Source: Pseudomonas endophytica | GTDB lineage: Bacteria > Pseudomonadota > Gammaproteobacteria > Pseudomonadales > Pseudomonadaceae | Length of the DNA: 64,000 nt | Assembly (NCBI RefSeq): GCF_001411475.1 | Contig: NZ_LLWH01000112.1 | Location: forward strand, 62,001-126,000 | Direction of reading: 5' to 3' | Shown: positions 1 to 64,000 of the stretch, piece after piece | Layout: every line of letters starts with the position of its first letter | Numbering within the stretch: the first letter of the stretch is position 1 | Program-made: the position numbers and the translations under genes | The notes under the pieces: model-generated | What the model saw: the letters and a program-made list of their open reading frames with translations, nothing else | The model's database searches: none | What the model was told of the DNA's origin: nothing

Positions 1-165
1 GCCCGATAGCCATTGGCGCCCCTGCCAGTAGACAGGTAAGTACTCGGAGAGGTGTGGATCGGCGGACGGAACCAACAGCGCATAGATGCCATTCTGTTCC
101 ATCACGGCGCGAGTAAGCGCCAAACGCTGCACCACAGATTCCTGATTCAACGACTGAATACTCAT
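1..165 (-). CDS. Xaa-Pro aminopeptidase (PepP family), N-terminal fragment cut by the window edge
   Basis: Reading leftward from the ATG at 165, the first 55 codons are open. They contain the phrase LLVPSADPHLSEYLP followed by WQGRQWLSG, which is characteristic of the N-terminal creatinase-like domain of the larger aminopeptidase P family (M24B). The metal-binding catalytic half lies outside the window. A purine-rich GGAGAGAGG sits directly upstream of the ATG and supports this start. The family removes an N-terminal residue ahead of proline in the cytoplasm. The gene follows the cysteine desulfurase on the same strand after 55 bp, so co-transcription is possible. The identification is good, but only the start of the protein can be seen. 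Confidence 0.75.
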   Translation of the reverse strand, partial: MSIQSLNQESVVQRLALTRAVMEQNGIYALLVPSADPHLSEYLPVYWQGRQWLSG

Positions 166-220
166 CCTCTCTCCTGCTGGCCTCGATTAGTGTTCTTCTC
201 GACGGATAATGGAGCAGTCA

Positions 221-1390
221 TCAAGACTGGGCAACCGCCCAAAAAGGCGCAGGGGCTTCCACTGCCGCCTTGATAGCATCTGCCGCATTATCAATATCTT
301 GCTCACGTGTAAAACGCCCAAGGCTCAAACGGATAGTTTTAGCGGCCCTCTCGGCGTCATGGCCGATGCCAAGCAGTACATGTGACGGCGCCTTGCTAGC
401 CGAGTTACACGCGGAGGTTGCTGAATACGCCAGCACAGCACTTAGTGCCGAACTATTAAAATGCCCCTGGCTGAATGTCAGGCTCAACGTATGAGGGATT
501 CGTTTGGTTGGAGATCCATTGCACTGGAGTCCGCTTATCCCTACCAACTGCTTGAGCAAACGCTGACCCAACCTCTGGATATGTGCCAACTCCGAGCCAA
601 ACGACTCGTGAGCAAGCGCAAAAGCCGCTCCCATACCAGCGATCTGATGCGTGGCCAAGGTACCAGAACGCAACCCGGACTCATGACCTCCGCCGTGAAT
701 CTGCGCCTGTAAACGATCATGCGCCCGCGGCCCAACATACAAAGCGCCAATACCTTTAGGTCCGTAAATTTTGTGCCCCGAAAAGGACATTAAATCTACC
801 GCCCACGCTTCAAGATCGATTGCGACCTTGCCTGCGCCTTGTGCTGCATCAACATGAAACAAAGCGCCATGTTCGCGTACAAGCCGCCCAATTTCGGGAA
901 TATCGTTCACCGTTCCCAACTCATTGTTGACCAGCATCAGCGATACCAGCTGCGTGTCATTACGCAGAGCCGCACTAACTTTCTCAGCACTCACCAACCC
1001 ATCGTGGTCTGGAGCCAAGTACGTCACATCGAAACCTGACTCTTCTAAAAATAACGCCGTATCCAATACCGCTTTATGCTCAATTTGACTGGTAATAATG
1101 TGCCCGCGCGATTCCCGATTGGTTTGGGCAACGCCCTTCAACGCCAAGTTATTTGACTCGGTAGCACCTGAAGTCCAAATAATCTGCTCGGGCTTGGCAT
1201 TGACCAACTGCGCAACCTGCTCACGAGCGAGCTCTACGGAAAGCCGGGCTTGCTGCCCGAAAAAGTGCGAACCCGACGCCGGATTACCAAAATTACCTTC
1301 AAAGCCTAAACAATCGACCATCACCTGAATGACACGATCGTCCACAGGCGTGGTGGCGGCGTAATCGAAATAAAGAGGTCGTTTGTTCAT
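221..1390 (-). CDS. Cysteine desulfurase, IscS/NifS family
   Basis: A 389-residue PLP enzyme that removes sulfur from cysteine to give alanine and an enzyme persulfide. It opens with YFDYAATTPVD. The PLP lysine is K207 in SFSGHK and the persulfide cysteine is C328 in the loop SACNSASKAPSHVL, essentially the same numbers as E. coli IscS (K206, C328). No iscR, iscU or hsc gene is adjacent, so this is not the housekeeping isc locus. It is divergent from the sulfur-limitation activator sfnR, suggesting a role in sulfur supply (inference). The reading frame extends to 1579, but family homology begins at the ATG at 1390; another ATG lies at 1399. Neither has a strong ribosome-binding site. Confidence 0.85.
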   Translation of the reverse strand: MNKRPLYFDYAATTPVDDRVIQVMVDCLGFEGNFGNPASGSHFFGQQARLSVELAREQVAQLVNAKPEQIIWTSGATESNNLALKGVAQTNRESRGHIITSQIEHKAVLDTALFLEESGFDVTYLAPDHDGLVSAEKVSAALRNDTQLVSLMLVNNELGTVNDIPEIGRLVREHGALFHVDAAQGAGKVAIDLEAWAVDLMSFSGHKIYGPKGIGALYVGPRAHDRLQAQIHGGGHESGLRSGTLATHQIAGMGAAFALAHESFGSELAHIQRLGQRLLKQLVGISGLQCNGSPTKRIPHTLSLTFSQGHFNSSALSAVLAYSATSACNSASKAPSHVLLGIGHDAERAAKTIRLSLGRFTREQDIDNAADAIKAAVEAPAPFWAVAQS

Positions 1391-1723
1391 TGTGCACATC
1401 CACAGAGCGCGTTCCGGAATCAAGCAATGCCTGATAGCAGAAAAGTTAAACCACGTTACAAGCGCGGCGATTAGAAATACTCGATTGAACAAGCCAATAA
1501 AAGAGGCAGGGCTGAGAAAGGATGTAGGACCATTCCCAAATCCAGAAAACCGTCTGCCCATGGCCTTATGAAGCGCCAAAAGCAGAGTCTTGTACAGGTC
1601 TTATATGCCATAAGGATATATAAATATGGAATTACGTTAGTTTACGGAATAACAAAATGCTTTTATAACGTCATCTTCGGCTTTCCTTTTGTGGGCAGAG
1701 CCCCCGATAAAAGGAGCTGTCCA
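1391..1723. other. Divergent intergenic region between the cysteine desulfurase and sfnR
   Basis: About 330 bp, markedly AT-rich in its right half (1600-1690). It must hold the promoters of both divergent genes. The only clear structure is the LysR-type dyad at 1600-1614, annotated separately, plus CCATA/TATGG half-sites at 1608 and 1625. No conserved small gene was found. An open frame running through it on the plus strand is an upstream extension of sfnR with non-homologous composition. Confidence 0.5.
1600..1614. promoter_or_regulatory. Candidate LysR-type (CysB-like) operator upstream of sfnR
   Basis: The 15-mer CTTATATGCCATAAG is a perfect dyad (CTTAT-N5-ATAAG) and fits the T-N11-A box bound by LysR-type regulators. 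It lies about 110 bp before the sfnR start. In Pseudomonas putida DS1 sfnR is activated by the LysR-type protein CysB under sulfate limitation, so CysB is the natural candidate. The dyad is seen directly; the protein that binds it is inferred. Confidence 0.4.
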
Positions 1724-2833
1724 TTGCAGCTATTAACGTTACCGTCCACTCCTGCACTCGCGACTTCTATAAGGGCAACAGCCCAAGTATTTGAAGACCC
1801 AGTGTCCAGGGCATTATTAGCGCACCTACGGCAAATAGCGCCCAGTGACGCCAGCGTATTAATCATTGGCGAAACAGGCACAGGCAAAGAGCTGGTGGCT
1901 CGGCACGTTCACCAACTCAGCCATCGCCATAAACAACCCTTTGTCGCTGTCAACTGCGGAGCGTTTGCCGAATCACTGGTTGAAGCAGAATTGTTTGGTC
2001 ATGAGAAAGGCGCATTTACGGGCGCATTGGCGGCTAAAGCAGGCTGGTTTGAAGAAGCCGATGGCGGCACGCTGTTTCTAGATGAAATCGGCGATTTACC
2101 GCTAGCCATTCAAGTGAAATTACTGCGCGTTTTGCAAGAACAGGAAGTCGTAAGGCTCGGCTCGCGCAAAAGCACACCGATTAATGTTCGAGTGCTGGCA
2201 GCCACCAATGTGAACCTCGAGCAAGCCATTGAGGCGGGACACTTCCGAGAAGATCTCTATTACCGACTCAATGTGGTCAGCCTAGAACTGCATCCATTAC
2301 GCGAACGTCCAGGAGATATCTTGCCGCTGGCCAGACACTTCTTGCACACCTACAGACAGCGCTTGCAGCACGGACCGACAACTTTAAGCCCATGCGCTGA
2401 AGAGGCTCTGACGCAACATCTTTGGCAAGGCAACATTCGTGAACTCGAAAACGTCATGCACCACAGTCTGTTGCTATGCCGCAACCAGACCATAACCGTG
2501 CAAGATCTGCGCTTGTCATCCTCGCGTGTGAGGCGCCATGAGGCCCCCACGCCTTCACATACACAATCGCAAGACGGCGCACTGGACCTGCTGCAACGGG
2601 CGTTTCGAAAACTCTTCGAAGAAGAACCCGGCGCTTTGCATGAAACAGTTGAAGACACCCTGCTGCGTGCGGCTTACGAGTTTTGCCATCACAACCAGGT
2701 ACACACGGCCAAACTCTTGGGCTTAAGTCGCAACGTGACACGCACACGCCTTATAAAACTAGGCGCGCTTTCAGTGAATACGCGCCGATCTGACACAACA
2801 ACGTCCTCGCCCTACTTGCAACAATCCCTCTGA
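1724..2833 (+). CDS. sfnR: Sigma-54-dependent transcriptional activator, SfnR-like
   Basis: An enhancer-binding protein of 369 residues from the TTG at 1724. That start is preceded by AAGGAG with about 7 nt spacing and gives a length close to the 366 residues known for SfnR of P. putida. The AAA+ domain has Walker A GETGTGKE (49-56), the sigma-54 contact loop GAFTGA (96-101) and Walker B around LFLDE (117-121). A Fis-type helix-turn-helix closes the protein (AKLLGLSRN region). No receiver, GAF or PAS domain precedes the ATPase, as in SfnR, so activity is probably set by expression level. SfnR activates dimethylsulfone and sulfonate utilisation genes under sulfate limitation; none of these targets is in the window. 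A longer ATG start at 1568 adds 52 residues unlike the family. Confidence 0.75.
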   Translation: MQLLTLPSTPALATSIRATAQVFEDPVSRALLAHLRQIAPSDASVLIIGETGTGKELVARHVHQLSHRHKQPFVAVNCGAFAESLVEAELFGHEKGAFTGALAAKAGWFEEADGGTLFLDEIGDLPLAIQVKLLRVLQEQEVVRLGSRKSTPINVRVLAATNVNLEQAIEAGHFREDLYYRLNVVSLELHPLRERPGDILPLARHFLHTYRQRLQHGPTTLSPCAEEALTQHLWQGNIRELENVMHHSLLLCRNQTITVQDLRLSSSRVRRHEAPTPSHTQSQDGALDLLQRAFRKLFEEEPGALHETVEDTLLRAAYEFCHHNQVHTAKLLGLSRNVTRTRLIKLGALSVNTRRSDTTTSSPYLQQSL

Positions 2834-2837
2834 GAAA

Positions 2838-2867
2838 AGCAGCAGCGGCCTTATGACGGCTGCTGCT
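2838..2867 (+). terminator. Inverted repeat after sfnR, possible terminator
   Basis: A 9-bp perfect stem (AGCAGCAGC / GCTGCTGCT) begins 5 nt after the sfnR stop. It lacks a clear T-run, so it may act as a 3' stabilising hairpin rather than an intrinsic terminator. Confidence 0.4.
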
Positions 2868-3008
2868 GAGTCCGACTTAACAGCTAGCGCGCTGAGTAGA
2901 GGGGCTGTCACCCCTGCAACACTTTGTCGCAGCTACGCACCGTTATGGGTAAGATGGCGACCTTCACGAGCGCATCGCGCACACGTCCCGCCGAATTAAG
3001 TCGACCTC

Positions 3009-3794
3009 ATGCCTTTTGATCTCAGCCTCAGCGTAGATTTGACCACCTTGGCCATTCTGGCCGCCGTTGCATTTATCGCAGGTTTTATTGATGCGATCGC
3101 CGGAGGCGGGGGTTTGCTCACTACCCCTGCTCTGCTGACAGCAGGCTTGCCGCCGCATTTGGTGTTAGGCACCAACAAGTTGAGTTCGACCTTCGGCTCG
3201 GCCACTGCCAGCTTTACTTTTTATCGCCGCAAGTTATTCCACCCCCGCGAGTGGAAGTTAGCTATTTTTGGCACCTTGGCAGGCGCCCTAATTGGCGCTA
3301 TCGCCGCCCATTACATGCCCGCAGAATGGCTCAACAAGATGCTGCCGGTGATTGTCTTCGCTTGCGGTCTGTACTTGTTGTTCGGTGGTACACCCAAAAC
3401 CCCTATCGACAACGACGCACCGATCAAAAAGAAATGGCAACTGCCCCAAGGTTTTAGCCTCGGCTTCTATGATGGCGTTGCTGGCCCGGGAACAGGTGCG
3501 TTCTGGACCGTCAGCAGCATGCTGCTGTACCCCATCGACTTGGTAAAGGCCAGCGGTGTGGCTCGCAGCATGAACTTCGTCAGTAACATCGCGGCACTGT
3601 CGATCTTTATCTTTTCAGGGCACGTGGACTGGATCATCGGTCTGACCATGGGTTTTGCCGTCATGGTCGGAGCCTTCTTTGGCGCCCGCAGCGCAATCAG
3701 CGGCGGGGCCAAATTCATTCGCCCGGTGTTTATCACCGTGGTCTTAGGACTGACCGTGCGCCTAGCTTGGCAACACTGGTTCGGCATGGCCTAA
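3009..3794 (+). CDS. TSUP (TauE/SafE/YfcA) family membrane transporter
   Basis: A polytopic membrane protein of 261 residues with about seven or eight hydrophobic segments. It begins with an alpha-helical segment leading into [19 protein letters not shown], the first signature of the TauE/SafE (YfcA) family, followed by [14 protein letters not shown]. The internal repeat signature appears again around [15 protein letters not shown]. The family exports sulfur-containing or organic anions such as sulfite and sulfoacetate. The location after sfnR fits a sulfur role, but the substrate cannot be read from the sequence. The 3' end overlaps the convergent nudC by about 33 bp. Confidence 0.85.
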
Positions 3795-4592
3795 ACGCCT
3801 CGCCACGTAAAGGTCGATGAGATATCGCGCAATCGAGCGCGACGCGGGTAGCGGCGGCAAGTGGTGAATGTTGAACCACTGCGCATCCTCAATCTCATCG
3901 GCCTGGGGGACGATCTGTCCCCCAGCATACTGCGCATGAAAACCCAACATCATCGAGTGCGGGAACGGCCAGCACTGGCTGCCCACATACTCAATGTTCT
4001 TGACCTCAACCTGCACCTCTTCGCGCACTTCGCGAATCAAACAGTCCTCAGCAGACTCTCCGGGTTCGGCAAAGCCAGCCAATGTGCTGTAAACACCCGT
4101 CACAAAACGTGGCGAACGGGCTAGCAGGATTTCATCACCGTGGGTAATCAACACAATCATGCTTGGTGAAATACGCGGATAGCTGCGCAAGTCGCAAGTG
4201 GCGCAGTACATGGCGCGCTCCCTTGGCACTTGCGTCATAGCCTGGCCGCAACTGCCACAAAACCGATGCTCACGGGCCCAAGTGCCGATTTGCGCGGCGT
4301 AACCCAGCACTTTGTAGAGCGTGTGATCGCCTTGCAACATGAACGAACGCAGCCCTTGCCAATGACAACCTTCAACGTCGGCAGCCGCCCCAAGCTCGAG
4401 CAGATACACCGGCTCCCCGTCCAAGTGGCCAATACCATGCTCAGCCATGACCGCAAGCGGCTGACGTTTGAGCCATTCACGTGGAAACAACGGGCCATTG
4501 TCATCGAGCAAAAAACCTTCGGGGCCGCGCACTACGGCTAGGCCGCCAGCAAGGTCAGTGTCCAGTACTGCCGTAATCCAACGCGAAATCAT
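3762..4592 (-). CDS. nudC: NAD(+) diphosphatase / NADH pyrophosphatase NudC
   Basis: A 276-residue Nudix hydrolase. It carries the zinc-binding four-cysteine motif typical of NudC (CGSCG then CATC about 15 residues later). After it come [12 protein letters not shown] and a complete Nudix box starting GFAEPGES and ending REVREEV. The C-terminal NudC signature SQPWPFPxS is present as SQCWPFPHS, with Cys in place of the usual first Pro. NudC cleaves NAD(H) to NMN(H) and AMP and also removes NAD caps from RNA. The ATG at 4592 is chosen over GTG 4595 and TTG 4610, since homology begins at ISRW. It is convergent with, and overlaps, the TSUP gene. Confidence 0.92.
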
Positions 4593-4635
4593 CACAACAT
4601 CCCAAGTCAAGTTGAGGTGCGACGCGGCGAGCGCG

Positions 4636-5448
4636 TCAATCCTGAAATTCAGGCTTTTGTTTGCTCATATGCGCAGCCATCGCCAAACGCAAGTCGGTGG
4701 ATTGCAACATGGCCGCGTTCCAAGTGGCAACATATTCAAGGCCATCATCGACACGGTGATCGCGCATATAACTGATCATCTGCTTGGTACCGCCCACCGC
4801 TATCGGCGATTTACTGGCGATGTCTTGAGCAATACTCATCACCCCCTGCAGCAAACGTTCATGGTCACTGTAGACGCGGTTGACCAAGCCAATGTTGCGC
4901 GCTTCCTCGGCGGCGACCATGCGCCCTGTAAAGGCTAGCTCGCGAAGCATTCCGTCACCAATAATGCGCGGTAAACGTTGTAAGGTGCCGACATCAGCCG
5001 CCATGCCCATGTCAATTTCTTTGATCGAAAACTGCGCGTCTTCAGCCGCATAACGCATATCGCAGGCGGCGATTAAATCAATAGCGCCGCCTAGGCAATA
5101 CCCTTGAATAGCCGCCAAGACGGGCTTTCGACACTGGTCGACGGCGTTAAAAGAAGCCTGCATTTGTAAAATTTTGCGCCGAAGCAGACGAGCGTTGCGC
5201 CCGACATCCTTACCCAATTCGTTAGCTACCGAAGCCAGCAGCATCAGATCAATACCCGCAGAGAAGTGCTTACCTGCGCCACTGATCACCACTACACGGA
5301 CGGCATCGGTTTCATCAACCCACTGGAAAATCTCGACGATTTCAGTCCAGAACGCCGCATTCATTGCATTAACCTTCTCAGGTCGATTAATGATCACGTG
5401 TGCAATATTGTCGTTTAACTCAACCTTAAAAGCCTGGTAGTCGGACAT
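4636..5448 (-). CDS. Crotonase family enzyme, probable delta(3,5)-delta(2,4)-dienoyl-CoA isomerase
   Basis: A 270-residue enoyl-CoA hydratase/isomerase superfamily protein with the oxyanion-hole segments HFSAGIDL and YCLGGAIDL. Three acidic residues, D124 (GGAIDL), E144 (KEID) and D152 (AADVG), have exactly the spacing of the catalytic D176/E196/D204 of mammalian ECH1, and [11 protein letters not shown] is shared with it. This supports the dienoyl-CoA isomerase reaction, which shifts double bonds during beta-oxidation of odd-position unsaturated fatty acids, rather than simple hydration. It stands alone between nudC and the gnd-zwf operon. The ATG at 5448 begins the family-typical sequence. 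Confidence 0.85.
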
Positions 5449-5557
5449 AACCTGAATCCTTTATTGGGCGCTGCCGCCGGTCAATGAGCGGCCGACTATA
5501 ACAAGCACCGCCCGCAAAAAAAGACCGTGATTACGCCAAAAATCGGACAAAGTGACA

Positions 5558-5583
5558 CCTGAAACAGCTACTAACGTTTCAGG
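5558..5583 (-). terminator. Hairpin at the end of the HAD phosphatase gene
   Basis: CCTGAAAC / GTTTCAGG form an 8-bp stem that includes the stop codon of the HAD gene on the minus strand. A T-run lies only some 35 nt further downstream, so termination strength is uncertain. Confidence 0.35.
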
Positions 5584-6392
5584 ACAAATCGTTCAAGTGC
5601 CTGCGCCACACCCTCTTCATCATTAGCGCTCGTCACGTAGTCGGCCTGACGGCGAATCTCTCCATCTGCTTGGCCCATGGCGACCGATATGCCTGCACGT
5701 TTGAACATGGCAGGGTCGTTGCCTCCATCACCGATCACCAAGGTGTTAGCCAGCGGCACCTCTAAAAGACCGGACAACGTCACCAAGGCATCGCCTTTGT
5801 TCGCCTGCAGGGCCGTCACATCCAGATAAAAAGCCTGCGAGCGACTGGCAATCGCCTGATCGCCCAATGCGCCTTGTAACTGATGCTCAAGTTCAATCAA
5901 CAGAGAAGCATTGCCACTGGCAGCTACAATTTTTTCAACACGCTGGCTATACGCCTCGAAATCTGTCACGACCAGCGGATCAAACCCTAACGCCGCATGC
6001 TCTCGAGGCACCATGGGCCCAAGGGGATCGCGCAATATCCACTGATCGTCGGCAAATACCCACACTTCAACTTCAGGTTGCGCCAGCAGTATCTGCAACG
6101 TCATTTTCACTGCTTCATAGGGCAATGGATACGATTGCAAGTAGCTGCCATCGGCATGGACCAGCACCCCGCCGTTAAAGGCTGCGCTCGGTAGCTCTAT
6201 ACCCAGCTGTTTGATCTGATCGCGCATGGCTTTAGGCGGTCGGCCAGAGGCCAAGGTGAAATACACCCCCATCGCCTGCAATGCCTTAACCGCCGCCAAC
6301 GTCCGTGAACTGATGCTGTGATCTGGCATCAACAAGGTGCCGTCCATATCGCACAGCACCAGTTGAATCGGCTCTTGGGTCATCTCGCTCAT
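5571..6392 (-). CDS. Cof-type HAD-IIB family hydrolase
   Basis: A 273-residue haloacid-dehalogenase phosphatase. Motif I is LCDMDGTLL with DxD nucleophile and acid, motif II is in TLASGRP, and motifs III and IV are in NKGDAL and VIGDGGNDPAMF. The central insert is the C2B cap of the Cof/YbiV type. These enzymes dephosphorylate sugar phosphates and related metabolites. The ATG at 6392 forms a 4-bp ATGA overlap with the zwf stop, so translational coupling is likely and the protein probably serves the same sugar-phosphate operon. An alternative ATG at 6383 has AGGA about 8 nt upstream. The substrate is unknown. Confidence 0.85.
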   Translation of the reverse strand: MSEMTQEPIQLVLCDMDGTLLMPDHSISSRTLAAVKALQAMGVYFTLASGRPPKAMRDQIKQLGIELPSAAFNGGVLVHADGSYLQSYPLPYEAVKMTLQILLAQPEVEVWVFADDQWILRDPLGPMVPREHAALGFDPLVVTDFEAYSQRVEKIVAASGNASLLIELEHQLQGALGDQAIASRSQAFYLDVTALQANKGDALVTLSGLLEVPLANTLVIGDGGNDPAMFKRAGISVAMGQADGEIRRQADYVTSANDEEGVAQALERFVLKR

Positions 6393-7912
6393 CCTATGTT
6401 GAGCCACACACGGCCATCCCGAGCCAACAGATCTTTGGCAGCCTGCGGCCCATCTTCGCCCGCTTTATAGAGATGAACATCGGTATTTTCTTGCCACGCA
6501 TCCAGAAAAGGCTGTACTCCGCGCCAGCCATTCTCAATGTTATCGGCACGCTGAAACAACGTTTGATCGCCCGTCAGGCAGTCATAAATCAGTGTCTCGT
6601 AGCCTGTAGAGGGCTGGACTTCGAAGAAATCTTTGTAGGCAAAACCCAACTCAATATTGGCCATATTCAAACCCGGCCCTGGGCGTTTGGCTTGCAAGTC
6701 AAACCACATGCCTTCGTTGGGTTGGATGCGGATACGTAAATAGTTAGGCTTCAAGCGCTCAACTTCGGTGTCGCGGAACTGCGCGTACGGCGCAGGCTTA
6801 AAGCAAATTGCAATTTCAGTGTCACGTGCGCTCATGCGTTTGCCGGTGCGTAGGTAAAACGGCACACCCACCCAGCGCCAGTTATCGATCATCACTTTGA
6901 GTGCGACAAACGTCTCGGTCGTGCTATCAGCGGCCACGTTGTTTTCTTCGCGATAACCAGGCACAGGCTTACCACCCGATTCACCCGCCGTGTATTGACC
7001 GCGAACCGAGTTTTTGCGTGCGTCTTCAGGCGACCATGGGCGAATCGCCCCAACCACTTTAGCTTTTTCGCCACGCACCGCATCTGCTCCAAACGCAGCG
7101 GGCGGCTCCATCGCGACCATCGCCAACAGTTGAAACAGATGATTGGGCAGCATGTCGCGCAAAGCGCCGGTGTTTTCGTAAAAACTGCCACGGGTCTCGA
7201 CCCCCACTGTTTCAGCGGCCGTGATCTGCACATGATCAATGTAATGGTTGTTCCAAAAGGACTCGAAAAGCCCATTGGAAAAACGACTGACCAAAATGTT
7301 CTGGACGGTTTCTTTGCCCAAATAATGGTCAATTCGATAAATCTGCTTCTCGCTCATCACACTCAACAGGCAAGCATTAAGCGCTTGCGCGGTGTCGACA
7401 TCCGAGCCAAAAGGTTTTTCAATCACTACCCGGCGAAAGGCATCCGGGGTTTCTTTAAGCAGCCCGCTGGCCCCCAGCCGCTGCACTACCTCGCTGAAAA
7501 AACGCGGGGCCGTGGCCAGATAGAACACCGCATTACCTGTGCTATTGGCCAAGATCTTCTGCTCCAGCGCCTCATAGGTACTGTCTTCGAGAAAATCGCC
7601 TTGCACATAACTGATGTTCTTCGCCAAGCGGGCCCATAAGTCGGCACTCAAGCCCTGACCATCAGGATGTTGGACCTTGCTGGCGGCCTCAGTACGAATG
7701 AAGTCCTCCAGTTTTTTAGCAAAGCCCTCATCGCTGATCGCATTGTGGTCAACCCCCACAATGCGTAAGCCGTCGTCCAGCAAACCGTCCCGAGTCAAGT
7801 TGTACAGCGCAGGCATGAGCAAGCGCTTTACCAAATCACCATGGGCCCCAAACAAAAACAGCGTCGTTGGAGGCGCAGGTTTAACGTTCGACTTGCTGGA
7901 CAGTTGGGTCAT
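6389..7912 (-). CDS. zwf: Glucose-6-phosphate 1-dehydrogenase
   Basis: A 507-residue enzyme oxidising glucose-6-phosphate to 6-phosphogluconolactone, the entry to the Entner-Doudoroff and pentose-phosphate routes. The N-terminal dinucleotide fold has [12 protein letters not shown], a variant of GxxGDLxxRKL, and the active-site signature RIDHYLGKE is intact with its catalytic His and Lys. It overlaps gnd upstream by 4 bp and the HAD gene downstream by 4 bp, making a tight three-gene operon. Pseudomonads often carry several zwf paralogues; this one, paired with gnd, is not the classic zwf-pgl-eda cluster. Confidence 0.95.
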
Positions 7913-8889
7913 TTTTTAGGCGTCTCCACGTGGCCGCCGAAACCAAAGCGCATAGCCGACAACAATTTGTCGCCATACAGGCTTTGCTGGCGTGAGCTGT
8001 AACGGGCAAACAAGGCATTTGACAGAACAGGCACCGGTGTTGACTGCTCCATGGCGGCCTCAATGGTCCAACGGCCTTCACCGCTGTCTGCCACGGCCCC
8101 CGAATAACCGTCCAGCGGCGCATCAACGGCCAAGGCATCGGCGGTCAGGTCCAACAGCCAAGACGACACGACGCTGCCACGTCGCCATACTTCAGCGATA
8201 TCGCCCAAGTTCAGGTCGAAGCGTTGCTCTTCAGGCAGGTTTTCGCCGCCCTTCATTTTCATCAGGTTGAAACCTTCGGCATAAGCCTGCATCAGGCCGT
8301 ACTCAATGCCGTTGTGCACCATTTTGACGAAATGCCCTGCACCCGCTGGGCCGGCGTGGATGTAACCGTGCTCAGCGCGAGCATCGTCAGACACACGATC
8401 TTTAGTGCGAGGGATATCACCCAATCCTGGCGCCAAAGCGGCGAACAAAGGATCCAGATGTTTAACCACTGCCGTGTCACCGCCGATCATCATGCAGTAA
8501 CCGCGCTCCAGCCCCCATACACCGCCCGAAGTGCCGACATCGACATAGCGAATGCCTTTTTCAGCCAGCGCTTTAGAACGACGAATATCATCTTTATAAA
8601 ACGTGTTGCCGCCATCAATGATGATGTCATCGGCATCGAGTAATTGGCTCAGGGTTTCTATGGTGTCCTCGGTCGGCGCACCAGACGGCAGCATGACCCA
8701 TACAGCGCGGGGCTTGGCCAAGCCAGCCACCAGCGCGGGTAAGTCAGCAACGCCGGTAGCGCCGTCTTGTTCAAGGGCACTGACGAAGTCGGTATTGCGG
8801 TCAAAAACCACGGTTGTATGCCCATTGAGCATCAGACGCCGTGCGATATTCCCGCCCATACGGCCCAATCCAATAATTCCCAACTGCAT
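7909..8889 (-). CDS. gnd: 6-phosphogluconate dehydrogenase, short (GntZ-like) form
   Basis: A 326-residue decarboxylating dehydrogenase that converts 6-phosphogluconate to ribulose-5-phosphate. The Rossmann motif [13 protein letters not shown] starts at residue 4. The substrate-binding segment [10 protein letters not shown] and the catalytic [16 protein letters not shown] with its lysine are complete. Its length is that of the short form, often NAD-linked, rather than the roughly 470-residue NADP enzyme. It is the first gene of the gnd-zwf-HAD operon, and its stop overlaps the zwf start by 4 bp. It presumably feeds ribulose-5-phosphate to biosynthesis in a bacterium that mainly uses Entner-Doudoroff. 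Confidence 0.93.
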
Positions 8890-9241
8890 GTACTGTTGCT
8901 CCCAACGGCAAATAAATAGGTGTACAGCACCTTAGTTCAACGAGGCTTAAGATGCTCGGCTAAGGATTAGTCCTATCGCATGGCGCATAGTTTCGCACAA
9001 GCGGGGTGACAGATTCCCGATTGAATACGCACAGTGGACGGATGACGAGTAAGCCCCTAAAAGTCTGCGTTCACGCCTGAAACCACCTTCAGCCCTTCTA
9101 GCTCGCATCTCGAACAAAGTTTTCACATCACTTTCGTGACAATTAATCACTTTGCGGCTGTTTTCTTTACAGACAGCTCTCACGTGTTGTGTCGGCAATG
9201 ACGGCATTAACCATTCAAGTTGTTAGCGGTTGGAGTGCTTT
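8890..9241. other. Divergent intergenic region between gnd and the phosphoethanolamine transferase
   Basis: About 350 bp containing the promoters of both divergent operons. Short direct elements around 9125-9160 (TCACTTTCGTGA and ATTAATCACTTT) look like possible operator half-sites, but no consensus could be assigned. A minus-strand frame at 8947-9207 has no family resemblance and is not called. Confidence 0.4.
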
Positions 9242-10984
9242 ATGGGGTTGTTTAAGCGCAGTCATGCATCTGCGAGTGGATTCGATTGGGCCGGTTTGGG
9301 CTGGCTGTTTCTATTCTTCTGGTACTTTTCCGGCATCACTCAGTTATTGATACTTCTGACGGGCACCTCCGGCTTTTCAGGTTTCCGTCAAGCGTTCGTG
9401 ATGAGCGCCGTCTGGCTGGCGCCGATGTTGATGTTCCCGGCTCGCACCCGAATATTGGCCGCGGTCATTGGCGTGGTGCTATGGGCCTGCTCAATGGCCA
9501 GCTTGGGCTATTTCTTTATCTATCAGCAAGAGTTCTCGCAAAGCGTCATCTTCATCATGTTCGAGTCGAACACCTCTGAAGCTGGCGAATACATGACTCA
9601 ATACTTCGCTTGGTGGATGGTGCTGGCCTTCTTGGCCCACACCGCCTTCGCGGTGTTTCTATGGACGCGTCTGCGCCCGGTATACCTGCCTCGCGCTCAA
9701 GCGTGGCTCGCAGCAGCGGCAGTTTTACTCGCCGTGGTGGGCTACCCGCTGATCAAACAAACCCTTAAACATGACACGTTCGCCTCAGCCTTTGAGAGCT
9801 TTGAAAGCCGAGTCGAACCCGCGGTGCCGTGGCAGATGGTGGTTGCGTATCGTCGCTATCTACAGCAGTTGGACAGCATGCAAGGCATGCTCGCTAGCGC
9901 CAGCAAAATCCCGCCTCTGACTCACCTTAAAGATCAAGAAGCCGGCAAACCCACCACGCTGGTGCTGGTCATTGGTGAATCCACCAACCGGCAACGCATG
10001 AGCCTGTATGGCTACCCGCGTGAAACCACGCCTAACTTGGACAAAATGCGCGATCAACTGGCGATCTTTGACAATGTCATCACGCCGCGTCCTTACACCA
10101 TCGAAGCCTTGCAGCAAGTGTTGACGTTTGCTGACGAAGATAACCCCGACTTGTACCTCAGCACTCCGTCATTGGTCAGTGTGATGAAGCAAGCGGGATA
10201 CAAAACCTTCTGGGTCACCAACCAGCAGACCATGACAAAACGCAACACCATGCTCACCACCTTCTCTGAGCAAGCTGATCAACAGGTCTATCTCAACAAC
10301 AACCGCAACCAAAATGCCCGCCAATACGACGGAGATGTCTTAGCGCCGTTTAATAAAATTCTGGCCGACAGCGCACCGCGCAAACTGATCGTCATTCACC
10401 TGCTCGGCACGCACATGAGTTACCAGTACCGTTATCCGCCCACCTTCAACAAATTCACCGACCGTACCGGTGCTCCTGCTGGGTTGAGCGACGACCAAGT
10501 GCCCACCTACAACAGCTATGACAATGCAGTGCTGTACAACGACTTCGTGGTGTCGAGCCTGATTAAAGACTTCGCTAAAACCGACCCGAATGGCTTTCTG
10601 CTGTATTTGTCCGACCACGGTGAGGACGTGTTCGACTCAGTCGGCCACGACACATTAGGGCGCAATGAATCCAAACCAACTGCGCCGATGTACACCATTC
10701 CATTTATGGTGTGGGCCTCACCCAAGTGGCGCGCAGACCACGCTTGGAACTTCGCTAGCGACTTAAGCCGCCCCTACAGCAGCTCACAGTTCATCCACAC
10801 CTGGGCAGACTTGGCCGGGCTAAGCGCAAAAGAGTTGGATGACAAAAAAAGCCTAGTAAGCGACGCATTTGTGGCGCGTGCGCAACTGATTGGTAACCCG
10901 TACACACGTGCGCAAAAAGCCTTGATCGACTTCAGCTTGATCAAGCCCAAACCGCCTAAGCAACAAACTGCACTTAATCTGTGA
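9242..10984 (+). CDS. Phosphoethanolamine transferase, CptA/EptC-like
   Basis: A 580-residue inner-membrane enzyme with about five N-terminal transmembrane helices (residues ~15-180) and a periplasmic sulfatase-fold domain. The nucleophile region reads VIGESTNRQRMSLYGYPRETTPNLD-like, with Thr following GES. The metal-binding motifs HLLGTH and SDHGED are present. The family transfers phosphoethanolamine from phosphatidylethanolamine to lipopolysaccharide: lipid A for EptA, core heptose for CptA/EptC. The GES-T motif and overall layout resemble the CptA/EptC branch, but the acceptor is not proven. The ATG at 9242 has GGAG 6 nt upstream; the upstream TTG at 9230 is less likely. A strong terminator follows directly. 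Confidence 0.88.
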   Translation: MGLFKRSHASASGFDWAGLGWLFLFFWYFSGITQLLILLTGTSGFSGFRQAFVMSAVWLAPMLMFPARTRILAAVIGVVLWACSMASLGYFFIYQQEFSQSVIFIMFESNTSEAGEYMTQYFAWWMVLAFLAHTAFAVFLWTRLRPVYLPRAQAWLAAAAVLLAVVGYPLIKQTLKHDTFASAFESFESRVEPAVPWQMVVAYRRYLQQLDSMQGMLASASKIPPLTHLKDQEAGKPTTLVLVIGESTNRQRMSLYGYPRETTPNLDKMRDQLAIFDNVITPRPYTIEALQQVLTFADEDNPDLYLSTPSLVSVMKQAGYKTFWVTNQQTMTKRNTMLTTFSEQADQQVYLNNNRNQNARQYDGDVLAPFNKILADSAPRKLIVIHLLGTHMSYQYRYPPTFNKFTDRTGAPAGLSDDQVPTYNSYDNAVLYNDFVVSSLIKDFAKTDPNGFLLYLSDHGEDVFDSVGHDTLGRNESKPTAPMYTIPFMVWASPKWRADHAWNFASDLSRPYSSSQFIHTWADLAGLSAKELDDKKSLVSDAFVARAQLIGNPYTRAQKALIDFSLIKPKPPKQQTALNL

Positions 10985-10989
10985 ACACA

Positions 10990-11019
10990 CAAAGGGGCGC
11001 AACCGGCGCCCCTTTGTTT
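10990..11019 (+). terminator. Rho-independent terminator after the phosphoethanolamine transferase gene
   Basis: A perfect 11-bp GC-rich stem (CAAAGGGGCGC / GCGCCCCTTTG) with a 5-nt loop and a short T-rich tail starts 5 nt after the stop codon. Confidence 0.85.
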
Positions 11020-11046
11020 CTGTCTGCACGGCCGTTTGCGTGGCTG

Positions 11047-11532
11047 TTAGAGCGATTTTTTCCAAAACAACATGCGTCCGTGATTCGGGTCCAACTGCCC
11101 ATCGCTAAACCCAAACTTGCGGTAAGAGCCTTGGGCAACAGGGTTGCCCTCAAGCACTTCGAGGGTGATTTTGCAGCAACCGCGTTCGCGGGCAATGTCT
11201 TCAACCTTATCCAACATTTTTTGGCTTAACCCCAAACCGCGATAGGTATCAACCACCGAGACGTCATGGACGTTAACCAGCGGCTTACCCGCAAATGTAG
11301 AGAAGCCTTCAAAACAGTTCACCAAGCCTGCGGCGTGTCCATCCACAAAAGCCAGCACACTAAACGCATGGGGACGCTTGGCCAATTCGCCAGGCAATTG
11401 CTCCAGCACCTCAACAGGCAGCGCCACCCCGCCACCCATTGGGTCTTGGGCGTAGTGGTTCAACACATCTCTGAGTGCTTGAGCGTGCACCGGGTCTGTA
11501 TAACTTGCTTGTACGATTAACACTTGCGACAT
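11047..11532 (-). CDS. GNAT family N-acetyltransferase
   Basis: A 161-residue single-domain acetyltransferase. The core includes VSVVDTYRGLGLSQKML, matching the acetyl-CoA pyrophosphate loop (Q/RxxGxG/A), followed by ALEVLEGN-like strands and YRKFGFSDG near the C-terminus. Such proteins acetylate amino groups on small molecules or proteins; no substrate can be predicted. It is convergent with the phosphoethanolamine transferase and separated from it by that gene's terminator. Confidence 0.85.
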   Translation of the reverse strand: MSQVLIVQASYTDPVHAQALRDVLNHYAQDPMGGGVALPVEVLEQLPGELAKRPHAFSVLAFVDGHAAGLVNCFEGFSTFAGKPLVNVHDVSVVDTYRGLGLSQKMLDKVEDIARERGCCKITLEVLEGNPVAQGSYRKFGFSDGQLDPNHGRMLFWKKSL

Positions 11533-11614
11533 TGCACATCTTCCATAAGGGCGGGTGTTGTTGACCTAGCCTCAAACCTTAGCGTGCTGGCAGTGGCGCA
11601 AACAAGTACTCAAA

Positions 11615-11944
11615 TCAAATGCGCTCTGGCGGGTCAATGTTCTTCATTATTGCCACTAAGTGAGCGATCAACGCATCCGCATCCTGATAAATGCGGATAT
11701 GACAAAACTGCGCGTTTTCCCGATGGTAGTGCGCTGGATCGACACCCGCGCCACCGGCCATTTTCTGACTAATCAACAGTAAGTCGAAAACACCGGCCTT
11801 TGCATCACGCAACCCTTTCAATGCATCGTTGCCGCGCAAAGGGGCCACGCGGAAGTATCCCGCTTGATTGAGCGCTCTTTCTATTTTTAACGCCTGGTCG
11901 TTATCCGAGTCGGCGATGAGTATTCGTAAAGATTTATTTGGCAT
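11615..11944 (-). CDS. Stand-alone degenerate response-regulator receiver protein
   Basis: A 109-residue protein that starts like a CheY-type receiver (RILIADSDNDQALKIERAL) but stops short of full length. The phosphoacceptor aspartate expected five residues after FD in beta-strand 3 is Ser59 (FDLLLISQKM). The first acidic pocket (D12, D14) is kept, but no switch lysine is evident in the shortened C-terminus. It probably cannot be phosphorylated in the usual way. It lies 109 bp downstream of, and in the same direction as, the BvgS/EvgS-like kinase, so it may modulate that phosphorelay. Function is unknown; the receiver relationship is clear from the N-terminal half. Confidence 0.65.
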   Translation of the reverse strand: MPNKSLRILIADSDNDQALKIERALNQAGYFRVAPLRGNDALKGLRDAKAGVFDLLLISQKMAGGAGVDPAHYHRENAQFCHIRIYQDADALIAHLVAIMKNIDPPERI

Positions 11945-12053
11945 GATGGTGCCCGTCGTCTGGTTTTATTGTGCTTAAACGCTTAGCAAAACAGCCCGTC
12001 GTAACGACAAATCGCGCGATTGTGTACACCTCATAAAATAATTTTTCTACAAA

Positions 12054-15000
12054 TTAAAACGAGTGCTCTTCCTTCAGATAGACCATAAGCGCCTCACCAA
12101 AGTGCTCCATCTCCGAATGCAGTGCATCAACACAGGCCGTGATTAACGGCGGATCTGCCCGTACGCATGCGGCTTCAAGTTGCTCACAACAGCGCACTAA
12201 CGCTTTAGCGTTGACCAGTGCAACCCCACCTTTAATCTTATGTGCCAGTGCTGCCAACCCTTCAACATCGTCACTCACAAACAGCTGAATCAAGCGCACA
12301 AGGTCTTGACTGTTACTCGCGGCTAAATCAGTGAGCAGTTGCTGCACCTGTAGGTCATCGCACTGCGCCAATTGTTTGAGGTAGGCCAGATCAATGTCAT
12401 CGCGCTTATCTGAAACAGGCTCGGCACAAGCCATGTGTGATGACCCTGACGTCCCGGCGGCTAGACAAACGTTTAAGTCCTGCAAGCTGATTGGCTTAAA
12501 CAGACACTGATCCATACCGGCTTGTAGGCAGCGCTCAACTTCTTCGGGCTGCGCATTGGCCGTTAAACCGACGACATGACACGGTTCAAGCGCTCGTTCA
12601 GCCTCGTCGCGACGGATAGCGCGGACCAAGTCATAGCCATTCATAACGGGCATGTTGCAATCGGTAATGACCACCTCAAACCTACCTGCGCGCCATGCAG
12701 CAAACCCTTGGGCGCCATTTTCGGCATCTTGAACGCGGTGCCCCAGATAACTCAACTGCTGGGCAAGCAACAGCCGGTTGGCCGGGTAATCATCCACCAC
12801 TAACACGCTCAGCGAACGCGGCAGAGCCAAACTGTCAGCCTCGACAACCGGCTGCCCAGCGTCAGTTGTACAGCTTGGCTGGTTGAGCGTTATTTCAACC
12901 CGCGTTCCCTTTGACAACTGACTGCTCAAATGAATCGTGCCGCCCATCATTTCGCACAGCGTGCGACAAATCACCAACCCAAGCCCTGAACCGCTGCGCG
13001 CCGACTGGCTGTTATTGCTGGCCTGAACAAACGGACTAAAAAGCCGACGCTGATCCTGCTCGCTAATCCCAACACCCGTGTCCTCAACGATGATGCCAAT
13101 CTGCACCTGCGCCCCATCAGCATCGGGCTGCACGGATAACGTCAACCGCACCTCGCCCTGATCGGTGAACTTGATGGCATTACTCATTACATTGGAAATA
13201 ATTTGTTTGAAGCGCATAGGGTCGATCAGGACGTCGACAATCGCTGCCGACGCAGATTTTTCATAAACCAAGCTCAGATGTTTATGCCGCGCCAAGCCAT
13301 CAAACATGCGCATGACCGACGTCACCAAGCCCTCAACATTAGCGGGCTTAGGGCTTAATGACAGATGCCCGGACTCAATGCGTGCGATGTCTAGAATGTC
13401 GCCAATTAAATCCAGCAACTCGCGTGCAGCACTGGACGCCACCTCAATTGCCAAGCGATCCATTACACCCTGATCGGCTTTTTTCATCGCCAACTCAAGC
13501 ATCCCGATCACCGCATTCATAGGCGTGCGGATTTCATGACTCATGGTCGCTAAAAATGTCGTTTTGGCGCGGTTCGCTTCGTCTGCACGTTGTTTGGCCA
13601 TTTGCAGTTGCTCTAACAATTGCTGGCGCTTGGCTATAGATCTGCGCAAGTAGGCAATCCACCCCAGCGCTACCAACAGCAGGGCCGCCGCAATAGCAAA
13701 GCCTTGGAGAATCGCCGCCCGATTACGCAACCAGTAACTGTCACCTTCACGCGAATCATCGCGCCAACGGCTGGTCAGCACGCTCATGTCCTCAGGGGTA
13801 ATGCTGCGTAACGCCTTGTCCAGAATTGAATTGAGCTCGGGTTCATCATGGGCAGTGGCAAAACCAATCTGCGCCGGCTGAGTACCGATCGTACTGGTGA
13901 TGTGCAACTGCTCACTAAAACGTTGCGAAATCATATAGCTCGCACTAATCAGCGCATTGATGGCGCCATCCGCTTTACCTTCAACCACCCACTTCATGGC
14001 CTCGGCGGCATTGTCTGCTTCAAGCAACTGAATACGCGGATAGTGTTGCGACACAAACGCTCGAAGTACATTACCGCGCACCAGCACCAAACGCTTATCA
14101 GCCATCTCATCCAAGGTACGAGGGCCTTCAGGAAGGGAGCGCGTGACCAGCACAAAAGGGGTCGTCAGATAAGGCCGGGTAAACAGTAACTGCGACGCTC
14201 GATCAGTACTGGGGGTAAAGGCGCCGATGACGTCGGCTTTGCCGTTGCTCACCAGCCCAATCAGGTCCTGCACCGAGTTGCCTTTAACTGCCTCAAACTC
14301 GATACCGGTACGGGCGCTAATCGCAAACAGGACATCAGCGCTCACGCCTTTAAATACGCCTTGATCGTCAATAAAGGACAGTGGTCGGTATTGATCATTG
14401 ATTGCCACCCGTAGGCGCGGATGCTCAGCCAACCAACGCTGCTCATTAGGCGTCAGGCTCAGGCGTGAATGGCTACCCACTTGCGCACCTTCTGAGCTCC
14501 AGCGACGCAAAATCGTGATCTTCTCACTGGCCGGTATCACCGCCAGGGCGGTATTGATAATACTCAGCAACCGGGGGTTGCCCCGCTGCAGCGCAAACGA
14601 AAAAGGCCTTACTTCAATGCGCGAGAAATCAGCCAACTGCACGTTGTTGAGATAGTTTTTGTTGATGAGGTAGTTGGCGCTGATGAAATCACCGAGGTAC
14701 GCATCAGCCTGACCAAACGCAACAGCGCCAATAGCACTCAATGTCGAGGGATACAACTGCAGAACCGCTTTGGGATAAAACGCCTTGACGTTTTGTGGCG
14801 GTAAATAGTGATCGAGCATGGCCAAGCGTTTGCCTGCCAGATCGGCTGGCAACGCCTGTTGGTCACCCCTGCGGGTCACCAGCGTCGGCGAATCGTCGGC
14901 ATAAGCTTGGCTCAACACTAAATCGCGATCTTGCGCTTCAAACCCATTGGCGCTACTTAGCAGGTCTAATTCGCCACGCTTAAGTGCGTCTATCGCCAGC

Positions 15001-15323
15001 GCCCTTGAGGCATAGCGCTTAACGTCAACATTAACCTGCAATAACTCGGACAACAGCTGCACGTAGTCTGCCGTCAGACCTTCAAAGTCCTGATCGTTAC
15101 CCGTCATATCAAAAGGCGCGTAATCAGGTGCTGAAATACCCAAGCGCAAGGTGCCGTGCTGTTTAAGCCATTGCCAGTCTGAGACCTCAAGCTTCACGCT
15201 ATAGGCTTCAACATTTGAACGCCCCAGCAATTGCAACGGCTGCACCGTCGGTTGTGCAACGGCGCAGGGCAAACTCAGCATCAGCAGCATGATTAAAAGC
15301 CCCTGACGCACAAGGACATTCAT
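12054..15323 (-). CDS. BvgS/EvgS-like unorthodox hybrid sensor histidine kinase
   Basis: A 1089-residue membrane phosphorelay kinase. Order: signal peptide (1-23), two tandem periplasmic bacterial extracellular solute-binding (Venus flytrap) domains (~55-275 and ~300-520), one transmembrane helix (~538-558), HisKA with H596 in MSHEIRT, an ATPase domain with EDTGVGI and SGSGLGL, a receiver with D888 in ITDCNMP, and a C-terminal Hpt domain with H1028 in AHKIKGG. This is the BvgS/EvgS layout without an obvious PAS domain before HisKA. The phosphate should pass H596 > D888 > H1028 > the partner regulator. It begins immediately after the regulator stop (TAA-ATG adjacent). The ligand of the flytrap domains is unknown. 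Confidence 0.92.
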   Translation of the reverse strand: MNVLVRQGLLIMLLMLSLPCAVAQPTVQPLQLLGRSNVEAYSVKLEVSDWQWLKQHGTLRLGISAPDYAPFDMTGNDQDFEGLTADYVQLLSELLQVNVDVKRYASRALAIDALKRGELDLLSSANGFEAQDRDLVLSQAYADDSPTLVTRRGDQQALPADLAGKRLAMLDHYLPPQNVKAFYPKAVLQLYPSTLSAIGAVAFGQADAYLGDFISANYLINKNYLNNVQLADFSRIEVRPFSFALQRGNPRLLSIINTALAVIPASEKITILRRWSSEGAQVGSHSRLSLTPNEQRWLAEHPRLRVAINDQYRPLSFIDDQGVFKGVSADVLFAISARTGIEFEAVKGNSVQDLIGLVSNGKADVIGAFTPSTDRASQLLFTRPYLTTPFVLVTRSLPEGPRTLDEMADKRLVLVRGNVLRAFVSQHYPRIQLLEADNAAEAMKWVVEGKADGAINALISASYMISQRFSEQLHITSTIGTQPAQIGFATAHDEPELNSILDKALRSITPEDMSVLTSRWRDDSREGDSYWLRNRAAILQGFAIAAALLLVALGWIAYLRRSIAKRQQLLEQLQMAKQRADEANRAKTTFLATMSHEIRTPMNAVIGMLELAMKKADQGVMDRLAIEVASSAARELLDLIGDILDIARIESGHLSLSPKPANVEGLVTSVMRMFDGLARHKHLSLVYEKSASAAIVDVLIDPMRFKQIISNVMSNAIKFTDQGEVRLTLSVQPDADGAQVQIGIIVEDTGVGISEQDQRRLFSPFVQASNNSQSARSGSGLGLVICRTLCEMMGGTIHLSSQLSKGTRVEITLNQPSCTTDAGQPVVEADSLALPRSLSVLVVDDYPANRLLLAQQLSYLGHRVQDAENGAQGFAAWRAGRFEVVITDCNMPVMNGYDLVRAIRRDEAERALEPCHVVGLTANAQPEEVERCLQAGMDQCLFKPISLQDLNVCLAAGTSGSSHMACAEPVSDKRDDIDLAYLKQLAQCDDLQVQQLLTDLAASNSQDLVRLIQLFVSDDVEGLAALAHKIKGGVALVNAKALVRCCEQLEAACVRADPPLITACVDALHSEMEHFGEALMVYLKEEHSF

Positions 15324-15950
15324 TTAAATCAAGCCATTACGTTTAGCAAAATCCGCTAAATACACAACCGATTTAATATTGAGCTTTTCAATTAGACGCG
15401 ACTTATAAGTGCTAATGGTTTTGTCACTCAGGATCATGTCCTGTGCAATCTGTTTGTTACTCGCGCCTCGGGCAAGTTGCTGCAAAATACTCAATTCGCG
15501 TGAAGATAAACGTTCAATCAACTCAAGGTCAGACAACGTTGCATCGCTGTGACGAACCGAACTGATCGCCAGATTCGGGAAGAACGTATAACCGTCCATG
15601 ATGTTTTTGACCGCTCTAATCAACTCACTGAGCTCCTGATCTTTAGTCACGTACCCTGCCGCTCCTGCTTTCATGCAACGCATTGAGTACAGCAACGATG
15701 ATTGAGATGTGAGGATCAAAATGCGGCACTTCAACCCACACGCCCTAATCCGTTTGATCACTTCCAAGCCATCAAGGCCAGGCATGGTGATGTCCAGAAT
15801 AATGAGATCCACCGCGTGCTGACGTGCCAAGTGCACCGTATCAGTTCCATTCATCGCCTCTGCCACGACGTTAAACCCTTGGTTCTCCAAGAGCATTCGT
15901 ACAGCCGCACGGATTAAGGAATGATCATCAGCAATTAAGACGCTATACAT
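15324..15950 (-). CDS. NarL/FixJ (BvgA/EvgA-like) response regulator
   Basis: A 208-residue regulator. The receiver domain has acidic pocket D8/D9, phosphoacceptor D53 (ILDITMPG) and a switch lysine in the YVTKDQEL segment. A LuxR-type helix-turn-helix follows (SSRELSILQQLARGASNKQIAQ). The ATG at 15950 has AGGGGGG about 5 nt upstream; the frame extends to 15974 without benefit. It is the first gene of the operon and the natural partner of the adjoining BvgS/EvgS-like kinase. Inverted TTTCCTA-like heptads about 120 bp upstream suggest autoregulation (inference). The regulon is unknown. Confidence 0.9.
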   Translation of the reverse strand: MYSVLIADDHSLIRAAVRMLLENQGFNVVAEAMNGTDTVHLARQHAVDLIILDITMPGLDGLEVIKRIRACGLKCRILILTSQSSLLYSMRCMKAGAAGYVTKDQELSELIRAVKNIMDGYTFFPNLAISSVRHSDATLSDLELIERLSSRELSILQQLARGASNKQIAQDMILSDKTISTYKSRLIEKLNIKSVVYLADFAKRNGLI

Positions 15951-16067
15951 CTGCCCCCCTGCCAGCACGGTCATAAGCGGAAGTCACGCCAGAACAAACT
16001 ATCTTTTTGGATAGATTTGCGCGTAAAAATCTCACCTTTGACGTTTCAATGAATGACAGAAGAAGTA

Positions 16068-16081
16068 TAGGAGATTTCCTA
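16068..16081. promoter_or_regulatory. Inverted TTTCCTA-type heptads, candidate autoregulatory site
   Basis: TAGGAGATTTCCTA is a near-perfect dyad whose right half is TTTCCTA, the heptad bound by BvgA in Bordetella. It lies about 120 bp upstream of the BvgA-like regulator start. A related dyad, GGGAATTTCCC, is at 16206-16216. Binding is inferred from the family only. Confidence 0.35.
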
Positions 16082-16216
16082 CAAAACCCCTTTGCATCCT
16101 CACCGTAATTTAAACGCACCATACCGATACCCGATTGAAATCCAGCCGCGGATGATCGCTATTCAGTTATCACTTACGAGAAGGGAATTTGATACTTGCC
16201 TTGTAGGGAATTTCCC

Positions 16217-16239
16217 AAGGGGATGAATAACATCCCCTT
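16217..16239 (-). terminator. Hairpin downstream of mgtA
   Basis: A 9-bp perfect stem (AAGGGGATG / CATCCCCTT) with a 5-nt loop. There is no T-run on either side, so function as a terminator is uncertain; it could also be a 3' stability element. Confidence 0.35.
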
Positions 16240-16258
16240 AGGCATTGTCTCGTCGCAC

Positions 16259-16280
16259 CTTCAGGCTCAAAAGCCTGAAG
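16259..16280 (-). terminator. Hairpin immediately downstream of mgtA
   Basis: A 9-bp perfect stem (CTTCAGGCT / AGCCTGAAG) with a 4-nt loop lies about 38 nt after the mgtA stop. It reads toward the second hairpin at 16217. The T content downstream is low. Confidence 0.45.
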
Positions 16281-16317
16281 CCCAATGGCGAGCCGAACCT
16301 GAGCCACTGCGCAGGCT

Positions 16318-19080
16318 TTACTGCCAGCCAAATTTGCGGATGTAGAAGCCCTTAACCGCTTGGGTTAGCCCCATGTAGGCCAGCAAGATGATCGGTAAGA
16401 ACACGAAGTACAGCGGTGGCAGTGCCTCCAACTTGAAGTAACTGGCTAATGGCCCCATTGGCAGGAAAATACCGATGGCCATGATCACCCCCGTCATCAC
16501 GATCAGCGGCATCGCCGCACGGCTTTGTAAGAACGGAATTTTCGGTGTGCGGATCATGTGCACGATCAAGGTTTGTGTCAGCAGCCCGACCACAAACCAG
16601 CCCGACTGGAACAGGGTTTGATGCTCAGGGGTATTAGCGTTGAACACGTACCACATTAAGCCAAAGGTCAGTACGTCAAATATCGAACTGATTGGCCCAA
16701 AAAACAGCATGAAACGCCCGACTTCCCCCGGCTGCCAACGTTGTGGCTTTTTCAGCATCTCGTCATCGACGTTATCAAATGGAATCGCGATTTGAGACAC
16801 GTCGTACAGCAAGTTCTGCACCAGCAGGTGCATCGGCAACATCGGTAAAAACGGGATAAATGCACTGGCAATCAACACTGAGAACACGTTGCCGAAGTTC
16901 GAACTGGCGGTCATTTTGATGTACTTGAGCATGTTGGCGAAGGTGCGACGGCCTTCCAGCACGCCCTCCTCTAGCACCATCAGGCTTTTTTCCAACAGGA
17001 TGATGTCTGCCGCTTCCTTGGCGATATCCACCGCACTGTCTACCGAAATCCCGATATCAGCCGTGCGTAACGCTGGGGCGTCGTTGATGCCGTCCCCCAT
17101 AAAACCCACCACATGGCCATTAGCCTTGAGCAAACGCACGATGCGTTCCTTATGGGTGGGGGTCAGCTTGGCAAAAACGTTAGTGGTTTCGACGGCGGCT
17201 GCCAGCTCGGCATCGTTCATGCGCTCGATGTCATTGCCCATTAGCAAGCCTTGCTGCTCTAGGCCCACTTCTCGGCAAATTTTGGCGGTCACTAACTCGT
17301 TGTCACCCGTCAGCACTTTGACCGCCACACCGTGCTCGGCTAACGCTTTGAGTGCGGGCGCAGTGCTCTCTTTTGGCGGATCCAAAAACGCGACATAACC
17401 AATCAGCGTTAGCGCTTGCTCATCCGCCAAGCTGTAAGTATCACGGCCCGCAGGCATCGGGCGCGCAGCCACCGCCACTACCCGCAAACCCTCCTCGTTG
17501 AACGCCGCAGTCACCTGACGAATACGTGCCAGTAGATCGTCATTCAGGGCGTGTTCCGAATCACCGTGACGAACGTTCTTACATACCGATAGGACTTCTT
17601 CGACCGCGCCTTTGCAAATCAGTACGTGGGGCTGATCTTGCTCGGCCACCACTACCGACATTCGGCGGCGGGTGAAATCGAATGGAATCTCGTCCACTTT
17701 GTTGAAGGCCGTGGCCACATTCAATTCACGATGCACGTCAACATGCTCCAACACCGCGACGTCCAACAGATTTTTCAGACCGGTCTGGTAATAGCTGTTT
17801 AAGTAAGCCATTTCCAACACATCATCAGACTCCTCACCCCACACATCCACATGCCGAGCTAGGAAAATTTTGTCTTGGGTCAAGGTGCCGGTTTTGTCAG
17901 TACACAGTACATCCATCGCGCCAAAGTTCTGGATCGCGTCCAAGCGTTTAACGATGACTTTTTTGCGCGATAGAAACACCGCGCCCTTGGCCAGCGTCGA
18001 GGTCACGATCATCGGCAGCATTTCTGGCGTCAACCCTACCGCCACTGATAAGGCAAACAGCAATGCTTCGGTCCAGTCACCTTTGGTAAAACCATTGATG
18101 AACAGCACCAGCGGCGCCATCACCAACATAAAACGGATCAACAACCAGCTGACTTTGTTAACCCCAGTCTGAAACGAGGTTGGGCCGCGATCAGTCGCCC
18201 CGACACGCTGCGCCAGAGCGCCAAAGTAGGTGTTATTACCGGTTTTCAGCACCACCGCCGTGGCGGCGCCAGACACCACGTTGGTGCCCATGAACAGAAT
18301 ATTCTCTAGCTCCAGCGGGTTGAGAGTTTGGTTGTCAGAGTGATGCGCAAACTTCTCCACTGGCATCGACTCACCCGTCATAGCCGCTTGGCTGACGAAT
18401 AAGTCCTTGGCGCTCAACACCCGGCAATCTGCGGGGATCATGTCCCCTGCCGACAACACAATCAGGTCACCTGGCACCAAGTGTTTAATCGGCAACTCAA
18501 TGCGTTGCGCACCTTTTATGTGCTGCGCTGCGCCATAGAACTTGCCGAACATCGGCGATGCTTCTGCGCTGAAATCACGCCGCAGCACCGTGGCGGTATT
18601 ACTTACCATGGCCTTGAGCGCATCGGCCGCTTTATTTGACCGGGCTTCTTGCCAAAAACGCAGCAAGGTCGATAGCACCACCATGGTGCTGATCACGACT
18701 GCCGCCTGGATGTCATCAGTAGCCAGCGAGACGCCAGCGAGCAAGGTCAGCAGCAAATTGAACGGATTTTTGTAGCAATGCCACAGATGCACCCAACGAC
18801 TGAGGGGCTGTTCGTGCTCAATCTCATTGAGCCCATGTTGCTGACGCAGTGCTTCGACTTCGGCCTCGCTGAGCCCGTCAGTGTGGGTGCCGAGCGTGTC
18901 GATCAACGCCGCGCTGTCGCTATTGGCGCAGGTCACCAACGTGTGCGCCAACGTGGGAGGGACTTCGCGGCTGACTGTCGTGTTGGTCAGGCTATCGAGC
19001 ACGACCAAACGGCGAAAGTGCCGACCAATATGGCGAGTGCGCAGAAAACCTGCGAAAAATTCTTTCAGAGTGAGTTTCAT
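16318..19080 (-). CDS. mgtA: Magnesium-translocating P-type ATPase
   Basis: A 920-residue P3B-type ATPase importing Mg2+. Features: a cytoplasmic N-terminus, actuator motif TGES (235-238), transmembrane segment with AVGLTPEMLPM (~347-357), the phosphorylated aspartate D395 in CTDKTGTLT, a nucleotide-binding KGA motif, and the hinge MGDGINDAPAL. Ten transmembrane segments can be placed in the usual arrangement. Length and motifs match MgtA/MgtB closely. MgtA is normally induced in low Mg2+ through PhoP and a 5' leader. Here the region upstream includes a short leader peptide with arginine and proline codons (19198-19275) and an RNA hairpin at 19103-19130, fitting leader control. Confidence 0.95.
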   Translation of the reverse strand: MKLTLKEFFAGFLRTRHIGRHFRRLVVLDSLTNTTVSREVPPTLAHTLVTCANSDSAALIDTLGTHTDGLSEAEVEALRQQHGLNEIEHEQPLSRWVHLWHCYKNPFNLLLTLLAGVSLATDDIQAAVVISTMVVLSTLLRFWQEARSNKAADALKAMVSNTATVLRRDFSAEASPMFGKFYGAAQHIKGAQRIELPIKHLVPGDLIVLSAGDMIPADCRVLSAKDLFVSQAAMTGESMPVEKFAHHSDNQTLNPLELENILFMGTNVVSGAATAVVLKTGNNTYFGALAQRVGATDRGPTSFQTGVNKVSWLLIRFMLVMAPLVLFINGFTKGDWTEALLFALSVAVGLTPEMLPMIVTSTLAKGAVFLSRKKVIVKRLDAIQNFGAMDVLCTDKTGTLTQDKIFLARHVDVWGEESDDVLEMAYLNSYYQTGLKNLLDVAVLEHVDVHRELNVATAFNKVDEIPFDFTRRRMSVVVAEQDQPHVLICKGAVEEVLSVCKNVRHGDSEHALNDDLLARIRQVTAAFNEEGLRVVAVAARPMPAGRDTYSLADEQALTLIGYVAFLDPPKESTAPALKALAEHGVAVKVLTGDNELVTAKICREVGLEQQGLLMGNDIERMNDAELAAAVETTNVFAKLTPTHKERIVRLLKANGHVVGFMGDGINDAPALRTADIGISVDSAVDIAKEAADIILLEKSLMVLEEGVLEGRRTFANMLKYIKMTASSNFGNVFSVLIASAFIPFLPMLPMHLLVQNLLYDVSQIAIPFDNVDDEMLKKPQRWQPGEVGRFMLFFGPISSIFDVLTFGLMWYVFNANTPEHQTLFQSGWFVVGLLTQTLIVHMIRTPKIPFLQSRAAMPLIVMTGVIMAIGIFLPMGPLASYFKLEALPPLYFVFLPIILLAYMGLTQAVKGFYIRKFGWQ

Positions 19081-19102
19081 GGTGCTACCCCTGCGACGCC
19101 CA

Positions 19103-19130
19103 CGTAGTCACTCTGTTGAGAGTGCCTACG
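19103..19130 (-). promoter_or_regulatory. Hairpin in the mgtA 5' leader
   Basis: An inverted repeat CGTAG-t-CACTCT / AGAGTG-c-CTACG (11 bp with one internal mismatch, 4-nt loop) sits 23-50 nt before the mgtA start on the transcript. It could control ribosome access or Rho loading in the leader. The structure is visible; its role is inferred. Confidence 0.4.
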
Positions 19131-19197
19131 CAGGCGATCTAAATCTCGAGTCATCATTCATTTTTTAAGTCTCGGGAGGCGGACCTGATGCCCGCCG

Positions 19198-19275
19198 TCA
19201 ATAATTGGCGCCAAGGCTATCTGGCAAAGCGGGTCGGTGCAGGCGACGGCGAATCGGCATTAAACAGAGTTTCAT
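19198..19275 (-). CDS. Candidate mgtA leader peptide (MgtL-like), 25 codons
   Basis: A 25-codon frame, ATG at 19275, encodes a peptide with the stretch MPIRRRLHRPALPDSLGANY at its end. The ATG has AGGGA about 8 nt upstream on the transcript. The frame ends about 117 nt before mgtA. Enterobacterial mgtA is preceded by MgtL, a proline- and arginine-rich leader whose translation senses Mg2+ and proline; the composition here (five Arg, three Pro in the last 20 residues) is reminiscent but the sequence is not homologous by eye. The frame can be extended upstream to 19395 without a good ribosome-binding site. Expression is not demonstrated. Confidence 0.45.
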   Translation of the reverse strand: MKLCLMPIRRRLHRPALPDSLGANY

Positions 19276-19408
19276 GAGGCTTTCCCTAACGGTCAACGAA
19301 GCCCTGAGCGCGTGACAGCCAAGCACATGGCCCGTGCCAACAGGCGCGCGCGCACGACGTTTCGCGAGCAACACCGCAAGGCGTCGGTCATACACGTTTT
19401 AGTGTCAA

Positions 19409-19436
19409 TTGAGAGGACTTCGACGCGGGGTATGCT
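19409..19436 (+). promoter_or_regulatory. Candidate sigma-70 promoter without a recognised downstream gene
   Basis: TTGAGA and TATGCT are separated by 16 nt. The transcript would run toward the hairpin at 19585-19613, giving about 170 nt. It may be chance. Confidence 0.25.
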
Positions 19437-19584
19437 AACCCTCGCTTAAGATGCCGCTACTCGCTGATCAGCAAGTAACAGCAGGGGAATCTGCGTATTA
19501 GCTTGCCGAGAATGTGCCGACATTTAGAGTCGGCTGACACCTGTCACTCGAACTGTCACTCACTTAGGACCTGCGTAGTTGTTG

Positions 19585-19613
19585 AAAACGCCGGCAGCTT
19601 ACGCCCGGCATTT
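19585..19613 (-). terminator. Probable terminator of the FpvI-like sigma factor gene
   Basis: Read on the minus strand, GCCGGG and CTGCCGGC frame a stem of about 7-8 bp followed by GTTTTC. It lies about 135 nt after the sigma factor stop codon. Confidence 0.4.
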
Positions 19614-19747
19614 AGGAGAGTAAACCGTAGGAAAGCTTCTGCTATATGAATCAGATTTCCCTTCAGCAAGAGTTCAGTTTGGGGGCCATCTACGACTGAT
19701 TAGGCGCTGTTCTGCAGATGGCTACGAATCGAATTGAGAAAATCAAC

Positions 19748-20230
19748 TCAAGACTTTTCCCACTGGCGAATCCGAATCCGACAATGCTTCATGGCATTAA
19801 CGATGTGTTTTTCAACCACACTGCGCGAAACCCCGAGACGCTCGGCAATTTCATTGTGGGACAAGCCTTCAAGCTTACGCAGCAAGAAGCTGTCACGGCA
19901 CGCGGCTGGTAACTCGGACAGTGCCTGCTGAATCAGCGCCAGACGCTGCTCATGGTCCATTAACAAGTGCGGCGAGGGGCTGAAAAAACGCTCTTCGTTG
20001 TCCAGCACCTCCAGCGGCTCAGACTGCCGCAAAGCGTTGCGTCGATGGCCGTCGATCACCAAATTGAGCGCTGTGCGATACAGAAACGCCCGGGGTTGCT
20101 CAATCGGCTCATGACTGGTGCGCTCTAACACCCGCACGTAAGCGTCATGCACCACATCTTCAGCCGCTTGAGCGCTGCCCAACCTGGCACTCAAAAAACT
20201 CACCAGTTCGCGATAGTAGTTTTCCAACAT
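19748..20230 (-). CDS. FecI-family ECF sigma factor, FpvI-like
   Basis: A 160-residue extracytoplasmic-function sigma factor with region 2 (AAEDVVHDAYVRVLER) and the region 4 helix-turn-helix (GLSHNEIAERLGVSRSVVEKHI), typical of the FecI iron-starvation group. Length matches Pseudomonas aeruginosa FpvI. A Fur box lies 97 bp upstream, consistent with iron repression. It is divergent from pvdR-pvdT-opmQ; in P. aeruginosa fpvI and fpvR also adjoin pvdRT-opmQ. Here no anti-sigma gene or TonB-dependent receptor is adjacent; the only FecR-type protein in the window is 11 kb away. The frame extends to 20341 but homology begins at the ATG at 20230. Confidence 0.82.
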   Translation of the reverse strand: MLENYYRELVSFLSARLGSAQAAEDVVHDAYVRVLERTSHEPIEQPRAFLYRTALNLVIDGHRRNALRQSEPLEVLDNEERFFSPSPHLLMDHEQRLALIQQALSELPAACRDSFLLRKLEGLSHNEIAERLGVSRSVVEKHIVNAMKHCRIRIRQWEKS

Positions 20231-20326
20231 GACTCCCGGCCGCAACAGCAGCGGCAACATTCCATGAGCGCAGCCACAGGCCGAATGAGTTAGCGACAGG
20301 ATGATGGCACTTATACCGACGCAATT

Positions 20327-20345
20327 TATAGTAATTCTCATATAG
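20327..20345 (-). promoter_or_regulatory. Candidate Fur box upstream of the FpvI-like sigma factor
   Basis: Read on the minus strand, CTATATGAGAATTACTATA matches 11 of 19 positions of the Fur consensus GATAATGATAATCATTATC, including the central TGA-AAT core. Its placement, 97 bp before the sigma factor start, suits iron-dependent repression. Confidence 0.55.
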
Positions 20346-20407
20346 ATTTAAAGCCCATTGCAGCTGCAACACTGAAATATTCAGTCACAACCGGGCAAAT
20401 AAACGCC

Positions 20408-20431
20408 TAAATATCTAGCTAAATCCTACGT
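20408..20431 (+). promoter_or_regulatory. PvdS-type iron-starvation (IS) promoter box upstream of pvdR
   Basis: TAAAT and CGT are separated by exactly 16 nt, the consensus recognised by the pyoverdine sigma factor PvdS (TAAAT-N16-CGT). It lies 107 bp before the pvdR ATG and points at the exporter operon. This indicates that pvdRT-opmQ belongs to a pyoverdine-type regulon. No pvdS gene is in the window. Confidence 0.65.
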
Positions 20432-20537
20432 TTACTTAACAGCTCCCCGTGTCTGTCGATTGTTCGACAGCATTCACTCAAGGCGTTTTAGCCCAGTGCA
20501 ATGAAGACGGGCCGATCCTCATTGGCCGGAACCCCGA

Positions 20538-21710
20538 ATGAAACGCCCCCGACAGACCCGCCATGCGCTGCTTGTGACTGTGTGCTTAGTGTTTATCATC
20601 GCGTGGTTTGCCTGGCCTGCTCTGACAGCTAGCCGGGATGCTTTTGACACCCTACCCGTGATCCGCGGTGACATTGAAAGCAGTGTGACTGCACTAGGCA
20701 CGCTGCAGCCCCGACAGTACGTCGACGTTGGCGCGCAAGCATCCGGGCAAATCAATACGATTCACGTCGAGGTCGGTGACGAGGTTAAAGAAGGTCAATT
20801 GCTGGTCGAGATTGATCCTTCGACGCAAAAGGCCAAGCTCGATGCTGGCCGCTATGCCATTGAAAATCTCAAGGCTCAATGGCAAGAGCAACGCGCCCTG
20901 CATGACTTGGCCAAACAGAAATACCAGCGCCAACAAGACTTAGCCAAAGGTGGAGCGACCCGCACTGAAGACGTTCAGTCTGCGTTGGCAGAAGTACGGA
21001 CCACTCGGGCTCGGGTCGACATGTTCCAAGCGCAAATCCACCAAGCCCAAGCCAGTTTGCGCAGCGATGAGGCCGAGCTGGGGTACACCCGCATTTATGC
21101 GCCTATGTCGGGCACTATCGTGGCGCTGGATGCACGTGAAGGTCAGACCCTCAATGCGCAACAGCAAACACCGCTCATTCTGCGGATTGCCAAATTGTCG
21201 CCTATGACGGTCTGGGCCGAGGTGTCAGAAGCCGATATCGGCCATGTCAAAGCCGGTATGCAGGCGTACTTCACCACCTTGAGCAGCGGTAATCGGCGTT
21301 GGAACAGCAGCGTGCGGCAAATTTTGCCAGTCCCGCCCACGCCCCTGAATGAAGCGAGTTTGGGCGGCGGCGGCCCGGCCAGCACTGGCAAAAGCGGAAG
21401 TGCGCGGGTGGTGCTATACACCGTGCTACTGGATGTCGACAACACCGATCAGGCCTTAATGCCAGAAATGACAACCCAGGTTTTTTTCGTGGCTGATCAA
21501 GCCAAAAACGTGCTGCTGGCGCCGATTGTTGCGCTTCAGGGCAGCACCGACAGCCATCGGCAAACCGCAAACGTGGTCACTAAAAACGGCAAGCTCGAGC
21601 AGCGTTCTATTCGTACCGGCATCAGTGACCGTTTACAGGTGCAGGTGCTAGACGGGTTGAACGAGGGGGATCATCTGCTGATCGGCCCCGCTACCGGCAG
21701 CGGGGACTAA
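20538..21710 (+). CDS. pvdR: Periplasmic adaptor of a tripartite exporter, PvdR/MacA family
   Basis: A 390-residue membrane-fusion protein with an N-terminal anchor helix (~11-30). The biotinyl-lipoyl segment covers LGTLQPRQYVDVG to VGDEVKEGQLLVEIDPS, a coiled-coil hairpin runs from ~110 to 180 (AKLDAGRYAIENL onward), and beta-barrel domains follow. It links the MacB-type ABC transporter to the outer-membrane channel. In P. aeruginosa and P. putida PvdRT-OpmQ exports newly made and recycled pyoverdine. The IS box upstream and FpvI-like neighbour favour PvdR over a generic MacA. The stop codon abuts the pvdT start. Confidence 0.82.
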   Translation: MKRPRQTRHALLVTVCLVFIIAWFAWPALTASRDAFDTLPVIRGDIESSVTALGTLQPRQYVDVGAQASGQINTIHVEVGDEVKEGQLLVEIDPSTQKAKLDAGRYAIENLKAQWQEQRALHDLAKQKYQRQQDLAKGGATRTEDVQSALAEVRTTRARVDMFQAQIHQAQASLRSDEAELGYTRIYAPMSGTIVALDAREGQTLNAQQQTPLILRIAKLSPMTVWAEVSEADIGHVKAGMQAYFTTLSSGNRRWNSSVRQILPVPPTPLNEASLGGGGPASTGKSGSARVVLYTVLLDVDNTDQALMPEMTTQVFFVADQAKNVLLAPIVALQGSTDSHRQTANVVTKNGKLEQRSIRTGISDRLQVQVLDGLNEGDHLLIGPATGSGD

Positions 21711-23681
21711 ATGCCTACTCCCTTGATCGACCTGCAAGATATTCGCAAAGTCTATGGCGGCATTGATGCGCCCGAAGTTCACGTCCTTAAAGGCATCAGT
21801 CTGTCGATCCACGCCGGTGAATTCGTCGCCATCGTCGGAGCCTCAGGCTCGGGCAAGTCCACTTTAATGAACATCCTGGGGTGTCTTGATCGGCCGACTT
21901 CGGGGCGCTATGTCTTTGCAGGCGAGGATGTGGCTCACTTCAACACCGATGAGCTGGCCTGGCTACGCCGTGAAGCGTTTGGCTTTGTGTTTCAGGGCTA
22001 CCATTTGATTCCCTCGGCATCGGCCCAAGAAAACGTCGAAATGCCCGCTATTTACGCGGGCACACCGGCCGCGGAGCGCCACGCCCGCGCCGCAGCCCTC
22101 CTCGAACGCCTGGGCCTGGGCACTCGCAGCACCAATCGCCCGCACCAACTGTCGGGCGGTCAGCAACAACGGGTGTCGATTGCCCGCGCCTTAATGAATG
22201 GCGGGCATATCATCCTCGCGGATGAACCTACCGGTGCGCTTGATACCCACAGCGGTGCGCAGGTTATGGCGCTGCTCGATGAACTGGCCAGCCAAGGCCA
22301 TGTGATTATTCTGATTACTCACGACCGCGAAGTCGCGGCGCGGGCTAACCGGATCATTGAAGTGCGCGACGGCGTAATTATCAGCGATCGCGCTAATGGC
22401 CAAGCGCCCTCACCCACTGACGCCCCTAAGACACTGCAAGCCATAGACCTGCGTCAGCGCCTCAACGCAGGCAGCGAGGCCCGTGGCGCTTGGAAAGGCG
22501 AGCTGGTCGATGCCCTGCAGGCCGCTTGGCGGGTGATGTGGGTTAACCGCTTTCGAACCGCCCTAACCTTACTGGGGATCGTCATTGGGGTGGCCTCTGT
22601 CGTTGTAATGCTGGCCGTCGGCGAAGGCAGCAAACGCCAGGTCATGGCTGAGATGGGCGCGTTCGGTTCCAACATCATCTACCTCAACGGTATGTCCCCC
22701 CGCCCTCGGGCACCTCTAGGGGTCGTCAGCCTGAGTGACGTGGCCGCGCTCGCGACCCTGCCGCAGGTAAAAATGATCATGCCGATCAATGGCGACTTGA
22801 TCGGGGTGCGTTATGGCAACGTCGACCACACGATGTACACCGGCGGTAACAGCATCGACTTCTCGGCTATTTTCAACTGGCCGGTGGTACAGGGCAGCTT
22901 TTTCACCCAAGCCGACGAAGACGCTGCCGCCGCCGTAGCGGTGATCGGCAAGAAAGTCCGCGACAAAGTCTTGAAGGGCGTACCCAACCCCATTGGCCAA
23001 TACATCTTGCTGGAGAACGTGCCTTTTAAAGTGGTGGGCATTTTGGCTGAAAAAGGCGCCAGTGCAGGCGATTCGGACAGCGACACACGCATCGTAGTGC
23101 CCTACTCCGCAGCCAGCGTGCGACTGTTCGGCACCCACGACCCGGAATATGTGGTGATTGCTGCTGCTGATGCGAGCAAGGTCAAACAAACCGAAAAGGC
23201 CATTGATCAACTGATGCTCAAACTGCACAACGGTCAGCGTGACTTCGAGGTTACCAACAACGCTGCCTTGATCCAGGCCGAGGCCAAAACCCGTAATACG
23301 TTGTCGTTGATGCTCGGCTCAATTGCCGCCATTTCGCTCTTAGTGGGCGGTATCGGAGTGATGAACATCATGCTGATGACCGTGCGCGAACGCACCCGCG
23401 AAATTGGCATTCGCATGGCCACAGGCGCCCGTCAGCGTGACATCTTGCGTCAGTTCTTGACCGAGGCGCTGATGCTTTCAGTGGTGGGTGGCGTCACAGG
23501 CATCGCTCTGGCGTTTGTCGTCGGTGGCCTATTGCTGCTATGCGATGTGGCCGTGGCGTTCTCAATGGTTGCGGTCTTCGGTGCATTGGGTTGCGCGCTG
23601 GTGACCGGCGTTATTTTCGGCTTTATGCCCGCCCGCAAAGCTGCCCGGCTTGATCCGGTGACGGCTCTTACCAGTGAATAA
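21711..23681 (+). CDS. pvdT: MacB-type ABC exporter, PvdT-like (ATPase-permease fusion)
   Basis: A 656-residue fusion. The N-terminal ATPase has Walker A GASGSGKS (43-50), signature LSGGQQQR, and Walker B with DEPTGALD. The first transmembrane helix (~280-305) is followed by a large periplasmic MacB domain. Three further helices near the C-terminus carry the FtsX signature ([21 protein letters not shown]-like region). This layout is specific to MacB-type mechanotransmission pumps. It begins directly after the pvdR stop and overlaps opmQ, giving a three-gene operon. Substrate assignment to pyoverdine rests on context. Confidence 0.85.
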
Positions 23682-25083
23682 ACAATTGATGAAGCCTTCC
23701 TTAAGTCTGTTGACCACGTGCTTGCTATTGACTGCGTGCAGCCAAACTCCACCCAGTGACGAAAACCCGGTCCTCGCGCCTGCGGCATGGCAATCACCTC
23801 ACACTCAAAACAGCCAACTGAACAATCAGCAATGGTGGAGCCAGTTTGCCAGCCCACAACTGGACCGTCTGATTAATCAGGCACGGATCGGCAGTTACGA
23901 TTTGGCGGCAGCGGTTGCACGCGTCCAGCAAGCCCGCGCCATAGCGGTTATCGCAGGCGCGCCACTACTACCCGAAGTGACGTTCGGGAGCAGCGCCAAG
24001 CGAGAAAAACTGCTGCGGGGCAAAGGTTATAGCCAACTGGACGCGTCTGATGACAACACAGCGTCTGACTCTTTCGACGCCAACCTAACAGCCAGTTATG
24101 AAGTGGATTTTTGGGGCGCAAAAACCGCAGCTCGTGATGGCGCATTGCAAATGCTCAATGCCAGTGAGTTTGATCAGGCCACTGTCGAGTTGACCTTGCT
24201 CAGCAGCGTTGCCACCTTCTACGTGCAAGCCTTGGCCTTTGACGAACAACTGCGCATTGCCCGGCTCAATCTGGCGAATGCACAGGGTGTGCTGCATGTC
24301 GTGCAAACCCGCTATGACGCAGGCTCCGCTACAGCGCTGGAACTGGCTCAGCAAAAAAGCGTGGTCGCAGCTCAACATCGGCAACTGCCATTGATGGCAC
24401 AACAGGCGCAAGAAGCTCGCATCACCCTTGCTGTCCTGCTGGGTGAGCCCGTACAACAGCTAGCGCTGGGCGACGCAGCGTTCGCGCAACTGCAGTGGCC
24501 AGACATCGGCAGCGGGCTGCCCAGCGAACTCCTGAGTCGACGCCCGGATATAGCGAGCGCCGAGGCTAAACTGGCTGCGGCCTCGGCTAACATCACGGTG
24601 GCACGAGCGGCCATGCTTCCCAGCCTGACCTTGAGTGCGACAGTCGGCTCAGGCGCAGATCGCTTCAGCGATGTGTTGCGCAGCCCCTTCTACAGCCTGG
24701 CGGCCGGTCTTGCAGCGCCGATCTTCAACAACGGACGCCTCAGCGCTGAGCGCGATAAAGCCACGGCGCGTCAACAAGAGCTGTTGAACACCTATCGCGC
24801 GAGCATCATCAATGCCTTCGGTGACGTTGAAAAAGCCCTCAACAGCGCCAGCGGCCTAGACCAGCAACGGCAATGGCAAGACGAAGAGCTCAAGCAGGCA
24901 CAGCACGCCTTTAATATCGCCCAAAGCCGCTATCAGGCAGGGGCCGAAGTCTTGCTAACCGTGCTTGAAACCCAGCGCACGCTATACCAAGCACAAGACC
25001 AGCACGTCCAGCTACGCATGGCCCGACTGCAAGCAAGTATTGCCTTATACAAAGCTTTAGGTGGGGGGTGGCAGGTGATGTGA
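23674..25083 (+). CDS. opmQ: Outer-membrane efflux lipoprotein, OpmQ-like (TolC/NodT family)
   Basis: A 469-residue outer-membrane channel protein. A lipoprotein signal peptide ends in LLLTAC-S, so Cys about residue 22 should be lipidated. Two outer-membrane-efflux repeats follow, with the conserved segments [27 protein letters not shown] and [19 protein letters not shown]. The GTG at 23674 overlaps pvdT by 8 bp; an ATG at 23689 is also possible, and neither has a clear Shine-Dalgarno. With PvdR and PvdT it completes a tripartite pump spanning the envelope. Confidence 0.85.
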
Positions 25084-25402
25084 TGGTTCCAAAGGTTAAC
25101 CCCCTCTTATTTAGCACGTCATACATATGTACTCCCTTAGTAAATCCCCCTCGACTTATCGTTCCAATACCGCGTTGACAAAACAAGAGTTGGAACCGAT
25201 CAATCAAAGCGACTCACGGCAGCCTTGCCCCTGTTTTAATATCTAAGTCACGCTCGACGCTTTTTAAAATTACCGATCTTAAGCTCCACCCCCGCAACCA
25301 AACAATCAATGCAGTTGTTGCAACAGGCTAAAATCAAGGGAATCCCTTTGAAAATAAGCTTATTTAAAAAATCTGCACACCATGAGCACAAGGGAGTACT
25401 CC
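25084..25402. other. Intergenic region between opmQ and the first propeller-like gene
   Basis: About 320 bp. It contains the palindrome AAATAAGCTTATTT at 25352-25365, some 40 bp before the next start codon, which may be an operator. TAAAT and CGT occur at 25141 and 25160 but with 14 nt between, so this is not a convincing PvdS box. No terminator was recognised. Confidence 0.4.
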
Positions 25403-26299
25403 ATGAGTAGCGAATCCAGCAACCTTATTGACCCACGCCATCCTTGGGAACTTATTATCCCCATCGAAGGTACACATATCAGCAGTGGTGTTTCGGCAAT
25501 TGAATTCAAGGGCAAGCTGTATGTTTTCTATATAAAGGCTGGCGTAAATGATCCCTTTACGATCAGCTACGCCGTACTTTCCAGAAACGCACAACACACC
25601 TTATTTCTGGAAAGCCTGAATGAACTGCCTACTAAAGAGGTAGCGCAATTCCGACCTTCCGTCACGGTGTATAACGATCACTTGTTTTGTTTTTATACCG
25701 CCACAGACCAAACCGTACGTTACCGCGTATTCACAGGAACTGAGTGGTCACCCGTTGATATCGTGCCGCAGACACTTTCTGCTGATGCGCCGTCGGTCGC
25801 GACCCGTGGCGAGCAATTATACTTAGCACTGCGAGGAACATCCAATGGGGTGCTTTATCACAAAGTATTCGAAAACTTCAGTTGGGGCCCCAACATCCCT
25901 CAACACACTATAAAATTCAACGGCAGCCCCGCACTGTGTATTTACGCCGACACACCCCACGTAGCGATACATGGGCTGGATGAGCACTTGTACCTTTTAA
26001 TATTTGAAAACAACCAATGGCAGGTTATATTCAGGTCAGAACAAAGCAATCCCTATGATGCTCCATCACTTCACGCGTGGGCGAAATTTATAATCAGCGC
26101 CACGCACATGAATGATGGTAACCGCTACTCAACGGAACTCATGCATCGAGAAACGCACACGCATGATATTTACTCGACAGCCGGTTCCTATCGCTCGCCT
26201 CCCTGCCTCACTACTTACTTGCATGAACTCTATTTAATCGGGCGACGCACTTGTGACGACCTAGGTATTTCACTGTTCAATCCGATTAAACAACAGTAA
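25403..26299 (+). CDS. Hypothetical protein, probable beta-propeller or lectin-like, copy 1
   Basis: A 298-residue soluble protein without signal peptide. AAGGGAG stands 7 nt before the ATG at 25403. The sequence has several repeats of about 45-50 residues pairing an aromatic strand with a short turn: KGKLYVFYIKA, NDHLFCFYTATD, GEQLYLALRGT, DTPHVAIHGLDEHLYLLIF, LHELYLIGRR. This periodicity suggests a small beta-propeller, as in fungal and Photorhabdus-type sugar-binding lectins (inference, no direct homology claimed). The gene immediately downstream encodes a paralogue with roughly half its residues identical. No enzymatic motif is visible. Confidence 0.7.
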   Translation: MSSESSNLIDPRHPWELIIPIEGTHISSGVSAIEFKGKLYVFYIKAGVNDPFTISYAVLSRNAQHTLFLESLNELPTKEVAQFRPSVTVYNDHLFCFYTATDQTVRYRVFTGTEWSPVDIVPQTLSADAPSVATRGEQLYLALRGTSNGVLYHKVFENFSWGPNIPQHTIKFNGSPALCIYADTPHVAIHGLDEHLYLLIFENNQWQVIFRSEQSNPYDAPSLHAWAKFIISATHMNDGNRYSTELMHRETHTHDIYSTAGSYRSPPCLTTYLHELYLIGRRTCDDLGISLFNPIKQQ

Positions 26300-26464
26300 G
26301 TCGTGCGAGTGATCAGCCTTACATTCCACGCAGTCGTAACAGTCAAGCGTGTGCACAAGGACAGCAAAAACAACTGACGGCACAACGCACTATTTACGGA
26401 CATTGGTCTATCTAAAATATTTATCAAAAGCACCGGCTTACGTTCGTGCTGAAGGGAGCTTCAT

Positions 26465-27382
26465 ATGAGCAATTCATTCGACAGCAACACTGTTCTCACC
26501 GAGACTATTGCATGCCAGCCTTGGGAACTTGTGATGCCCATTGAAGGCACAGGCAAGACCAGTGATACCTGTGCCGTTGAGTTTGAAGGCCAGTTATATA
26601 TTTTCTACACCAAAGAAAAAGGACCCGATTTATTTAAGCTGGGTTATACCGTTGTGGTTAAAAACTCAGACAACAAGCTGATTGTCAAAAGCACCAATGA
26701 ACTTCCCGCTCAAGATGCTGGGCATTTTCGACCCGCAGTCACTGTTTATCAAAATCGCTTGTTTTGTTTTTATACCGCCACTGATAAAACCCTGCGCTTT
26801 AGCGTTCTAATGGACAATGGCTGGTCACCCATTGACACAGTGCCCAACGTGTTAACCGCCGATGCACCTTCGGTAGTCGCACACGCCGATAAGCTGTATG
26901 TTGCGCTGCAAGGAACCGTCGGTGGCGAGTTCTATCACACCGTTCTCGACACCTACGGTTGGCATCCAAACGTGCCTGCCCCTCACATTAGCTTTTCCGA
27001 TAGCCCTTCACTGTGTATTTATGACAATAAAGTTCACGTCGCAGTAAGAGGCTTAGATGGGCACTCATATATCTTTTGCTTTATAGATAACCAGTGGCAC
27101 CCCGTATTCACTTCTCAACACACTGAGGTATATGAATCGCCAGCGCTTCACGCATGGAATCACCTTATGGTTATTGCCTCTCTTAAACATCCCAACAACC
27201 GTTACACCACTGAGCTGATACCCCCCCTCACGTCGCCCCCAGACTACTACGACACTGCCGGCACCTACCTCTCCCCGCCGTGCCTTACTCGTTACCTGGA
27301 CGGCTTTTATTTGATTGGCAAACGTCCGTGCAATGACCTCGCTATCTCGGTATTCAACCTTGATTGCGCAATGCAAGCTTAA
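26465..27382 (+). CDS. Hypothetical protein, probable beta-propeller or lectin-like, copy 2
   Basis: A 305-residue paralogue of the preceding gene. Shared blocks include PWEL..PIEGT, FCFYTATD, WSP.D.VP, ADAPSV, and SPPCLT.YL near the end. The ATG at 26465 has AAGGGAG 6 nt upstream, the same leader as copy 1, so the duplication included the ribosome-binding site. The 165-bp gap may contain its own promoter. Neither copy has a signal peptide, so they are cytoplasmic unless exported by an unknown route. Function is unknown; propeller architecture is inferred from the repeated hydrophobic strands. Confidence 0.7.
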   Translation: MSNSFDSNTVLTETIACQPWELVMPIEGTGKTSDTCAVEFEGQLYIFYTKEKGPDLFKLGYTVVVKNSDNKLIVKSTNELPAQDAGHFRPAVTVYQNRLFCFYTATDKTLRFSVLMDNGWSPIDTVPNVLTADAPSVVAHADKLYVALQGTVGGEFYHTVLDTYGWHPNVPAPHISFSDSPSLCIYDNKVHVAVRGLDGHSYIFCFIDNQWHPVFTSQHTEVYESPALHAWNHLMVIASLKHPNNRYTTELIPPLTSPPDYYDTAGTYLSPPCLTRYLDGFYLIGKRPCNDLAISVFNLDCAMQA

Positions 27383-27403
27383 ACACCCGCGGCTTATTAC
27401 ACC

Positions 27404-27446
27404 AACACGCGCACCGTAGGCACAAAGCCCGCGTTGTGCGCGTGTT
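27404..27446 (+). terminator. Long-loop inverted repeat after propeller copy 2
   Basis: AACACGCGCA and TGCGCGTGTT are perfect 10-bp arms separated by 23 nt, starting 22 nt after the stop. A separate palindrome CGTTTTAAAACG follows at 27451-27462. The pair could act as a transcription stop or as a protein-binding site for the next gene. Confidence 0.35.
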
Positions 27447-27591
27447 ACGACGTTTTAAAACGCTACGCATAGGTTCAGGGATCAAACACTCATGACGTGT
27501 GGTCAAGATTGCTTTGCTTAGACAATGGTTTTTCCCATTGCTCAAGCGATAGATACTCAATCTTATTCTTACGACCACCAAGGAGTTATCC

Positions 27592-28398
27592 ATGACAGTC
27601 CCTGCATTCGGCCTCGGCACCTACCGCCTCAAGGGCCAAGTCGTTATTGATTCGGTCAAGAACGCCCTTGAGCTGGGCTATCGGGCCGTCGACACGGCGC
27701 AAATTTATGAGAACGAGGCTGAGGTTGGCTTAGCGATTGCTGAAAGCGGCGTTGCACGTGATGAACTGTTTATCACTAGCAAAATTTGGGTCAGCAACTT
27801 CGCTAAAGACAAGCTGATTCCCAGTTTGCAAGAAAGCCTGAAAAAACTGCGTACAGACCACTTGGACCTGACGCTGATTCACTGGCCGTCGCCTGACCAT
27901 GAAGTACCCGTCGCCGAGTTTTTAGGCGCGTTGCTTGAAGCCAAGCAACAAGGTCTAACCAAGGAGTTTGGCGTTTCTAACTTCACCATCGAGCTGATGA
28001 AAGAAGCAATTGCCGCCGTGGGTGCTGAGAATATCGCGACTAATCAGATCGAAGTGCACCCGTACTTGCAAAACCACAAAGTGGTGGAGTTCGCGCAGCG
28101 CCACGGTATCCATATCACGTCGTACATGACGCTGGCCTATGGCGAAGTCTTAAAAGACCCCGTGATTGTCGAAATAGCTAAACGCCATAACGCTACCCCC
28201 GCACAAGTGACCTTGGCATGGGCGATGCAACTGGGTTACTCCGTGATTCCATCGTCAACCAAACGCGCCAATCTAGAGAGCAATCTCAAGGCGCAAACCC
28301 TCACGCTGACCGATCATGACATGGCACAGATCGCCGAACTGGATCGTGGGCACCGTTTGACCAGCCCTCAGAGCGTAGCGCCTGAGTGGGATAAGTAA
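27592..28398 (+). CDS. dkgB: 2,5-diketo-D-gluconate reductase B / methylglyoxal-type aldo-keto reductase
   Basis: A 268-residue aldo-keto reductase very close to E. coli DkgB along its length: [58 protein letters not shown] and VIPSSTKR. The catalytic tetrad Asp-Tyr-Lys-His is visible in [12 protein letters not shown] and LIHW. It reduces 2,5-diketogluconate and reactive aldehydes using NADPH. AAGGAG stands upstream of the ATG at 27592. The gene stands alone between the propeller genes and convergent zapE. Confidence 0.92.
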
Positions 28399-28407
28399 GC
28401 ACACCCT

Positions 28408-28440
28408 GTAGCCGCTGCCACTGCCGCTGGCAGTGGCTAC
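28408..28440. terminator. Hairpin between convergent dkgB and zapE
   Basis: GTAGCC-g-CTGCCA and TGGCAG-t-GGCTAC form a 13-position stem with one mismatch and a 7-nt loop. It lies in the 55-bp gap between the two convergent genes and may serve both. Confidence 0.55.
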
Positions 28441-28453
28441 ACACTCGACATGT

Positions 28454-29569
28454 TCACATCCCAAAGCGCTGTAATTGCATTTCTTGCAACCGGCTAAGCG
28501 TTCTGCGGAACGCAAACTCCAAGTAGCCTTGGGTGTACAACTGCTCCATCGGTACCTCAGCTTCAATACACAGCGGCACTTTGCGGTCGTAGCATTCGTC
28601 TACCAACGCAATAAAACGCCGCACGCTGTCGTCATAAATAGACAATTGTGGCAATTGGCGATCACCCGCCTCAACCTTAACCGGACCGTCTTCCGTGCCT
28701 CGAGCAATTTTGCCCTCGCGCTGCTCTGCACTCAGGCAAGGCACATCACTAAGCAAGATCACAGCGTAGCGATCGCAAAGGTCCATAAACTCACTGGCGG
28801 CCAGCGGTTGTTCACATAACTCATGGAAATTGCACCACACCACCGTCGCACCGGCTTGCACCACGTTCAATGAACGGTGACCTAGAGCAATAGAAGCGTC
28901 TGAAAGTGCCTGCCCTTGTGTGAGCTCCTTGAACACCTGCCCAATCGCACTGGGTTGATTCGGCTCTTTCACCCAATAGCGTTGTTGTGCGATACCTGGG
29001 TGCAAGCGATGGTCTTGTGCACCGTCCACCGAGACAATATCCATATGGCTGAGGATGGCAGTGATCGCGGGGGCAAAACGCTCTTTGTTATGACCGTTAC
29101 TGTAAAGCTGCTCCGGTGGCATGTTTGAGGTACAGACCAGCACCACCCCCTCATCGAACATCACTTGAAACAACCGGCCGAGAATAATCGCGTCGCCAAT
29201 ATCATTGACGAACAGTTCATCGAAACACAGCACCTTCAGTTCTTTGCCCAACCCTTGAGCAATCACTTTCAACGGATCAGCGTTGCCCGTCAGTTGGAAC
29301 AGCCGCTGATGCACCCACTGCATAAAGTGATGGAAATGCTGACGCCGAGCCGGTACTCGCAAGCTTTGATAGAACTCATCCATTAACCAAGTTTTGCCTC
29401 GCCCAACCGGCCCCCACAGGTACACGCCTTTGACTGAACCGGCCCCGCAATGCACTGCCTCATGGCACTGCTGCAACGCCTGCACGGCTCGCCATTGAGC
29501 CGGATCATGGACAAAACCTTGTTGTTCAACCGCCCGTTGCCAGGCAGAGAGGGGGGACTCGACATTCAT
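28454..29569 (-). CDS. AFG1-family ATPase, ZapE-like
   Basis: A 371-residue P-loop ATPase with Walker A GPVGRGKT (~60), Walker B LCFDELFVNDIGDA and sensor I region VCTSNMPPEQLY. These are family signatures of bacterial ZapE (YhcM) and mitochondrial AFG1/LACE1. ZapE associates with the Z-ring and influences division under stress. Pseudomonads often carry a canonical zapE next to the petABC or ribosomal genes; this copy lies elsewhere and is likely a paralogue. The ATG at 29569 is chosen; a GTG at 29578 is an alternative. Confidence 0.85.
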   Translation of the reverse strand: MNVESPLSAWQRAVEQQGFVHDPAQWRAVQALQQCHEAVHCGAGSVKGVYLWGPVGRGKTWLMDEFYQSLRVPARRQHFHHFMQWVHQRLFQLTGNADPLKVIAQGLGKELKVLCFDELFVNDIGDAIILGRLFQVMFDEGVVLVCTSNMPPEQLYSNGHNKERFAPAITAILSHMDIVSVDGAQDHRLHPGIAQQRYWVKEPNQPSAIGQVFKELTQGQALSDASIALGHRSLNVVQAGATVVWCNFHELCEQPLAASEFMDLCDRYAVILLSDVPCLSAEQREGKIARGTEDGPVKVEAGDRQLPQLSIYDDSVRRFIALVDECYDRKVPLCIEAEVPMEQLYTQGYLEFAFRRTLSRLQEMQLQRFGM

Positions 29570-29783
29570 GGGTAGCACAGGCTCCTGAGTTCAGACGCGG
29601 CAGTATGCCAGTAAGCCCACGGTTTTCGGCACTTTAACCTGCAACAGGTCATCGCATTCTTACTCAATCAGTAAAAGAGCATGTTGATATTGGGTCTTTT
29701 TAAATAGACGCATCGGCGTAACCTTATTCACAGCAACTGATAAACATCAGCCACAGCAACTCTCTTCAAACACGCTTAGCGGC

Positions 29784-29801
29784 ACGATCAAATTAGATCG
29801 T
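29784..29801. promoter_or_regulatory. Dyad upstream of the first DUF2790 gene
   Basis: ACGATC and GATCGT are perfect 6-bp arms with a 6-nt AT spacer, 36 bp before the start codon. A regulator-binding site is plausible but none is known to match. Confidence 0.3.
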
Positions 29802-29836
29802 ATGAACCGTTATTATCTAAAGGTATAAACAGGACT

Positions 29837-30079
29837 ATGAAAACTCTAATTGCTCTATGTTTGGCAAGTATGACAACCGTCGCCTTCGCCAATGAAACAT
29901 CGCCTGCCGTTGAGCATTACGCTTATGGGGACACATTGGATATTGCCCACGTCATCAGCATGTCTGAGATCCCGCATGTATGCCAAGTGGTTCCGGCCAC
30001 CATGACCTATGAAGACCACCAAGGTCAGCGCCACGTCCTCGAATACAAAGTAATGGGCGATGGCTGCAGCGAAAGTTAA
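29837..30079 (+). CDS. Small secreted DUF2790 protein, copy 1
   Basis: An 80-residue protein with a cleavable signal peptide (about 1-19, ending ...VAFA-N). The mature part matches the DUF2790 family: AVEHYAYGDTLDIAHV, a cysteine in PHVCQVVPA, the block MTYEDHQGQRHVLEYKVMG and a final cysteine in GDGCSES. The two cysteines may form a disulfide in the periplasm. The family is confined to Pseudomonas and relatives and has no established function. A second copy follows after 210 bp. Confidence 0.85.
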   Translation: MKTLIALCLASMTTVAFANETSPAVEHYAYGDTLDIAHVISMSEIPHVCQVVPATMTYEDHQGQRHVLEYKVMGDGCSES

Positions 30080-30289
30080 CTCTTCAGCGATTGTTCAAAA
30101 ACGCAATAACAGCTCTTCTAGCGTGAGTCTTCAACGCTAACAGCAGGCCCTATAGCACTACCCCTCGCCACACGATTGAAACAGGGCACGGTACTTCGTG
30201 TCAGACACACTCTCTGCTGTCTGGCAACTTCTACCGCCAACCGGCACATGAAGTCAGTTAGTCGTGATTGTTTTAAGGTCTTATTAAAA

Positions 30290-30547
30290 ATGAAACGTTT
30301 GATTGCTCTTGCATTGATGGGTTTGTCTACCTTAGCGATGGCTGACGGGTCTAATGTTACCCACTCTCAACCTGCCGTTGAGCACTACACTTACGCCACT
30401 GACTTGGATATTGCCAAGGTCATTAACCTATCGCCTGTTGACGACGTGTGCGCAGTGGTTCCGGCAAAAATGACTTACGAAGACCATCAGGGTAAGCGAC
30501 ACGTGCTTGAGTACAGCGTCATGGGCAATGGCTGCACCAACGGTTAA
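30290..30547 (+). CDS. Small secreted DUF2790 protein, copy 2
   Basis: An 85-residue paralogue of the preceding gene. A signal peptide (MKRLIALALMGLSTLAMA) is followed by QPAVEHYTYATDLDIAKV, VCAVVPAKMTYEDHQGKRHVLEY and GNGCTNG. Both conserved cysteines are kept. The ATG at 30290 starts the signal peptide; the frame is open to 30176 but the extra residues are unrelated. Copy 2 has slightly more residues between the signal and the core. Tandem copies are usual for this family. Confidence 0.85.
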   Translation: MKRLIALALMGLSTLAMADGSNVTHSQPAVEHYTYATDLDIAKVINLSPVDDVCAVVPAKMTYEDHQGKRHVLEYSVMGNGCTNG

Positions 30548-30711
30548 CGTGCGCTGCAATTGTTAAACGCGCATTAGCCTGCGCATAACGGAGGCTGTGT
30601 GCCGCAACAAGCCCCTTGCTTGCTTGCCTAGCTCAACCTAGGTTTGTTCTTGCAGCCTTTGAGCGTAGCGCCAAGCGTTGGTTGAACACGGTAGACGCTA
30701 GCCCAATACAA

Positions 30712-30740
30712 AGCCCGATCCGCATAGGCTGGATCGGGCT
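30712..30740 (-). terminator. Terminator of the PepSY gene
   Basis: A perfect 10-bp stem (AGCCCGATCC / GGATCGGGCT) with a 9-nt loop, followed on the minus strand by TTGTATT, about 40 nt after the PepSY stop. Confidence 0.7.
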
Positions 30741-30780
30741 GAAAACACTGTATGAGTGCTTTTACTGAAATCAGCGAGAA

Positions 30781-31053
30781 TCAGTCTTTCTTCTCGGAAA
30801 TCACTTTGCCAGTCGAGTCAAAAATGATTTCGTACTGCTCCGCCCCTTTCACACCTTCGGCTTTCCAGATGCCATTGGCTGGGTTTTCCGCTTCAATTTT
30901 CTTGATCACGGTGTAACCGTTTTTGTCTTTGAGGACTTGAACGAGCTCTTTGGAGAACGCCCAGTTTGGATCCAGATTTGGTTCGGCCATCGCAACGCTG
31001 GAGCCCAGCAAAACAGCAGTTGTGACAACAGCAGCAAAAGTTTTCTTCAACAT
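30781..31053 (-). CDS. Small secreted PepSY-domain protein
   Basis: A 90-residue protein with a signal peptide (1-23, ending VAMA-E) and a single PepSY domain: lysine- and acid-rich helix (KELVQVLKDKNGYTVIKKIE) followed by GIWKAEGVKGAEQYEIIFDSTGKVISEK. Such stand-alone PepSY proteins are periplasmic and thought to inhibit or modulate proteins; no partner is evident. A good terminator follows. It is divergent from the FecR-type gene. Confidence 0.8.
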   Translation of the reverse strand: MLKKTFAAVVTTAVLLGSSVAMAEPNLDPNWAFSKELVQVLKDKNGYTVIKKIEAENPANGIWKAEGVKGAEQYEIIFDSTGKVISEKKD

Positions 31054-31214
31054 GTGATTAACTCCATTAATTGATGTTGCGTCTGGTACTAGGTTGCCGA
31101 AGTAACCGTAGCAGAGAAAAAGAGTCGCACAAAAATAAATGACATCCTTTGACAGAGGTCATGTTCTCGTGAGTGCAAGCACAGGGTTAGAATGCACCGC
31201 ACCCAGGAGCACAC

Positions 31215-32216
31215 ATGAGCGAAACACCCCTCACCGAAGCCGACTATGACGCCATCACTGAAGCGGCTGCTCAGTGGTGTATGCGCCTACACGAGCCCGA
31301 CTGTTCTGACACCGAGCGCGAAGCTTTTTCTGTGTGGTTAAACGCTAATCCACTGCACGCACTCGAATACGAGGCGATGCTCGATATTTGGGATACCAGC
31401 GAGCATCTGCCCCGATCCGAACCGGTCGCGCCGCAAGTCATTGCTCTGCCTCGCCCACCTCATCGCACACCTTGGCAACGCCTAGCAATTGCTGCAGCCA
31501 TTGCGGTGGTCGCCGTCCCTTTGGCGGCGTACAGCGGTTGGCAGCTCGGATGGATCCCTAACGCTTATGAACGCCTAGAGGCTGGAAATAGCGTGCTCAA
31601 CGCGACGTTGCCCGATGGTAGCCAAGTCGAACTGAACCTGGGCACACAACTGACTTACCTCAATTACAAAGATCAGCGCCAAATCGCCCTGAGCAAAGGC
31701 GAGGCATTTTTTAAAGTGAGCCACGATCTCGCCCATCCTTTTGTGGTTCAAGCGGCTGAGGGGCGTATCCGGGTGACGGGCACCCAATTTAATGTGTGGC
31801 GCTACGATGATCAGGTACGCGTCACACTCATAGAGGGTTCGGTGCTGGTCACCAGCAATACGAACTTAAATGGCGACGGCTTGCGCCTCGAACCTGGCCT
31901 GCAAGCACGCTACAAGGCTGGTGACAACGCGCCGCACATCAGTCAGACCCGCGCCAATGCGCCCGAGTTGGCTTGGCGTAATGGCAAGTTGATTCTGGAC
32001 AATTTGACATTGGCTGACGCCTTGCCTTTGATCAACCGCTATCTCAGTACACCGCTATCACTGGCTGATACGGCCACGGGGCAGTTACGGATTGGCGGGG
32101 TATTCAACACCCAGCAAATCCCTAGCTTGGTGGCTTCCTTGTCCAAAGTACTGCCGGTGACTGTGTACACCGATCAGCAAGGCCGGGCGGTCATCAGCGC
32201 CTTATCACGGGATTAA
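31215..32216 (+). CDS. FecR-family anti-sigma factor, FpvR-like
   Basis: A 333-residue membrane regulator. The N-terminal anti-sigma domain (~12-60, with WCMRLHEPDCSDTEREAF) is followed by one transmembrane helix (~92-110), then a periplasmic FecR domain (LPDGSQVELNLGTQLTY... to VTLIEGSVLV) and a C-terminal secretin/TonB short N-terminal-like segment (~255-330). FecR proteins receive a signal from a TonB-dependent siderophore receptor and control a FecI-type sigma factor. No receptor follows and the FecI-type gene is 11 kb upstream, so the three-gene module is split. Length is close to P. aeruginosa FpvR. AGGAG stands before the ATG. Confidence 0.82.
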   Translation: MSETPLTEADYDAITEAAAQWCMRLHEPDCSDTEREAFSVWLNANPLHALEYEAMLDIWDTSEHLPRSEPVAPQVIALPRPPHRTPWQRLAIAAAIAVVAVPLAAYSGWQLGWIPNAYERLEAGNSVLNATLPDGSQVELNLGTQLTYLNYKDQRQIALSKGEAFFKVSHDLAHPFVVQAAEGRIRVTGTQFNVWRYDDQVRVTLIEGSVLVTSNTNLNGDGLRLEPGLQARYKAGDNAPHISQTRANAPELAWRNGKLILDNLTLADALPLINRYLSTPLSLADTATGQLRIGGVFNTQQIPSLVASLSKVLPVTVYTDQQGRAVISALSRD

Positions 32217-32548
32217 TCCTGCGCTCTTCCCTCACAACGTTCGGTGCTTAGCCAGTCACTGCGCGGCCTCTATAAACGTGTTGTTGCCTAAGGTCCGGGC
32301 CAGCCTCGCTCGTTCCGAACACCCCAGCGGATTGCTCCACTGTGCAGTGCGCCTTACTTGAAACGAAGCAGATAAAAAAAAATTAATAATCGCCTTAACC
32401 CCCGGCCATGCAGGGCCGAACCGCTAATGAGCACAATGCTCGACAAAATTTCTACATGTCGATGTTCATGATTTAAGCCGCTCATTCGTCTAGTTAAGTA
32501 AGAGCACTTTTTTATTTTCCTGATCAGGCTCTGAAAAGGAGTTTTTGC
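32217..32548. other. Intergenic region between the FecR-type gene and the Fur-like gene
   Basis: About 330 bp. No receptor fragment, terminator with T-run or small gene was recognised. An A-run at 32375-32385 and an AT-rich segment before 32549 probably carry the promoter of the next gene. Confidence 0.4.
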
Positions 32549-32935
32549 ATGCAAAACCCGCAAATGCCAACGGATGGCAACCCGCAGCATCGTAATAGCG
32601 ATTTTCAGCCCGACCCGGATCTGTTGGAAGCGCTTGCGCCCTTGCAAGGTAATGAACGGATCCGCCAGTTGCTCAAGTGCTTTGGGCTGCGTACCAGCTT
32701 GGTACGGCTCAAGGTTATTGATGCGTTGCTGACTGCCGCTGGAAATGAGCGTCGACTGGGCGTGCGCGGCATGCACAGCCATTTGCTCGCGCTGGATATC
32801 CCGCTCTCGTTTCTGAGCGTTCGCGAAGTGCTCAAACGCTTGTGCAGTGAAGGCGTGGTGGTGCTTAACAGTGATAAAAGCTACAGCCTGCACCCACAGG
32901 CTGAAGCCGTTCTGATAGGTAAAATCGACGCTTAA
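32549..32935 (+). CDS. Fur-like DNA-binding domain protein without metal-sensing domain
   Basis: A 128-residue protein. From about residue 40 (LLKCFGLRTSLVRLKVIDALLTA) it resembles the winged-helix N-terminal domain of Fur/Zur regulators, including the wing-like GVVVLNSDKSYSLHP. The C-terminal dimerisation and metal-binding domain of Fur is absent, and there is no His/Cys cluster. Pseudomonas genomes carry this family, usually named iron/zinc uptake regulation protein. It may bind DNA constitutively or with a partner. GGAG lies about 8 nt before the ATG. Its stop overlaps the convergent small membrane gene by 4 bp. Confidence 0.65.
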   Translation: MQNPQMPTDGNPQHRNSDFQPDPDLLEALAPLQGNERIRQLLKCFGLRTSLVRLKVIDALLTAAGNERRLGVRGMHSHLLALDIPLSFLSVREVLKRLCSEGVVVLNSDKSYSLHPQAEAVLIGKIDA

Positions 32936-33120
32936 AACTTGGTCTTGCGGCGCATGACACCGTTGATTACCACCACAACCACCGCCACGCCAATGGCAAG
33001 GTACTGGAAGGTTTTCTCGGTGATCACGCCGGTGTTTTGCAGGTACGAAAGACCAAACATGATGCCCAGTACCACTAGGGCGATCAAAAGCGAATACACC
33101 AATCGTTGCTTGGGAGTCAT
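32932..33120 (-). CDS. Small two-helix membrane protein
   Basis: A 62-residue protein of two hydrophobic helices (~8-27 and ~40-56) joined by a short polar loop (NTGVITEKTF) and ending in RRKTKF, so both ends should lie in the cytoplasm. CAGGAACAGCTA before the ATG supplies AGGA. It is convergent with the Fur-like gene and overlaps its stop by 4 bp. Function unknown; coding status is supported by composition, start signal and clean length. Confidence 0.65.
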   Translation of the reverse strand: MTPKQRLVYSLLIALVVLGIMFGLSYLQNTGVITEKTFQYLAIGVAVVVVVINGVMRRKTKF

Positions 33121-33218
33121 TAGCTGTTCCTGAAAAATAAGATGAACTGTCGTAGGTGAATGGAAATAAACGAGGCCTCATCTTACAGCCGGTGAAGCTT
33201 TTTGGCTGCCTCCGGTAC

Positions 33219-34148
33219 TCAGCATCTCGGGCTTGCGTTCACCTCACCTGAAAAGCCGCTAGAGGGCCGATGACAGAGTTCCACCAGCCAGTCGACGAAC
33301 ACCCGCAGCCGTGGCGACAACTGCCGGTGCGGTGGATACAACACCGTCAACGCCAGACGCGGCGCGGAGCAATCGCTCAGCACCTCTTGCAAATGCCCGT
33401 CTCGTAGCTGCTGCGCTAGGTGATAACGCGGTGATTGCACCAACCCATAACCTGCGACACAGGCTGCTATATACCCTTGCGCACTGTTAACCGACACCTG
33501 CTTGGGCAAGTTAATCAGGCGCACTTGATCACCGACCAAAAACTCAAGCCCATAGCGCTTACCTGAAGCGCTGGAAAAATACTCAACCATTCGATGCCCG
33601 TCCAAGTCGTCAAGCGAGCGTGGGACGCCATGTTTGGCCAAATACCCCGGGCTGGCACAGGTGATCTGCTCCATTTGCACCAACGGGCGCGCCACCAACG
33701 AGTCGTCCAAGGTCAAACCGCCGCGAATCACACAATCTATGCCTTCACGAATCAGGTCCACAGGGCGATCACTCAAGCCAATTTCCAATTCGATCTGCGG
33801 GTAACGGTCGGTAAATTCCGACAGCGCCGGGAATACCACCAAACGCCCAACACCGGACGGCATTTCAACTCGCAGCGTGCCTTTGGGCTGGGCGCCCCTG
33901 AACAAGCCTTCTGACTCTTCAAGGTCGCAGAGCAACCGCACACATCGCTGGTAGTACGCAGCTCCATCTAGAGTCGGGCTGACCTGACGCGTGGTGCGGT
34001 GCAACAGCTGTACCCCAAGGTGCGACCCTAGTTGCTTGATCAATACCGTCACCGATGCTCGGGGCATTTTCAGGCTATCAGCGGCCTTGGCGAAGCCACC
34101 CAACTCGACGATACGGGTGAAAACCAACATCGCGTTAAGTCGATCCAT
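33219..34148 (-). CDS. LysR-family transcriptional regulator
   Basis: A 309-residue LysR-type regulator. The N-terminal winged helix-turn-helix (FTRIVELGGFAKAADSLKMPRASVTVLIKQLGSHLGVQLLHR in outline) is followed by the periplasmic-binding-like effector domain (from ~90). It is divergent from an aldo-keto reductase gene with a 110-bp gap, the usual arrangement for a LysR protein controlling its neighbour. Effector unknown. Confidence 0.9.
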   Translation of the reverse strand: MDRLNAMLVFTRIVELGGFAKAADSLKMPRASVTVLIKQLGSHLGVQLLHRTTRQVSPTLDGAAYYQRCVRLLCDLEESEGLFRGAQPKGTLRVEMPSGVGRLVVFPALSEFTDRYPQIELEIGLSDRPVDLIREGIDCVIRGGLTLDDSLVARPLVQMEQITCASPGYLAKHGVPRSLDDLDGHRMVEYFSSASGKRYGLEFLVGDQVRLINLPKQVSVNSAQGYIAACVAGYGLVQSPRYHLAQQLRDGHLQEVLSDCSAPRLALTVLYPPHRQLSPRLRVFVDWLVELCHRPSSGFSGEVNASPRC

Positions 34149-34258
34149 CTCTCGCGCCTATTGTTTAGAAAATACGAACAGTGATAGCAGTTTTACCCGG
34201 TTTATCCAGAACGTGTCGAGGTTAAGAATAGGCATCCCTCACTTAGGAGCACCTCACT

Positions 34259-35254
<996 letters not shown>

Positions 35255-35283
35255 GTGGGCACGCCGATTGGCGCAAAGGGTGC

Positions 35284-35345
35284 AGTGGCTGACGGGGTAC
35301 ACAGGCTGCGATGCGAGCCGCAGCCTGTGTACCCCGTCAACCACT
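35284..35345. repeat. Very long intergenic hairpin between convergent akr and tamB
   Basis: Two 27-nt arms (35284-35310 and 35319-35345) are complementary except at one position, with an 8-nt loop. The core is TGACGGGGTACACAGGCTGC. There is no T-run. It fills most of the gap between two convergent genes and could stop transcription from both sides, or be an orphan REP/MITE-like element. It differs in sequence from the three REP elements elsewhere in the window. Confidence 0.75.
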
Positions 35346-35362
35346 ACAGGGCTTTGTAGCCG

Positions 35363-38300
35363 TTAAAAGTCTCGCTTGTAGAAAACATCCAACGAGCTTG
35401 CCAAGCCGCTGGCCACTTCGACATAGACTTTTTTACTCAGTTTGTAGCGCAAGGCGATGGTGCTGGCAGGCTCAAAGACTCCGTAGCCGTAACGCACGCT
35501 TAGCCGATCATTGATTTTGCCGCTGGCCACCAAGGCGGTGTTATCGCCACTGCCCTGCGTGTCCAGTTCAAAATCTTTAAGTCCAAGGTGATTGGCCAAA
35601 CTGGTCGTCACTCCAGAACTGCCCATCAAGCCCAACCCCAGCGCTGCTTGCGCCAACATATTGTCGTCTTCGCCTGAACCGGTCAGCGGACGCCCCAGCA
35701 CCAGATACGACAACGCCTGCTCCTGGCTCATGGCTGGCTCGGAGAAGATTTGCGTGGTGGGCTGTTCTGCGCTGCCGGTTAAGCGAATCCCGGCAATCAC
35801 ATCATCGGTTTGGCGCACCGCCTCGATGTCCAAGTAAGGCTGATCAAGAGGCCCGTCGAACAAAAGACGGGCACGGCGAATGGTTAATCTCTGGCCATAG
35901 GCACGGTAGCGACCATTGATCAAACGTAATTCACCGCGGGTGTCCAAATTGTTGCCAATGTGAAACTGCCCCGCCAGGTCAGCGTTTAAGCCGAACCCAG
36001 AGAAGGTCAGCAACTCTTGCCCGACCACTACGTTGATGTCCATATCGACCACCATCGGCGGCGACCCCGAGTCTACGTCATCGCCATCCCCGACGATCAC
36101 AGTGTCGTCCGATACCTTGACCGTGGAAGGCGGCAACTCGCGCACGATGATTTCACCTTTAGGGATGTTCACCGTGCCCGCAACTAGCAGTGTGTTGTCC
36201 GGTTTGAGCGAGATCTTTAAGTCCGGGGCCACTTCGAGCTTGGCATAGGGTTCCACCGTCACCGGCAACTGATTGCCCTTTAAGACAACATTTACCGCCA
36301 TTTCCTTGCCCCAAGCCACATCACCCGAAATCGTGCCCTGCCCTTGTTTGCCACTGGTCCAACCACCGTCCAGTTGCAGCGACTCACCCATGATGTGAGC
36401 TTTAAGTTGGAGGTTTTCGAAGCTGGTCGGTAATTCCGGCCCAGAAATTTCACCTTGCGTGAGTGAGACATCGCCGGTGATGTACGGCGCAACCAACGCC
36501 CCCGAAATTGACCCCGAACCGTTTAACTGCCCAGTGAGTTTTTCTACCATCGGAGCGAACGGTCGAACCACCGATATATCCAAGCCTGTCAGGCGGAAAT
36601 CTCCAGTAATCGGTTTATTTTTAGGCAGCGGGTTAATCCGCGCAGAGAGCATTATTTGCCCCAGCTTGCCGCCATCAAAGTCGAACCGCGCGTCGACCCG
36701 ATTAGGATTCAAGTTGCTGGTTAACTTGAACGCTTGATATGGGAAATCAACCCACTGCCCCTTGTCTTTGATGCGCAGGGTGCCGCCACTGGCATCCACC
36801 ACCACTTGGCCTTTTGGCCCACTGGCGGGTAGATCGAGCACCAAGTCGGCATTGAGGTTGCCCTGCCACTGGAAGTCTTTGGGGAACCACTCGGCGAGGC
36901 TGTCGAGCGGGAACTGCTTGAGATGCATGCGTAGCTTGGGGTCTGGCATCAGGCGCTGCTCTTCAGCACACAAGCTGGCTGGGCCAGAGTTCCAGCACTG
37001 CGCGCCAAGGTTGATCCGACCATTGGCCAGACGTTCAAGTCGCGCCGGATTTTGCAGCACCCACGCTTGCGAAGCGTACTTGATATCACCGCTACGCAAG
37101 CGTCCACGCCAGTTGTCTTTATCCAGCGCGCCGTCCAGCGCCAAGCCCAGTTGCAGCATCGGCCCTTGCAAGGCCAATTGCAGCTGTTGACGCTTGATGT
37201 CGCCACTGCCAGTGGCCGTTAACACGCCGAGTTGGGTATCACCCGCTTGAATCCCGCTACCTTTAAGGTCGAAGCGGCCACGTTGCGATTTGTCTAGGCT
37301 CGCATCCAGAGTGAGGCGTTGCAGGTGGTTATCGGCAAAGGCCAATTGCTGGCCTTGCAACGTCACCTTGCCTTGCGGCGCCTTAAGCGTGCCCGCCACA
37401 TCGACGCGGCCTTTTAACTGACCACGCAGCTCTGGCCACAACTGGCCCAAACGCGGCATGTTGATATCCAGCTGGGCCTTGATTTGCTGCTGCAAACCGG
37501 CAGTGCCGTTAATCCGGTTGTCGCCCAAACGAACCTCTAAAGCGCTAACCGTCCACGCTTCGCCCTCACCCACCGCTTTAGCTTGAAGGATGGCTGGCTG
37601 GCCGCGAAGGCGTCCTTTAAGGTCGAGATTGGCGTCCAATTTCAGCTGTTCATTTTTAAACGAGCCGGTGCTGCGCAACGGGCCCGCCAACGTACCGGGT
37701 AATTCAGCGACCCAGTACGCCGGGTTGATAGCGCTTAAATCCAGTGCAGTGTCCCAAGCGATACCATCAGCGAACTGCACATTAACGTGGCCTCGAGCTT
37801 TGCCTTGGCCCGCCACCAGTTCCAGTTGCGGCATGAAGATTTTTTCGAGGTCGCCACTGAACGGCGTGTTGACGCTGAAAGCGCCAGCTGGCCCCGTGAG
37901 ATCCGCCTTGATGTTGCCCAGGTACTTGCCGTCACTGTATGACACTTCACCCGTGAGCTTTTGCAAGTCGACGTCTGGCTTGTCAATCACGGGGTACAGG
38001 TTGTGCCAAGGGAATTGCAGCCAGTCGATCTTGGCCTCGGCACTCAAACCTGAATGCCAATCCACTTGGCCCGACAGCTTCAGGTGCTGCTGTGCATTAG
38101 CGGTCAAATCCAGCGCCGTAATTTGCGCACCTTTAGCGTCAACCCGCCCCTTAAGCAGGAGGTTCACGGGGGCTTGCTCGGCAGGCAAACTCGCACTGCC
38201 ATTGAGCTCAAAGCCGTCAGTGAGGTCACCCTTGGCTGACAACACCAACTGATTGAATTGCAAGGTGTCGGGCAGCTCGCTGCTGGGGGCGAACTGAGCC

Positions 38301-39043
38301 GAAGTAACCGTCACTTGCGCAGGCAGATTTTCGGCCAACGGTTGCACTGCGCCGTTTAAATGAGCATTCAGATAGCCCGTGCTGTCCGCCGTCAGGTTGA
38401 GCGAGGTACGCAGGTTTCCGTCAACCTTTAGCGCCAGCGCCCAGGGCTTTTTATCTTGTTCCGGCAGGTTCACCGTGCCTTGTAAAGTCAAAGGCCAATC
38501 GCCAACGGGTTGTAATAGACCCGACAGTTCAACACTCAGGTCTTCACGCTCAACCTGCGCCGAGTCTATTTGAAGACCTTGGGCAGTCCATTTCGCGGCA
38601 ATTTGCACGCCTTTGAGTTGTTCAACGCCGTCAAACACAATGCTGCCGACTTTGATCACGCCCACTTCTATTGCCAGTGGCAACTTCAGGTCAGGCAAGT
38701 TGATCGGCCCACTGCTGTCTTCGGTGCTCGGGGCAAACTGCAAACTGACTTTGTCAGCCTGCAGTTGGTCAATGCACAGGGTCATGCGCGTCAGGCATGA
38801 AGGCGACCAGGCAAAAATCGGCCGACTCACTTCAACGCGGTTAGCACCGGCCTCCCAGACCAGTTGATCCGCACTCCACTGCGCGCCAAGACGCCCGGCA
38901 AAGTTGTCGACCTGCAAACCAGGTACTTGGGTCAGCACCCAACGACTGCCCGCTTGCGTTCCCAAAATGACCCCGGCGCTGATCATCACTAGCAACAGCA
39001 ACGTTAACAGCGCCAGACCTACAATTTTCAAACCACGAATCAC
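35363..39043 (-). CDS. tamB: Translocation and assembly module subunit TamB
   Basis: A 1226-residue AsmA-like protein with one N-terminal transmembrane helix (~8-28), a very long beta-helical periplasmic body, and the C-terminal TamB (DUF490) domain from about 880 to the end, finishing in SSLDVFYKRDF with an aromatic last residue. TamB spans the periplasm and with TamA supports outer-membrane protein insertion and phospholipid transport to the outer membrane. It follows tamA with a 4-bp overlap, so the two are translationally coupled. Length is typical. Confidence 0.95.
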   Translation of the reverse strand: MIRGLKIVGLALLTLLLLVMISAGVILGTQAGSRWVLTQVPGLQVDNFAGRLGAQWSADQLVWEAGANRVEVSRPIFAWSPSCLTRMTLCIDQLQADKVSLQFAPSTEDSSGPINLPDLKLPLAIEVGVIKVGSIVFDGVEQLKGVQIAAKWTAQGLQIDSAQVEREDLSVELSGLLQPVGDWPLTLQGTVNLPEQDKKPWALALKVDGNLRTSLNLTADSTGYLNAHLNGAVQPLAENLPAQVTVTSAQFAPSSELPDTLQFNQLVLSAKGDLTDGFELNGSASLPAEQAPVNLLLKGRVDAKGAQITALDLTANAQQHLKLSGQVDWHSGLSAEAKIDWLQFPWHNLYPVIDKPDVDLQKLTGEVSYSDGKYLGNIKADLTGPAGAFSVNTPFSGDLEKIFMPQLELVAGQGKARGHVNVQFADGIAWDTALDLSAINPAYWVAELPGTLAGPLRSTGSFKNEQLKLDANLDLKGRLRGQPAILQAKAVGEGEAWTVSALEVRLGDNRINGTAGLQQQIKAQLDINMPRLGQLWPELRGQLKGRVDVAGTLKAPQGKVTLQGQQLAFADNHLQRLTLDASLDKSQRGRFDLKGSGIQAGDTQLGVLTATGSGDIKRQQLQLALQGPMLQLGLALDGALDKDNWRGRLRSGDIKYASQAWVLQNPARLERLANGRINLGAQCWNSGPASLCAEEQRLMPDPKLRMHLKQFPLDSLAEWFPKDFQWQGNLNADLVLDLPASGPKGQVVVDASGGTLRIKDKGQWVDFPYQAFKLTSNLNPNRVDARFDFDGGKLGQIMLSARINPLPKNKPITGDFRLTGLDISVVRPFAPMVEKLTGQLNGSGSISGALVAPYITGDVSLTQGEISGPELPTSFENLQLKAHIMGESLQLDGGWTSGKQGQGTISGDVAWGKEMAVNVVLKGNQLPVTVEPYAKLEVAPDLKISLKPDNTLLVAGTVNIPKGEIIVRELPPSTVKVSDDTVIVGDGDDVDSGSPPMVVDMDINVVVGQELLTFSGFGLNADLAGQFHIGNNLDTRGELRLINGRYRAYGQRLTIRRARLLFDGPLDQPYLDIEAVRQTDDVIAGIRLTGSAEQPTTQIFSEPAMSQEQALSYLVLGRPLTGSGEDDNMLAQAALGLGLMGSSGVTTSLANHLGLKDFELDTQGSGDNTALVASGKINDRLSVRYGYGVFEPASTIALRYKLSKKVYVEVASGLASSLDVFYKRDF

Positions 39044-40767
39044 AGTTCTGGCCCCATCGCGAAGTGCAAACGAACACCGCCATCGTCATCCAGCGCATGG
39101 GCCAGGTCGAGACGTATGGGGCCGACTGGCGAGATCCAGCGGATACCCACACCGACCCCGGTTTTCAAGCTAGGAAAGTCGAGGGTTTTAAAAGCGTTGC
39201 CTTTGTCGACAAACGCCGCCCACCGCCATTTATCTGCAAATTGATACTGATACTCAACACTGCCGGCTAACAGATAGCGCCCACCAATGCGATCACCGTC
39301 TGAGTTTTTAGGCGACAAACTTTGATAGTCATAGCCGCGCACACTTTGATCGCCACCGGCGAAGAAACGCAAAGACGGAGGGACCGAGTCATAACCGTTG
39401 GTGGCACTGCCGCCAAACTCAATGCGGCCCAGAAAGCGGTGCTTGTCCCACACCGTTTTCAAGGCCCTGAATTGAACATCGCCGTGCAACAGGTTGGTGT
39501 CTGACATCAACCCTTCCTTGGCCACTTGGGCGCTCAGATTAACGCTGTAGCCATGGCTGGGATCAATTCGGTTATCGCTGCGCAATACCGCGTAGGAGAC
39601 GCCGGGCATCAACAAGGTGCTGATGCCGGAGTCATCACCCAAGCGGTATTCTTCGTGCTGCCATCGCAGAGAAACAACTCGCGTCCAACCGTTATCCAGT
39701 TTGCTGTGCCATTCCGGGCCGACCGTTAGCAGTTTGCTCAGGGTGTCGGTATTGGCAATTTCTTCGTACTGATAACCCGCGGCAAAGCGCAGTTTGTCCG
39801 TCAGCGGCGGATCGAGCGGGATGTCATACCAAGCGCCGATATTTTGCTTGGGCTGGGAAATTTCAGATTCAAAGCCGTAGCTGTCGCCCCGCGGATTGTC
39901 CCAGTGCCGAGTCCAGCTGGCTTTACCGCGTGGGCCGGTATCGGTTGAATAACCAAGACCCAAGGTCATGGTGCGCGGCTTGCGCGTGTCGAGGTCAACA
40001 TCGACCGGGATCACTTGCCCCACGGCAGTACTCGGCGCCGCATCGACGCGTACTGTTTCAAAATAACCGCTCGATTGCAGGTTCTGGTTGAGCTCGGCCA
40101 CCAACTCAGAGTCATAAGGGGTATTGGGCTTGAAGGGCACCAAGCGGTCCAGCAGGGTTTGATCAAAGGGGGCGTCACCGGCAAAAGTGACTTTGCCCAG
40201 TGAGTAACGCGGGCCGCTTTCGTAGATCAAGTTGATATCGGCAAACCCGCCTTTAGGGTCGACCAAGAGTTCGTGTTTAAGAAACTTGCCGTTAAAAAAA
40301 CCATAGCGCAGCGCACGATTTTGGATCATGCGTTTGGCTGCTTCGTAGTTGCCCTGATTGAGCACGACACCAGGTTTAAGGTCATCACTGGCGGGGATTT
40401 GAAAGGCTTTAAGTGAGGCCGCCGGGCCTTCAACACGGACATTCACATTGCGCAGATGCACCGGCTCGCCGGGGTCAATCTCAAGCACCAGCCGCGGTTT
40501 GTCACCGCCCGTGACATCTGCTTCAATTTTAGGTTGGTAATAGCCTAAGGCCTGCAACGCTTTAAGGGCTTGGTCTTCAGCGCCACGCTTAAAACGCGAC
40601 AAGGCCGCCTCGTCACGATCGCCGAGGCTGCCGATATAGCCTTCCACGTTGGCCTTGAGGGCATCGTTTGCCGGTTTGACTCTGACCACCAGCTCGCTTT
40701 GGGCAAACGCCGCAAAGCTGCTGATCAGCAGGACAACACCACTGGTAAATCTTCCTGGAAACTTCAT
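39040..40767 (-). CDS. tamA: Translocation and assembly module subunit TamA (Omp85 family)
   Basis: A 575-residue outer-membrane protein. Signal peptide (about 1-23, ending AFA-Q), three POTRA domains (~25-260) and a 16-stranded Omp85 barrel. Barrel signatures include GLGYSTDTGPRG at the start, the conserved loop 6 element VRGYDYQ and the C-terminal strand RLHFAMGPEL. It acts with TamB. The ATG at 40767 begins the signal peptide; the frame also contains a GTG at 40785. Confidence 0.95.
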   Translation of the reverse strand: MKFPGRFTSGVVLLISSFAAFAQSELVVRVKPANDALKANVEGYIGSLGDRDEAALSRFKRGAEDQALKALQALGYYQPKIEADVTGGDKPRLVLEIDPGEPVHLRNVNVRVEGPAASLKAFQIPASDDLKPGVVLNQGNYEAAKRMIQNRALRYGFFNGKFLKHELLVDPKGGFADINLIYESGPRYSLGKVTFAGDAPFDQTLLDRLVPFKPNTPYDSELVAELNQNLQSSGYFETVRVDAAPSTAVGQVIPVDVDLDTRKPRTMTLGLGYSTDTGPRGKASWTRHWDNPRGDSYGFESEISQPKQNIGAWYDIPLDPPLTDKLRFAAGYQYEEIANTDTLSKLLTVGPEWHSKLDNGWTRVVSLRWQHEEYRLGDDSGISTLLMPGVSYAVLRSDNRIDPSHGYSVNLSAQVAKEGLMSDTNLLHGDVQFRALKTVWDKHRFLGRIEFGGSATNGYDSVPPSLRFFAGGDQSVRGYDYQSLSPKNSDGDRIGGRYLLAGSVEYQYQFADKWRWAAFVDKGNAFKTLDFPSLKTGVGVGIRWISPVGPIRLDLAHALDDDGGVRLHFAMGPEL

Positions 40768-40830
40768 AGGCGCGGATGCTATCACGGGCTGAGGGGGTCA
40801 TAGAGCGCGCTAATCGGCAAAAGGTTGTCC

Positions 40831-41481
40831 TTAAGCCGTTGCAGCGTGTAACACCTGTGGCTTGGCGTGGAAAAATACATGTTCAACAACGGAGCCCAAT
40901 GCCACCTCGCCAATCTCAACATAACCATGACGTTTATAAAACGCTTGGTAACGCGGGTTACTGCTGTCGAGTACAACACCTTCTGAGTGCTCGTCCACAG
41001 CGCACCAGTTATGCACCGCTTCGAGCAACTGCTCGGGGTAGCCCGCGTCTTGAAATTTTGGATCGACCGCTAACAGCGGCAACATATGCACCGCATCGCC
41101 CGGTACACAGGCCAAAACCGCTTGATGGTATTGAAGGTAACGCTGCGTACCCCGCAAGCCAGCGGTAATGATCATGCGCAGTTGCCACGCCCAACTTTCG
41201 GTAATACCCAAGCGCCGCTGCGGCGGAGCTATCAGGGCCACGCCTATCAGGCGATCATCAACCAGCAACCCCAGCGCGGGTAACTGTTGAAAAAAATGCT
41301 GTTTGACTAACGCCCGTACCGTGGCCCGAACGCGTTGCGCATAGCCCTTGCGATGCGCTTCAAACACATAACGAAAGGTTGGGTCATGTAGGTAGGCCTC
41401 ATACAGCAAGGCACGGGTTTCTTTGGAGTAGCCCCTGTCGAGCATTTGTATCTGGCAGGTGGCATTCAGCGTTTGGGTCAT
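40831..41481 (-). CDS. GNAT family N-acetyltransferase
   Basis: A 216-residue acetyltransferase-fold protein. The cofactor-binding region is around LLAVDPKFQDAGYPEQLLEAV, where the usual glycine-rich loop is partly altered (DAGYPEQL instead of Q/RGxGxG). The terminal half has VLDSSNPRYQAFYKRHGYVEIGE, a strong GNAT signature. GGGAGA stands 9 nt before the ATG at 41481. Substrate unknown; pseudomonads carry this family as a conserved hypothetical acetyltransferase. Confidence 0.8.
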   Translation of the reverse strand: MTQTLNATCQIQMLDRGYSKETRALLYEAYLHDPTFRYVFEAHRKGYAQRVRATVRALVKQHFFQQLPALGLLVDDRLIGVALIAPPQRRLGITESWAWQLRMIITAGLRGTQRYLQYHQAVLACVPGDAVHMLPLLAVDPKFQDAGYPEQLLEAVHNWCAVDEHSEGVVLDSSNPRYQAFYKRHGYVEIGEVALGSVVEHVFFHAKPQVLHAATA

Positions 41482-41648
41482 GAAGGTCAATCTCCCTGGC
41501 GTCGCTTGGGTGCGGGCACTTCTCGTGTGTACGAGCCTGCAAGAGCCGCAACAGTTCCATCTTGCTGGATGCTTCCTACGTTAGCAGCCCATTTGCCCCA
41601 CTGCACGCTGACCGCTAACATCGCAATTTTATTCAGGACTGCCAGCTC

Positions 41649-42461
41649 ATGAAAATCGTTTCATTCAATATCAATGGCCTGCGCGCTCGGCCCCATCAGC
41701 TGGCAGCGCTGATCGAAAAGCATCAGCCGGATGTGATTGGCCTGCAAGAAACCAAAGTCAGCGACGATCAATTCCCCTTCGCCGATATTGAAGCCTTGGG
41801 CTACCACGTGTATTTCCATGGGCAAAAAGGTCATTACGGGGTTGCCCTGCTTTCACGCAAGCCCGCATTGGCGCTGCACAAAGGCTTTGCCAGTGACGAA
41901 GAAGATGCGCAGCGACGTTTCATTTGGGGCACCTATGCTGACGAAAATGGCCAGCCGGTGACCATCATGAACGGTTACTTCCCCCAAGGCGAAAGCCGCG
42001 ACCATCCGACGAAGTTCCCGGCCAAGCAACGTTTTTACAGCGACTTGCAACAGTTGTTAGAAGGCCAGTTCAGCAATGAACAGCCGCTGGTGGTGATGGG
42101 CGACGTCAATATTTCCCCACAAGACTGCGACATTGGCATCGGCCCGGACAACGCCAAGCGCTGGCTAAAAACCGGTAAGTGCAGCTTTTTACCTGAAGAG
42201 CGCGAATGGTTTGAGCGCCTCAAGAACTGGGGCTTGGTCGATAGCTTCCGCTATTTGCACCCCGAGGTGGCAGATCGCTTCAGTTGGTTTGACTATCGCA
42301 GCCGCGGCTTTGAAGATGAGCCCAAACGTGGCCTGCGCATTGACGTGATCCTCGCCTCTCAGGGTCTACTGCCACGGCTCAAAGCTGCTGGGGTTGACTA
42401 CGACCTGCGCGCTATGGAGAAGCCGTCAGATCATGCGCCGATCTGGCTGGAATTGAGCTGA
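41649..42461 (+). CDS. xthA: Exodeoxyribonuclease III
   Basis: A 270-residue Mg2+-dependent AP endonuclease and 3' exonuclease of the EEP superfamily. Motifs: [13 protein letters not shown] at the start, IGLQETKV with catalytic Glu, [28 protein letters not shown], and SDHAPIW at the C-terminus with the catalytic Asp-His pair. It repairs abasic sites. The length is typical. REP elements follow the gene. Confidence 0.95.
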
Positions 42462-42469
42462 ACTGCCCC

Positions 42470-42604
42470 AAAAGCTCGCAGCCTTCGGCAGCTCCTACAG
42501 GGGTATTCGTCAGCTAAAAGCGCGCAACGGCTTTTTTCGTAGGAGCTGCCGCAGGCTGCGAGCTTTTGATCTCTAAAAACAAAAGCTCGCAGCCTTCGGC
42601 AGTT
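42470..42604. repeat. REP element cluster (REPIN-like) downstream of xthA
   Basis: Three copies of a GTAGGAGCTGCCGAAGGCTG-type unit: an inverted copy at 42470-42498, a direct copy at 42539-42567 and a truncated inverted copy at 42580-42604. The first two form a palindromic pair with about 40 nt between. This is a well-known fluorescent-group Pseudomonas REP family, mobilised by RAYT transposases. No RAYT gene is in the window. Confidence 0.85.
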
Positions 42605-42686
42605 CAGAAGCCGATCAGGTAATTGAACTGAAACAATTTTGACTTAAATTGCTGGCATTTCTATGGCCCCACGAAGGTGCCCGCTA

Positions 42687-44003
42687 ATGTTGCGTTTTAA
42701 GTCACTGATCCTGCTATGCGCAATCACGCAACTGGCCTTGGCTCGACCTGTTGCGGATTTGCGTATTCAGGGCTCTAACACCATCGGCGCCAACCTCAGC
42801 CCCGCGCTGGTGACCCAGATGCTGATTGAGCAAGGCTTTCACGATGTTCATAGCGTCCCGGTAACACCGCCCAATGAATACAGCATCGTGGCGACCAAAA
42901 CCTTGGGCCAGCAGATCCGTGTCGATGTCAGTGCGCATGGCTCTGGCACTGGCTTTAGCTCACTCAAAGCAGGGCAAGCCGATCTGGTGGCTTCATCACG
43001 ACCGATCAAAGACAGCGAACTGCTCGCGCTCCGAGCGCTCGGCGATCTAAAAAGCCCTGAAGCAGAGCATGTCATTGCCATTGATGGGCTGGCAATTATC
43101 GTGCACCCGCAAAACCCGTTAAGTCAGCTCAACACGGAACAGTTGGCCAAGGTCTTTAACGGTGAAATCAACACGTGGGAGGCATTGGGCGGTATTGGCG
43201 GGAGAATTAATCTGTATGCCCGAGATGATCAGTCCGGTACTTGGGACACATTTAAAGAGCTGGTGCTAAGCCCAGCCAACCACCCCCTGAGCGCCACCGC
43301 ACAGCGTTTTGAATCCAGCGAAGCGTTGACCGATGCAGTCAGTCAAGACCCACATGCTATTGGTTTTATCGGCTTGCCTTACATTCGCAACGCCAAAGCT
43401 TTGGCCATTGTTGATGGGCCGTCGCAGCCAATGCTGCCACTCAACAGCCTGATCGCCAGCGAAGATTATCCGCTGTCTCGACGCCTGTTTTTTTATCTGC
43501 CGCCCACCAGCCAAAATGCACTGGCTAAGGCGCTAGTCACGTTCACGCAAAGCCCTAGAGGGCAGGCCATCGTGGCGCAAAATGGTTTTGTCGCACAAAG
43601 CGTCCGGGCCAGCCACGTTCAACCCGGCGCACACATGCCCGCGCAATATCAGGCACTGACCCATCAGGCCCAGCGTCTGTCGGTCAATTTTCGTTTTGCC
43701 GAAGGCAGCGCCACGCTCGATAACAAAGCCCGCCAAGATCTGTTACGCGTGATTGACTACTTAAAGTCGCACGACAAACTCAACAAACACGTGACGCTGG
43801 TGGGCTTTGGTGATGTCAAAGACAACCCTGAACGCGCACAACTGCTGTCAAAACTCAGGGCCATGACCGTGCGCCGTGAGCTGGAAAAGTTCGGCGTGGT
43901 GCTGCGCGATATTCGCGGCTATGGCGCGAACATGCCGGTGGCGACCAACACCGAAGATGAAGGCCGAATGAAGAATCGTCGGGTTGAGGTCTGGGTAGAC
44001 TAA
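42687..44003 (+). CDS. Phosphate-binding (PstS-like) protein fused to a C-terminal OmpA domain
   Basis: A 438-residue exported protein. Signal peptide (about 1-19, ending ALA-R), then a PBP-like/PstS domain (~25-290) with [35 protein letters not shown] and [18 protein letters not shown]-terminal OmpA domain (~320-438) carries [11 protein letters not shown] and the peptidoglycan-binding NRRVEVWV. The OmpA module should tether the binding domain to the wall. AAGGTG is 7 nt before the ATG at 42687. A phosphate or related anion ligand is likely, but the role (scavenging, sensing, or adhesion as with DING-type proteins) is unknown. No pst genes are adjacent. Confidence 0.85.
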
Positions 44004-45214
44004 GGTGCCGCTTGCGCGTATTTAGCTAACTCAAACTTACCCACTGCCGCCCGGTGAACTTCGTCCGGGCCATCCGCCAAGCGCAACGTGCGTTGCATGG
44101 CGTACATGTAGGCCAGCGGGAAATCTTGTGAAACCCCTGCTCCGCCATGGATCTGAATCGCTCGATCAATCACCTTCAACGCGACGTTAGGGGCAACCAC
44201 CTTAATTTGCGCGATCTCGCTTTTCGCCACTTTATTACCCACGGTGTCCATCATGTAGGCCGCTTTCAAGGTAAGCAGCCGTGCCATGTCGATCTCCATC
44301 CGCGAGTCGGCGATTTTGTCGATATTGCCGCCCAAGCGTGCCAACGGTTTTCCAAACGCCGTGCGCTGGAGCGAGCGCTGACACATTAGCTCCAATGCGC
44401 GTTCAGCCATGCCGATTGAGCGCATGCAGTGATGGATGCGGCCAGGGCCAAGACGGCCTTGGGCAATCTCAAACCCCCGCCCCTCGCCAAGCAAGACGTT
44501 TTCATAAGGCACACGCACATTATTGAACTGCACTTCGGCGTGCCCGTGCGGCGCATCGTCGTAACCGAACACCGGCAACGGGCGCACGATGTTCACGCCG
44601 GGTGTCTCGACGGGCACTAAGATCATTGAGTGCTGCTGATGCCGCGCATTGTCAGGATGACTCATGCCCATAAAGATCAGGATTTTGCAGCGTGGATCGC
44701 ACGCCCCTGAGGTCCACCACTTGCGACCGTTGATTACCCATTCATCACCGTCACGCACGGCACGGGCAGCCATATTAGTGGCATCGGATGAGGCGACCTC
44801 CGGCTCGGTCATGGCGAACGCCGAGCGAATCTCGCCACGCAATAACGGCTCTAACCATTGTTGTTTTTGCTGCCCAGTGGCGTAGCGCACCAACACCTCC
44901 ATGTTTCCAGTGTCCGGTGCGGAGCAGTTGAACGGCTCAGATCCGAGCATCGAGCGGCCCATAATCTCGGCCAAGGGCGCGTATTGCAGGTTAGTTAAAC
45001 CGGCGCCCAGCTCAGACTCCGGCAAAAAAAGGTTCCATAGGCCCTCGGCTTGAGCCTTAAATTTGAGTTCTTCCATGATCGCAGTCGGCTGCCAGCGATC
45101 GCCTTCTGCCACCTGCTGCTCAAAAATCGCCTCCGCCGGATAGACATAAGCGTCCATGAACGCGATCACACGTTCGCGCAGAGCCTGAACTTTCGGTGAG
45201 TAAGCGAAATCCAT
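44000..45214 (-). CDS. Acyl-CoA dehydrogenase (ACAD10/11-like)
   Basis: A 404-residue FAD-dependent dehydrogenase. [16 protein letters not shown] and [10 protein letters not shown] fit the substrate- and FAD-binding region, and [22 protein letters not shown] and [13 protein letters not shown] mark the helical domain of the ACAD10/11 branch. Mammalian ACAD10/11 act on 4-hydroxyacyl chains or branched chains. It is divergent from a LysR regulator 156 bp away, which probably controls it. Its 3' end overlaps the OmpA-fusion gene by 4 bp. Confidence 0.9.
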
Positions 45215-45370
45215 AGGTGGCTACCTTTTACTGTGAATGCGAGTAGGCGTTGTCGTGATGCTAATTCAGCGTCGCGCCATTTACGCCGTGCATTAACAGT
45301 CTGTATGACCATTCATAAGCAAAATAAAACTCACCAGGCTGTCTTATTTCTAATAGCAAGAGCCCGCACC

Positions 45371-46324
45371 ATGAATCTGAGCAAGGTCGACCTCAATCTG
45401 TTTATCGTCTTCGACGCCATTTACACCGAAGCCAATCTGACCCGCGCCGGACAAATTATCGGCATTACACAGCCTGCGGTCTCCAACGCGCTGGCCCGTT
45501 TGCGTGAAACCTTCAACGACCCGTTATTTGTGCGCACGGCTCAGGGCATGGTGCCTACGCCGATGGCGCAAAACATCATCAGCCCGGTTCGCAGCGCCTT
45601 GGCCTTATTGCGCGTATCGGTGCAAGAAAGCCGCACGTTTAATCCGTTACAAGCGAATAAGACGTTTCGTATCAGCATGACCGACCTGAGCGAGGCGGTT
45701 ATTTTGCCGCCGCTGTTTCAGCGCCTGCGTCGACAGGCACCGGCGGTCGTGATTGAAAGCTTTTTGGCCCACCGCCGTGAGACAACCAGCGACCTAGCAG
45801 CAGGACGTTTAGATTTCACGATTGATGCACCGCTAAATGCTGATCTACAAGTGCGCCACATCAAGCTGATGGAAGACCGTTTTGTGTGCGCCATGCGCCA
45901 AGGCCATCCCTTGGCTAACAAGAGCAGCATCAACCTCGATGAGTATTTGGCGCTGACCCATGTACACATTTCGACCCGCCGCAACGGGCTGGGCCAAGTG
46001 GATTTGACGCTGGGTAAAATCGGTCTGCAACGCAAAATCACACTGCGCTCGCAGCATTACCTGATGGCCTCGAATGTTTTGCAGCAAACCGACATGGTCA
46101 TGACCGTGCCAGAGCGTTTTGCTCGGCGCCACGGTTTACATTTTGTAGCGCTGCCTATCAGCGAGTTACCGAATGTGGAAACCCATTTGTACTGGCACGA
46201 AAGCACCGAGCAAGACCCAGCTAATCGCTGGATGCGCGAGCAATTGATAGAGGTGTGCCAGCAGCAAGTGGCGCTGGAGAAAAAGGCCGAGACACAGCGC
46301 TTGCTTGACGTAAACGTCAACTAA
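45371..46324 (+). CDS. LysR-family transcriptional regulator (NodD-like subgroup)
   Basis: A 317-residue LysR-type regulator starting MNLSKVDLNLFIVFDAIYTE, typical of the NodD-like/LeuO group. A winged helix-turn-helix (ANLTRAGQIIGITQPAVSNALARLRE) is followed by a type 2 periplasmic-binding-protein domain. The frame begins earlier at 45233, but homology starts at the ATG at 45371. It is divergent from the acyl-CoA dehydrogenase and immediately upstream of liuR. Its final codons contain the operator-like palindrome at 46305-46320. Confidence 0.88.
   Translation: MNLSKVDLNLFIVFDAIYTEANLTRAGQIIGITQPAVSNALARLRETFNDPLFVRTAQGMVPTPMAQNIISPVRSALALLRVSVQESRTFNPLQANKTFRISMTDLSEAVILPPLFQRLRRQAPAVVIESFLAHRRETTSDLAAGRLDFTIDAPLNADLQVRHIKLMEDRFVCAMRQGHPLANKSSINLDEYLALTHVHISTRRNGLGQVDLTLGKIGLQRKITLRSQHYLMASNVLQQTDMVMTVPERFARRHGLHFVALPISELPNVETHLYWHESTEQDPANRWMREQLIEVCQQQVALEKKAETQRLLDVNVN
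46305..46320. promoter_or_regulatory. Candidate LiuR operator at the 3' end of the LysR gene
   Basis: TTGACGTAAACGTCAA has perfect 7-bp arms around AA, and lies 37 bp before the liuR start, inside the last codons of the preceding gene. Nearly the same 16-mer occurs twice in the divergent acyl-CoA synthetase/liuA promoter. The shared motif and location support LiuR autoregulation. Confidence 0.65.
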
Positions 46325-46356
46325 CCCTTAGTTTTACGGCATGATCCTTTTAGAGC

Positions 46357-46761
46357 ATGCCCATGAGCAGCCAGACGTACAGCATTTCCGATCTTGCCCG
46401 CGAACTTGATATCACCCCCCGCGCCATTCGTTTTTATGAAGAGCAAGGCATGCTTGCTCCCGAACGGCGGGGACAGGAGCGGGTGTATTGTGCGCGGGAT
46501 AAAGTCAGCTTGAAGCTGATCTTACGAGGTAAACGCATCGGTTTTTCGCTGGCTGAATGCCGTGAGCTGATTGAGCTTTACGATCCAAGCAGCGGCAATC
46601 AGAAACAGTTGAACAGCATGCTGGCTAAAATAACCGAGCGCCGCGAACAACTGGAACAACAGCTTTTGGATATTCAGCAAATGCAACTTGAGCTGGATAC
46701 CGCTGAAGAGCGCTGTATTCAAGCGCTTGAGCACACAATAAAAAATCAGACAGCCCTCTAA
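46357..46761 (+). CDS. liuR: MerR-family regulator of branched-chain/leucine catabolism, LiuR
   Basis: A 134-residue MerR-type repressor. The winged helix-turn-helix reads YSISDLARELDITPRAIRFYEEQGML and a coiled-coil follows (~85-115). There is no metal-binding cysteine cluster. LiuR regulates the liu operon (leucine and isovalerate degradation) in proteobacteria. It precedes liuE by 90 bp and probably shares its transcript. Two near-equivalent ATGs exist at 46357 and 46363. The palindrome at 46305-46320 would allow autoregulation. Confidence 0.88.
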   Translation: MPMSSQTYSISDLARELDITPRAIRFYEEQGMLAPERRGQERVYCARDKVSLKLILRGKRIGFSLAECRELIELYDPSSGNQKQLNSMLAKITERREQLEQQLLDIQQMQLELDTAEERCIQALEHTIKNQTAL

Positions 46762-46781
46762 ACATCCAACCCCTGTAGCGC

Positions 46782-46826
46782 GCTTGATCGCGATTTTTTG
46801 ATCGTCCAAAAGCGCTCCCACAGGGC
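46782..46826. repeat. REP-like degenerate inverted repeat between liuR and liuE
   Basis: CCTGTAGCGCGCTTGATCGC near the left end and GCGCTCCCACAGG at the right end give an imperfect palindrome in the style of the GTAGGAGCGAGCTTGCTCGC Pseudomonas REP family. It is transcribed within the liuR-liuE unit. Confidence 0.55.
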
Positions 46827-46851
46827 TAGCCATAGTGACAGGTGATCCCCC

Positions 46852-47748
46852 ATGACATTCCCCACCCATGTACGCCTGATTGAAGTCGGCCCGCGCGACG
46901 GTTTGCAAAATGAAGCCCAGCCCATCAGCGTGGCCGATAAGGTGCAGTTGGTTAATGCCCTGACAGACGCCGGATTGGGTTATATCGAAGTGGGAAGTTT
47001 CGTCTCACCAAAGTGGGTGCCGCAAATGGCCGGTTCGGCTGAAGTCTTTGCCCAGATCAAGCACAAGCCGGGCGTTGTCTATGGGGCACTGGCGCCGAAT
47101 ATGCGTGGTTTTGAGGACGCCGTCGCCGCTGGAGTAAAAGAGGTTGCCGTGTTCGCGGCCGCGTCGCAAGCGTTTTCACAGCGCAATATTAATTGCTCGA
47201 TCAGTGAAAGCCTGGAGCGGTTTGTGCCCATCATTGAGGCCGCCAAACAACATGGCATCAGCGTGCGCGGTTATGTTTCTTGCGTACTGGGTTGCCCGTA
47301 TGAAGGCCAAGTGTCTGCACAACAAGTCGCCGCTGTGGCCAAAGAGCTATACGCCATGGGCTGTTACGAAGTGTCACTGGGTGACACCATCGGCACCGGC
47401 ACCCCAACCGCAACCCGCACGATGTTTGAGGCCGTAGGGGCGTTTATCCCACGCGAAAAACTCGCCGGGCACTTTCATGACACCTACGGACAGGCACTGG
47501 TCAACATATACGCCAGTTTGCTCGAAGGTATAAACGTCTTCGACAGCTCGGTTGCGGGCTTGGGCGGCTGCCCGTATGCAAAAGGCGCCAGCGGTAACGT
47601 TGCGACTGAAGACGTGCTGTACATGCTCAACGGTATGGGCATTGAGACGGGGGTCGACATGGACAAACTGCTACTGGCCGGCGAGCACATCTGCAACGTG
47701 CTGGGACGTGTTACCGGGTCACGGGTGGCGAAGGCTCGTGAGGGCTAA
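46852..47748 (+). CDS. liuE: Hydroxymethylglutaryl-CoA lyase
   Basis: A 298-residue TIM-barrel lyase (also named mvaB) that splits HMG-CoA into acetoacetate and acetyl-CoA, the last step of leucine degradation. Motifs: VGPRDGLQNE with catalytic Arg-Asp, GSFVSPKWVPQM, VRGYVSCVLGCPYEG, HFHDTYGQAL with metal-binding histidines, and the signature VAGLGGCPYAKGASGNVATED with the catalytic cysteine. AGGTGA lies 6 nt before the ATG. It is in the same direction as liuR and separated from liuABCD by a sRNA and an acyl-CoA synthetase. Confidence 0.95.
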   Translation: MTFPTHVRLIEVGPRDGLQNEAQPISVADKVQLVNALTDAGLGYIEVGSFVSPKWVPQMAGSAEVFAQIKHKPGVVYGALAPNMRGFEDAVAAGVKEVAVFAAASQAFSQRNINCSISESLERFVPIIEAAKQHGISVRGYVSCVLGCPYEGQVSAQQVAAVAKELYAMGCYEVSLGDTIGTGTPTATRTMFEAVGAFIPREKLAGHFHDTYGQALVNIYASLLEGINVFDSSVAGLGGCPYAKGASGNVATEDVLYMLNGMGIETGVDMDKLLLAGEHICNVLGRVTGSRVAKAREG

Positions 47749-47800
47749 AAAGTGTGGCTTTGTGTTACCGCACCCTCACCCAAACGAGTAACACGGAAAC

Positions 47801-47829
47801 AAACCGGCCCTTGTCCAGGCCGGTTTTTT
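47801..47829 (+). terminator. Rho-independent terminator after liuE
   Basis: AAACCGGCC / GGCCGGTTT form a 9-bp perfect stem with 8-nt loop followed by a run of T's, 52 nt after the liuE stop. It insulates the sRNA promoter that follows. Confidence 0.88.
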
Positions 47830-47875
47830 AATACCTTAAATTTCAAGTCATTGATTTTAAAGGGTTTTATAAAGT

Positions 47876-47891
47876 TGGCACGGCTCCTGCT
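47876..47891 (+). promoter_or_regulatory. Sigma-54 promoter of the CrcY-like sRNA
   Basis: TGGCAC then CTGCT place GG (47877-47878) and GC (47889-47890) exactly 10 nt apart, the -24/-12 pattern of RpoN promoters. In P. putida CrcY and CrcZ are transcribed from RpoN promoters activated by CbrB. The start site should be near 47902. Confidence 0.75.
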
Positions 47892-47901
47892 ATCTCTATG
47901 G

Positions 47902-48290
47902 CATAACAAGAATAAAAACCGCAGCAACATAATAAGAACAATACGAAACGACTCTGACATAACAAAAACAACACGGCAGAGACGCAGCTAACAGATTTTT
48001 TTGGAGAAGGTTTACTTTTCCGGGGAGCTTAAGAGCCACCTCGCAACCGGGCAGAGAACAATAAAACTACCCTCAGGTAGCACCCGTTCAGGTTGGATCA
48101 CAGGTTTGATAGCCAGTGATAAAAGTGGATCAGCGCTCAAAAAAATACGTTTGCTCTTGATCCCGAATGGGGATCGCCAAAAACGCAGCAAAGGGTGAGT
48201 TCCAAAAACAACAATAAACCGCCCTTCAATAATAAAAAAAGAGCACGCAACGACACGTTAAAGGGGAGCTTAGGCTCCCCTTTGTGCTTT
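47902..48290 (+). ncRNA. crcY: Small RNA CrcY (CrcZ-family Hfq/Crc decoy)
   Basis: A transcript of about 390 nt runs from a sigma-54 promoter to a strong hairpin at 48260-48283. It contains many A-rich CA/AAnAAnAA motifs that bind Hfq with Crc: ACAAGAATAAAAA, ACATAATAAGAACAAT, ACATAACAAAAACAACA, GAACAATAAAA, AAAAACAACAATAAA and CAATAATAAAAAAAG. Genomic position also matches: in P. putida crcY lies directly downstream of the HMG-CoA lyase gene. The RNA titrates the Hfq-Crc complex and so relieves carbon catabolite repression. The exact 5' and 3' ends are estimates. A 65-codon frame inside it is not considered a gene. Confidence 0.88.
48260..48283 (+). terminator. Terminator hairpin of the CrcY-like sRNA
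   Basis: AAAGGGGAGC / GCTCCCCTTT, a perfect 10-bp stem with 4-nt loop TTAG, followed by TGTGCTTTCT rich in T. Confidence 0.82.
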
Positions 48291-48304
48291 CTGCATTTCC
48301 CTGT

Positions 48305-48384
48305 GTAGGAGCGAACTTGTTCGCGATCTTATGACCTTCAAAAGCATAAGATCGCAGCCATCGTACCTCGGCAGTTCCTACAGG
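48305..48384. repeat. REP element pair downstream of crcY
   Basis: GTAGGAGCGAACTTGTTCGC starts the left unit and an inverted, diverged unit ends in GCAGTTCCTACAGG, with the stem AAGATCGC / GCGATCTT between. It sits between crcY and the convergent acyl-CoA synthetase. The unit differs from the xthA-linked REP family. Confidence 0.75.
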
Positions 48385-48386
48385 AC

Positions 48387-50069
48387 CTACACGTTGCGAA
48401 TCTCCAGAATACTGATTTCGCGCATTTTGAATTTTTGGATCTTGCCCGTCACGGTCATCGGAAACACCTCAACAAACTTGAAGTGGCGAGGCGTTTTGAA
48501 GTGGGCGATCCGCGACTTGCACCAGGTTTGCAGCTCAAGTTCGTTGGCCGTATGCCCTGGATGAAACTTGATCCACGCCACAATTTCTTCGCCGTATTTC
48601 TCATCAGGAATACCAATCACCTGCACATCGGCTACCGCAGGGTGAGTGAAAAAGAACTCTTCCAGCTCACGTGGGTAAATGTTCTCTCCGCCACGGATGA
48701 TCATGTCCTTGTTACGCCCGACAATGCGCACATACCCCTGTTCATTCATTTCGGCCAAGTCACCCGTGTGCATCCAACCTTCATTGTCGATGGCTTCAAG
48801 GGTCGCCTGCGGGTTGTTCCAATAGCCCAACATCACACTGTAACCACGGGTGCACAACTCTCCGATCTCACCTCGAGCAACGACATTACCTTCGGCGTCG
48901 ATCACCTTGTTTTCAAGGTGTGGCTGGGTACGCCCAATGGTCGTAACACGCAACTCCAGATCATCATCAGGCCCGGTCTGCATAGACACCGGGCTGGTTT
49001 CGGTCATGCCATACGCGATTTGCACCTCGCGCATGTGCATCTCACTGATGACGCGGCGCATCACTTCTATCGGGCAAGTTGCGCCAGCCATGATCCCGGT
49101 ACGTAGGCTCGATAAGTCAAAATCGGCACGCTGCGGATGGTCGAGTAAGGCAATAAACATAGTCGGCACCCCGTATAACCCGGTGGCCCGCTCCTCAGCG
49201 ATAGCTTGCAGAGTGTGGGTCGGGTCAAAGGCCTCACTCGGGTAAATCATGGTGGTGCCATGGGTCACACAACCCAAGTTACCCATCACCATGCCAAAGC
49301 AGTGATACAACGGCACCGGAATCACCAGTCGGTCTGCGGACGTCAGCCCCAGACTCTCGCCTACCATGTAGCCGTTATTAAGGATGTTGCGGTGACTGAG
49401 GGTCGCGCCCTTGGGGAATCCGGTAGTACCCGAGGTGTATTGAATGTTCACCGGCTCGTCGAGCTGCAAACTGGCCTGCCGCGCATACAGGTCTTGTGCC
49501 TTAACGCCTTGGGCTAATGTGGCCAACTGCGGCCAAGGCAAGAAACCCGCCGGGGGCTGAGCGTCGAGACTGATCACGCCGCGCAAATCTTCGAAACACT
49601 GACTCTCAAGCTGCCCAACCGGATGCTCGCCCAACTCCGGGAGCAACGTCTGAAGCATGGCGTGGTAGTTCGAGGTTTTGAACGCACTCGCACTGACGAT
49701 CCATTGGCACGCCGATTGTTTGAGCACGTACTTCAACTCTGACAAGCGGTATGCCGGATTAATATTGACCAAGATCACGCCAATTTTCGCGCTGGCAAAT
49801 TGGCAGATAAACCACTCGGCACAGTTAGGCGCCCATACGCCCAAACGATCGCCCTTTTGCATGCCCAGCGCCAGCATCGCTCTGGCATGCACATCCACGG
49901 CCTGAGCCAACTGAGTCCAGTTGTAACGCTGATGTTGATGACGCACCACCAGCGCCTCACCTTTGGGGTAACGGGCAGTGGTTTGATCAAACGCCTGACC
50001 GATGGTCATCGCCAGCAACGGCTTATCTTGCGCGCCCTGGCTGTAACTGGGAACAGATTGCGGCTTCAT
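48387..50069 (-). CDS. AMP-binding acyl-CoA synthetase
   Basis: A 560-residue adenylate-forming enzyme. P-loop [16 protein letters not shown], the A5 motif [11 protein letters not shown]7 [17 protein letters not shown]8 [16 protein letters not shown], and the catalytic lysine in [13 protein letters not shown] at the end. It activates a carboxylic acid to its CoA thioester. Location beside, and divergent from, liuABCD with shared LiuR-type operators suggests a short or branched-chain acid such as isovalerate or a prenyl acid (inference). AAGGAG stands 5 nt before the ATG at 50069; the frame is open to 50276 but without homology. Confidence 0.9.
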
Positions 50070-50160
50070 GACAACTCCTTTTGTGATTGTTTTGGGAGTA
50101 CGAGTAATGCGCTCACCCGCGCGTTCTCGCTGTACAGAGTCGCAGTTACTCTGAACCAAG

Positions 50161-50176
50161 TTGACGTTAACGTAAA
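50161..50176. promoter_or_regulatory. Candidate LiuR operator 1 in the synthetase-liuA promoter
   Basis: TTGACGTTAACGTAAA contains the palindrome ACGTTAACGT and matches 14 of 16 positions of the site before liuR. It is 92 bp from the synthetase start codon. Confidence 0.6.
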
Positions 50177-50202
50177 GGTCGTTGACAGCTTTAAGCGCCA
50201 AG

Positions 50203-50219
50203 CTTACGTTAACGTAAAG
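50203..50219. promoter_or_regulatory. Candidate LiuR operator 2 in the synthetase-liuA promoter
   Basis: The perfect 14-bp palindrome TTACGTTAACGTAA (50204-50217) lies about 57 bp before the liuA start. It is centred 42 bp, four helical turns, from operator 1, as expected for cooperative or bidirectional control. Confidence 0.6.
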
Positions 50220-50274
50220 CTTATCCATGGCGATGCTGTTAACGCCCCTACAAGAACAACGACCAAGGTGCCCC

Positions 50275-51438
50275 ATGAGCTACCCGACTTTAAACTTCGC
50301 GCTAGGCGAAACCATCAACATGCTGCGCGACCAAGTGCAGTCTTTCGTAGCTGCCGAGCTGGCCCCACGCGCGGCACAAATCGACAAAGACAACCTGTTT
50401 CCGGCTGACATGTGGCGCAAATTTGGTGACATGGGGCTGCTCGGGATTACCGTATCTGAAGAGTACGGTGGTGCTGGCCTCAGCTACTTGGCCCACGTGG
50501 TTGCCATGGAAGAGATCAGCCGCGGCTCTGCCTCGGTAGCCCTCTCGTACGGCGCACATTCAAACCTGTGCGTGAACCAGATCAACCGGAACGGTAGCCA
50601 TGCACAAAAACTTAAATACCTGCCCAAGCTAATCAGCGGCGAGCACATTGGTGCCTTGGCCATGAGCGAGCCAAACGCTGGTTCAGACGTGGTGTCAATG
50701 AAATTGCGTGCCGACAAGCGCGGTGAACATTTCGTGCTCAATGGCAGCAAAACCTGGATCACCAACGGCCCTGACGCCAACACGTATGTGATTTACGCCA
50801 AGACCGACCTAGAAAAAGGCCCACACGGTATCAGCGCGTTTATTGTCGAGCGCGACTGGAAAGGCTTCAGCCGCAGCACCCATTTCGACAAGCTAGGCAT
50901 GCGCGGCTCTAACACCTGCGAGTTGTTTTTTGACGACGTTGAAGTTCCGCAAGAAAACTTACTAGGCCCCCTCAACGCAGGGGTAAAAGTATTAATGAGC
51001 GGCCTCGACTACGAACGCGTCGTTCTCTCGGGCGGCCCGACCGGGATCATGCAGGCATGCATGGATCTGGTGGTGCCGTATATCCATGACCGCAAACAGT
51101 TTGGCCAGAGCATTGGCGAATTCCAGCTAATCCAAGGCAAGGTTGCGGATATGTACACCCAGCTCAACGCTAGCCGCGCCTATCTGTATGCGGTTGCCGC
51201 AGCCTGCGAGCGCGGCGAAACCACACGTAAAGACGCCGCTGGGGTGATCTTGTATAGCGCTGAACGCGCCACCCAAATGGCTCTCGACGCCATTCAGATT
51301 CTGGGCGGTAACGGCTACATCAATGAGTTCCCCGCCGGGCGTCTGCTGCGTGACGCCAAACTGTATGAAATCGGTGCGGGCACCAGCGAGATCCGTCGCA
51401 TGCTGATTGGTCGCGAACTCTTTAATGAGACGAAATGA
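50275..51438 (+). CDS. liuA: Isovaleryl-CoA dehydrogenase
   Basis: A 387-residue FAD-dependent dehydrogenase converting isovaleryl-CoA to 3-methylcrotonyl-CoA. [14 protein letters not shown] and TWITNGPDA bind substrate and FAD. The catalytic glutamate sits in [12 protein letters not shown], the position used by isovaleryl-CoA dehydrogenases (E254 in human IVD), unlike the C-terminal Glu of most other acyl-CoA dehydrogenases. AAGGTG precedes the ATG at 50275. First gene of liuABCD. Confidence 0.95.
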
Positions 51439-51492
51439 ATTTCGTCAGGTGTCGGTCGCTGGGCGACTGCTTCAAGTTTCAAGCTGCCAGTA

Positions 51493-51519
51493 AGCGCAAG
51501 GGCCTCTAGCCCTTGCGCT
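51493..51519 (+). repeat. Perfect hairpin between liuA and liuB
   Basis: AGCGCAAGGGC / GCCCTTGCGCT, 11 bp perfect, with a 5-nt loop. No T-run follows. It probably acts as an RNA-processing or stability element within the operon rather than a terminator. The surrounding 51460-51575 has CAAGCTGC/GCAGCTTG motifs that recall Pseudomonas intergenic repeats. Confidence 0.6.
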
Positions 51520-51582
51520 CTACACTTGGCGTTTGAGGCTTAGCGCTTGCAGCTTGTCTGCAACACTTTTTGGAATAAACCC

Positions 51583-53187
51583 ATGATTTTGAAGACGACG
51601 GTCAACCCGCGCTCAGCGGAGTTCGCAACTAACCGCGACGCCATGCTCAAACACGTCGACGCTTTGCACGCGTTGCTTGAGCACGTGCAGCAAGGCGGCG
51701 GCGCCAAGGCACAAGAACGTCACACCTCACGCGGTAAGTTACTGCCCCGCGAGCGCATTGAACGCCTGCTCGACAGCGGCTCACCCTTCCTGGAACTGAG
51801 CCAGCTTGCCGCCTACGGCGTGTACGGTGAAGACGTTCCGGCAGCCGGAATTATCGCGGGTATTGGTCGGGTTGAAGGGGTGGAATGCATGATTGTGGCC
51901 AACGATGCCACGGTCAAAGGCGGCTCTTATTACCCACTTACGGTAAAAAAGCACCTGCGGGCACAGACCATTGCTGAACAAAATCGCTTGCCCTGTATTT
52001 ATTTAGTGGACTCGGGCGGCGCCAACCTGCCGCGCCAGGATGAAGTATTCCCAGACCGCGAGCACTTTGGGCGGATTTTCTTCAATCAAGCCAACATGAG
52101 CGCGGCTGGGATCCCGCAAATTGCGGTGGTCATGGGGTCGTGCACCGCCGGCGGTGCCTATGTGCCCGCCATGGCCGACGAAGCGATTATGGTGCGCCAA
52201 CAAGCCACGATTTTCTTAGCCGGGCCACCTTTGGTTAAAGCAGCAACCGGCGAAGTGGTCAGTGCAGAAGATCTGGGCGGTGCTGATGTGCACTGCAAGG
52301 TTTCTGGCGTCGCCGACCATTACGCCGACAGTGACGAGCATGCTTTGGCGCTTGCCCGACGCAGCGTGGCCAACCTCAATTGGCGCAAATTGGGTCAAGT
52401 GCAATACCGCACACCCTTGGCGCCGCTCTACCCCGCTAACGATCTGTACGGCATCGTGCCGGCGGATGCCAAACAGCCTTTTGATGTTCGCGAAGTCATC
52501 GCCCGGCTGGTGGACGGTTCGGTACTCGATGAGTTCAAAGCATTATTCGGCACCACGCTGGTCTGTGGCTTTGCGCATTTGCACGGCTACCCAGTGGCGA
52601 TTCTGGCCAACAACGGGATTTTGTTTGCAGAAGCCGCACAAAAAGGCGCGCACTTTATTGAACTGGCCTGCCAGCGCGGCATTGCCCTGGTGTTTTTGCA
52701 AAACATCACAGGCTTTATGGTCGGACAAAAATATGAGGCAGGCGGCATCGCTAAGCACGGCGCCAAGCTAGTCACTGCGGTGGCTTGCGCCAAAGTGCCC
52801 AAGTTCACCGTGATCATCGGCGGCAGTTTCGGCGCAGGTAATTACGGGATGTGTGGGCGCGCTTACGACCCGCGTTTTCTCTGGATGTGGCCTAACGCCC
52901 GGATCGGGGTGATGGGCGCGGAGCAAGCCGCCGGAGTTCTGGTGCAAGTTAAGCGCGAGCAGGCTGAGCGCAACGGCTTGCCATTCAGTCGCGAAGACGA
53001 AGCCGAGATCAAACAACCGATCCTCGATCAATACGAGCATCAGGGCCACCCTTACTATTCCAGCGCCCGTTTGTGGGATGACGGCGTTATTGATCCAGCC
53101 CAAACCCGTGAGGTCTTGGCGCTGGGCTTGTCGGCAGCATTGAACGCCCCCATCGAAGCCACGCGTTTTGGCGTGTTCCGCATGTAA
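51583..53187 (+). CDS. liuB: 3-Methylcrotonyl-CoA carboxylase, beta (carboxyltransferase) subunit
   Basis: A 534-residue carboxyltransferase. The N- and C-terminal crotonase-like halves carry [23 protein letters not shown] and [20 protein letters not shown], with [26 protein letters not shown] near the end, all typical of acyl-CoA carboxylases acting on methylcrotonyl-CoA or geranyl-CoA. With LiuD it makes 3-methylglutaconyl-CoA. The ATG at 51583 has GGAA 8 nt upstream; a TTG at 51547 is in the same frame. The length matches LiuB. Confidence 0.94.
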
Positions 53188-53209
53188 GGCCACTGAAAGG
53201 ACTACGGAC

Positions 53210-54028
53210 ATGAACGACTTTAATACCCTTGAACTGCAGACCGATCCCCGAGGTTTCGCGACCTTGTGGTTGAGCCGTGAGCACAAGAACAACGCCTTTA
53301 ACGCCGAGATGATCCAAGAGTTGATCGTTGCGCTTGGTAAGGTTCAGAGCGATGACAGCTTGCGTTTCCTCCTCTTACGCGGGCGCGGCAAACACTTTAG
53401 CGCGGGCGCCGATCTAGCCTGGATGCAGCAATCAGCCGAGCTCGATTACAACACCAACTTGGACGACGCACGGCATTTGGCCGAACTGATGTACTCCTTG
53501 GCTAGGCTGAAGATCCCAACCTTGGCGGTGGTGCAAGGTGCAGCGTATGGCGGTGCGCTGGGCCTAATCAGTGCCTGTGACATGGCGATTGGTACCGATA
53601 ATGCGCAGTTCTGTTTGTCCGAAGTTCGTATTGGTCTGGCCCCCGCAGTGATTAGCCCGTTTGTGGTGCAAGCGATTGGCGAGCGCGCTGCACGACGTTT
53701 CGCCCTGACCGCAGAGCGCTTCAGCGGTCAACGCGCGCGCGAGCTGGGGCTGCTTTCAGAGTGTTACCCCGTGGCAGAGCTTGAACAACACATCGCTCAT
53801 TGGGTCGACAACCTTTTACTCAACAGCCCGCAAGCCATGCGCGCCTGCAAAGACTTGCTCCGTGAAGTCAGCCATGGGGCGCCAACCCCGGCAATTCGCC
53901 GCTACTGCGAAAATGCCATTGCACGGATTCGAGTCAGCCCCGAAGGCCAAGAAGGCTTACGTGCATTTCTGCAAAAACGTAATCCGCGTTGGCAAACCAG
54001 CCCTTCCATTCTGGAGCCGCGTTCATGA
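53210..54028 (+). CDS. liuC: 3-Methylglutaconyl-CoA hydratase
   Basis: A 272-residue crotonase-fold enzyme hydrating methylglutaconyl-CoA to HMG-CoA. Oxyanion-hole segments HFSAGADLAWM and GAAYGGALGLISACDMAI, with catalytic Glu in LSEVRIGLAPAVISPFV. The two residues after SAG (ADL) and the AxW pattern are as in methylglutaconyl-CoA hydratases (LiuC, AtuE). AAGGA lies 8 nt before the ATG at 53210. Its stop overlaps the liuD start by 4 bp. Confidence 0.93.
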   Translation: MNDFNTLELQTDPRGFATLWLSREHKNNAFNAEMIQELIVALGKVQSDDSLRFLLLRGRGKHFSAGADLAWMQQSAELDYNTNLDDARHLAELMYSLARLKIPTLAVVQGAAYGGALGLISACDMAIGTDNAQFCLSEVRIGLAPAVISPFVVQAIGERAARRFALTAERFSGQRARELGLLSECYPVAELEQHIAHWVDNLLLNSPQAMRACKDLLREVSHGAPTPAIRRYCENAIARIRVSPEGQEGLRAFLQKRNPRWQTSPSILEPRS

Positions 54029-55965
54029 GCGCCCCTCTTATTACCTCTGTATTGGTGGCCAATCGCGGCGAAATAGCCTGCCGGGTGATGCGCACCGCCA
54101 AGGCGCTTGGCCTCACCACCGTTGCGGTACACAGCAACACTGATCGCGATGCTCGGCATTGTCGCGAGGCCGATATCTGTGTGGATCTGGGGGGCAGCAA
54201 GGCCGCCGACAGCTACCTTAAAATCGACAAGATTATTGCCGCGGCTCAGGCCAGCGGTGCACAGGCAATTCACCCGGGTTATGGCTTTTTATCTGAGAAC
54301 GCCGGTTTTGCGCGTGCAGTTGAAGCGGCAGGGCTGATTTTTCTCGGGCCTCCCGCCACAGCCATTGATGCCATGGGCAGTAAGTCCGCGGCCAAAGCCT
54401 TGATGGAAACTGCCGGAGTCCCCTTGGTGCCGGGCTATCACGGCGAAGCGCAAGATGTTGAGACTTTTCTCCTTAGCGCTGAACGTATCGGCTACCCGGT
54501 ATTGCTCAAAGCCACAGCAGGTGGCGGTGGCAAAGGCATGAAAGTAGTCGACGATGTTAGCCAGCTGGCTGACGCCTTGGCCTCGGCTCAGCGTGAAGCG
54601 CTGTCTTCGTTCGGCGACGAGCGAATGCTGGTCGAGAAATACGTCCTCAAACCTCGTCACGTAGAAATCCAGATTTTTGCCGATCAACACGGCAACTGCC
54701 TGTACCTCAACGAGCGCGACTGCTCGATCCAGCGCCGTCACCAAAAAGTGGTTGAAGAGGCCCCAGCGCCCGGTCTGAGCACAGAGCAGCGCCGCGCAAT
54801 GGGTGAGGCAGCCGTACGCGCTGCCCAAGCCATTGGCTATGTCGGTGCAGGCACCGTGGAATTTTTGCTGGATGCGCGTGGCGAGTTCTTCTTTATGGAG
54901 ATGAACACCCGTCTGCAAGTTGAACACCCTGTGACCGAAGCCATCACTGGCTTGGACCTAGTGGATTGGCAAATCCGTGTAGCCCGCGGCGAAGCCCTAC
55001 CCATCACTCAGGCGCAAGTGCCTTTGCACGGGCACGCAATTGAAGTGCGCTTGTACGCCGAAGACCCCAGCAACGACTTTTTGCCCCAAACCGGACGGCT
55101 TGAGGTCTATCGCGAGCCTGCGGCCGGGCCAGGGTGCCGGGTTGATAGCGGCGTGAGTGAGGGCGATGAAATTTCACCCTTTTACGACCCGATGCTCGGC
55201 AAGTTGATTGCTTGGGGGGAAGATCGCGAACAAGCCCGCCTGCGGTTGCTGGCGATGCTCGATGAATGTGCTATTGGTGGCTTGAAAACCAACCTGAGCT
55301 TCCTGCGGCGCATCATTGGGCATCCAGCCTTCGCGGCCGCCGAACTGGATACAGGATTTATCCCTCGCTATCAGACGCAATTACTGCCGCCTACCCAGCC
55401 ATTACCACCGGCCTTTTGGGAAGCTGCCGCTCAAGCATTCCAGCAAAGCCTGACACCTCAGCAGCGCAACGATGACCCGACTTCACCGTGGGCATCACGC
55501 TTGGGCTTTCGCAATGGCCTGCCCGCCAAGACTTTGCTCGTCTTGAGTGCCAATGATCAATGCCACAAGGTCAGCCTCGGTGAAACCAATACGACATTGC
55601 ACAACGAACAGTTGATGACCGAACACAACGGTGTACGCCGTCAACACCTCGCGATACGTCGCGCCGACACCCTCTATTTACGCTGGGAGGGGGACGTACA
55701 CAGCGTCAGCCTCTACGACCCGATAGCCGCTGCGAGTGCCAACCACGGGCAACAAGGCGGTTTGACTGCCCCAATGAATGGCAGCGTGGTGCGAGTGCTG
55801 GTAGACGTAGGTCAAGCAGTCGACGCGGGGGCACAGTTAGTGGTGTTGGAGGCGATGAAAATGGAACACAGCCTGCGAGCGCCCCATGCTGGAGTAGTAA
55901 AAGCCTTGTTCTGTGGAGAAGGTGAAATGGTCAGCGAGGGAACGGCACTGATCGAGATGGAATAA
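54025..55965 (+). CDS. liuD: 3-Methylcrotonyl-CoA carboxylase, alpha (biotin-carrying) subunit
   Basis: A 646-residue biotin carboxylase and biotin-carrier fusion. ATP-grasp with VLVANRGEIACRVMRT at the start, KATAGGGGKGMKVV, RDCSIQRRHQKVVEEAPAP and FMEMNTRLQVEHPVTE; the C-terminus carries the biotinyl domain with VLEAMKMEH, the central Lys being biotinylated. Partner of LiuB. The ATG at 54025 overlaps the liuC stop as ATGA. A bidirectional terminator follows. Confidence 0.95.
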   Translation: MSAPLITSVLVANRGEIACRVMRTAKALGLTTVAVHSNTDRDARHCREADICVDLGGSKAADSYLKIDKIIAAAQASGAQAIHPGYGFLSENAGFARAVEAAGLIFLGPPATAIDAMGSKSAAKALMETAGVPLVPGYHGEAQDVETFLLSAERIGYPVLLKATAGGGGKGMKVVDDVSQLADALASAQREALSSFGDERMLVEKYVLKPRHVEIQIFADQHGNCLYLNERDCSIQRRHQKVVEEAPAPGLSTEQRRAMGEAAVRAAQAIGYVGAGTVEFLLDARGEFFFMEMNTRLQVEHPVTEAITGLDLVDWQIRVARGEALPITQAQVPLHGHAIEVRLYAEDPSNDFLPQTGRLEVYREPAAGPGCRVDSGVSEGDEISPFYDPMLGKLIAWGEDREQARLRLLAMLDECAIGGLKTNLSFLRRIIGHPAFAAAELDTGFIPRYQTQLLPPTQPLPPAFWEAAAQAFQQSLTPQQRNDDPTSPWASRLGFRNGLPAKTLLVLSANDQCHKVSLGETNTTLHNEQLMTEHNGVRRQHLAIRRADTLYLRWEGDVHSVSLYDPIAAASANHGQQGGLTAPMNGSVVRVLVDVGQAVDAGAQLVVLEAMKMEHSLRAPHAGVVKALFCGEGEMVSEGTALIEME

Positions 55966-56000
55966 AAAAACGGATACCGACAACGGTATCCGCTTTTTTT
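55964..56000. terminator. Bidirectional terminator between liuD and the repressor gene
   Basis: A run of A's, then CGGATACCG / CGGTATCCG (9 bp, 4-nt loop) and a T7 run. It serves liuD and, on the other strand, the convergent S24-type repressor. Confidence 0.9.
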
Positions 56001-56012
56001 CTGGCGCCGTGC

Positions 56013-56669
56013 TCAGAACTTGGTAATGGCTTGCACAACCACGCCGATAATTGAGCACTGCTTGTCAAACAAAACTTTAGGGTAAGTCGGGTTGAGTGGC
56101 TTGAGATAAAGCTGACCGCTCTCTTCACTCAACTGCCTGAAGGTCGCCTCTGTGGAGTCAGGCGTGCGAGCAATCACCATTTTGCCTGGTTCGGGCTCAA
56201 TGTCAGGATCTACCAGAATCATCATGCCTTGCGGAACGCTGACGCCCATTGGAGCCGTCATCGCATCGCCCATTACCTGTAACCAAAATGCCGCCCCTTT
56301 AGCGTAATAGTCACTGACCTCAAACATCGCGGCCGGCTCATAGCCTAGCAGTACCTTCTCGTTGATTTGGTCCGCGACCGACCAGTCGCTAACTGGATAA
56401 CGGAAGGCAGACGTTATGTCGTAAGTGATCTCATCGACACCCGACTCATTAGCGGCGTGATTGCGATCACGAATCACCAAAGCGACTTCCAAGTGTTCCA
56501 GACCTAATGCCTGTAGCACTTTGTTCATCGTGGGCAAATCGGGCTGACGGCGTTTATTGAGCCAATGCCCAACGCCCCCTTGGGAAGCCCCAACGCGCTC
56601 GGCTAGTTTCTCTTGCGTGAGTTTTTGCTCGCGCAATTTTGTTCTGACTAAAGCGATCCATTTATCCAT
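56013..56669 (-). CDS. XRE-family repressor with S24-like C-terminal domain lacking both catalytic residues
   Basis: A 218-residue phage-type repressor. The helix-turn-helix is LTQEKLAERVGASQGGVGHWL (~17-37 region). The C-terminal half follows the LexA/CI/PrtR fold: FWLQVMGDAMTAP, PQGMMILVDP, KPLNPTYPKVLF. The nucleophile serine is Ala136 (GDAM in place of GDSM) and the general-base lysine, expected after ATF, is Arg178 (TEATFRQL). Self-cleavage on RecA activation should therefore be impossible. It is divergent from a DUF6124 gene with an 130-bp promoter region. No phage or pyocin genes adjoin. The ATG at 56669 is used; the frame extends to 56711. Confidence 0.85.
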   Translation of the reverse strand: MDKWIALVRTKLREQKLTQEKLAERVGASQGGVGHWLNKRRQPDLPTMNKVLQALGLEHLEVALVIRDRNHAANESGVDEITYDITSAFRYPVSDWSVADQINEKVLLGYEPAAMFEVSDYYAKGAAFWLQVMGDAMTAPMGVSVPQGMMILVDPDIEPEPGKMVIARTPDSTEATFRQLSEESGQLYLKPLNPTYPKVLFDKQCSIIGVVVQAITKF

Positions 56670-56799
56670 CTGCGGAACAATACGGATTGAAAATGAGCCA
56701 ACAATACACATTCCGTATTATTTAAATCCATATAAAAAATACCTATTGTACTAATCTGGATTTGGACGATCCTATTAATCTTAGAAACGCAGGTAAATC

Positions 56800-57147
56800 A
56801 TGCCCTCCATAACAAAAATCACCTCAGCGATTGAGCTCGATAGTGAGATTGAAGCGCTAAAAGACAACGCCGCTACCCAGCGCGCCCTTGACTATTATTT
56901 GAAACCAGCTGTTTCGCAGCCGCCTGTCGAGAAGAAAGTGTTTGTTGTAGGTGACGACGTGAGCCAAGAAGAAGCGTTGGTCACAGCCAGTGATTATTTG
57001 AGGTGCGGCATCAGCATGATGTATGGCACCGCAGAAACCCATGGGGGTGCTCACCGCGATCAATTTCTGGCCGTCGCTTTTATTGTCGAGTCCGCCAAGC
57101 AACTGCTAGACCGCGCGCTGGATATGCAGAAATTGCCTACTCAGTGA
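56800..57147 (+). CDS. DUF6124 protein
   Basis: A 115-residue protein of the Pseudomonas DUF6124 family: QRALDYYLKP near residue 30, a mid segment FVVGDDVSQEEALVTASDYLRC, and a C-terminal helix ending LLDRALDMQ. No signal peptide or enzyme motif. It is divergent from the repressor, which may control it. The family is abundant in Pseudomonas, often in several copies, with no known function. Confidence 0.75.
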   Translation: MPSITKITSAIELDSEIEALKDNAATQRALDYYLKPAVSQPPVEKKVFVVGDDVSQEEALVTASDYLRCGISMMYGTAETHGGAHRDQFLAVAFIVESAKQLLDRALDMQKLPTQ

Positions 57148-57251
57148 AGCGAGCAGCCATTCATAGCTCACAAGGATCTTGCTGTCAGTATCGAGCTAGA
57201 GCCTTCGAAGGGAGATGGAGAAAAAAACTTAGAGAAAGTGCAGAAAATCAT
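57148..57251. other. Short gap before the PrrF-like promoter
   Basis: About 100 bp following the DUF6124 gene with no recognised element other than the AT-rich approach to the promoter at 57252. Confidence 0.4.
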
Positions 57252-57280
57252 TTGACTTGCAAATGATAATGATTACTATT
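57252..57280 (+). promoter_or_regulatory. Sigma-70 promoter with overlapping Fur box for the PrrF-like sRNA
   Basis: TTGACT-N16-TACTAT forms the promoter. The Fur box GCAAATGATAATGATTACT (57259-57277) matches 14 of 19 consensus positions and covers the spacer and -10, so Fur-iron would block polymerase directly. Confidence 0.8.
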
Positions 57281-57285
57281 GCAGG

Positions 57286-57400
57286 CAGCTGGTCGCGAGA
57301 TCAGCCGATCATTCAAAGGACCTTAGGTCGGTCTTTCGAATAATCTCCTCATCAGGCTAATCACGGTTATTTGACCCGGCTTATTGCCGGGTCTTTTTTT
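57286..57400 (+). ncRNA. prrF: Iron-responsive small RNA, PrrF family
   Basis: A transcript of about 115 nt with the PrrF core: CTGGTCGCGAGATCAGCCG at the 5' part, then AGGTCGGTCTTTCG and ATAATCTCCTCATCAGGCTA, the seed region that pairs with target mRNAs, and a final terminator. PrrF RNAs are functional counterparts of RyhB: under low iron they repress iron-rich proteins such as SodB and TCA enzymes, sparing iron. The Fur-boxed promoter fits. Only one copy is here; P. aeruginosa has two in tandem, while other pseudomonads place them apart. Ends are estimated. Confidence 0.88.
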
Positions 57401-57401
57401 T
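57373..57401 (+). terminator. Terminator of the PrrF-like sRNA
   Basis: GACCCGGC / GCCGGGTC (8 bp, 5-nt loop) followed by eight T's. Confidence 0.92.
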
Positions 57402-57714
57402 GCGGCCAGTTATCTGGCTCAGCGTGCTTCAGGCTAATGAAGTCTTGTGTGCGATCGGTTTTTTTCAGTGACCGCTACGATGCTGGCGATGATAGCAAAA
57501 GAACATCGACCAACGGAAGTCTAATACCCTATACCCTGGGCTTTATCGCGATTTTGAACTTGAGAATCACTCTCAAAAACGTTATCCTCGCGCCGCGTCA
57601 AGGATGACGCCCCCCTCGTTATCCTTCATTCTCCCCTCTTCAAAATTGCGTATTGGCTCATTGCGCTTGCGATGTAAAGTAACGCCCACAATTATCTGAT
57701 TCTAGGATTTGGCG
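57402..57714. other. Intergenic region between PrrF and the M14 peptidase
   Basis: About 310 bp. It holds a second Fur-like dyad at 57560-57576 with a possible promoter (TTGAGA-N16-TTATCC). No conserved gene was found in the 57371-57607 frame. Confidence 0.45.
57560..57576. promoter_or_regulatory. Second Fur-like dyad upstream of the M14 peptidase
   Basis: TTGAGAATCACTCTCAA is a perfect inverted repeat (6-bp arms, 5-nt centre) resembling the TGAGAATCATTCTCA form of Fur boxes. It overlaps a potential -35. The gene 140 bp downstream is a carboxypeptidase not known as Fur target, so another unannotated transcript may be involved. Confidence 0.4.
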
Positions 57715-58866
57715 ATGATCGTGGCGCCTTCCGCACTTCATATCAGCAGTGACTTTGACAGCGGTAACATTCAGGTATTGGATGCCAGCAACCCGCTGCA
57801 CGTGCGTCTAGCGATAAAACCTGACGCCAAAAGCCCACACTTTCAATGGTTTCACTTCAATGTCCAGGGCTTGTGCGTGGGTCAGACCCACCGCTTTGAG
57901 CTGAGCAACGCCAGCCAGTCTTCCTACAACAAGGCTTGGTATGGCTATCACGCGGTTGCATCCTACGATCACGAGAAGTGGTTTCGCGTCCCTTCAGAAT
58001 TCGATGGCACCGCTTTAAACTTTAGCCTTGAGGCTGAACAACCTCAGGTCTGGTTCGCCTACTTCGAGCCCTATAGCCGCGCTCGTCACGATGAGCTGAT
58101 CAAAAACGCACTGCAATGGTCTGGTTGCGAGGTAGTGGCCGTCGGTAAAAGCGTCGAAGGTCGCGACATACCTTTATTGCGCAAAGGCACTGGTGCCAGC
58201 CGCAAACACAAGATCTGGATCATTGCTCAACAGCACCCAGGCGAACATATGGCCGAATGGTTTATGCAGGGTGTTCTTAAACGTTTGGAGCAAGGCAGCG
58301 ACCCACAACTGCGTAAGTTGCTGGATCACGCCGATCTATACCTGATCCCCAATATGAATCCCGATGGCGCCTTCCATGGGCATTTGCGGACTAACGCCAA
58401 TGGCCAAGACCTGAACCGCGCTTGGCAAAACACCGACCCTCTTGCCAGCCCTGAAGTGTTTTTCGCTAAGGAGCAGATGCTCAAGTACGGTGTCGACCTC
58501 TTTCTAGACATTCACGGCGATGAAGAAATCCCCTACGTATTTACCGCAGGCTGTGAAGGTAACCCCGGCTATACCCAACGTCTGGCAACCTTAGAGGAGC
58601 GTTTTCGCAGCCACCTCAGCCAACTGACCCGCGACTTCCAAACCGAGTATGGCTACCCGCGTGACGAGGCAGGCCACGCGAACATGACCTTGGCCTGCAA
58701 CAGCGTCGGTGAGCAGTTTGACTGTCTATCACTGACGCTTGAAATGCCCTTTAAGGACAACAATGATGCGCCCGACGCATTGACCGGCTGGTCCGGCAAG
58801 CGCTCCATACAGTTGGGTAAAGATGTACTGAGTACCTTATCGAGTATGGTTCGCGAGCTCCGTTGA
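57715..58866 (+). CDS. M14-family zinc carboxypeptidase (cytosolic carboxypeptidase-like)
   Basis: A 383-residue protein. An N-terminal beta-sandwich domain (1-125) typical of cytosolic carboxypeptidases/AGBL proteins precedes the catalytic domain. Zn ligands are in QQHPGEHMAEW (His, Glu) and LDIHGDEE (His), the substrate-binding NMNPDGAFHGHLRTN and the catalytic Glu in TLEMPFKDN. It likely trims C-terminal residues or acts on gamma-glutamyl/peptidoglycan peptides. AGGA is 7 nt before the ATG at 57715. Downstream LRR-kinase gene begins 50 bp after. Confidence 0.88.
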   Translation: MIVAPSALHISSDFDSGNIQVLDASNPLHVRLAIKPDAKSPHFQWFHFNVQGLCVGQTHRFELSNASQSSYNKAWYGYHAVASYDHEKWFRVPSEFDGTALNFSLEAEQPQVWFAYFEPYSRARHDELIKNALQWSGCEVVAVGKSVEGRDIPLLRKGTGASRKHKIWIIAQQHPGEHMAEWFMQGVLKRLEQGSDPQLRKLLDHADLYLIPNMNPDGAFHGHLRTNANGQDLNRAWQNTDPLASPEVFFAKEQMLKYGVDLFLDIHGDEEIPYVFTAGCEGNPGYTQRLATLEERFRSHLSQLTRDFQTEYGYPRDEAGHANMTLACNSVGEQFDCLSLTLEMPFKDNNDAPDALTGWSGKRSIQLGKDVLSTLSSMVRELR

Positions 58867-58919
58867 CGCGCTGCCAACCGCGCACTTTCTTTTACGTATA
58901 TGAGTTCCACTGCCTGCTT

Positions 58920-60239
58920 ATGGATACCCTCGCTAAATTGCGCGCTGGCCAATTGGCTGGTGCTAAACGTCTGGATTTATCGTGCGGGCTGACTGAGTTC
59001 CCACAAGAGATTTTCCAACTAGCTGACACCCTTGAGATCCTCAATCTGAGTAGTAACGCACTTAGCAGCTTGCCCCACGACCTACACAGACTGAGCCACT
59101 TACGCATTCTGTTTTGCTCGGACAACGCGTTCACCGAGTTGCCCGCCTGCTTAGGGCAATGCGCGCAATTGAGCATGATCGGCTTCAAGGCCAATCAGAT
59201 CGAAAGCGTTCCTAGTGCTGCACTGCCACCGCAGTTGCGCTGGTTAATCCTGACTGACAACCGCATTCGCCACCTGCCCGAGGCGTTGGGCCAGCGGCCA
59301 CTGCTGCAAAAACTGATGCTGGCGGGTAATCACTTGCACGCGTTGCCTGAACGCTTGACCGAATGCAAGCGTCTGGAACTAATCCGCTTGGCGGCCAATC
59401 AATTCACCGAACTGCCTAATAGCGTACTGGCGCTGCCGAGTTTGTGTTGGCTGGCGTATGCCGGGAATCCGCTGCGCGAAGACGCCAGCGCGCTTCAAGA
59501 GCCAGACAACACACCTAACATCGACTGGTCGCAACTGACGTTTGAACAAAAGCTAGGCGAAGGTGCTTCGGGGATCATTTATCAGGCGCAATGGTGCGCA
59601 CCTGACAAACCAGCCCGGTCCGTCGCCGTCAAACTTTACAAAGGCACTATCACTAGCGATGGTTCGCCGCTCAATGAAATGAATGCCTGCATTGCGGCGG
59701 GTCAGCATCCGAATCTGATCAACGTATTAGGCCGTGTTGCAGGTCACCCCGAAGACACGGCGGGCCTGGTCATGGAGTTGATCGACCCTTCTTTTATCAA
59801 CCTTGGCGCCCTGCCCAGCTTTGATACGTGCAGTCGTGACGTCTACGCCGCCCATACCCGCTTCACCTACGACAGTGCCTTACGCATTGCCCGCGGTATT
59901 GCTTCGGCAGCCAAGCATTTGCATGCTCAAGGCATCTGCCACGGTGATTTGTACGCACATAATATTTTGTACCGCGATGACGGTGACTGCCTGCTCGGCG
60001 ATTTTGGTGCGGCGTGCTTCTACGCTCGCGACAACAGCCCGCAAAGCCGCGCACTACAACGTATTGAAGTCCGAGCTTTCGGGGTTTTGCTGGGGGAGCT
60101 ACTGGAGCGGCTCGACTCAGACCTAAGCGATCAACAAAGCGCGCTGTGGCAAGACTTAGTGCAGATTTGCACACAGCCAGACGTATTGGCACGGCCAGAT
60201 TTCACCGCGATCAACAAAGCGTTGGCCTCCCCCCTGTAG
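58920..60239 (+). CDS. Leucine-rich-repeat protein with C-terminal serine/threonine protein kinase domain
   Basis: A 439-residue protein. The N-terminal half (~20-195) has about seven leucine-rich repeats of 22-23 residues in the LxxLxLxxNxLxxLP style. The C-terminal half is a eukaryotic-like kinase: LGEGASGIIYQ glycine loop, lysine in VAVKLYKG, catalytic HGDLYAHNIL (Arg of HRD replaced by Gly), and DFG in LGDFGAA. No transmembrane helix is visible, so it should be cytoplasmic. The family is common in Pseudomonas but its substrate is unknown. The ATG at 58920 starts the LRR part; a TTG at 58862 overlapping the peptidase stop is an alternative. The stop codon lies within a REP element. Confidence 0.82.
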   Translation: MDTLAKLRAGQLAGAKRLDLSCGLTEFPQEIFQLADTLEILNLSSNALSSLPHDLHRLSHLRILFCSDNAFTELPACLGQCAQLSMIGFKANQIESVPSAALPPQLRWLILTDNRIRHLPEALGQRPLLQKLMLAGNHLHALPERLTECKRLELIRLAANQFTELPNSVLALPSLCWLAYAGNPLREDASALQEPDNTPNIDWSQLTFEQKLGEGASGIIYQAQWCAPDKPARSVAVKLYKGTITSDGSPLNEMNACIAAGQHPNLINVLGRVAGHPEDTAGLVMELIDPSFINLGALPSFDTCSRDVYAAHTRFTYDSALRIARGIASAAKHLHAQGICHGDLYAHNILYRDDGDCLLGDFGAACFYARDNSPQSRALQRIEVRAFGVLLGELLERLDSDLSDQQSALWQDLVQICTQPDVLARPDFTAINKALASPL

Positions 60240-60298
60240 AAGCGAGCTTGCTCGCGATCTTTTGATCTTCAACAGATCGCGAGACGAGCGCCTACAGG
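60233..60298. repeat. REP element pair at the end of the LRR-kinase gene
   Basis: CTGTAGAAGCGAGCTTGCTC opens the left unit and GCGAGACGAGCGCCTACAGG closes the inverted right unit. The left unit overlaps the kinase stop codon (60237-60239), so it could shape the end of that mRNA. Same family as the crcY-linked element. Confidence 0.8.
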
Positions 60299-60329
60299 GA
60301 GGGCTACAGGTCAATCGTAAGGGTCATTA

Positions 60330-61034
60330 CTACGCCAGCGCGACGAACATTTCCTGCACATCGTCCTGCTCTTCCAGCTTGGCCAAAAACTCCTGAACCT
60401 CAGCCATTTGCTCGTCGCTCAGACCGGTCACCGGGTTTTTCGGCAGATAGCCCAGTTTGGCCGACAGCACAGTGAAACCTTGCTCTGGCAACGCTTTTTG
60501 TACTGCATCCAAATCGGTAGTTTCAGTGATAAACAAAGTCGTACCTTCTTCCTCACCTTCCTCAAAATCCTGAGCGCCAGCTTCGATAGCGGCCATTTCA
60601 GGATCCGCATCCGGCGTGTCGGGTTTAGCTTCGATCAACCCCACATGGTTGAAGTCCCACGCCACCGACCCCGAAGCGCCCAATTGGCCTTTACGAAATG
60701 CTACGCGGATCTCGGCAACGGTACGGTTGATGTTATCGGTCAGGCACTCAATGATTAACGGCACCTGGTGCGGAGCAAAGCCTTCATAGGTCACGCGGTG
60801 ATATTGCACCGCTTCAGTACCGATACCCGCACCTTTGTTGATCGCACGCTTGATGGTGTCAGCGGGCATCGACGCTTTTTTAGCCTGCTCATAGACCAGA
60901 CGCAAATGTGAGTTCATGTCCGGGTCTGCGCCGTTGCGGGCTGCAACGGTCAGCTCCTTGGCCAATTTGCCAAAAATTTTCCCGCGGCTGTTGGCGGCGT
61001 CCGCTTTGTGTTTAACCTTCCACTGTGCGCCCAT
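60330..61034 (-). CDS. YebC/PmpR-family protein, YeeN type
   Basis: A 234-residue protein of the YebC/PmpR/TACO1 family. [21 protein letters not shown] and [28 protein letters not shown] at the N-terminus, then [17 protein letters not shown], match the YeeN branch rather than the PmpR branch starting MAGHSKWANIKHRK. YebC proteins help ribosomes through polyproline and related stalls; the YeeN branch is less studied and was earlier called a transcriptional regulator. Confidence 0.88.
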
Positions 61035-61131
61035 AACTCATTCTCTCAATCAGGTGTGTCGCGGCAGTTTGGCCGTCGAATGGGCGCAAGTTTATACGGC
61101 TGAAAGTCGTCAATCGACCAAAAAATCTAAA

Positions 61132-61989
61132 TTACAGCGCCAGCTCCATAAACGCTTTGATCAGTCGCAGCTCAGCACGCCGCTCTAAGCAACCGAGCAT
61201 ATGTTGGTTAATCAGCCCTGATCCGTTGATCGGCACGGCGCCGACCCGTGGGTCGTAGCTGACCTCAGCCGACGACACGATGCCCACGCCCAACTGCGCC
61301 GCCACGGCTTCTGTTACAGCCTCGCGGCTGTCCAGCTCCAACAACACACGAGGTTTCACTCCGGCGTTATCACACGCTCCATCAAAAGTACGCCGCGTAA
61401 TCGAGTTCGGCTCTCGCAAGACCATGATGATGTCGTGCAGTTGGGCAATATCGACGCCCTGCGCCAGCGCCAACCATGGATGGCTGGCGGGCACCAACGC
61501 GCAAATTCGCGACGTTTGCAGTGCGCGCAACGTCAGCCCTTTACGCGGTTCGACTTCAGTTAACACGGCCACATCAACGTGCTCGGACAGCAGCGCGGCC
61601 AAGGTTTCTTGAGCGTTACCCAGACGCAAATTAACAGTAACGCCCGGAAACCGCTCGCGCAGACTCGCCAACATCGGCATCACCCTGTGCGGGCCATCGG
61701 CAGCGACCTCCAGCCGCCCGGTGAGGAGCTGGCGATTAGCCTCCAGCAACACCTGCGCCTCATCCACCAAACCAAACATGGCCCGCGTGATAGAGGCCAA
61801 CTTCATGCCCTCCTCAGTCAGTTCTACACGACGCGCTGTACGTCGCAGCAAGGTAATTTGGTAATGCTCCTCCAAAGCCTTGATATGTCCGGTTACGGCG
61901 GGTTGGCTGATAAACAACCTGGCGGCGGCCCGCGTAAAGCTGCCTTCGCGGGCCACGGCATCAAAGGCGCGAAGCTGAAATAAATTCAT
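61132..61989 (-). CDS. LysR-family regulator of phosphonate catabolism
   Basis: A 285-residue LysR-type regulator: FDAVAREGSFTRAAARLFISQPAVTGHIKALE winged helix-turn-helix and a type 2 PBP domain. It is divergent from phnW with a 115-bp gap, the arrangement seen for LysR regulators activating phnWX with 2-aminoethylphosphonate. Homology starts at the ATG at 61989; the frame extends to 62049. Confidence 0.88.
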   Translation of the reverse strand: MNLFQLRAFDAVAREGSFTRAAARLFISQPAVTGHIKALEEHYQITLLRRTARRVELTEEGMKLASITRAMFGLVDEAQVLLEANRQLLTGRLEVAADGPHRVMPMLASLRERFPGVTVNLRLGNAQETLAALLSEHVDVAVLTEVEPRKGLTLRALQTSRICALVPASHPWLALAQGVDIAQLHDIIMVLREPNSITRRTFDGACDNAGVKPRVLLELDSREAVTEAVAAQLGVGIVSSAEVSYDPRVGAVPINGSGLINQHMLGCLERRAELRLIKAFMELAL

Positions 61990-62104
61990 AGGTATAACTC
62001 TGGCCGATAGCTGAGATAACAACAAACAATTTGATTGATACCAGCACAAACTGCAACGTATGCCCTGTATTCAATTGCTATCCCAAGCGTGTGAGGAATT
62101 CAGA

Positions 62105-63214
62105 ATGCCCCCTGCTGCGCCAATCCTACTGACCCCAGGCCCTTTGACCACTTCTGCGCGCACCCGTCAGGCAATGATGCTCGACTGGGGCTCTTGGGAT
62201 GACAGCTTCAACCAGTTGACCGCCAGCCTATGCGAGCAATTACTCGCGATCATCAACGCCGCCAACACCCACCACTGCGTGCCAATACAGGGCAGCGGTA
62301 CTTTCGCAGTCGAAGCCGCAATTGGCACCTTGGTGCCTCGCAACGGGCATGTGCTGGTATTGATCAACGGCGCCTACGGCAAACGGCTAGCGAAAATCTG
62401 CAAAGTGATAGGCCGTCGCTTTAGCACCTTTGAAACAGCCGAAAACCAGCCGACTACCGCCGCCGATGTTGATCGCTTGTTGAACGCTGATCCGCGCATC
62501 AGCCATGTGGCTTTAATCCACTGCGAAACCAGCACCGGCATCTTGAACCCACTGTCCGACATAGCGGCGGTGATCGCCCAGCATGGCAAACGCCTGATTA
62601 TCGACGCCATGAGTTCATTTGGCGCCCTGCCTGTAGACGCACAGCACGTACCGTTTGACGCGTTGATCGCCGCCTCAGGCAAATGCCTTGAGGGCGTCCC
62701 GGGTTTAGGCTTTGTGTTCGCCCGTAAAGAATCACTGGCCAATGCCCAGGGTAATTGCCACTCGCTAGCAATGGACCTGCAAGACCAATACGCCTACATG
62801 TCCAAGACCGGACAATGGCGCTTCACGCCCCCCACTCATGTGGTCGCGGCACTGCACGAAGCCTTGCTGCAATACAAGGAAGAAGGCGGTTTACCTGCAC
62901 GTCATAAACGTTACGCAAACAATTGCCAGACCCTACTCAATGGCATGGCTCGCTTGGGGCTGCGCAGCTTCTTGCCTGAGGCGATCCAGGCGCCAATTAT
63001 CGTGACCTTCCACGCTCCGAAAGATCCGCGCTATCAGTTCAAAACCTTCTACGAGCGGGTTAAGGCCAAGGGTTTCATTCTGTATCCCGGTAAGTTGACC
63101 CAAGTCGAAACGTTCCGCGTCGGTTGTATCGGACAGGTCAATACCATCGACATGCACGCCGCGGTCAAAGCCATCGCCGACGTGCTGCGCGAAATGGAAG
63201 TGCTGGATATTTGA
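62105..63214 (+). CDS. phnW: 2-Aminoethylphosphonate:pyruvate aminotransferase
   Basis: A 369-residue PLP class V aminotransferase. [17 protein letters not shown] start signature, [28 protein letters not shown] and the PLP lysine K193 in [10 protein letters not shown] (K194 in Salmonella PhnW). It converts 2-aminoethylphosphonate to phosphonoacetaldehyde. GAGGAA lies 6 nt before the ATG at 62105. phnX follows after 68 bp. Confidence 0.95.
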
Positions 63215-63282
63215 TTCAGCTCCCACCTCACAACACCCCTTTACCTCGCGCAGCCGAGGCTGCTCATACAGGATGTACAGAC

Positions 63283-64000
63283 ATGAACTACAGCAACCCA
63301 AGCACACTTCAGGCAGCGATTTTCGACTGGGCCGGTACTGTGGTCGACTTTGGCTCCTTCGCCCCGACTCAGATCTTTGTTGAAGCCTTTGCCGAATTCG
63401 GCGTGCAGATGTCCATAGATGAGGCACGCGGCCCCATGGGCATGGGGAAATGGGATCACATACGCACCCTTTGCGATCAGCCACAGATCAGCGAACGCTA
63501 CAAAAAAGCATTTGGCCGTACACCGAGCGACGACGATGTGACCGCGATTTACCAGCGCTTCATGCCACTGCAAATCGAAAAAATCGCCGAGCACTCGGCG
63601 CTGATTCCTGGCGCACTGCAGGCCATCGCCAACCTGCGTGAGCAAGGCATAAAAATCGGCTCGTGTTCGGGTTATCCCGCGCAGGTCATGGCCAAAGTCG
63701 TCGAACTGGCCGCCACCAGCGGCTACGTCGCTGACCACGTGGTGGCGACTGATGAGGTGCCCAATGGCCGTCCGTGGCCTGCTCAAGCCTTGGCCAACGT
63801 GATTGCAATGGGCGTTGATGATGTCGGTGCATGCGTCAAAATTGACGATACCGTACCCGGCATCCTTGAAGGTCGACGGGCGGGCATGTGGACAGTGGCA
63901 CTGGTGTGCTCCGGTAATGCGCTGGGCCTGACTTACGAGCAATACCGCGCGCTGGACTCCGCCACCTTGGCCACAGAGCGCAAACGCATTCACGCCCTGT
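63283..64000 (+). CDS. phnX: Phosphonoacetaldehyde hydrolase, truncated by the window edge
   Basis: An open frame of 239 codons without stop at the window end. It begins [15 protein letters not shown] with the HAD nucleophile D15 and has the Schiff-base lysine K56 in MGMGKWDHI, corresponding to D12 and K53 of Bacillus PhnX. GSCSGYP and [12 protein letters not shown] complete the HAD motifs. It hydrolyses phosphonoacetaldehyde to acetaldehyde and phosphate, so phnWX let the cell use aminoethylphosphonate as P source. About 270-275 residues are expected in full. Confidence 0.95.

Follow-up and report, generated by a model that had tools for sequence, protein, structure and literature searches.

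A crcY locus of Pseudomonas endophytica and candidate CrcZ-type decoy RNAs in the wider Pseudomonadales

Results

The window, a 64,000-nucleotide stretch of Pseudomonas endophytica contig NZ_LLWH01000112.1 (assembly GCF_001411475.1, positions 62,001 to 126,000), contains a crcY gene between the HMG-CoA lyase gene hmgL (mvaB; 46852..47748, +; NF004283, 488 bits, cut-off 246) and a convergent acyl-CoA ligase gene at 48387..50276, which lies 3' of crcY. The initial annotation had read this gap, just downstream of the lyase ORF, as a CrcY-like Hfq/Crc decoy RNA with a sigma-54 promoter, A-rich motifs and a terminator, and had proposed an Rfam covariance search; as a description of the locus this is confirmed. 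When all Rfam families were searched against the window, the CrcZ family (RF01675) matched 47903-48308 over its full length (model 1-398) with 304 bits, against a gathering threshold of 95, and an E value of 3.2e-84. From this match and the tree described below, the RNA occupies 47903..48290 (+), about 390 nt, with its start at approximately 47903; position 47876 belongs to the promoter.

The RNA contains six A-rich Hfq/Crc-type runs, obtained by merging AANAANAA matches, on the plus strand (47905-47918, 47931-47941, 47961-47971, 48057-48064, 48204-48217 and 48228-48238), in agreement with the earlier count of at least six. Dinucleotide shuffles of 47903-48290 average 1.24 runs and 0 of 2000 reach six, and 388-nt stretches taken from both strands of the window at a step of 97 have five at most (0/1312 with six). 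Across the 165 family RNAs of the genus survey below, the number is 5–7. The terminator hairpin also stands, at 48259..48284 (+) with 11 pairs. The default terminator scan gives three terminator-like sites overall against 3.3 in shuffles, and this lack of excess means that support for the hairpin comes from its conservation in the Rfam alignment.

Between crcY and the ligase gene, a stretch at 48306-48385 (GTAGGAGCGAACTTGTTCGCGATC...) resembles a Pseudomonas REP element. Beyond the leucine cluster, on its downstream side, Rfam places a PrrF small RNA at 57252-57401 (152 bits, the window's single match of that kind). A plasmid origin of the stretch was considered and dropped, a near-mode search giving no plasmid match.

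The RF01675 family is carried by all 199 genomes of the genus. Eighty Pseudomonas genomes yielded 167 matches, of which 165 were classified by neighboring genes after two fragments in G082 (contig C16) had been dropped: 79 lie after cbrB, 54 after hmgL (in 52 of the 80 genomes, the other 28 having no copy there) and 32 elsewhere. Among the copies elsewhere, that of G170 is followed by pcnB and is a crcZ, cbrB not being found in its stretch. At locus L133 (G086:C9:79362-80411) a tandem pair of crcY copies follows hmgL, each with a sigma-54 promoter. At L197 (G146), L199 (G161) and L185 (G149), family members stand right after a LysR gene and not after hmgL; this LysR gene is related to the one at 45233-46324 of the window.

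The promoter of the window crcY (TGGCACGGCTCCTGCT, 47876..47891, +) has GG at 47877-47878 and GC at 47889-47890, the clean GG-N10-GC sigma-54 element that had been proposed, and such an element is present at the corresponding place in all 54 crcY loci examined. Upstream of it, and absent from the initial annotation, are two putative CbrB-type subsites, F1 (TGTTAC, 47763..47768, +) and GTAACA (47788..47793, +), separated by a 25-bp step. An upstream TGTTAC occurs in 54/54 crcY loci and GTAAC[AG] in 53/54. Both hexamers belong to the kinds of CbrB subsite that have been analyzed in P. putida, where F1 carries the most weight at crcY (PMC6296734). The window GTAACA, centered at about −112, occupies the place that R' has at P. 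putida crcY; since substitution of R' was without effect on expression there (PMC6296734), the role of the window GTAACA is to be viewed with caution.

The step from TGTTAC to the GTAACA-type subsite falls into two classes among 53 crcY loci (the downstream tandem copy of G086, at 79362, was left out of this count and of the loose terminator count below), being 24–25 bp in 19 loci and 33–36 bp in 34, with nothing between. The classes differ by approximately one helical turn, which fits the proposed placement of the CbrB subsites along a single side of the helix (PMC6296734). An extra TGTTAC is found at 47709-47714, near the 3' end of hmgL, and one is also present 193–194 nt 5' of the RNA in G070, G116, G132, G196, and G198.

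The ORF preceding hmgL (46357..46761, +) encodes a MerR-family regulator, as shown by the Pfam domains MerR_1 and MerR-DNA-bind, and is probably liuR; all NCBIfam MerR models remain below their cut-offs on this ORF, and the name rests on its position and on the report of the LiuR homolog PP3539 in P. putida (PMC6292655). A putative LiuR-like palindrome (TTGACGTAAACGTCAA) with no mismatch to the pattern TTNACGTNNACGTNAA precedes this gene at 46305..46320, and two more lie between the ligase gene and ivd, at 50161-50176 (no mismatch) and 50203-50218 (one mismatch). The pattern is our own, drawn from this cluster and the leader of a relative, and for that reason its eight matches against 1.84 expected are no independent test. 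No LiuR-like box on this pattern is present in the crcY gap (47749-48386), and control of crcY in cis by LiuR was rejected on that ground.

The same gap contains a further feature missing from the initial annotation: a terminator-like hairpin at 47801-47826 with a T run (47801..47829, +), formed by a perfect 9-pair stem of −14.7 kcal/mol and positioned between hmgL and the crcY promoter. As the default promoter and terminator scan did not list this hairpin and gave no excess over shuffles, strict and loose terminator rules of our own were used. Under the strict rule, 6 of 53 loci have a terminator separating hmgL from the promoter, and these are exactly the window copy and its five near relatives in the tree; over all 54 loci it finds a seventh, inside the tandem crcY copy of G086. 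The loose rule, which asks for a T run and a folding energy of −6 kcal/mol or better, finds 14/53, the other eight having imperfect stems, some built from the CbrB sites themselves. A hairpin at the same place is frequent at crcZ loci (strict 30/79, loose 60/79). This hairpin lies between cbrB and the crcZ promoter, and GTAACG sits in its loop in most crcZ loci and in nearly all of the hairpins listed, e.g., at L204 of the window genome.

In the species group of the window, the hairpin probably reduces the transcription that runs on from liuR-hmgL into crcY. How far it would insulate crcY is uncertain, because crcZ often has a similar hairpin and yet read-through from cbrB into crcZ has been reported (PMC8871633, PMC6292655).

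These features bear on a proposed cis link, in which transcription from liuR-hmgL runs into crcY and the decoy is made whenever the leucine genes are on. A link of this kind is already in print: the retrieved text of PMC6292655 states the connection of crcY with mvaB and LiuR directly, describing in P. putida a PP3539-mvaB-crcY co-transcript together with processed CrcY, whereas the retrieved text of PMC12533007 yielded no statement on location. It is also well founded that P. putida crcY follows the lyase gene (PMC6292655) under CbrAB, as a direct CbrB target (PMC6296734). Against cis coupling at the present locus, for which the P. putida co-transcript and the placement after hmgL in 52/80 genomes would speak, stand the perfect-stem terminator, the gap free of LiuR-like boxes, the 28/80 genomes with no copy after hmgL, and the location of crcY elsewhere in Azotobacter vinelandii (PMC6292655, in the text retrieved), and we regard it as improbable. 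Of the initial interpretation, the CrcY identity, sigma-54 control and decoy reading are thus supported by Rfam, promoter, A-rich runs and tree, while the cis link through LiuR-controlled neighbors is not, the gap lacking a LiuR-like box and the hairpin separating hmgL from the promoter.

A link in trans is plausible. Hfq-Crc represses through A-rich motifs such as AAGAACAA, and a titrating RNA acts in trans. The ivd (liuA) leader contains AAGAACAA at 50252..50259 (+), 16–23 nt before the ATG at 50275, as a candidate Hfq-Crc target. With this motif, a gap without a LiuR box, and the P. aeruginosa liu pathway described as under Crc/Hfq control in a 2022 review (PMC8871633, in part), an action of CrcY on the leucine genes in trans appears likelier than one in cis.

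The window genome has one other RF01675 match, C24:57075-57469, lying between a cbrB-type response regulator gene, itself preceded by a histidine kinase gene, and pcnB; since these flanks match the published order cbrA-cbrB-crcZ (PMC8871633, in part), this copy is crcZ. In a tree of all 165 rows (quick search with SH-aLRT support, no bootstrap), the rows are split by a single branch, supported at 99% SH-aLRT on each side, into 81 (the copies after hmgL plus 27 of the 32 others) and 84 (the cbrB copies). The window RNA falls among the CrcY rows and forms a six-member clade (99% SH-aLRT) with G106, G116, G132, G196, and G198. As it follows the HMG-CoA lyase gene and groups with CrcY, the window RNA is CrcY by place and, on the sequence tree, by descent. 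A second or recently copied crcZ, as membership of the same Rfam family might suggest, is very unlikely given this split and the separate crcZ already present after cbrB. The reading that the gap is a mere A-rich spacer, encoding no RNA and with motifs that arose by chance, has nothing beyond the composition of the gap in its favor, is effectively refuted by the Rfam E value, runs counter to the shuffles and to conservation through the genus, and has a negligible probability.

The closest published counterpart is CrcY of P. putida KT2440 (PP3540b), which likewise follows mvaB/hmgL and a LiuR-type regulator gene and shares the sigma-54 promoter, CbrB subsites, and Rfam family, in the sources as retrieved; the window locus for its part has a 25-bp TGTTAC-GTAACA spacing and a terminator-like hairpin after hmgL. 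CrcZ, both at C24:57075-57469 and in P. aeruginosa and P. putida, is alike in family, promoter type and A-rich runs and in many genomes has a terminator-like hairpin upstream, but lies between cbrB and pcnB and on a separate branch of the tree. CrcX of P. syringae is a third CbrB-controlled family member (PMC8871633, in part); the window genome has only two, and third copies in some relatives fall on the CrcY side.

The remaining components of the circuit were sought in the window genome. Genes for Hfq and RpoN were found, and pcnB beside crcZ was identified by NCBIfam. The CbrB-type protein has receiver and sigma-54 domains and the CbrA-type protein kinase domains, the piece of CbrA searched giving no transporter domain. 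Models for CbrA and CbrB are absent from NCBIfam, and the highest-scoring NtrC model stays under its cut-off on CbrB; these two names are putative and follow the gene order. NCBIfam assigns the Crc candidate to exodeoxyribonuclease III; we take it to be Crc, a protein that belongs to that superfamily.

Membership in the RNA family, the sequences of the promoter and subsites, the number of motifs, CrcY orthology and the presence of CbrA-, CbrB-, Crc-, Hfq-, and RpoN-type genes are established here by sequence comparison. Transcription, Hfq-Crc binding and relief of repression would follow by analogy with published Pseudomonas work. On that basis the locus is almost certainly a crcY gene whose CbrB/RpoN-driven decoy RNA titrates Hfq-Crc in trans, as a partner of crcZ. 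Under a shortage of good carbon sources, CbrA-CbrB would respond, and CbrB at TGTTAC/GTAACA (47763-47793) would activate RpoN polymerase at the −24/−12 promoter. The A-rich runs of the resulting RNA of about 390 nt would bind Hfq together with Crc and draw the pair off catabolic mRNAs, which would thereby be freed, perhaps including that of the adjoining ivd. CrcY would act in trans alongside crcZ, and the read-through from liuR-hmgL that also feeds crcY in P. putida is probably weakened here by the terminator.

The spread of the decoy beyond the Pseudomonas family (f1 in our coding of families) was surveyed in 194 genomes of the order, 186 of them outside f1. RF01675 matches at E ≤ 0.001 occur in 42/194 genomes (above gathering in 10/194); outside f1 the figures are 35/186 and 3/186, all three in f2, and the decoy candidates of the other non-f1 genomes remain below the gathering threshold. 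By their anatomy the non-f1 candidates, most of them putative RF01675 members, would work like CrcZ. Where the surroundings of 23 non-f1 matches were read, there is a CbrB homolog upstream in 19, PcnB downstream in all 23 and, by our rule, a promoter in 22; the upstream stretches show TGTTAC and GTAACA. In f8 the matches sit before pcnB and cbrB is located elsewhere. Homologs of the Crc candidate with 34–53% identity are present in 23/23 tested genomes with non-f1 decoy matches, and some may be misnamed, because identity falls to 34% and exonuclease III paralogs reach 25–31%.

A gapped DNA pattern derived from the non-f1 RNAs and run over a named genome collection retrieved 47 loci, 45 titled Marinobacter and two, from metagenome bins, titled Nocardioides and Halomonas. 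CbrB accompanies 45 of these loci, CbrA 39, PcnB 44 and a promoter 46, several of the misses being stretches that end nearby.

For a test independent of Rfam, the order was searched with the CbrB of the window genome at a cut-off of 1e-150, which gave a match in 141/194 genomes and none in 53/194. Outside f1, 132 of 133 CbrB genomes were used (G370, with a partial match, was dropped), and pcnB is next to cbrB on the same strand in 103; the other 29 have no pcnB in the stretch read, some of them cut by contig ends. A gap between cbrB and pcnB was scored as holding a candidate decoy if it has a sigma-54 site and, in the 400 nt after that site, three or more A-rich runs. This was found in 82/103 genomes from 26 coded families, the latter being the better count because genomes within one family are not independent, compared with 0/103 on the reverse strand, 2/2060 mononucleotide shuffles and 15/2060 dinucleotide shuffles. 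Among the 21 failures, 14 have a promoter but only two A-rich runs and seven have no sigma-54 site by our rule, including f42, with a gap of 95 nt, and f43, in which A-rich runs are present.

A perfect CbrB subsite, which was not part of the scoring, lies within 220 nt upstream in 82/82 (GTAACA in 81, TGTTAC in 62), against 19/82 in the same length downstream and 258/1640 in shuffles of the upstream stretch. CbrA homologs immediately precede CbrB in all 22 loci whose stretch includes that flank. When twenty gap loci (19 of the 82 and L400, which is outside the 82 as its pcnB is not adjacent) were searched against Rfam, CrcZ matched three times, each time below gathering, and nothing else reached E ≤ 0.01. 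A terminator-like hairpin follows the third run in 51/82, which is weak evidence because 22/82 have one on the reverse strand too. The short decoys include one of about 110 nt from promoter to hairpin end (G387, f23), and AGACCTGG[AG]TGGGGA occurs at the hairpin near their end in 22/132 genomes of seven families (f11, f13, f23, f29, f31, f40, and f47).

Discussion

The window locus is an ordinary crcY, an expected member of a known RNA family, since CrcY of P. putida has already been published along with its location and its control by CbrB; CrcY, CrcZ, CrcX and CbrB control have been described for Pseudomonas and Azotobacter in the literature as retrieved. It adds one more CrcY to a studied family and offers a natural comparison, as some relatives have a terminator separating the leucine unit from the decoy and others have none. 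The weak part of the initial annotation is its cis link.

The main interest seems to lie in the spread of the circuit through the order, beyond the Pseudomonas family. Very probably, CbrA-CbrB with a CrcZ-type decoy is old and widespread in Pseudomonadales (GTDB), including Marinobacter, with most decoys too diverged for Rfam and some only about 110 nt long with three A-rich modules. The candidates (L097, L098, L213-L232, and L315-L434, nearly all below the Rfam threshold) are recognized by their place between an upstream cbrB and a downstream pcnB, together with CbrB subsites, a sigma-54 promoter, and A-rich runs. The 2022 review describes CbrAB as unique to Pseudomonadaceae and as known only in Pseudomonas and Azotobacter (PMC8871633, in part). 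A literature search found no paper joining CrcZ with Marinobacter or with Oceanospirillales; it covered few subscription papers, so that an earlier report is possible. In the literature as retrieved, CrcZ and Halomonas do co-occur at the level of co-mention, and CbrA, CbrB, and Marinobacter are mentioned together without being tied to one another.

If the order-wide circuit is real, it would shift the origin of CbrB-driven Hfq-Crc titration from one family to much of the order, and would point to catabolite control of carbon use in Marinobacter and similar marine genera, in which the review, in the text retrieved, sees no CbrAB (PMC8871633). The minimum working decoy might then be readable from so large and divergent a set.

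Two arrangements within the cbrB-pcnB gaps may be noted. L349 (G265, f47) has two promoter-plus-A-rich units in tandem between cbrB and pcnB, and the gaps of f38 (e.g., L336, L354, L356, and L361) contain up to eight copies of TGTTAC and up to 12 A-rich runs.
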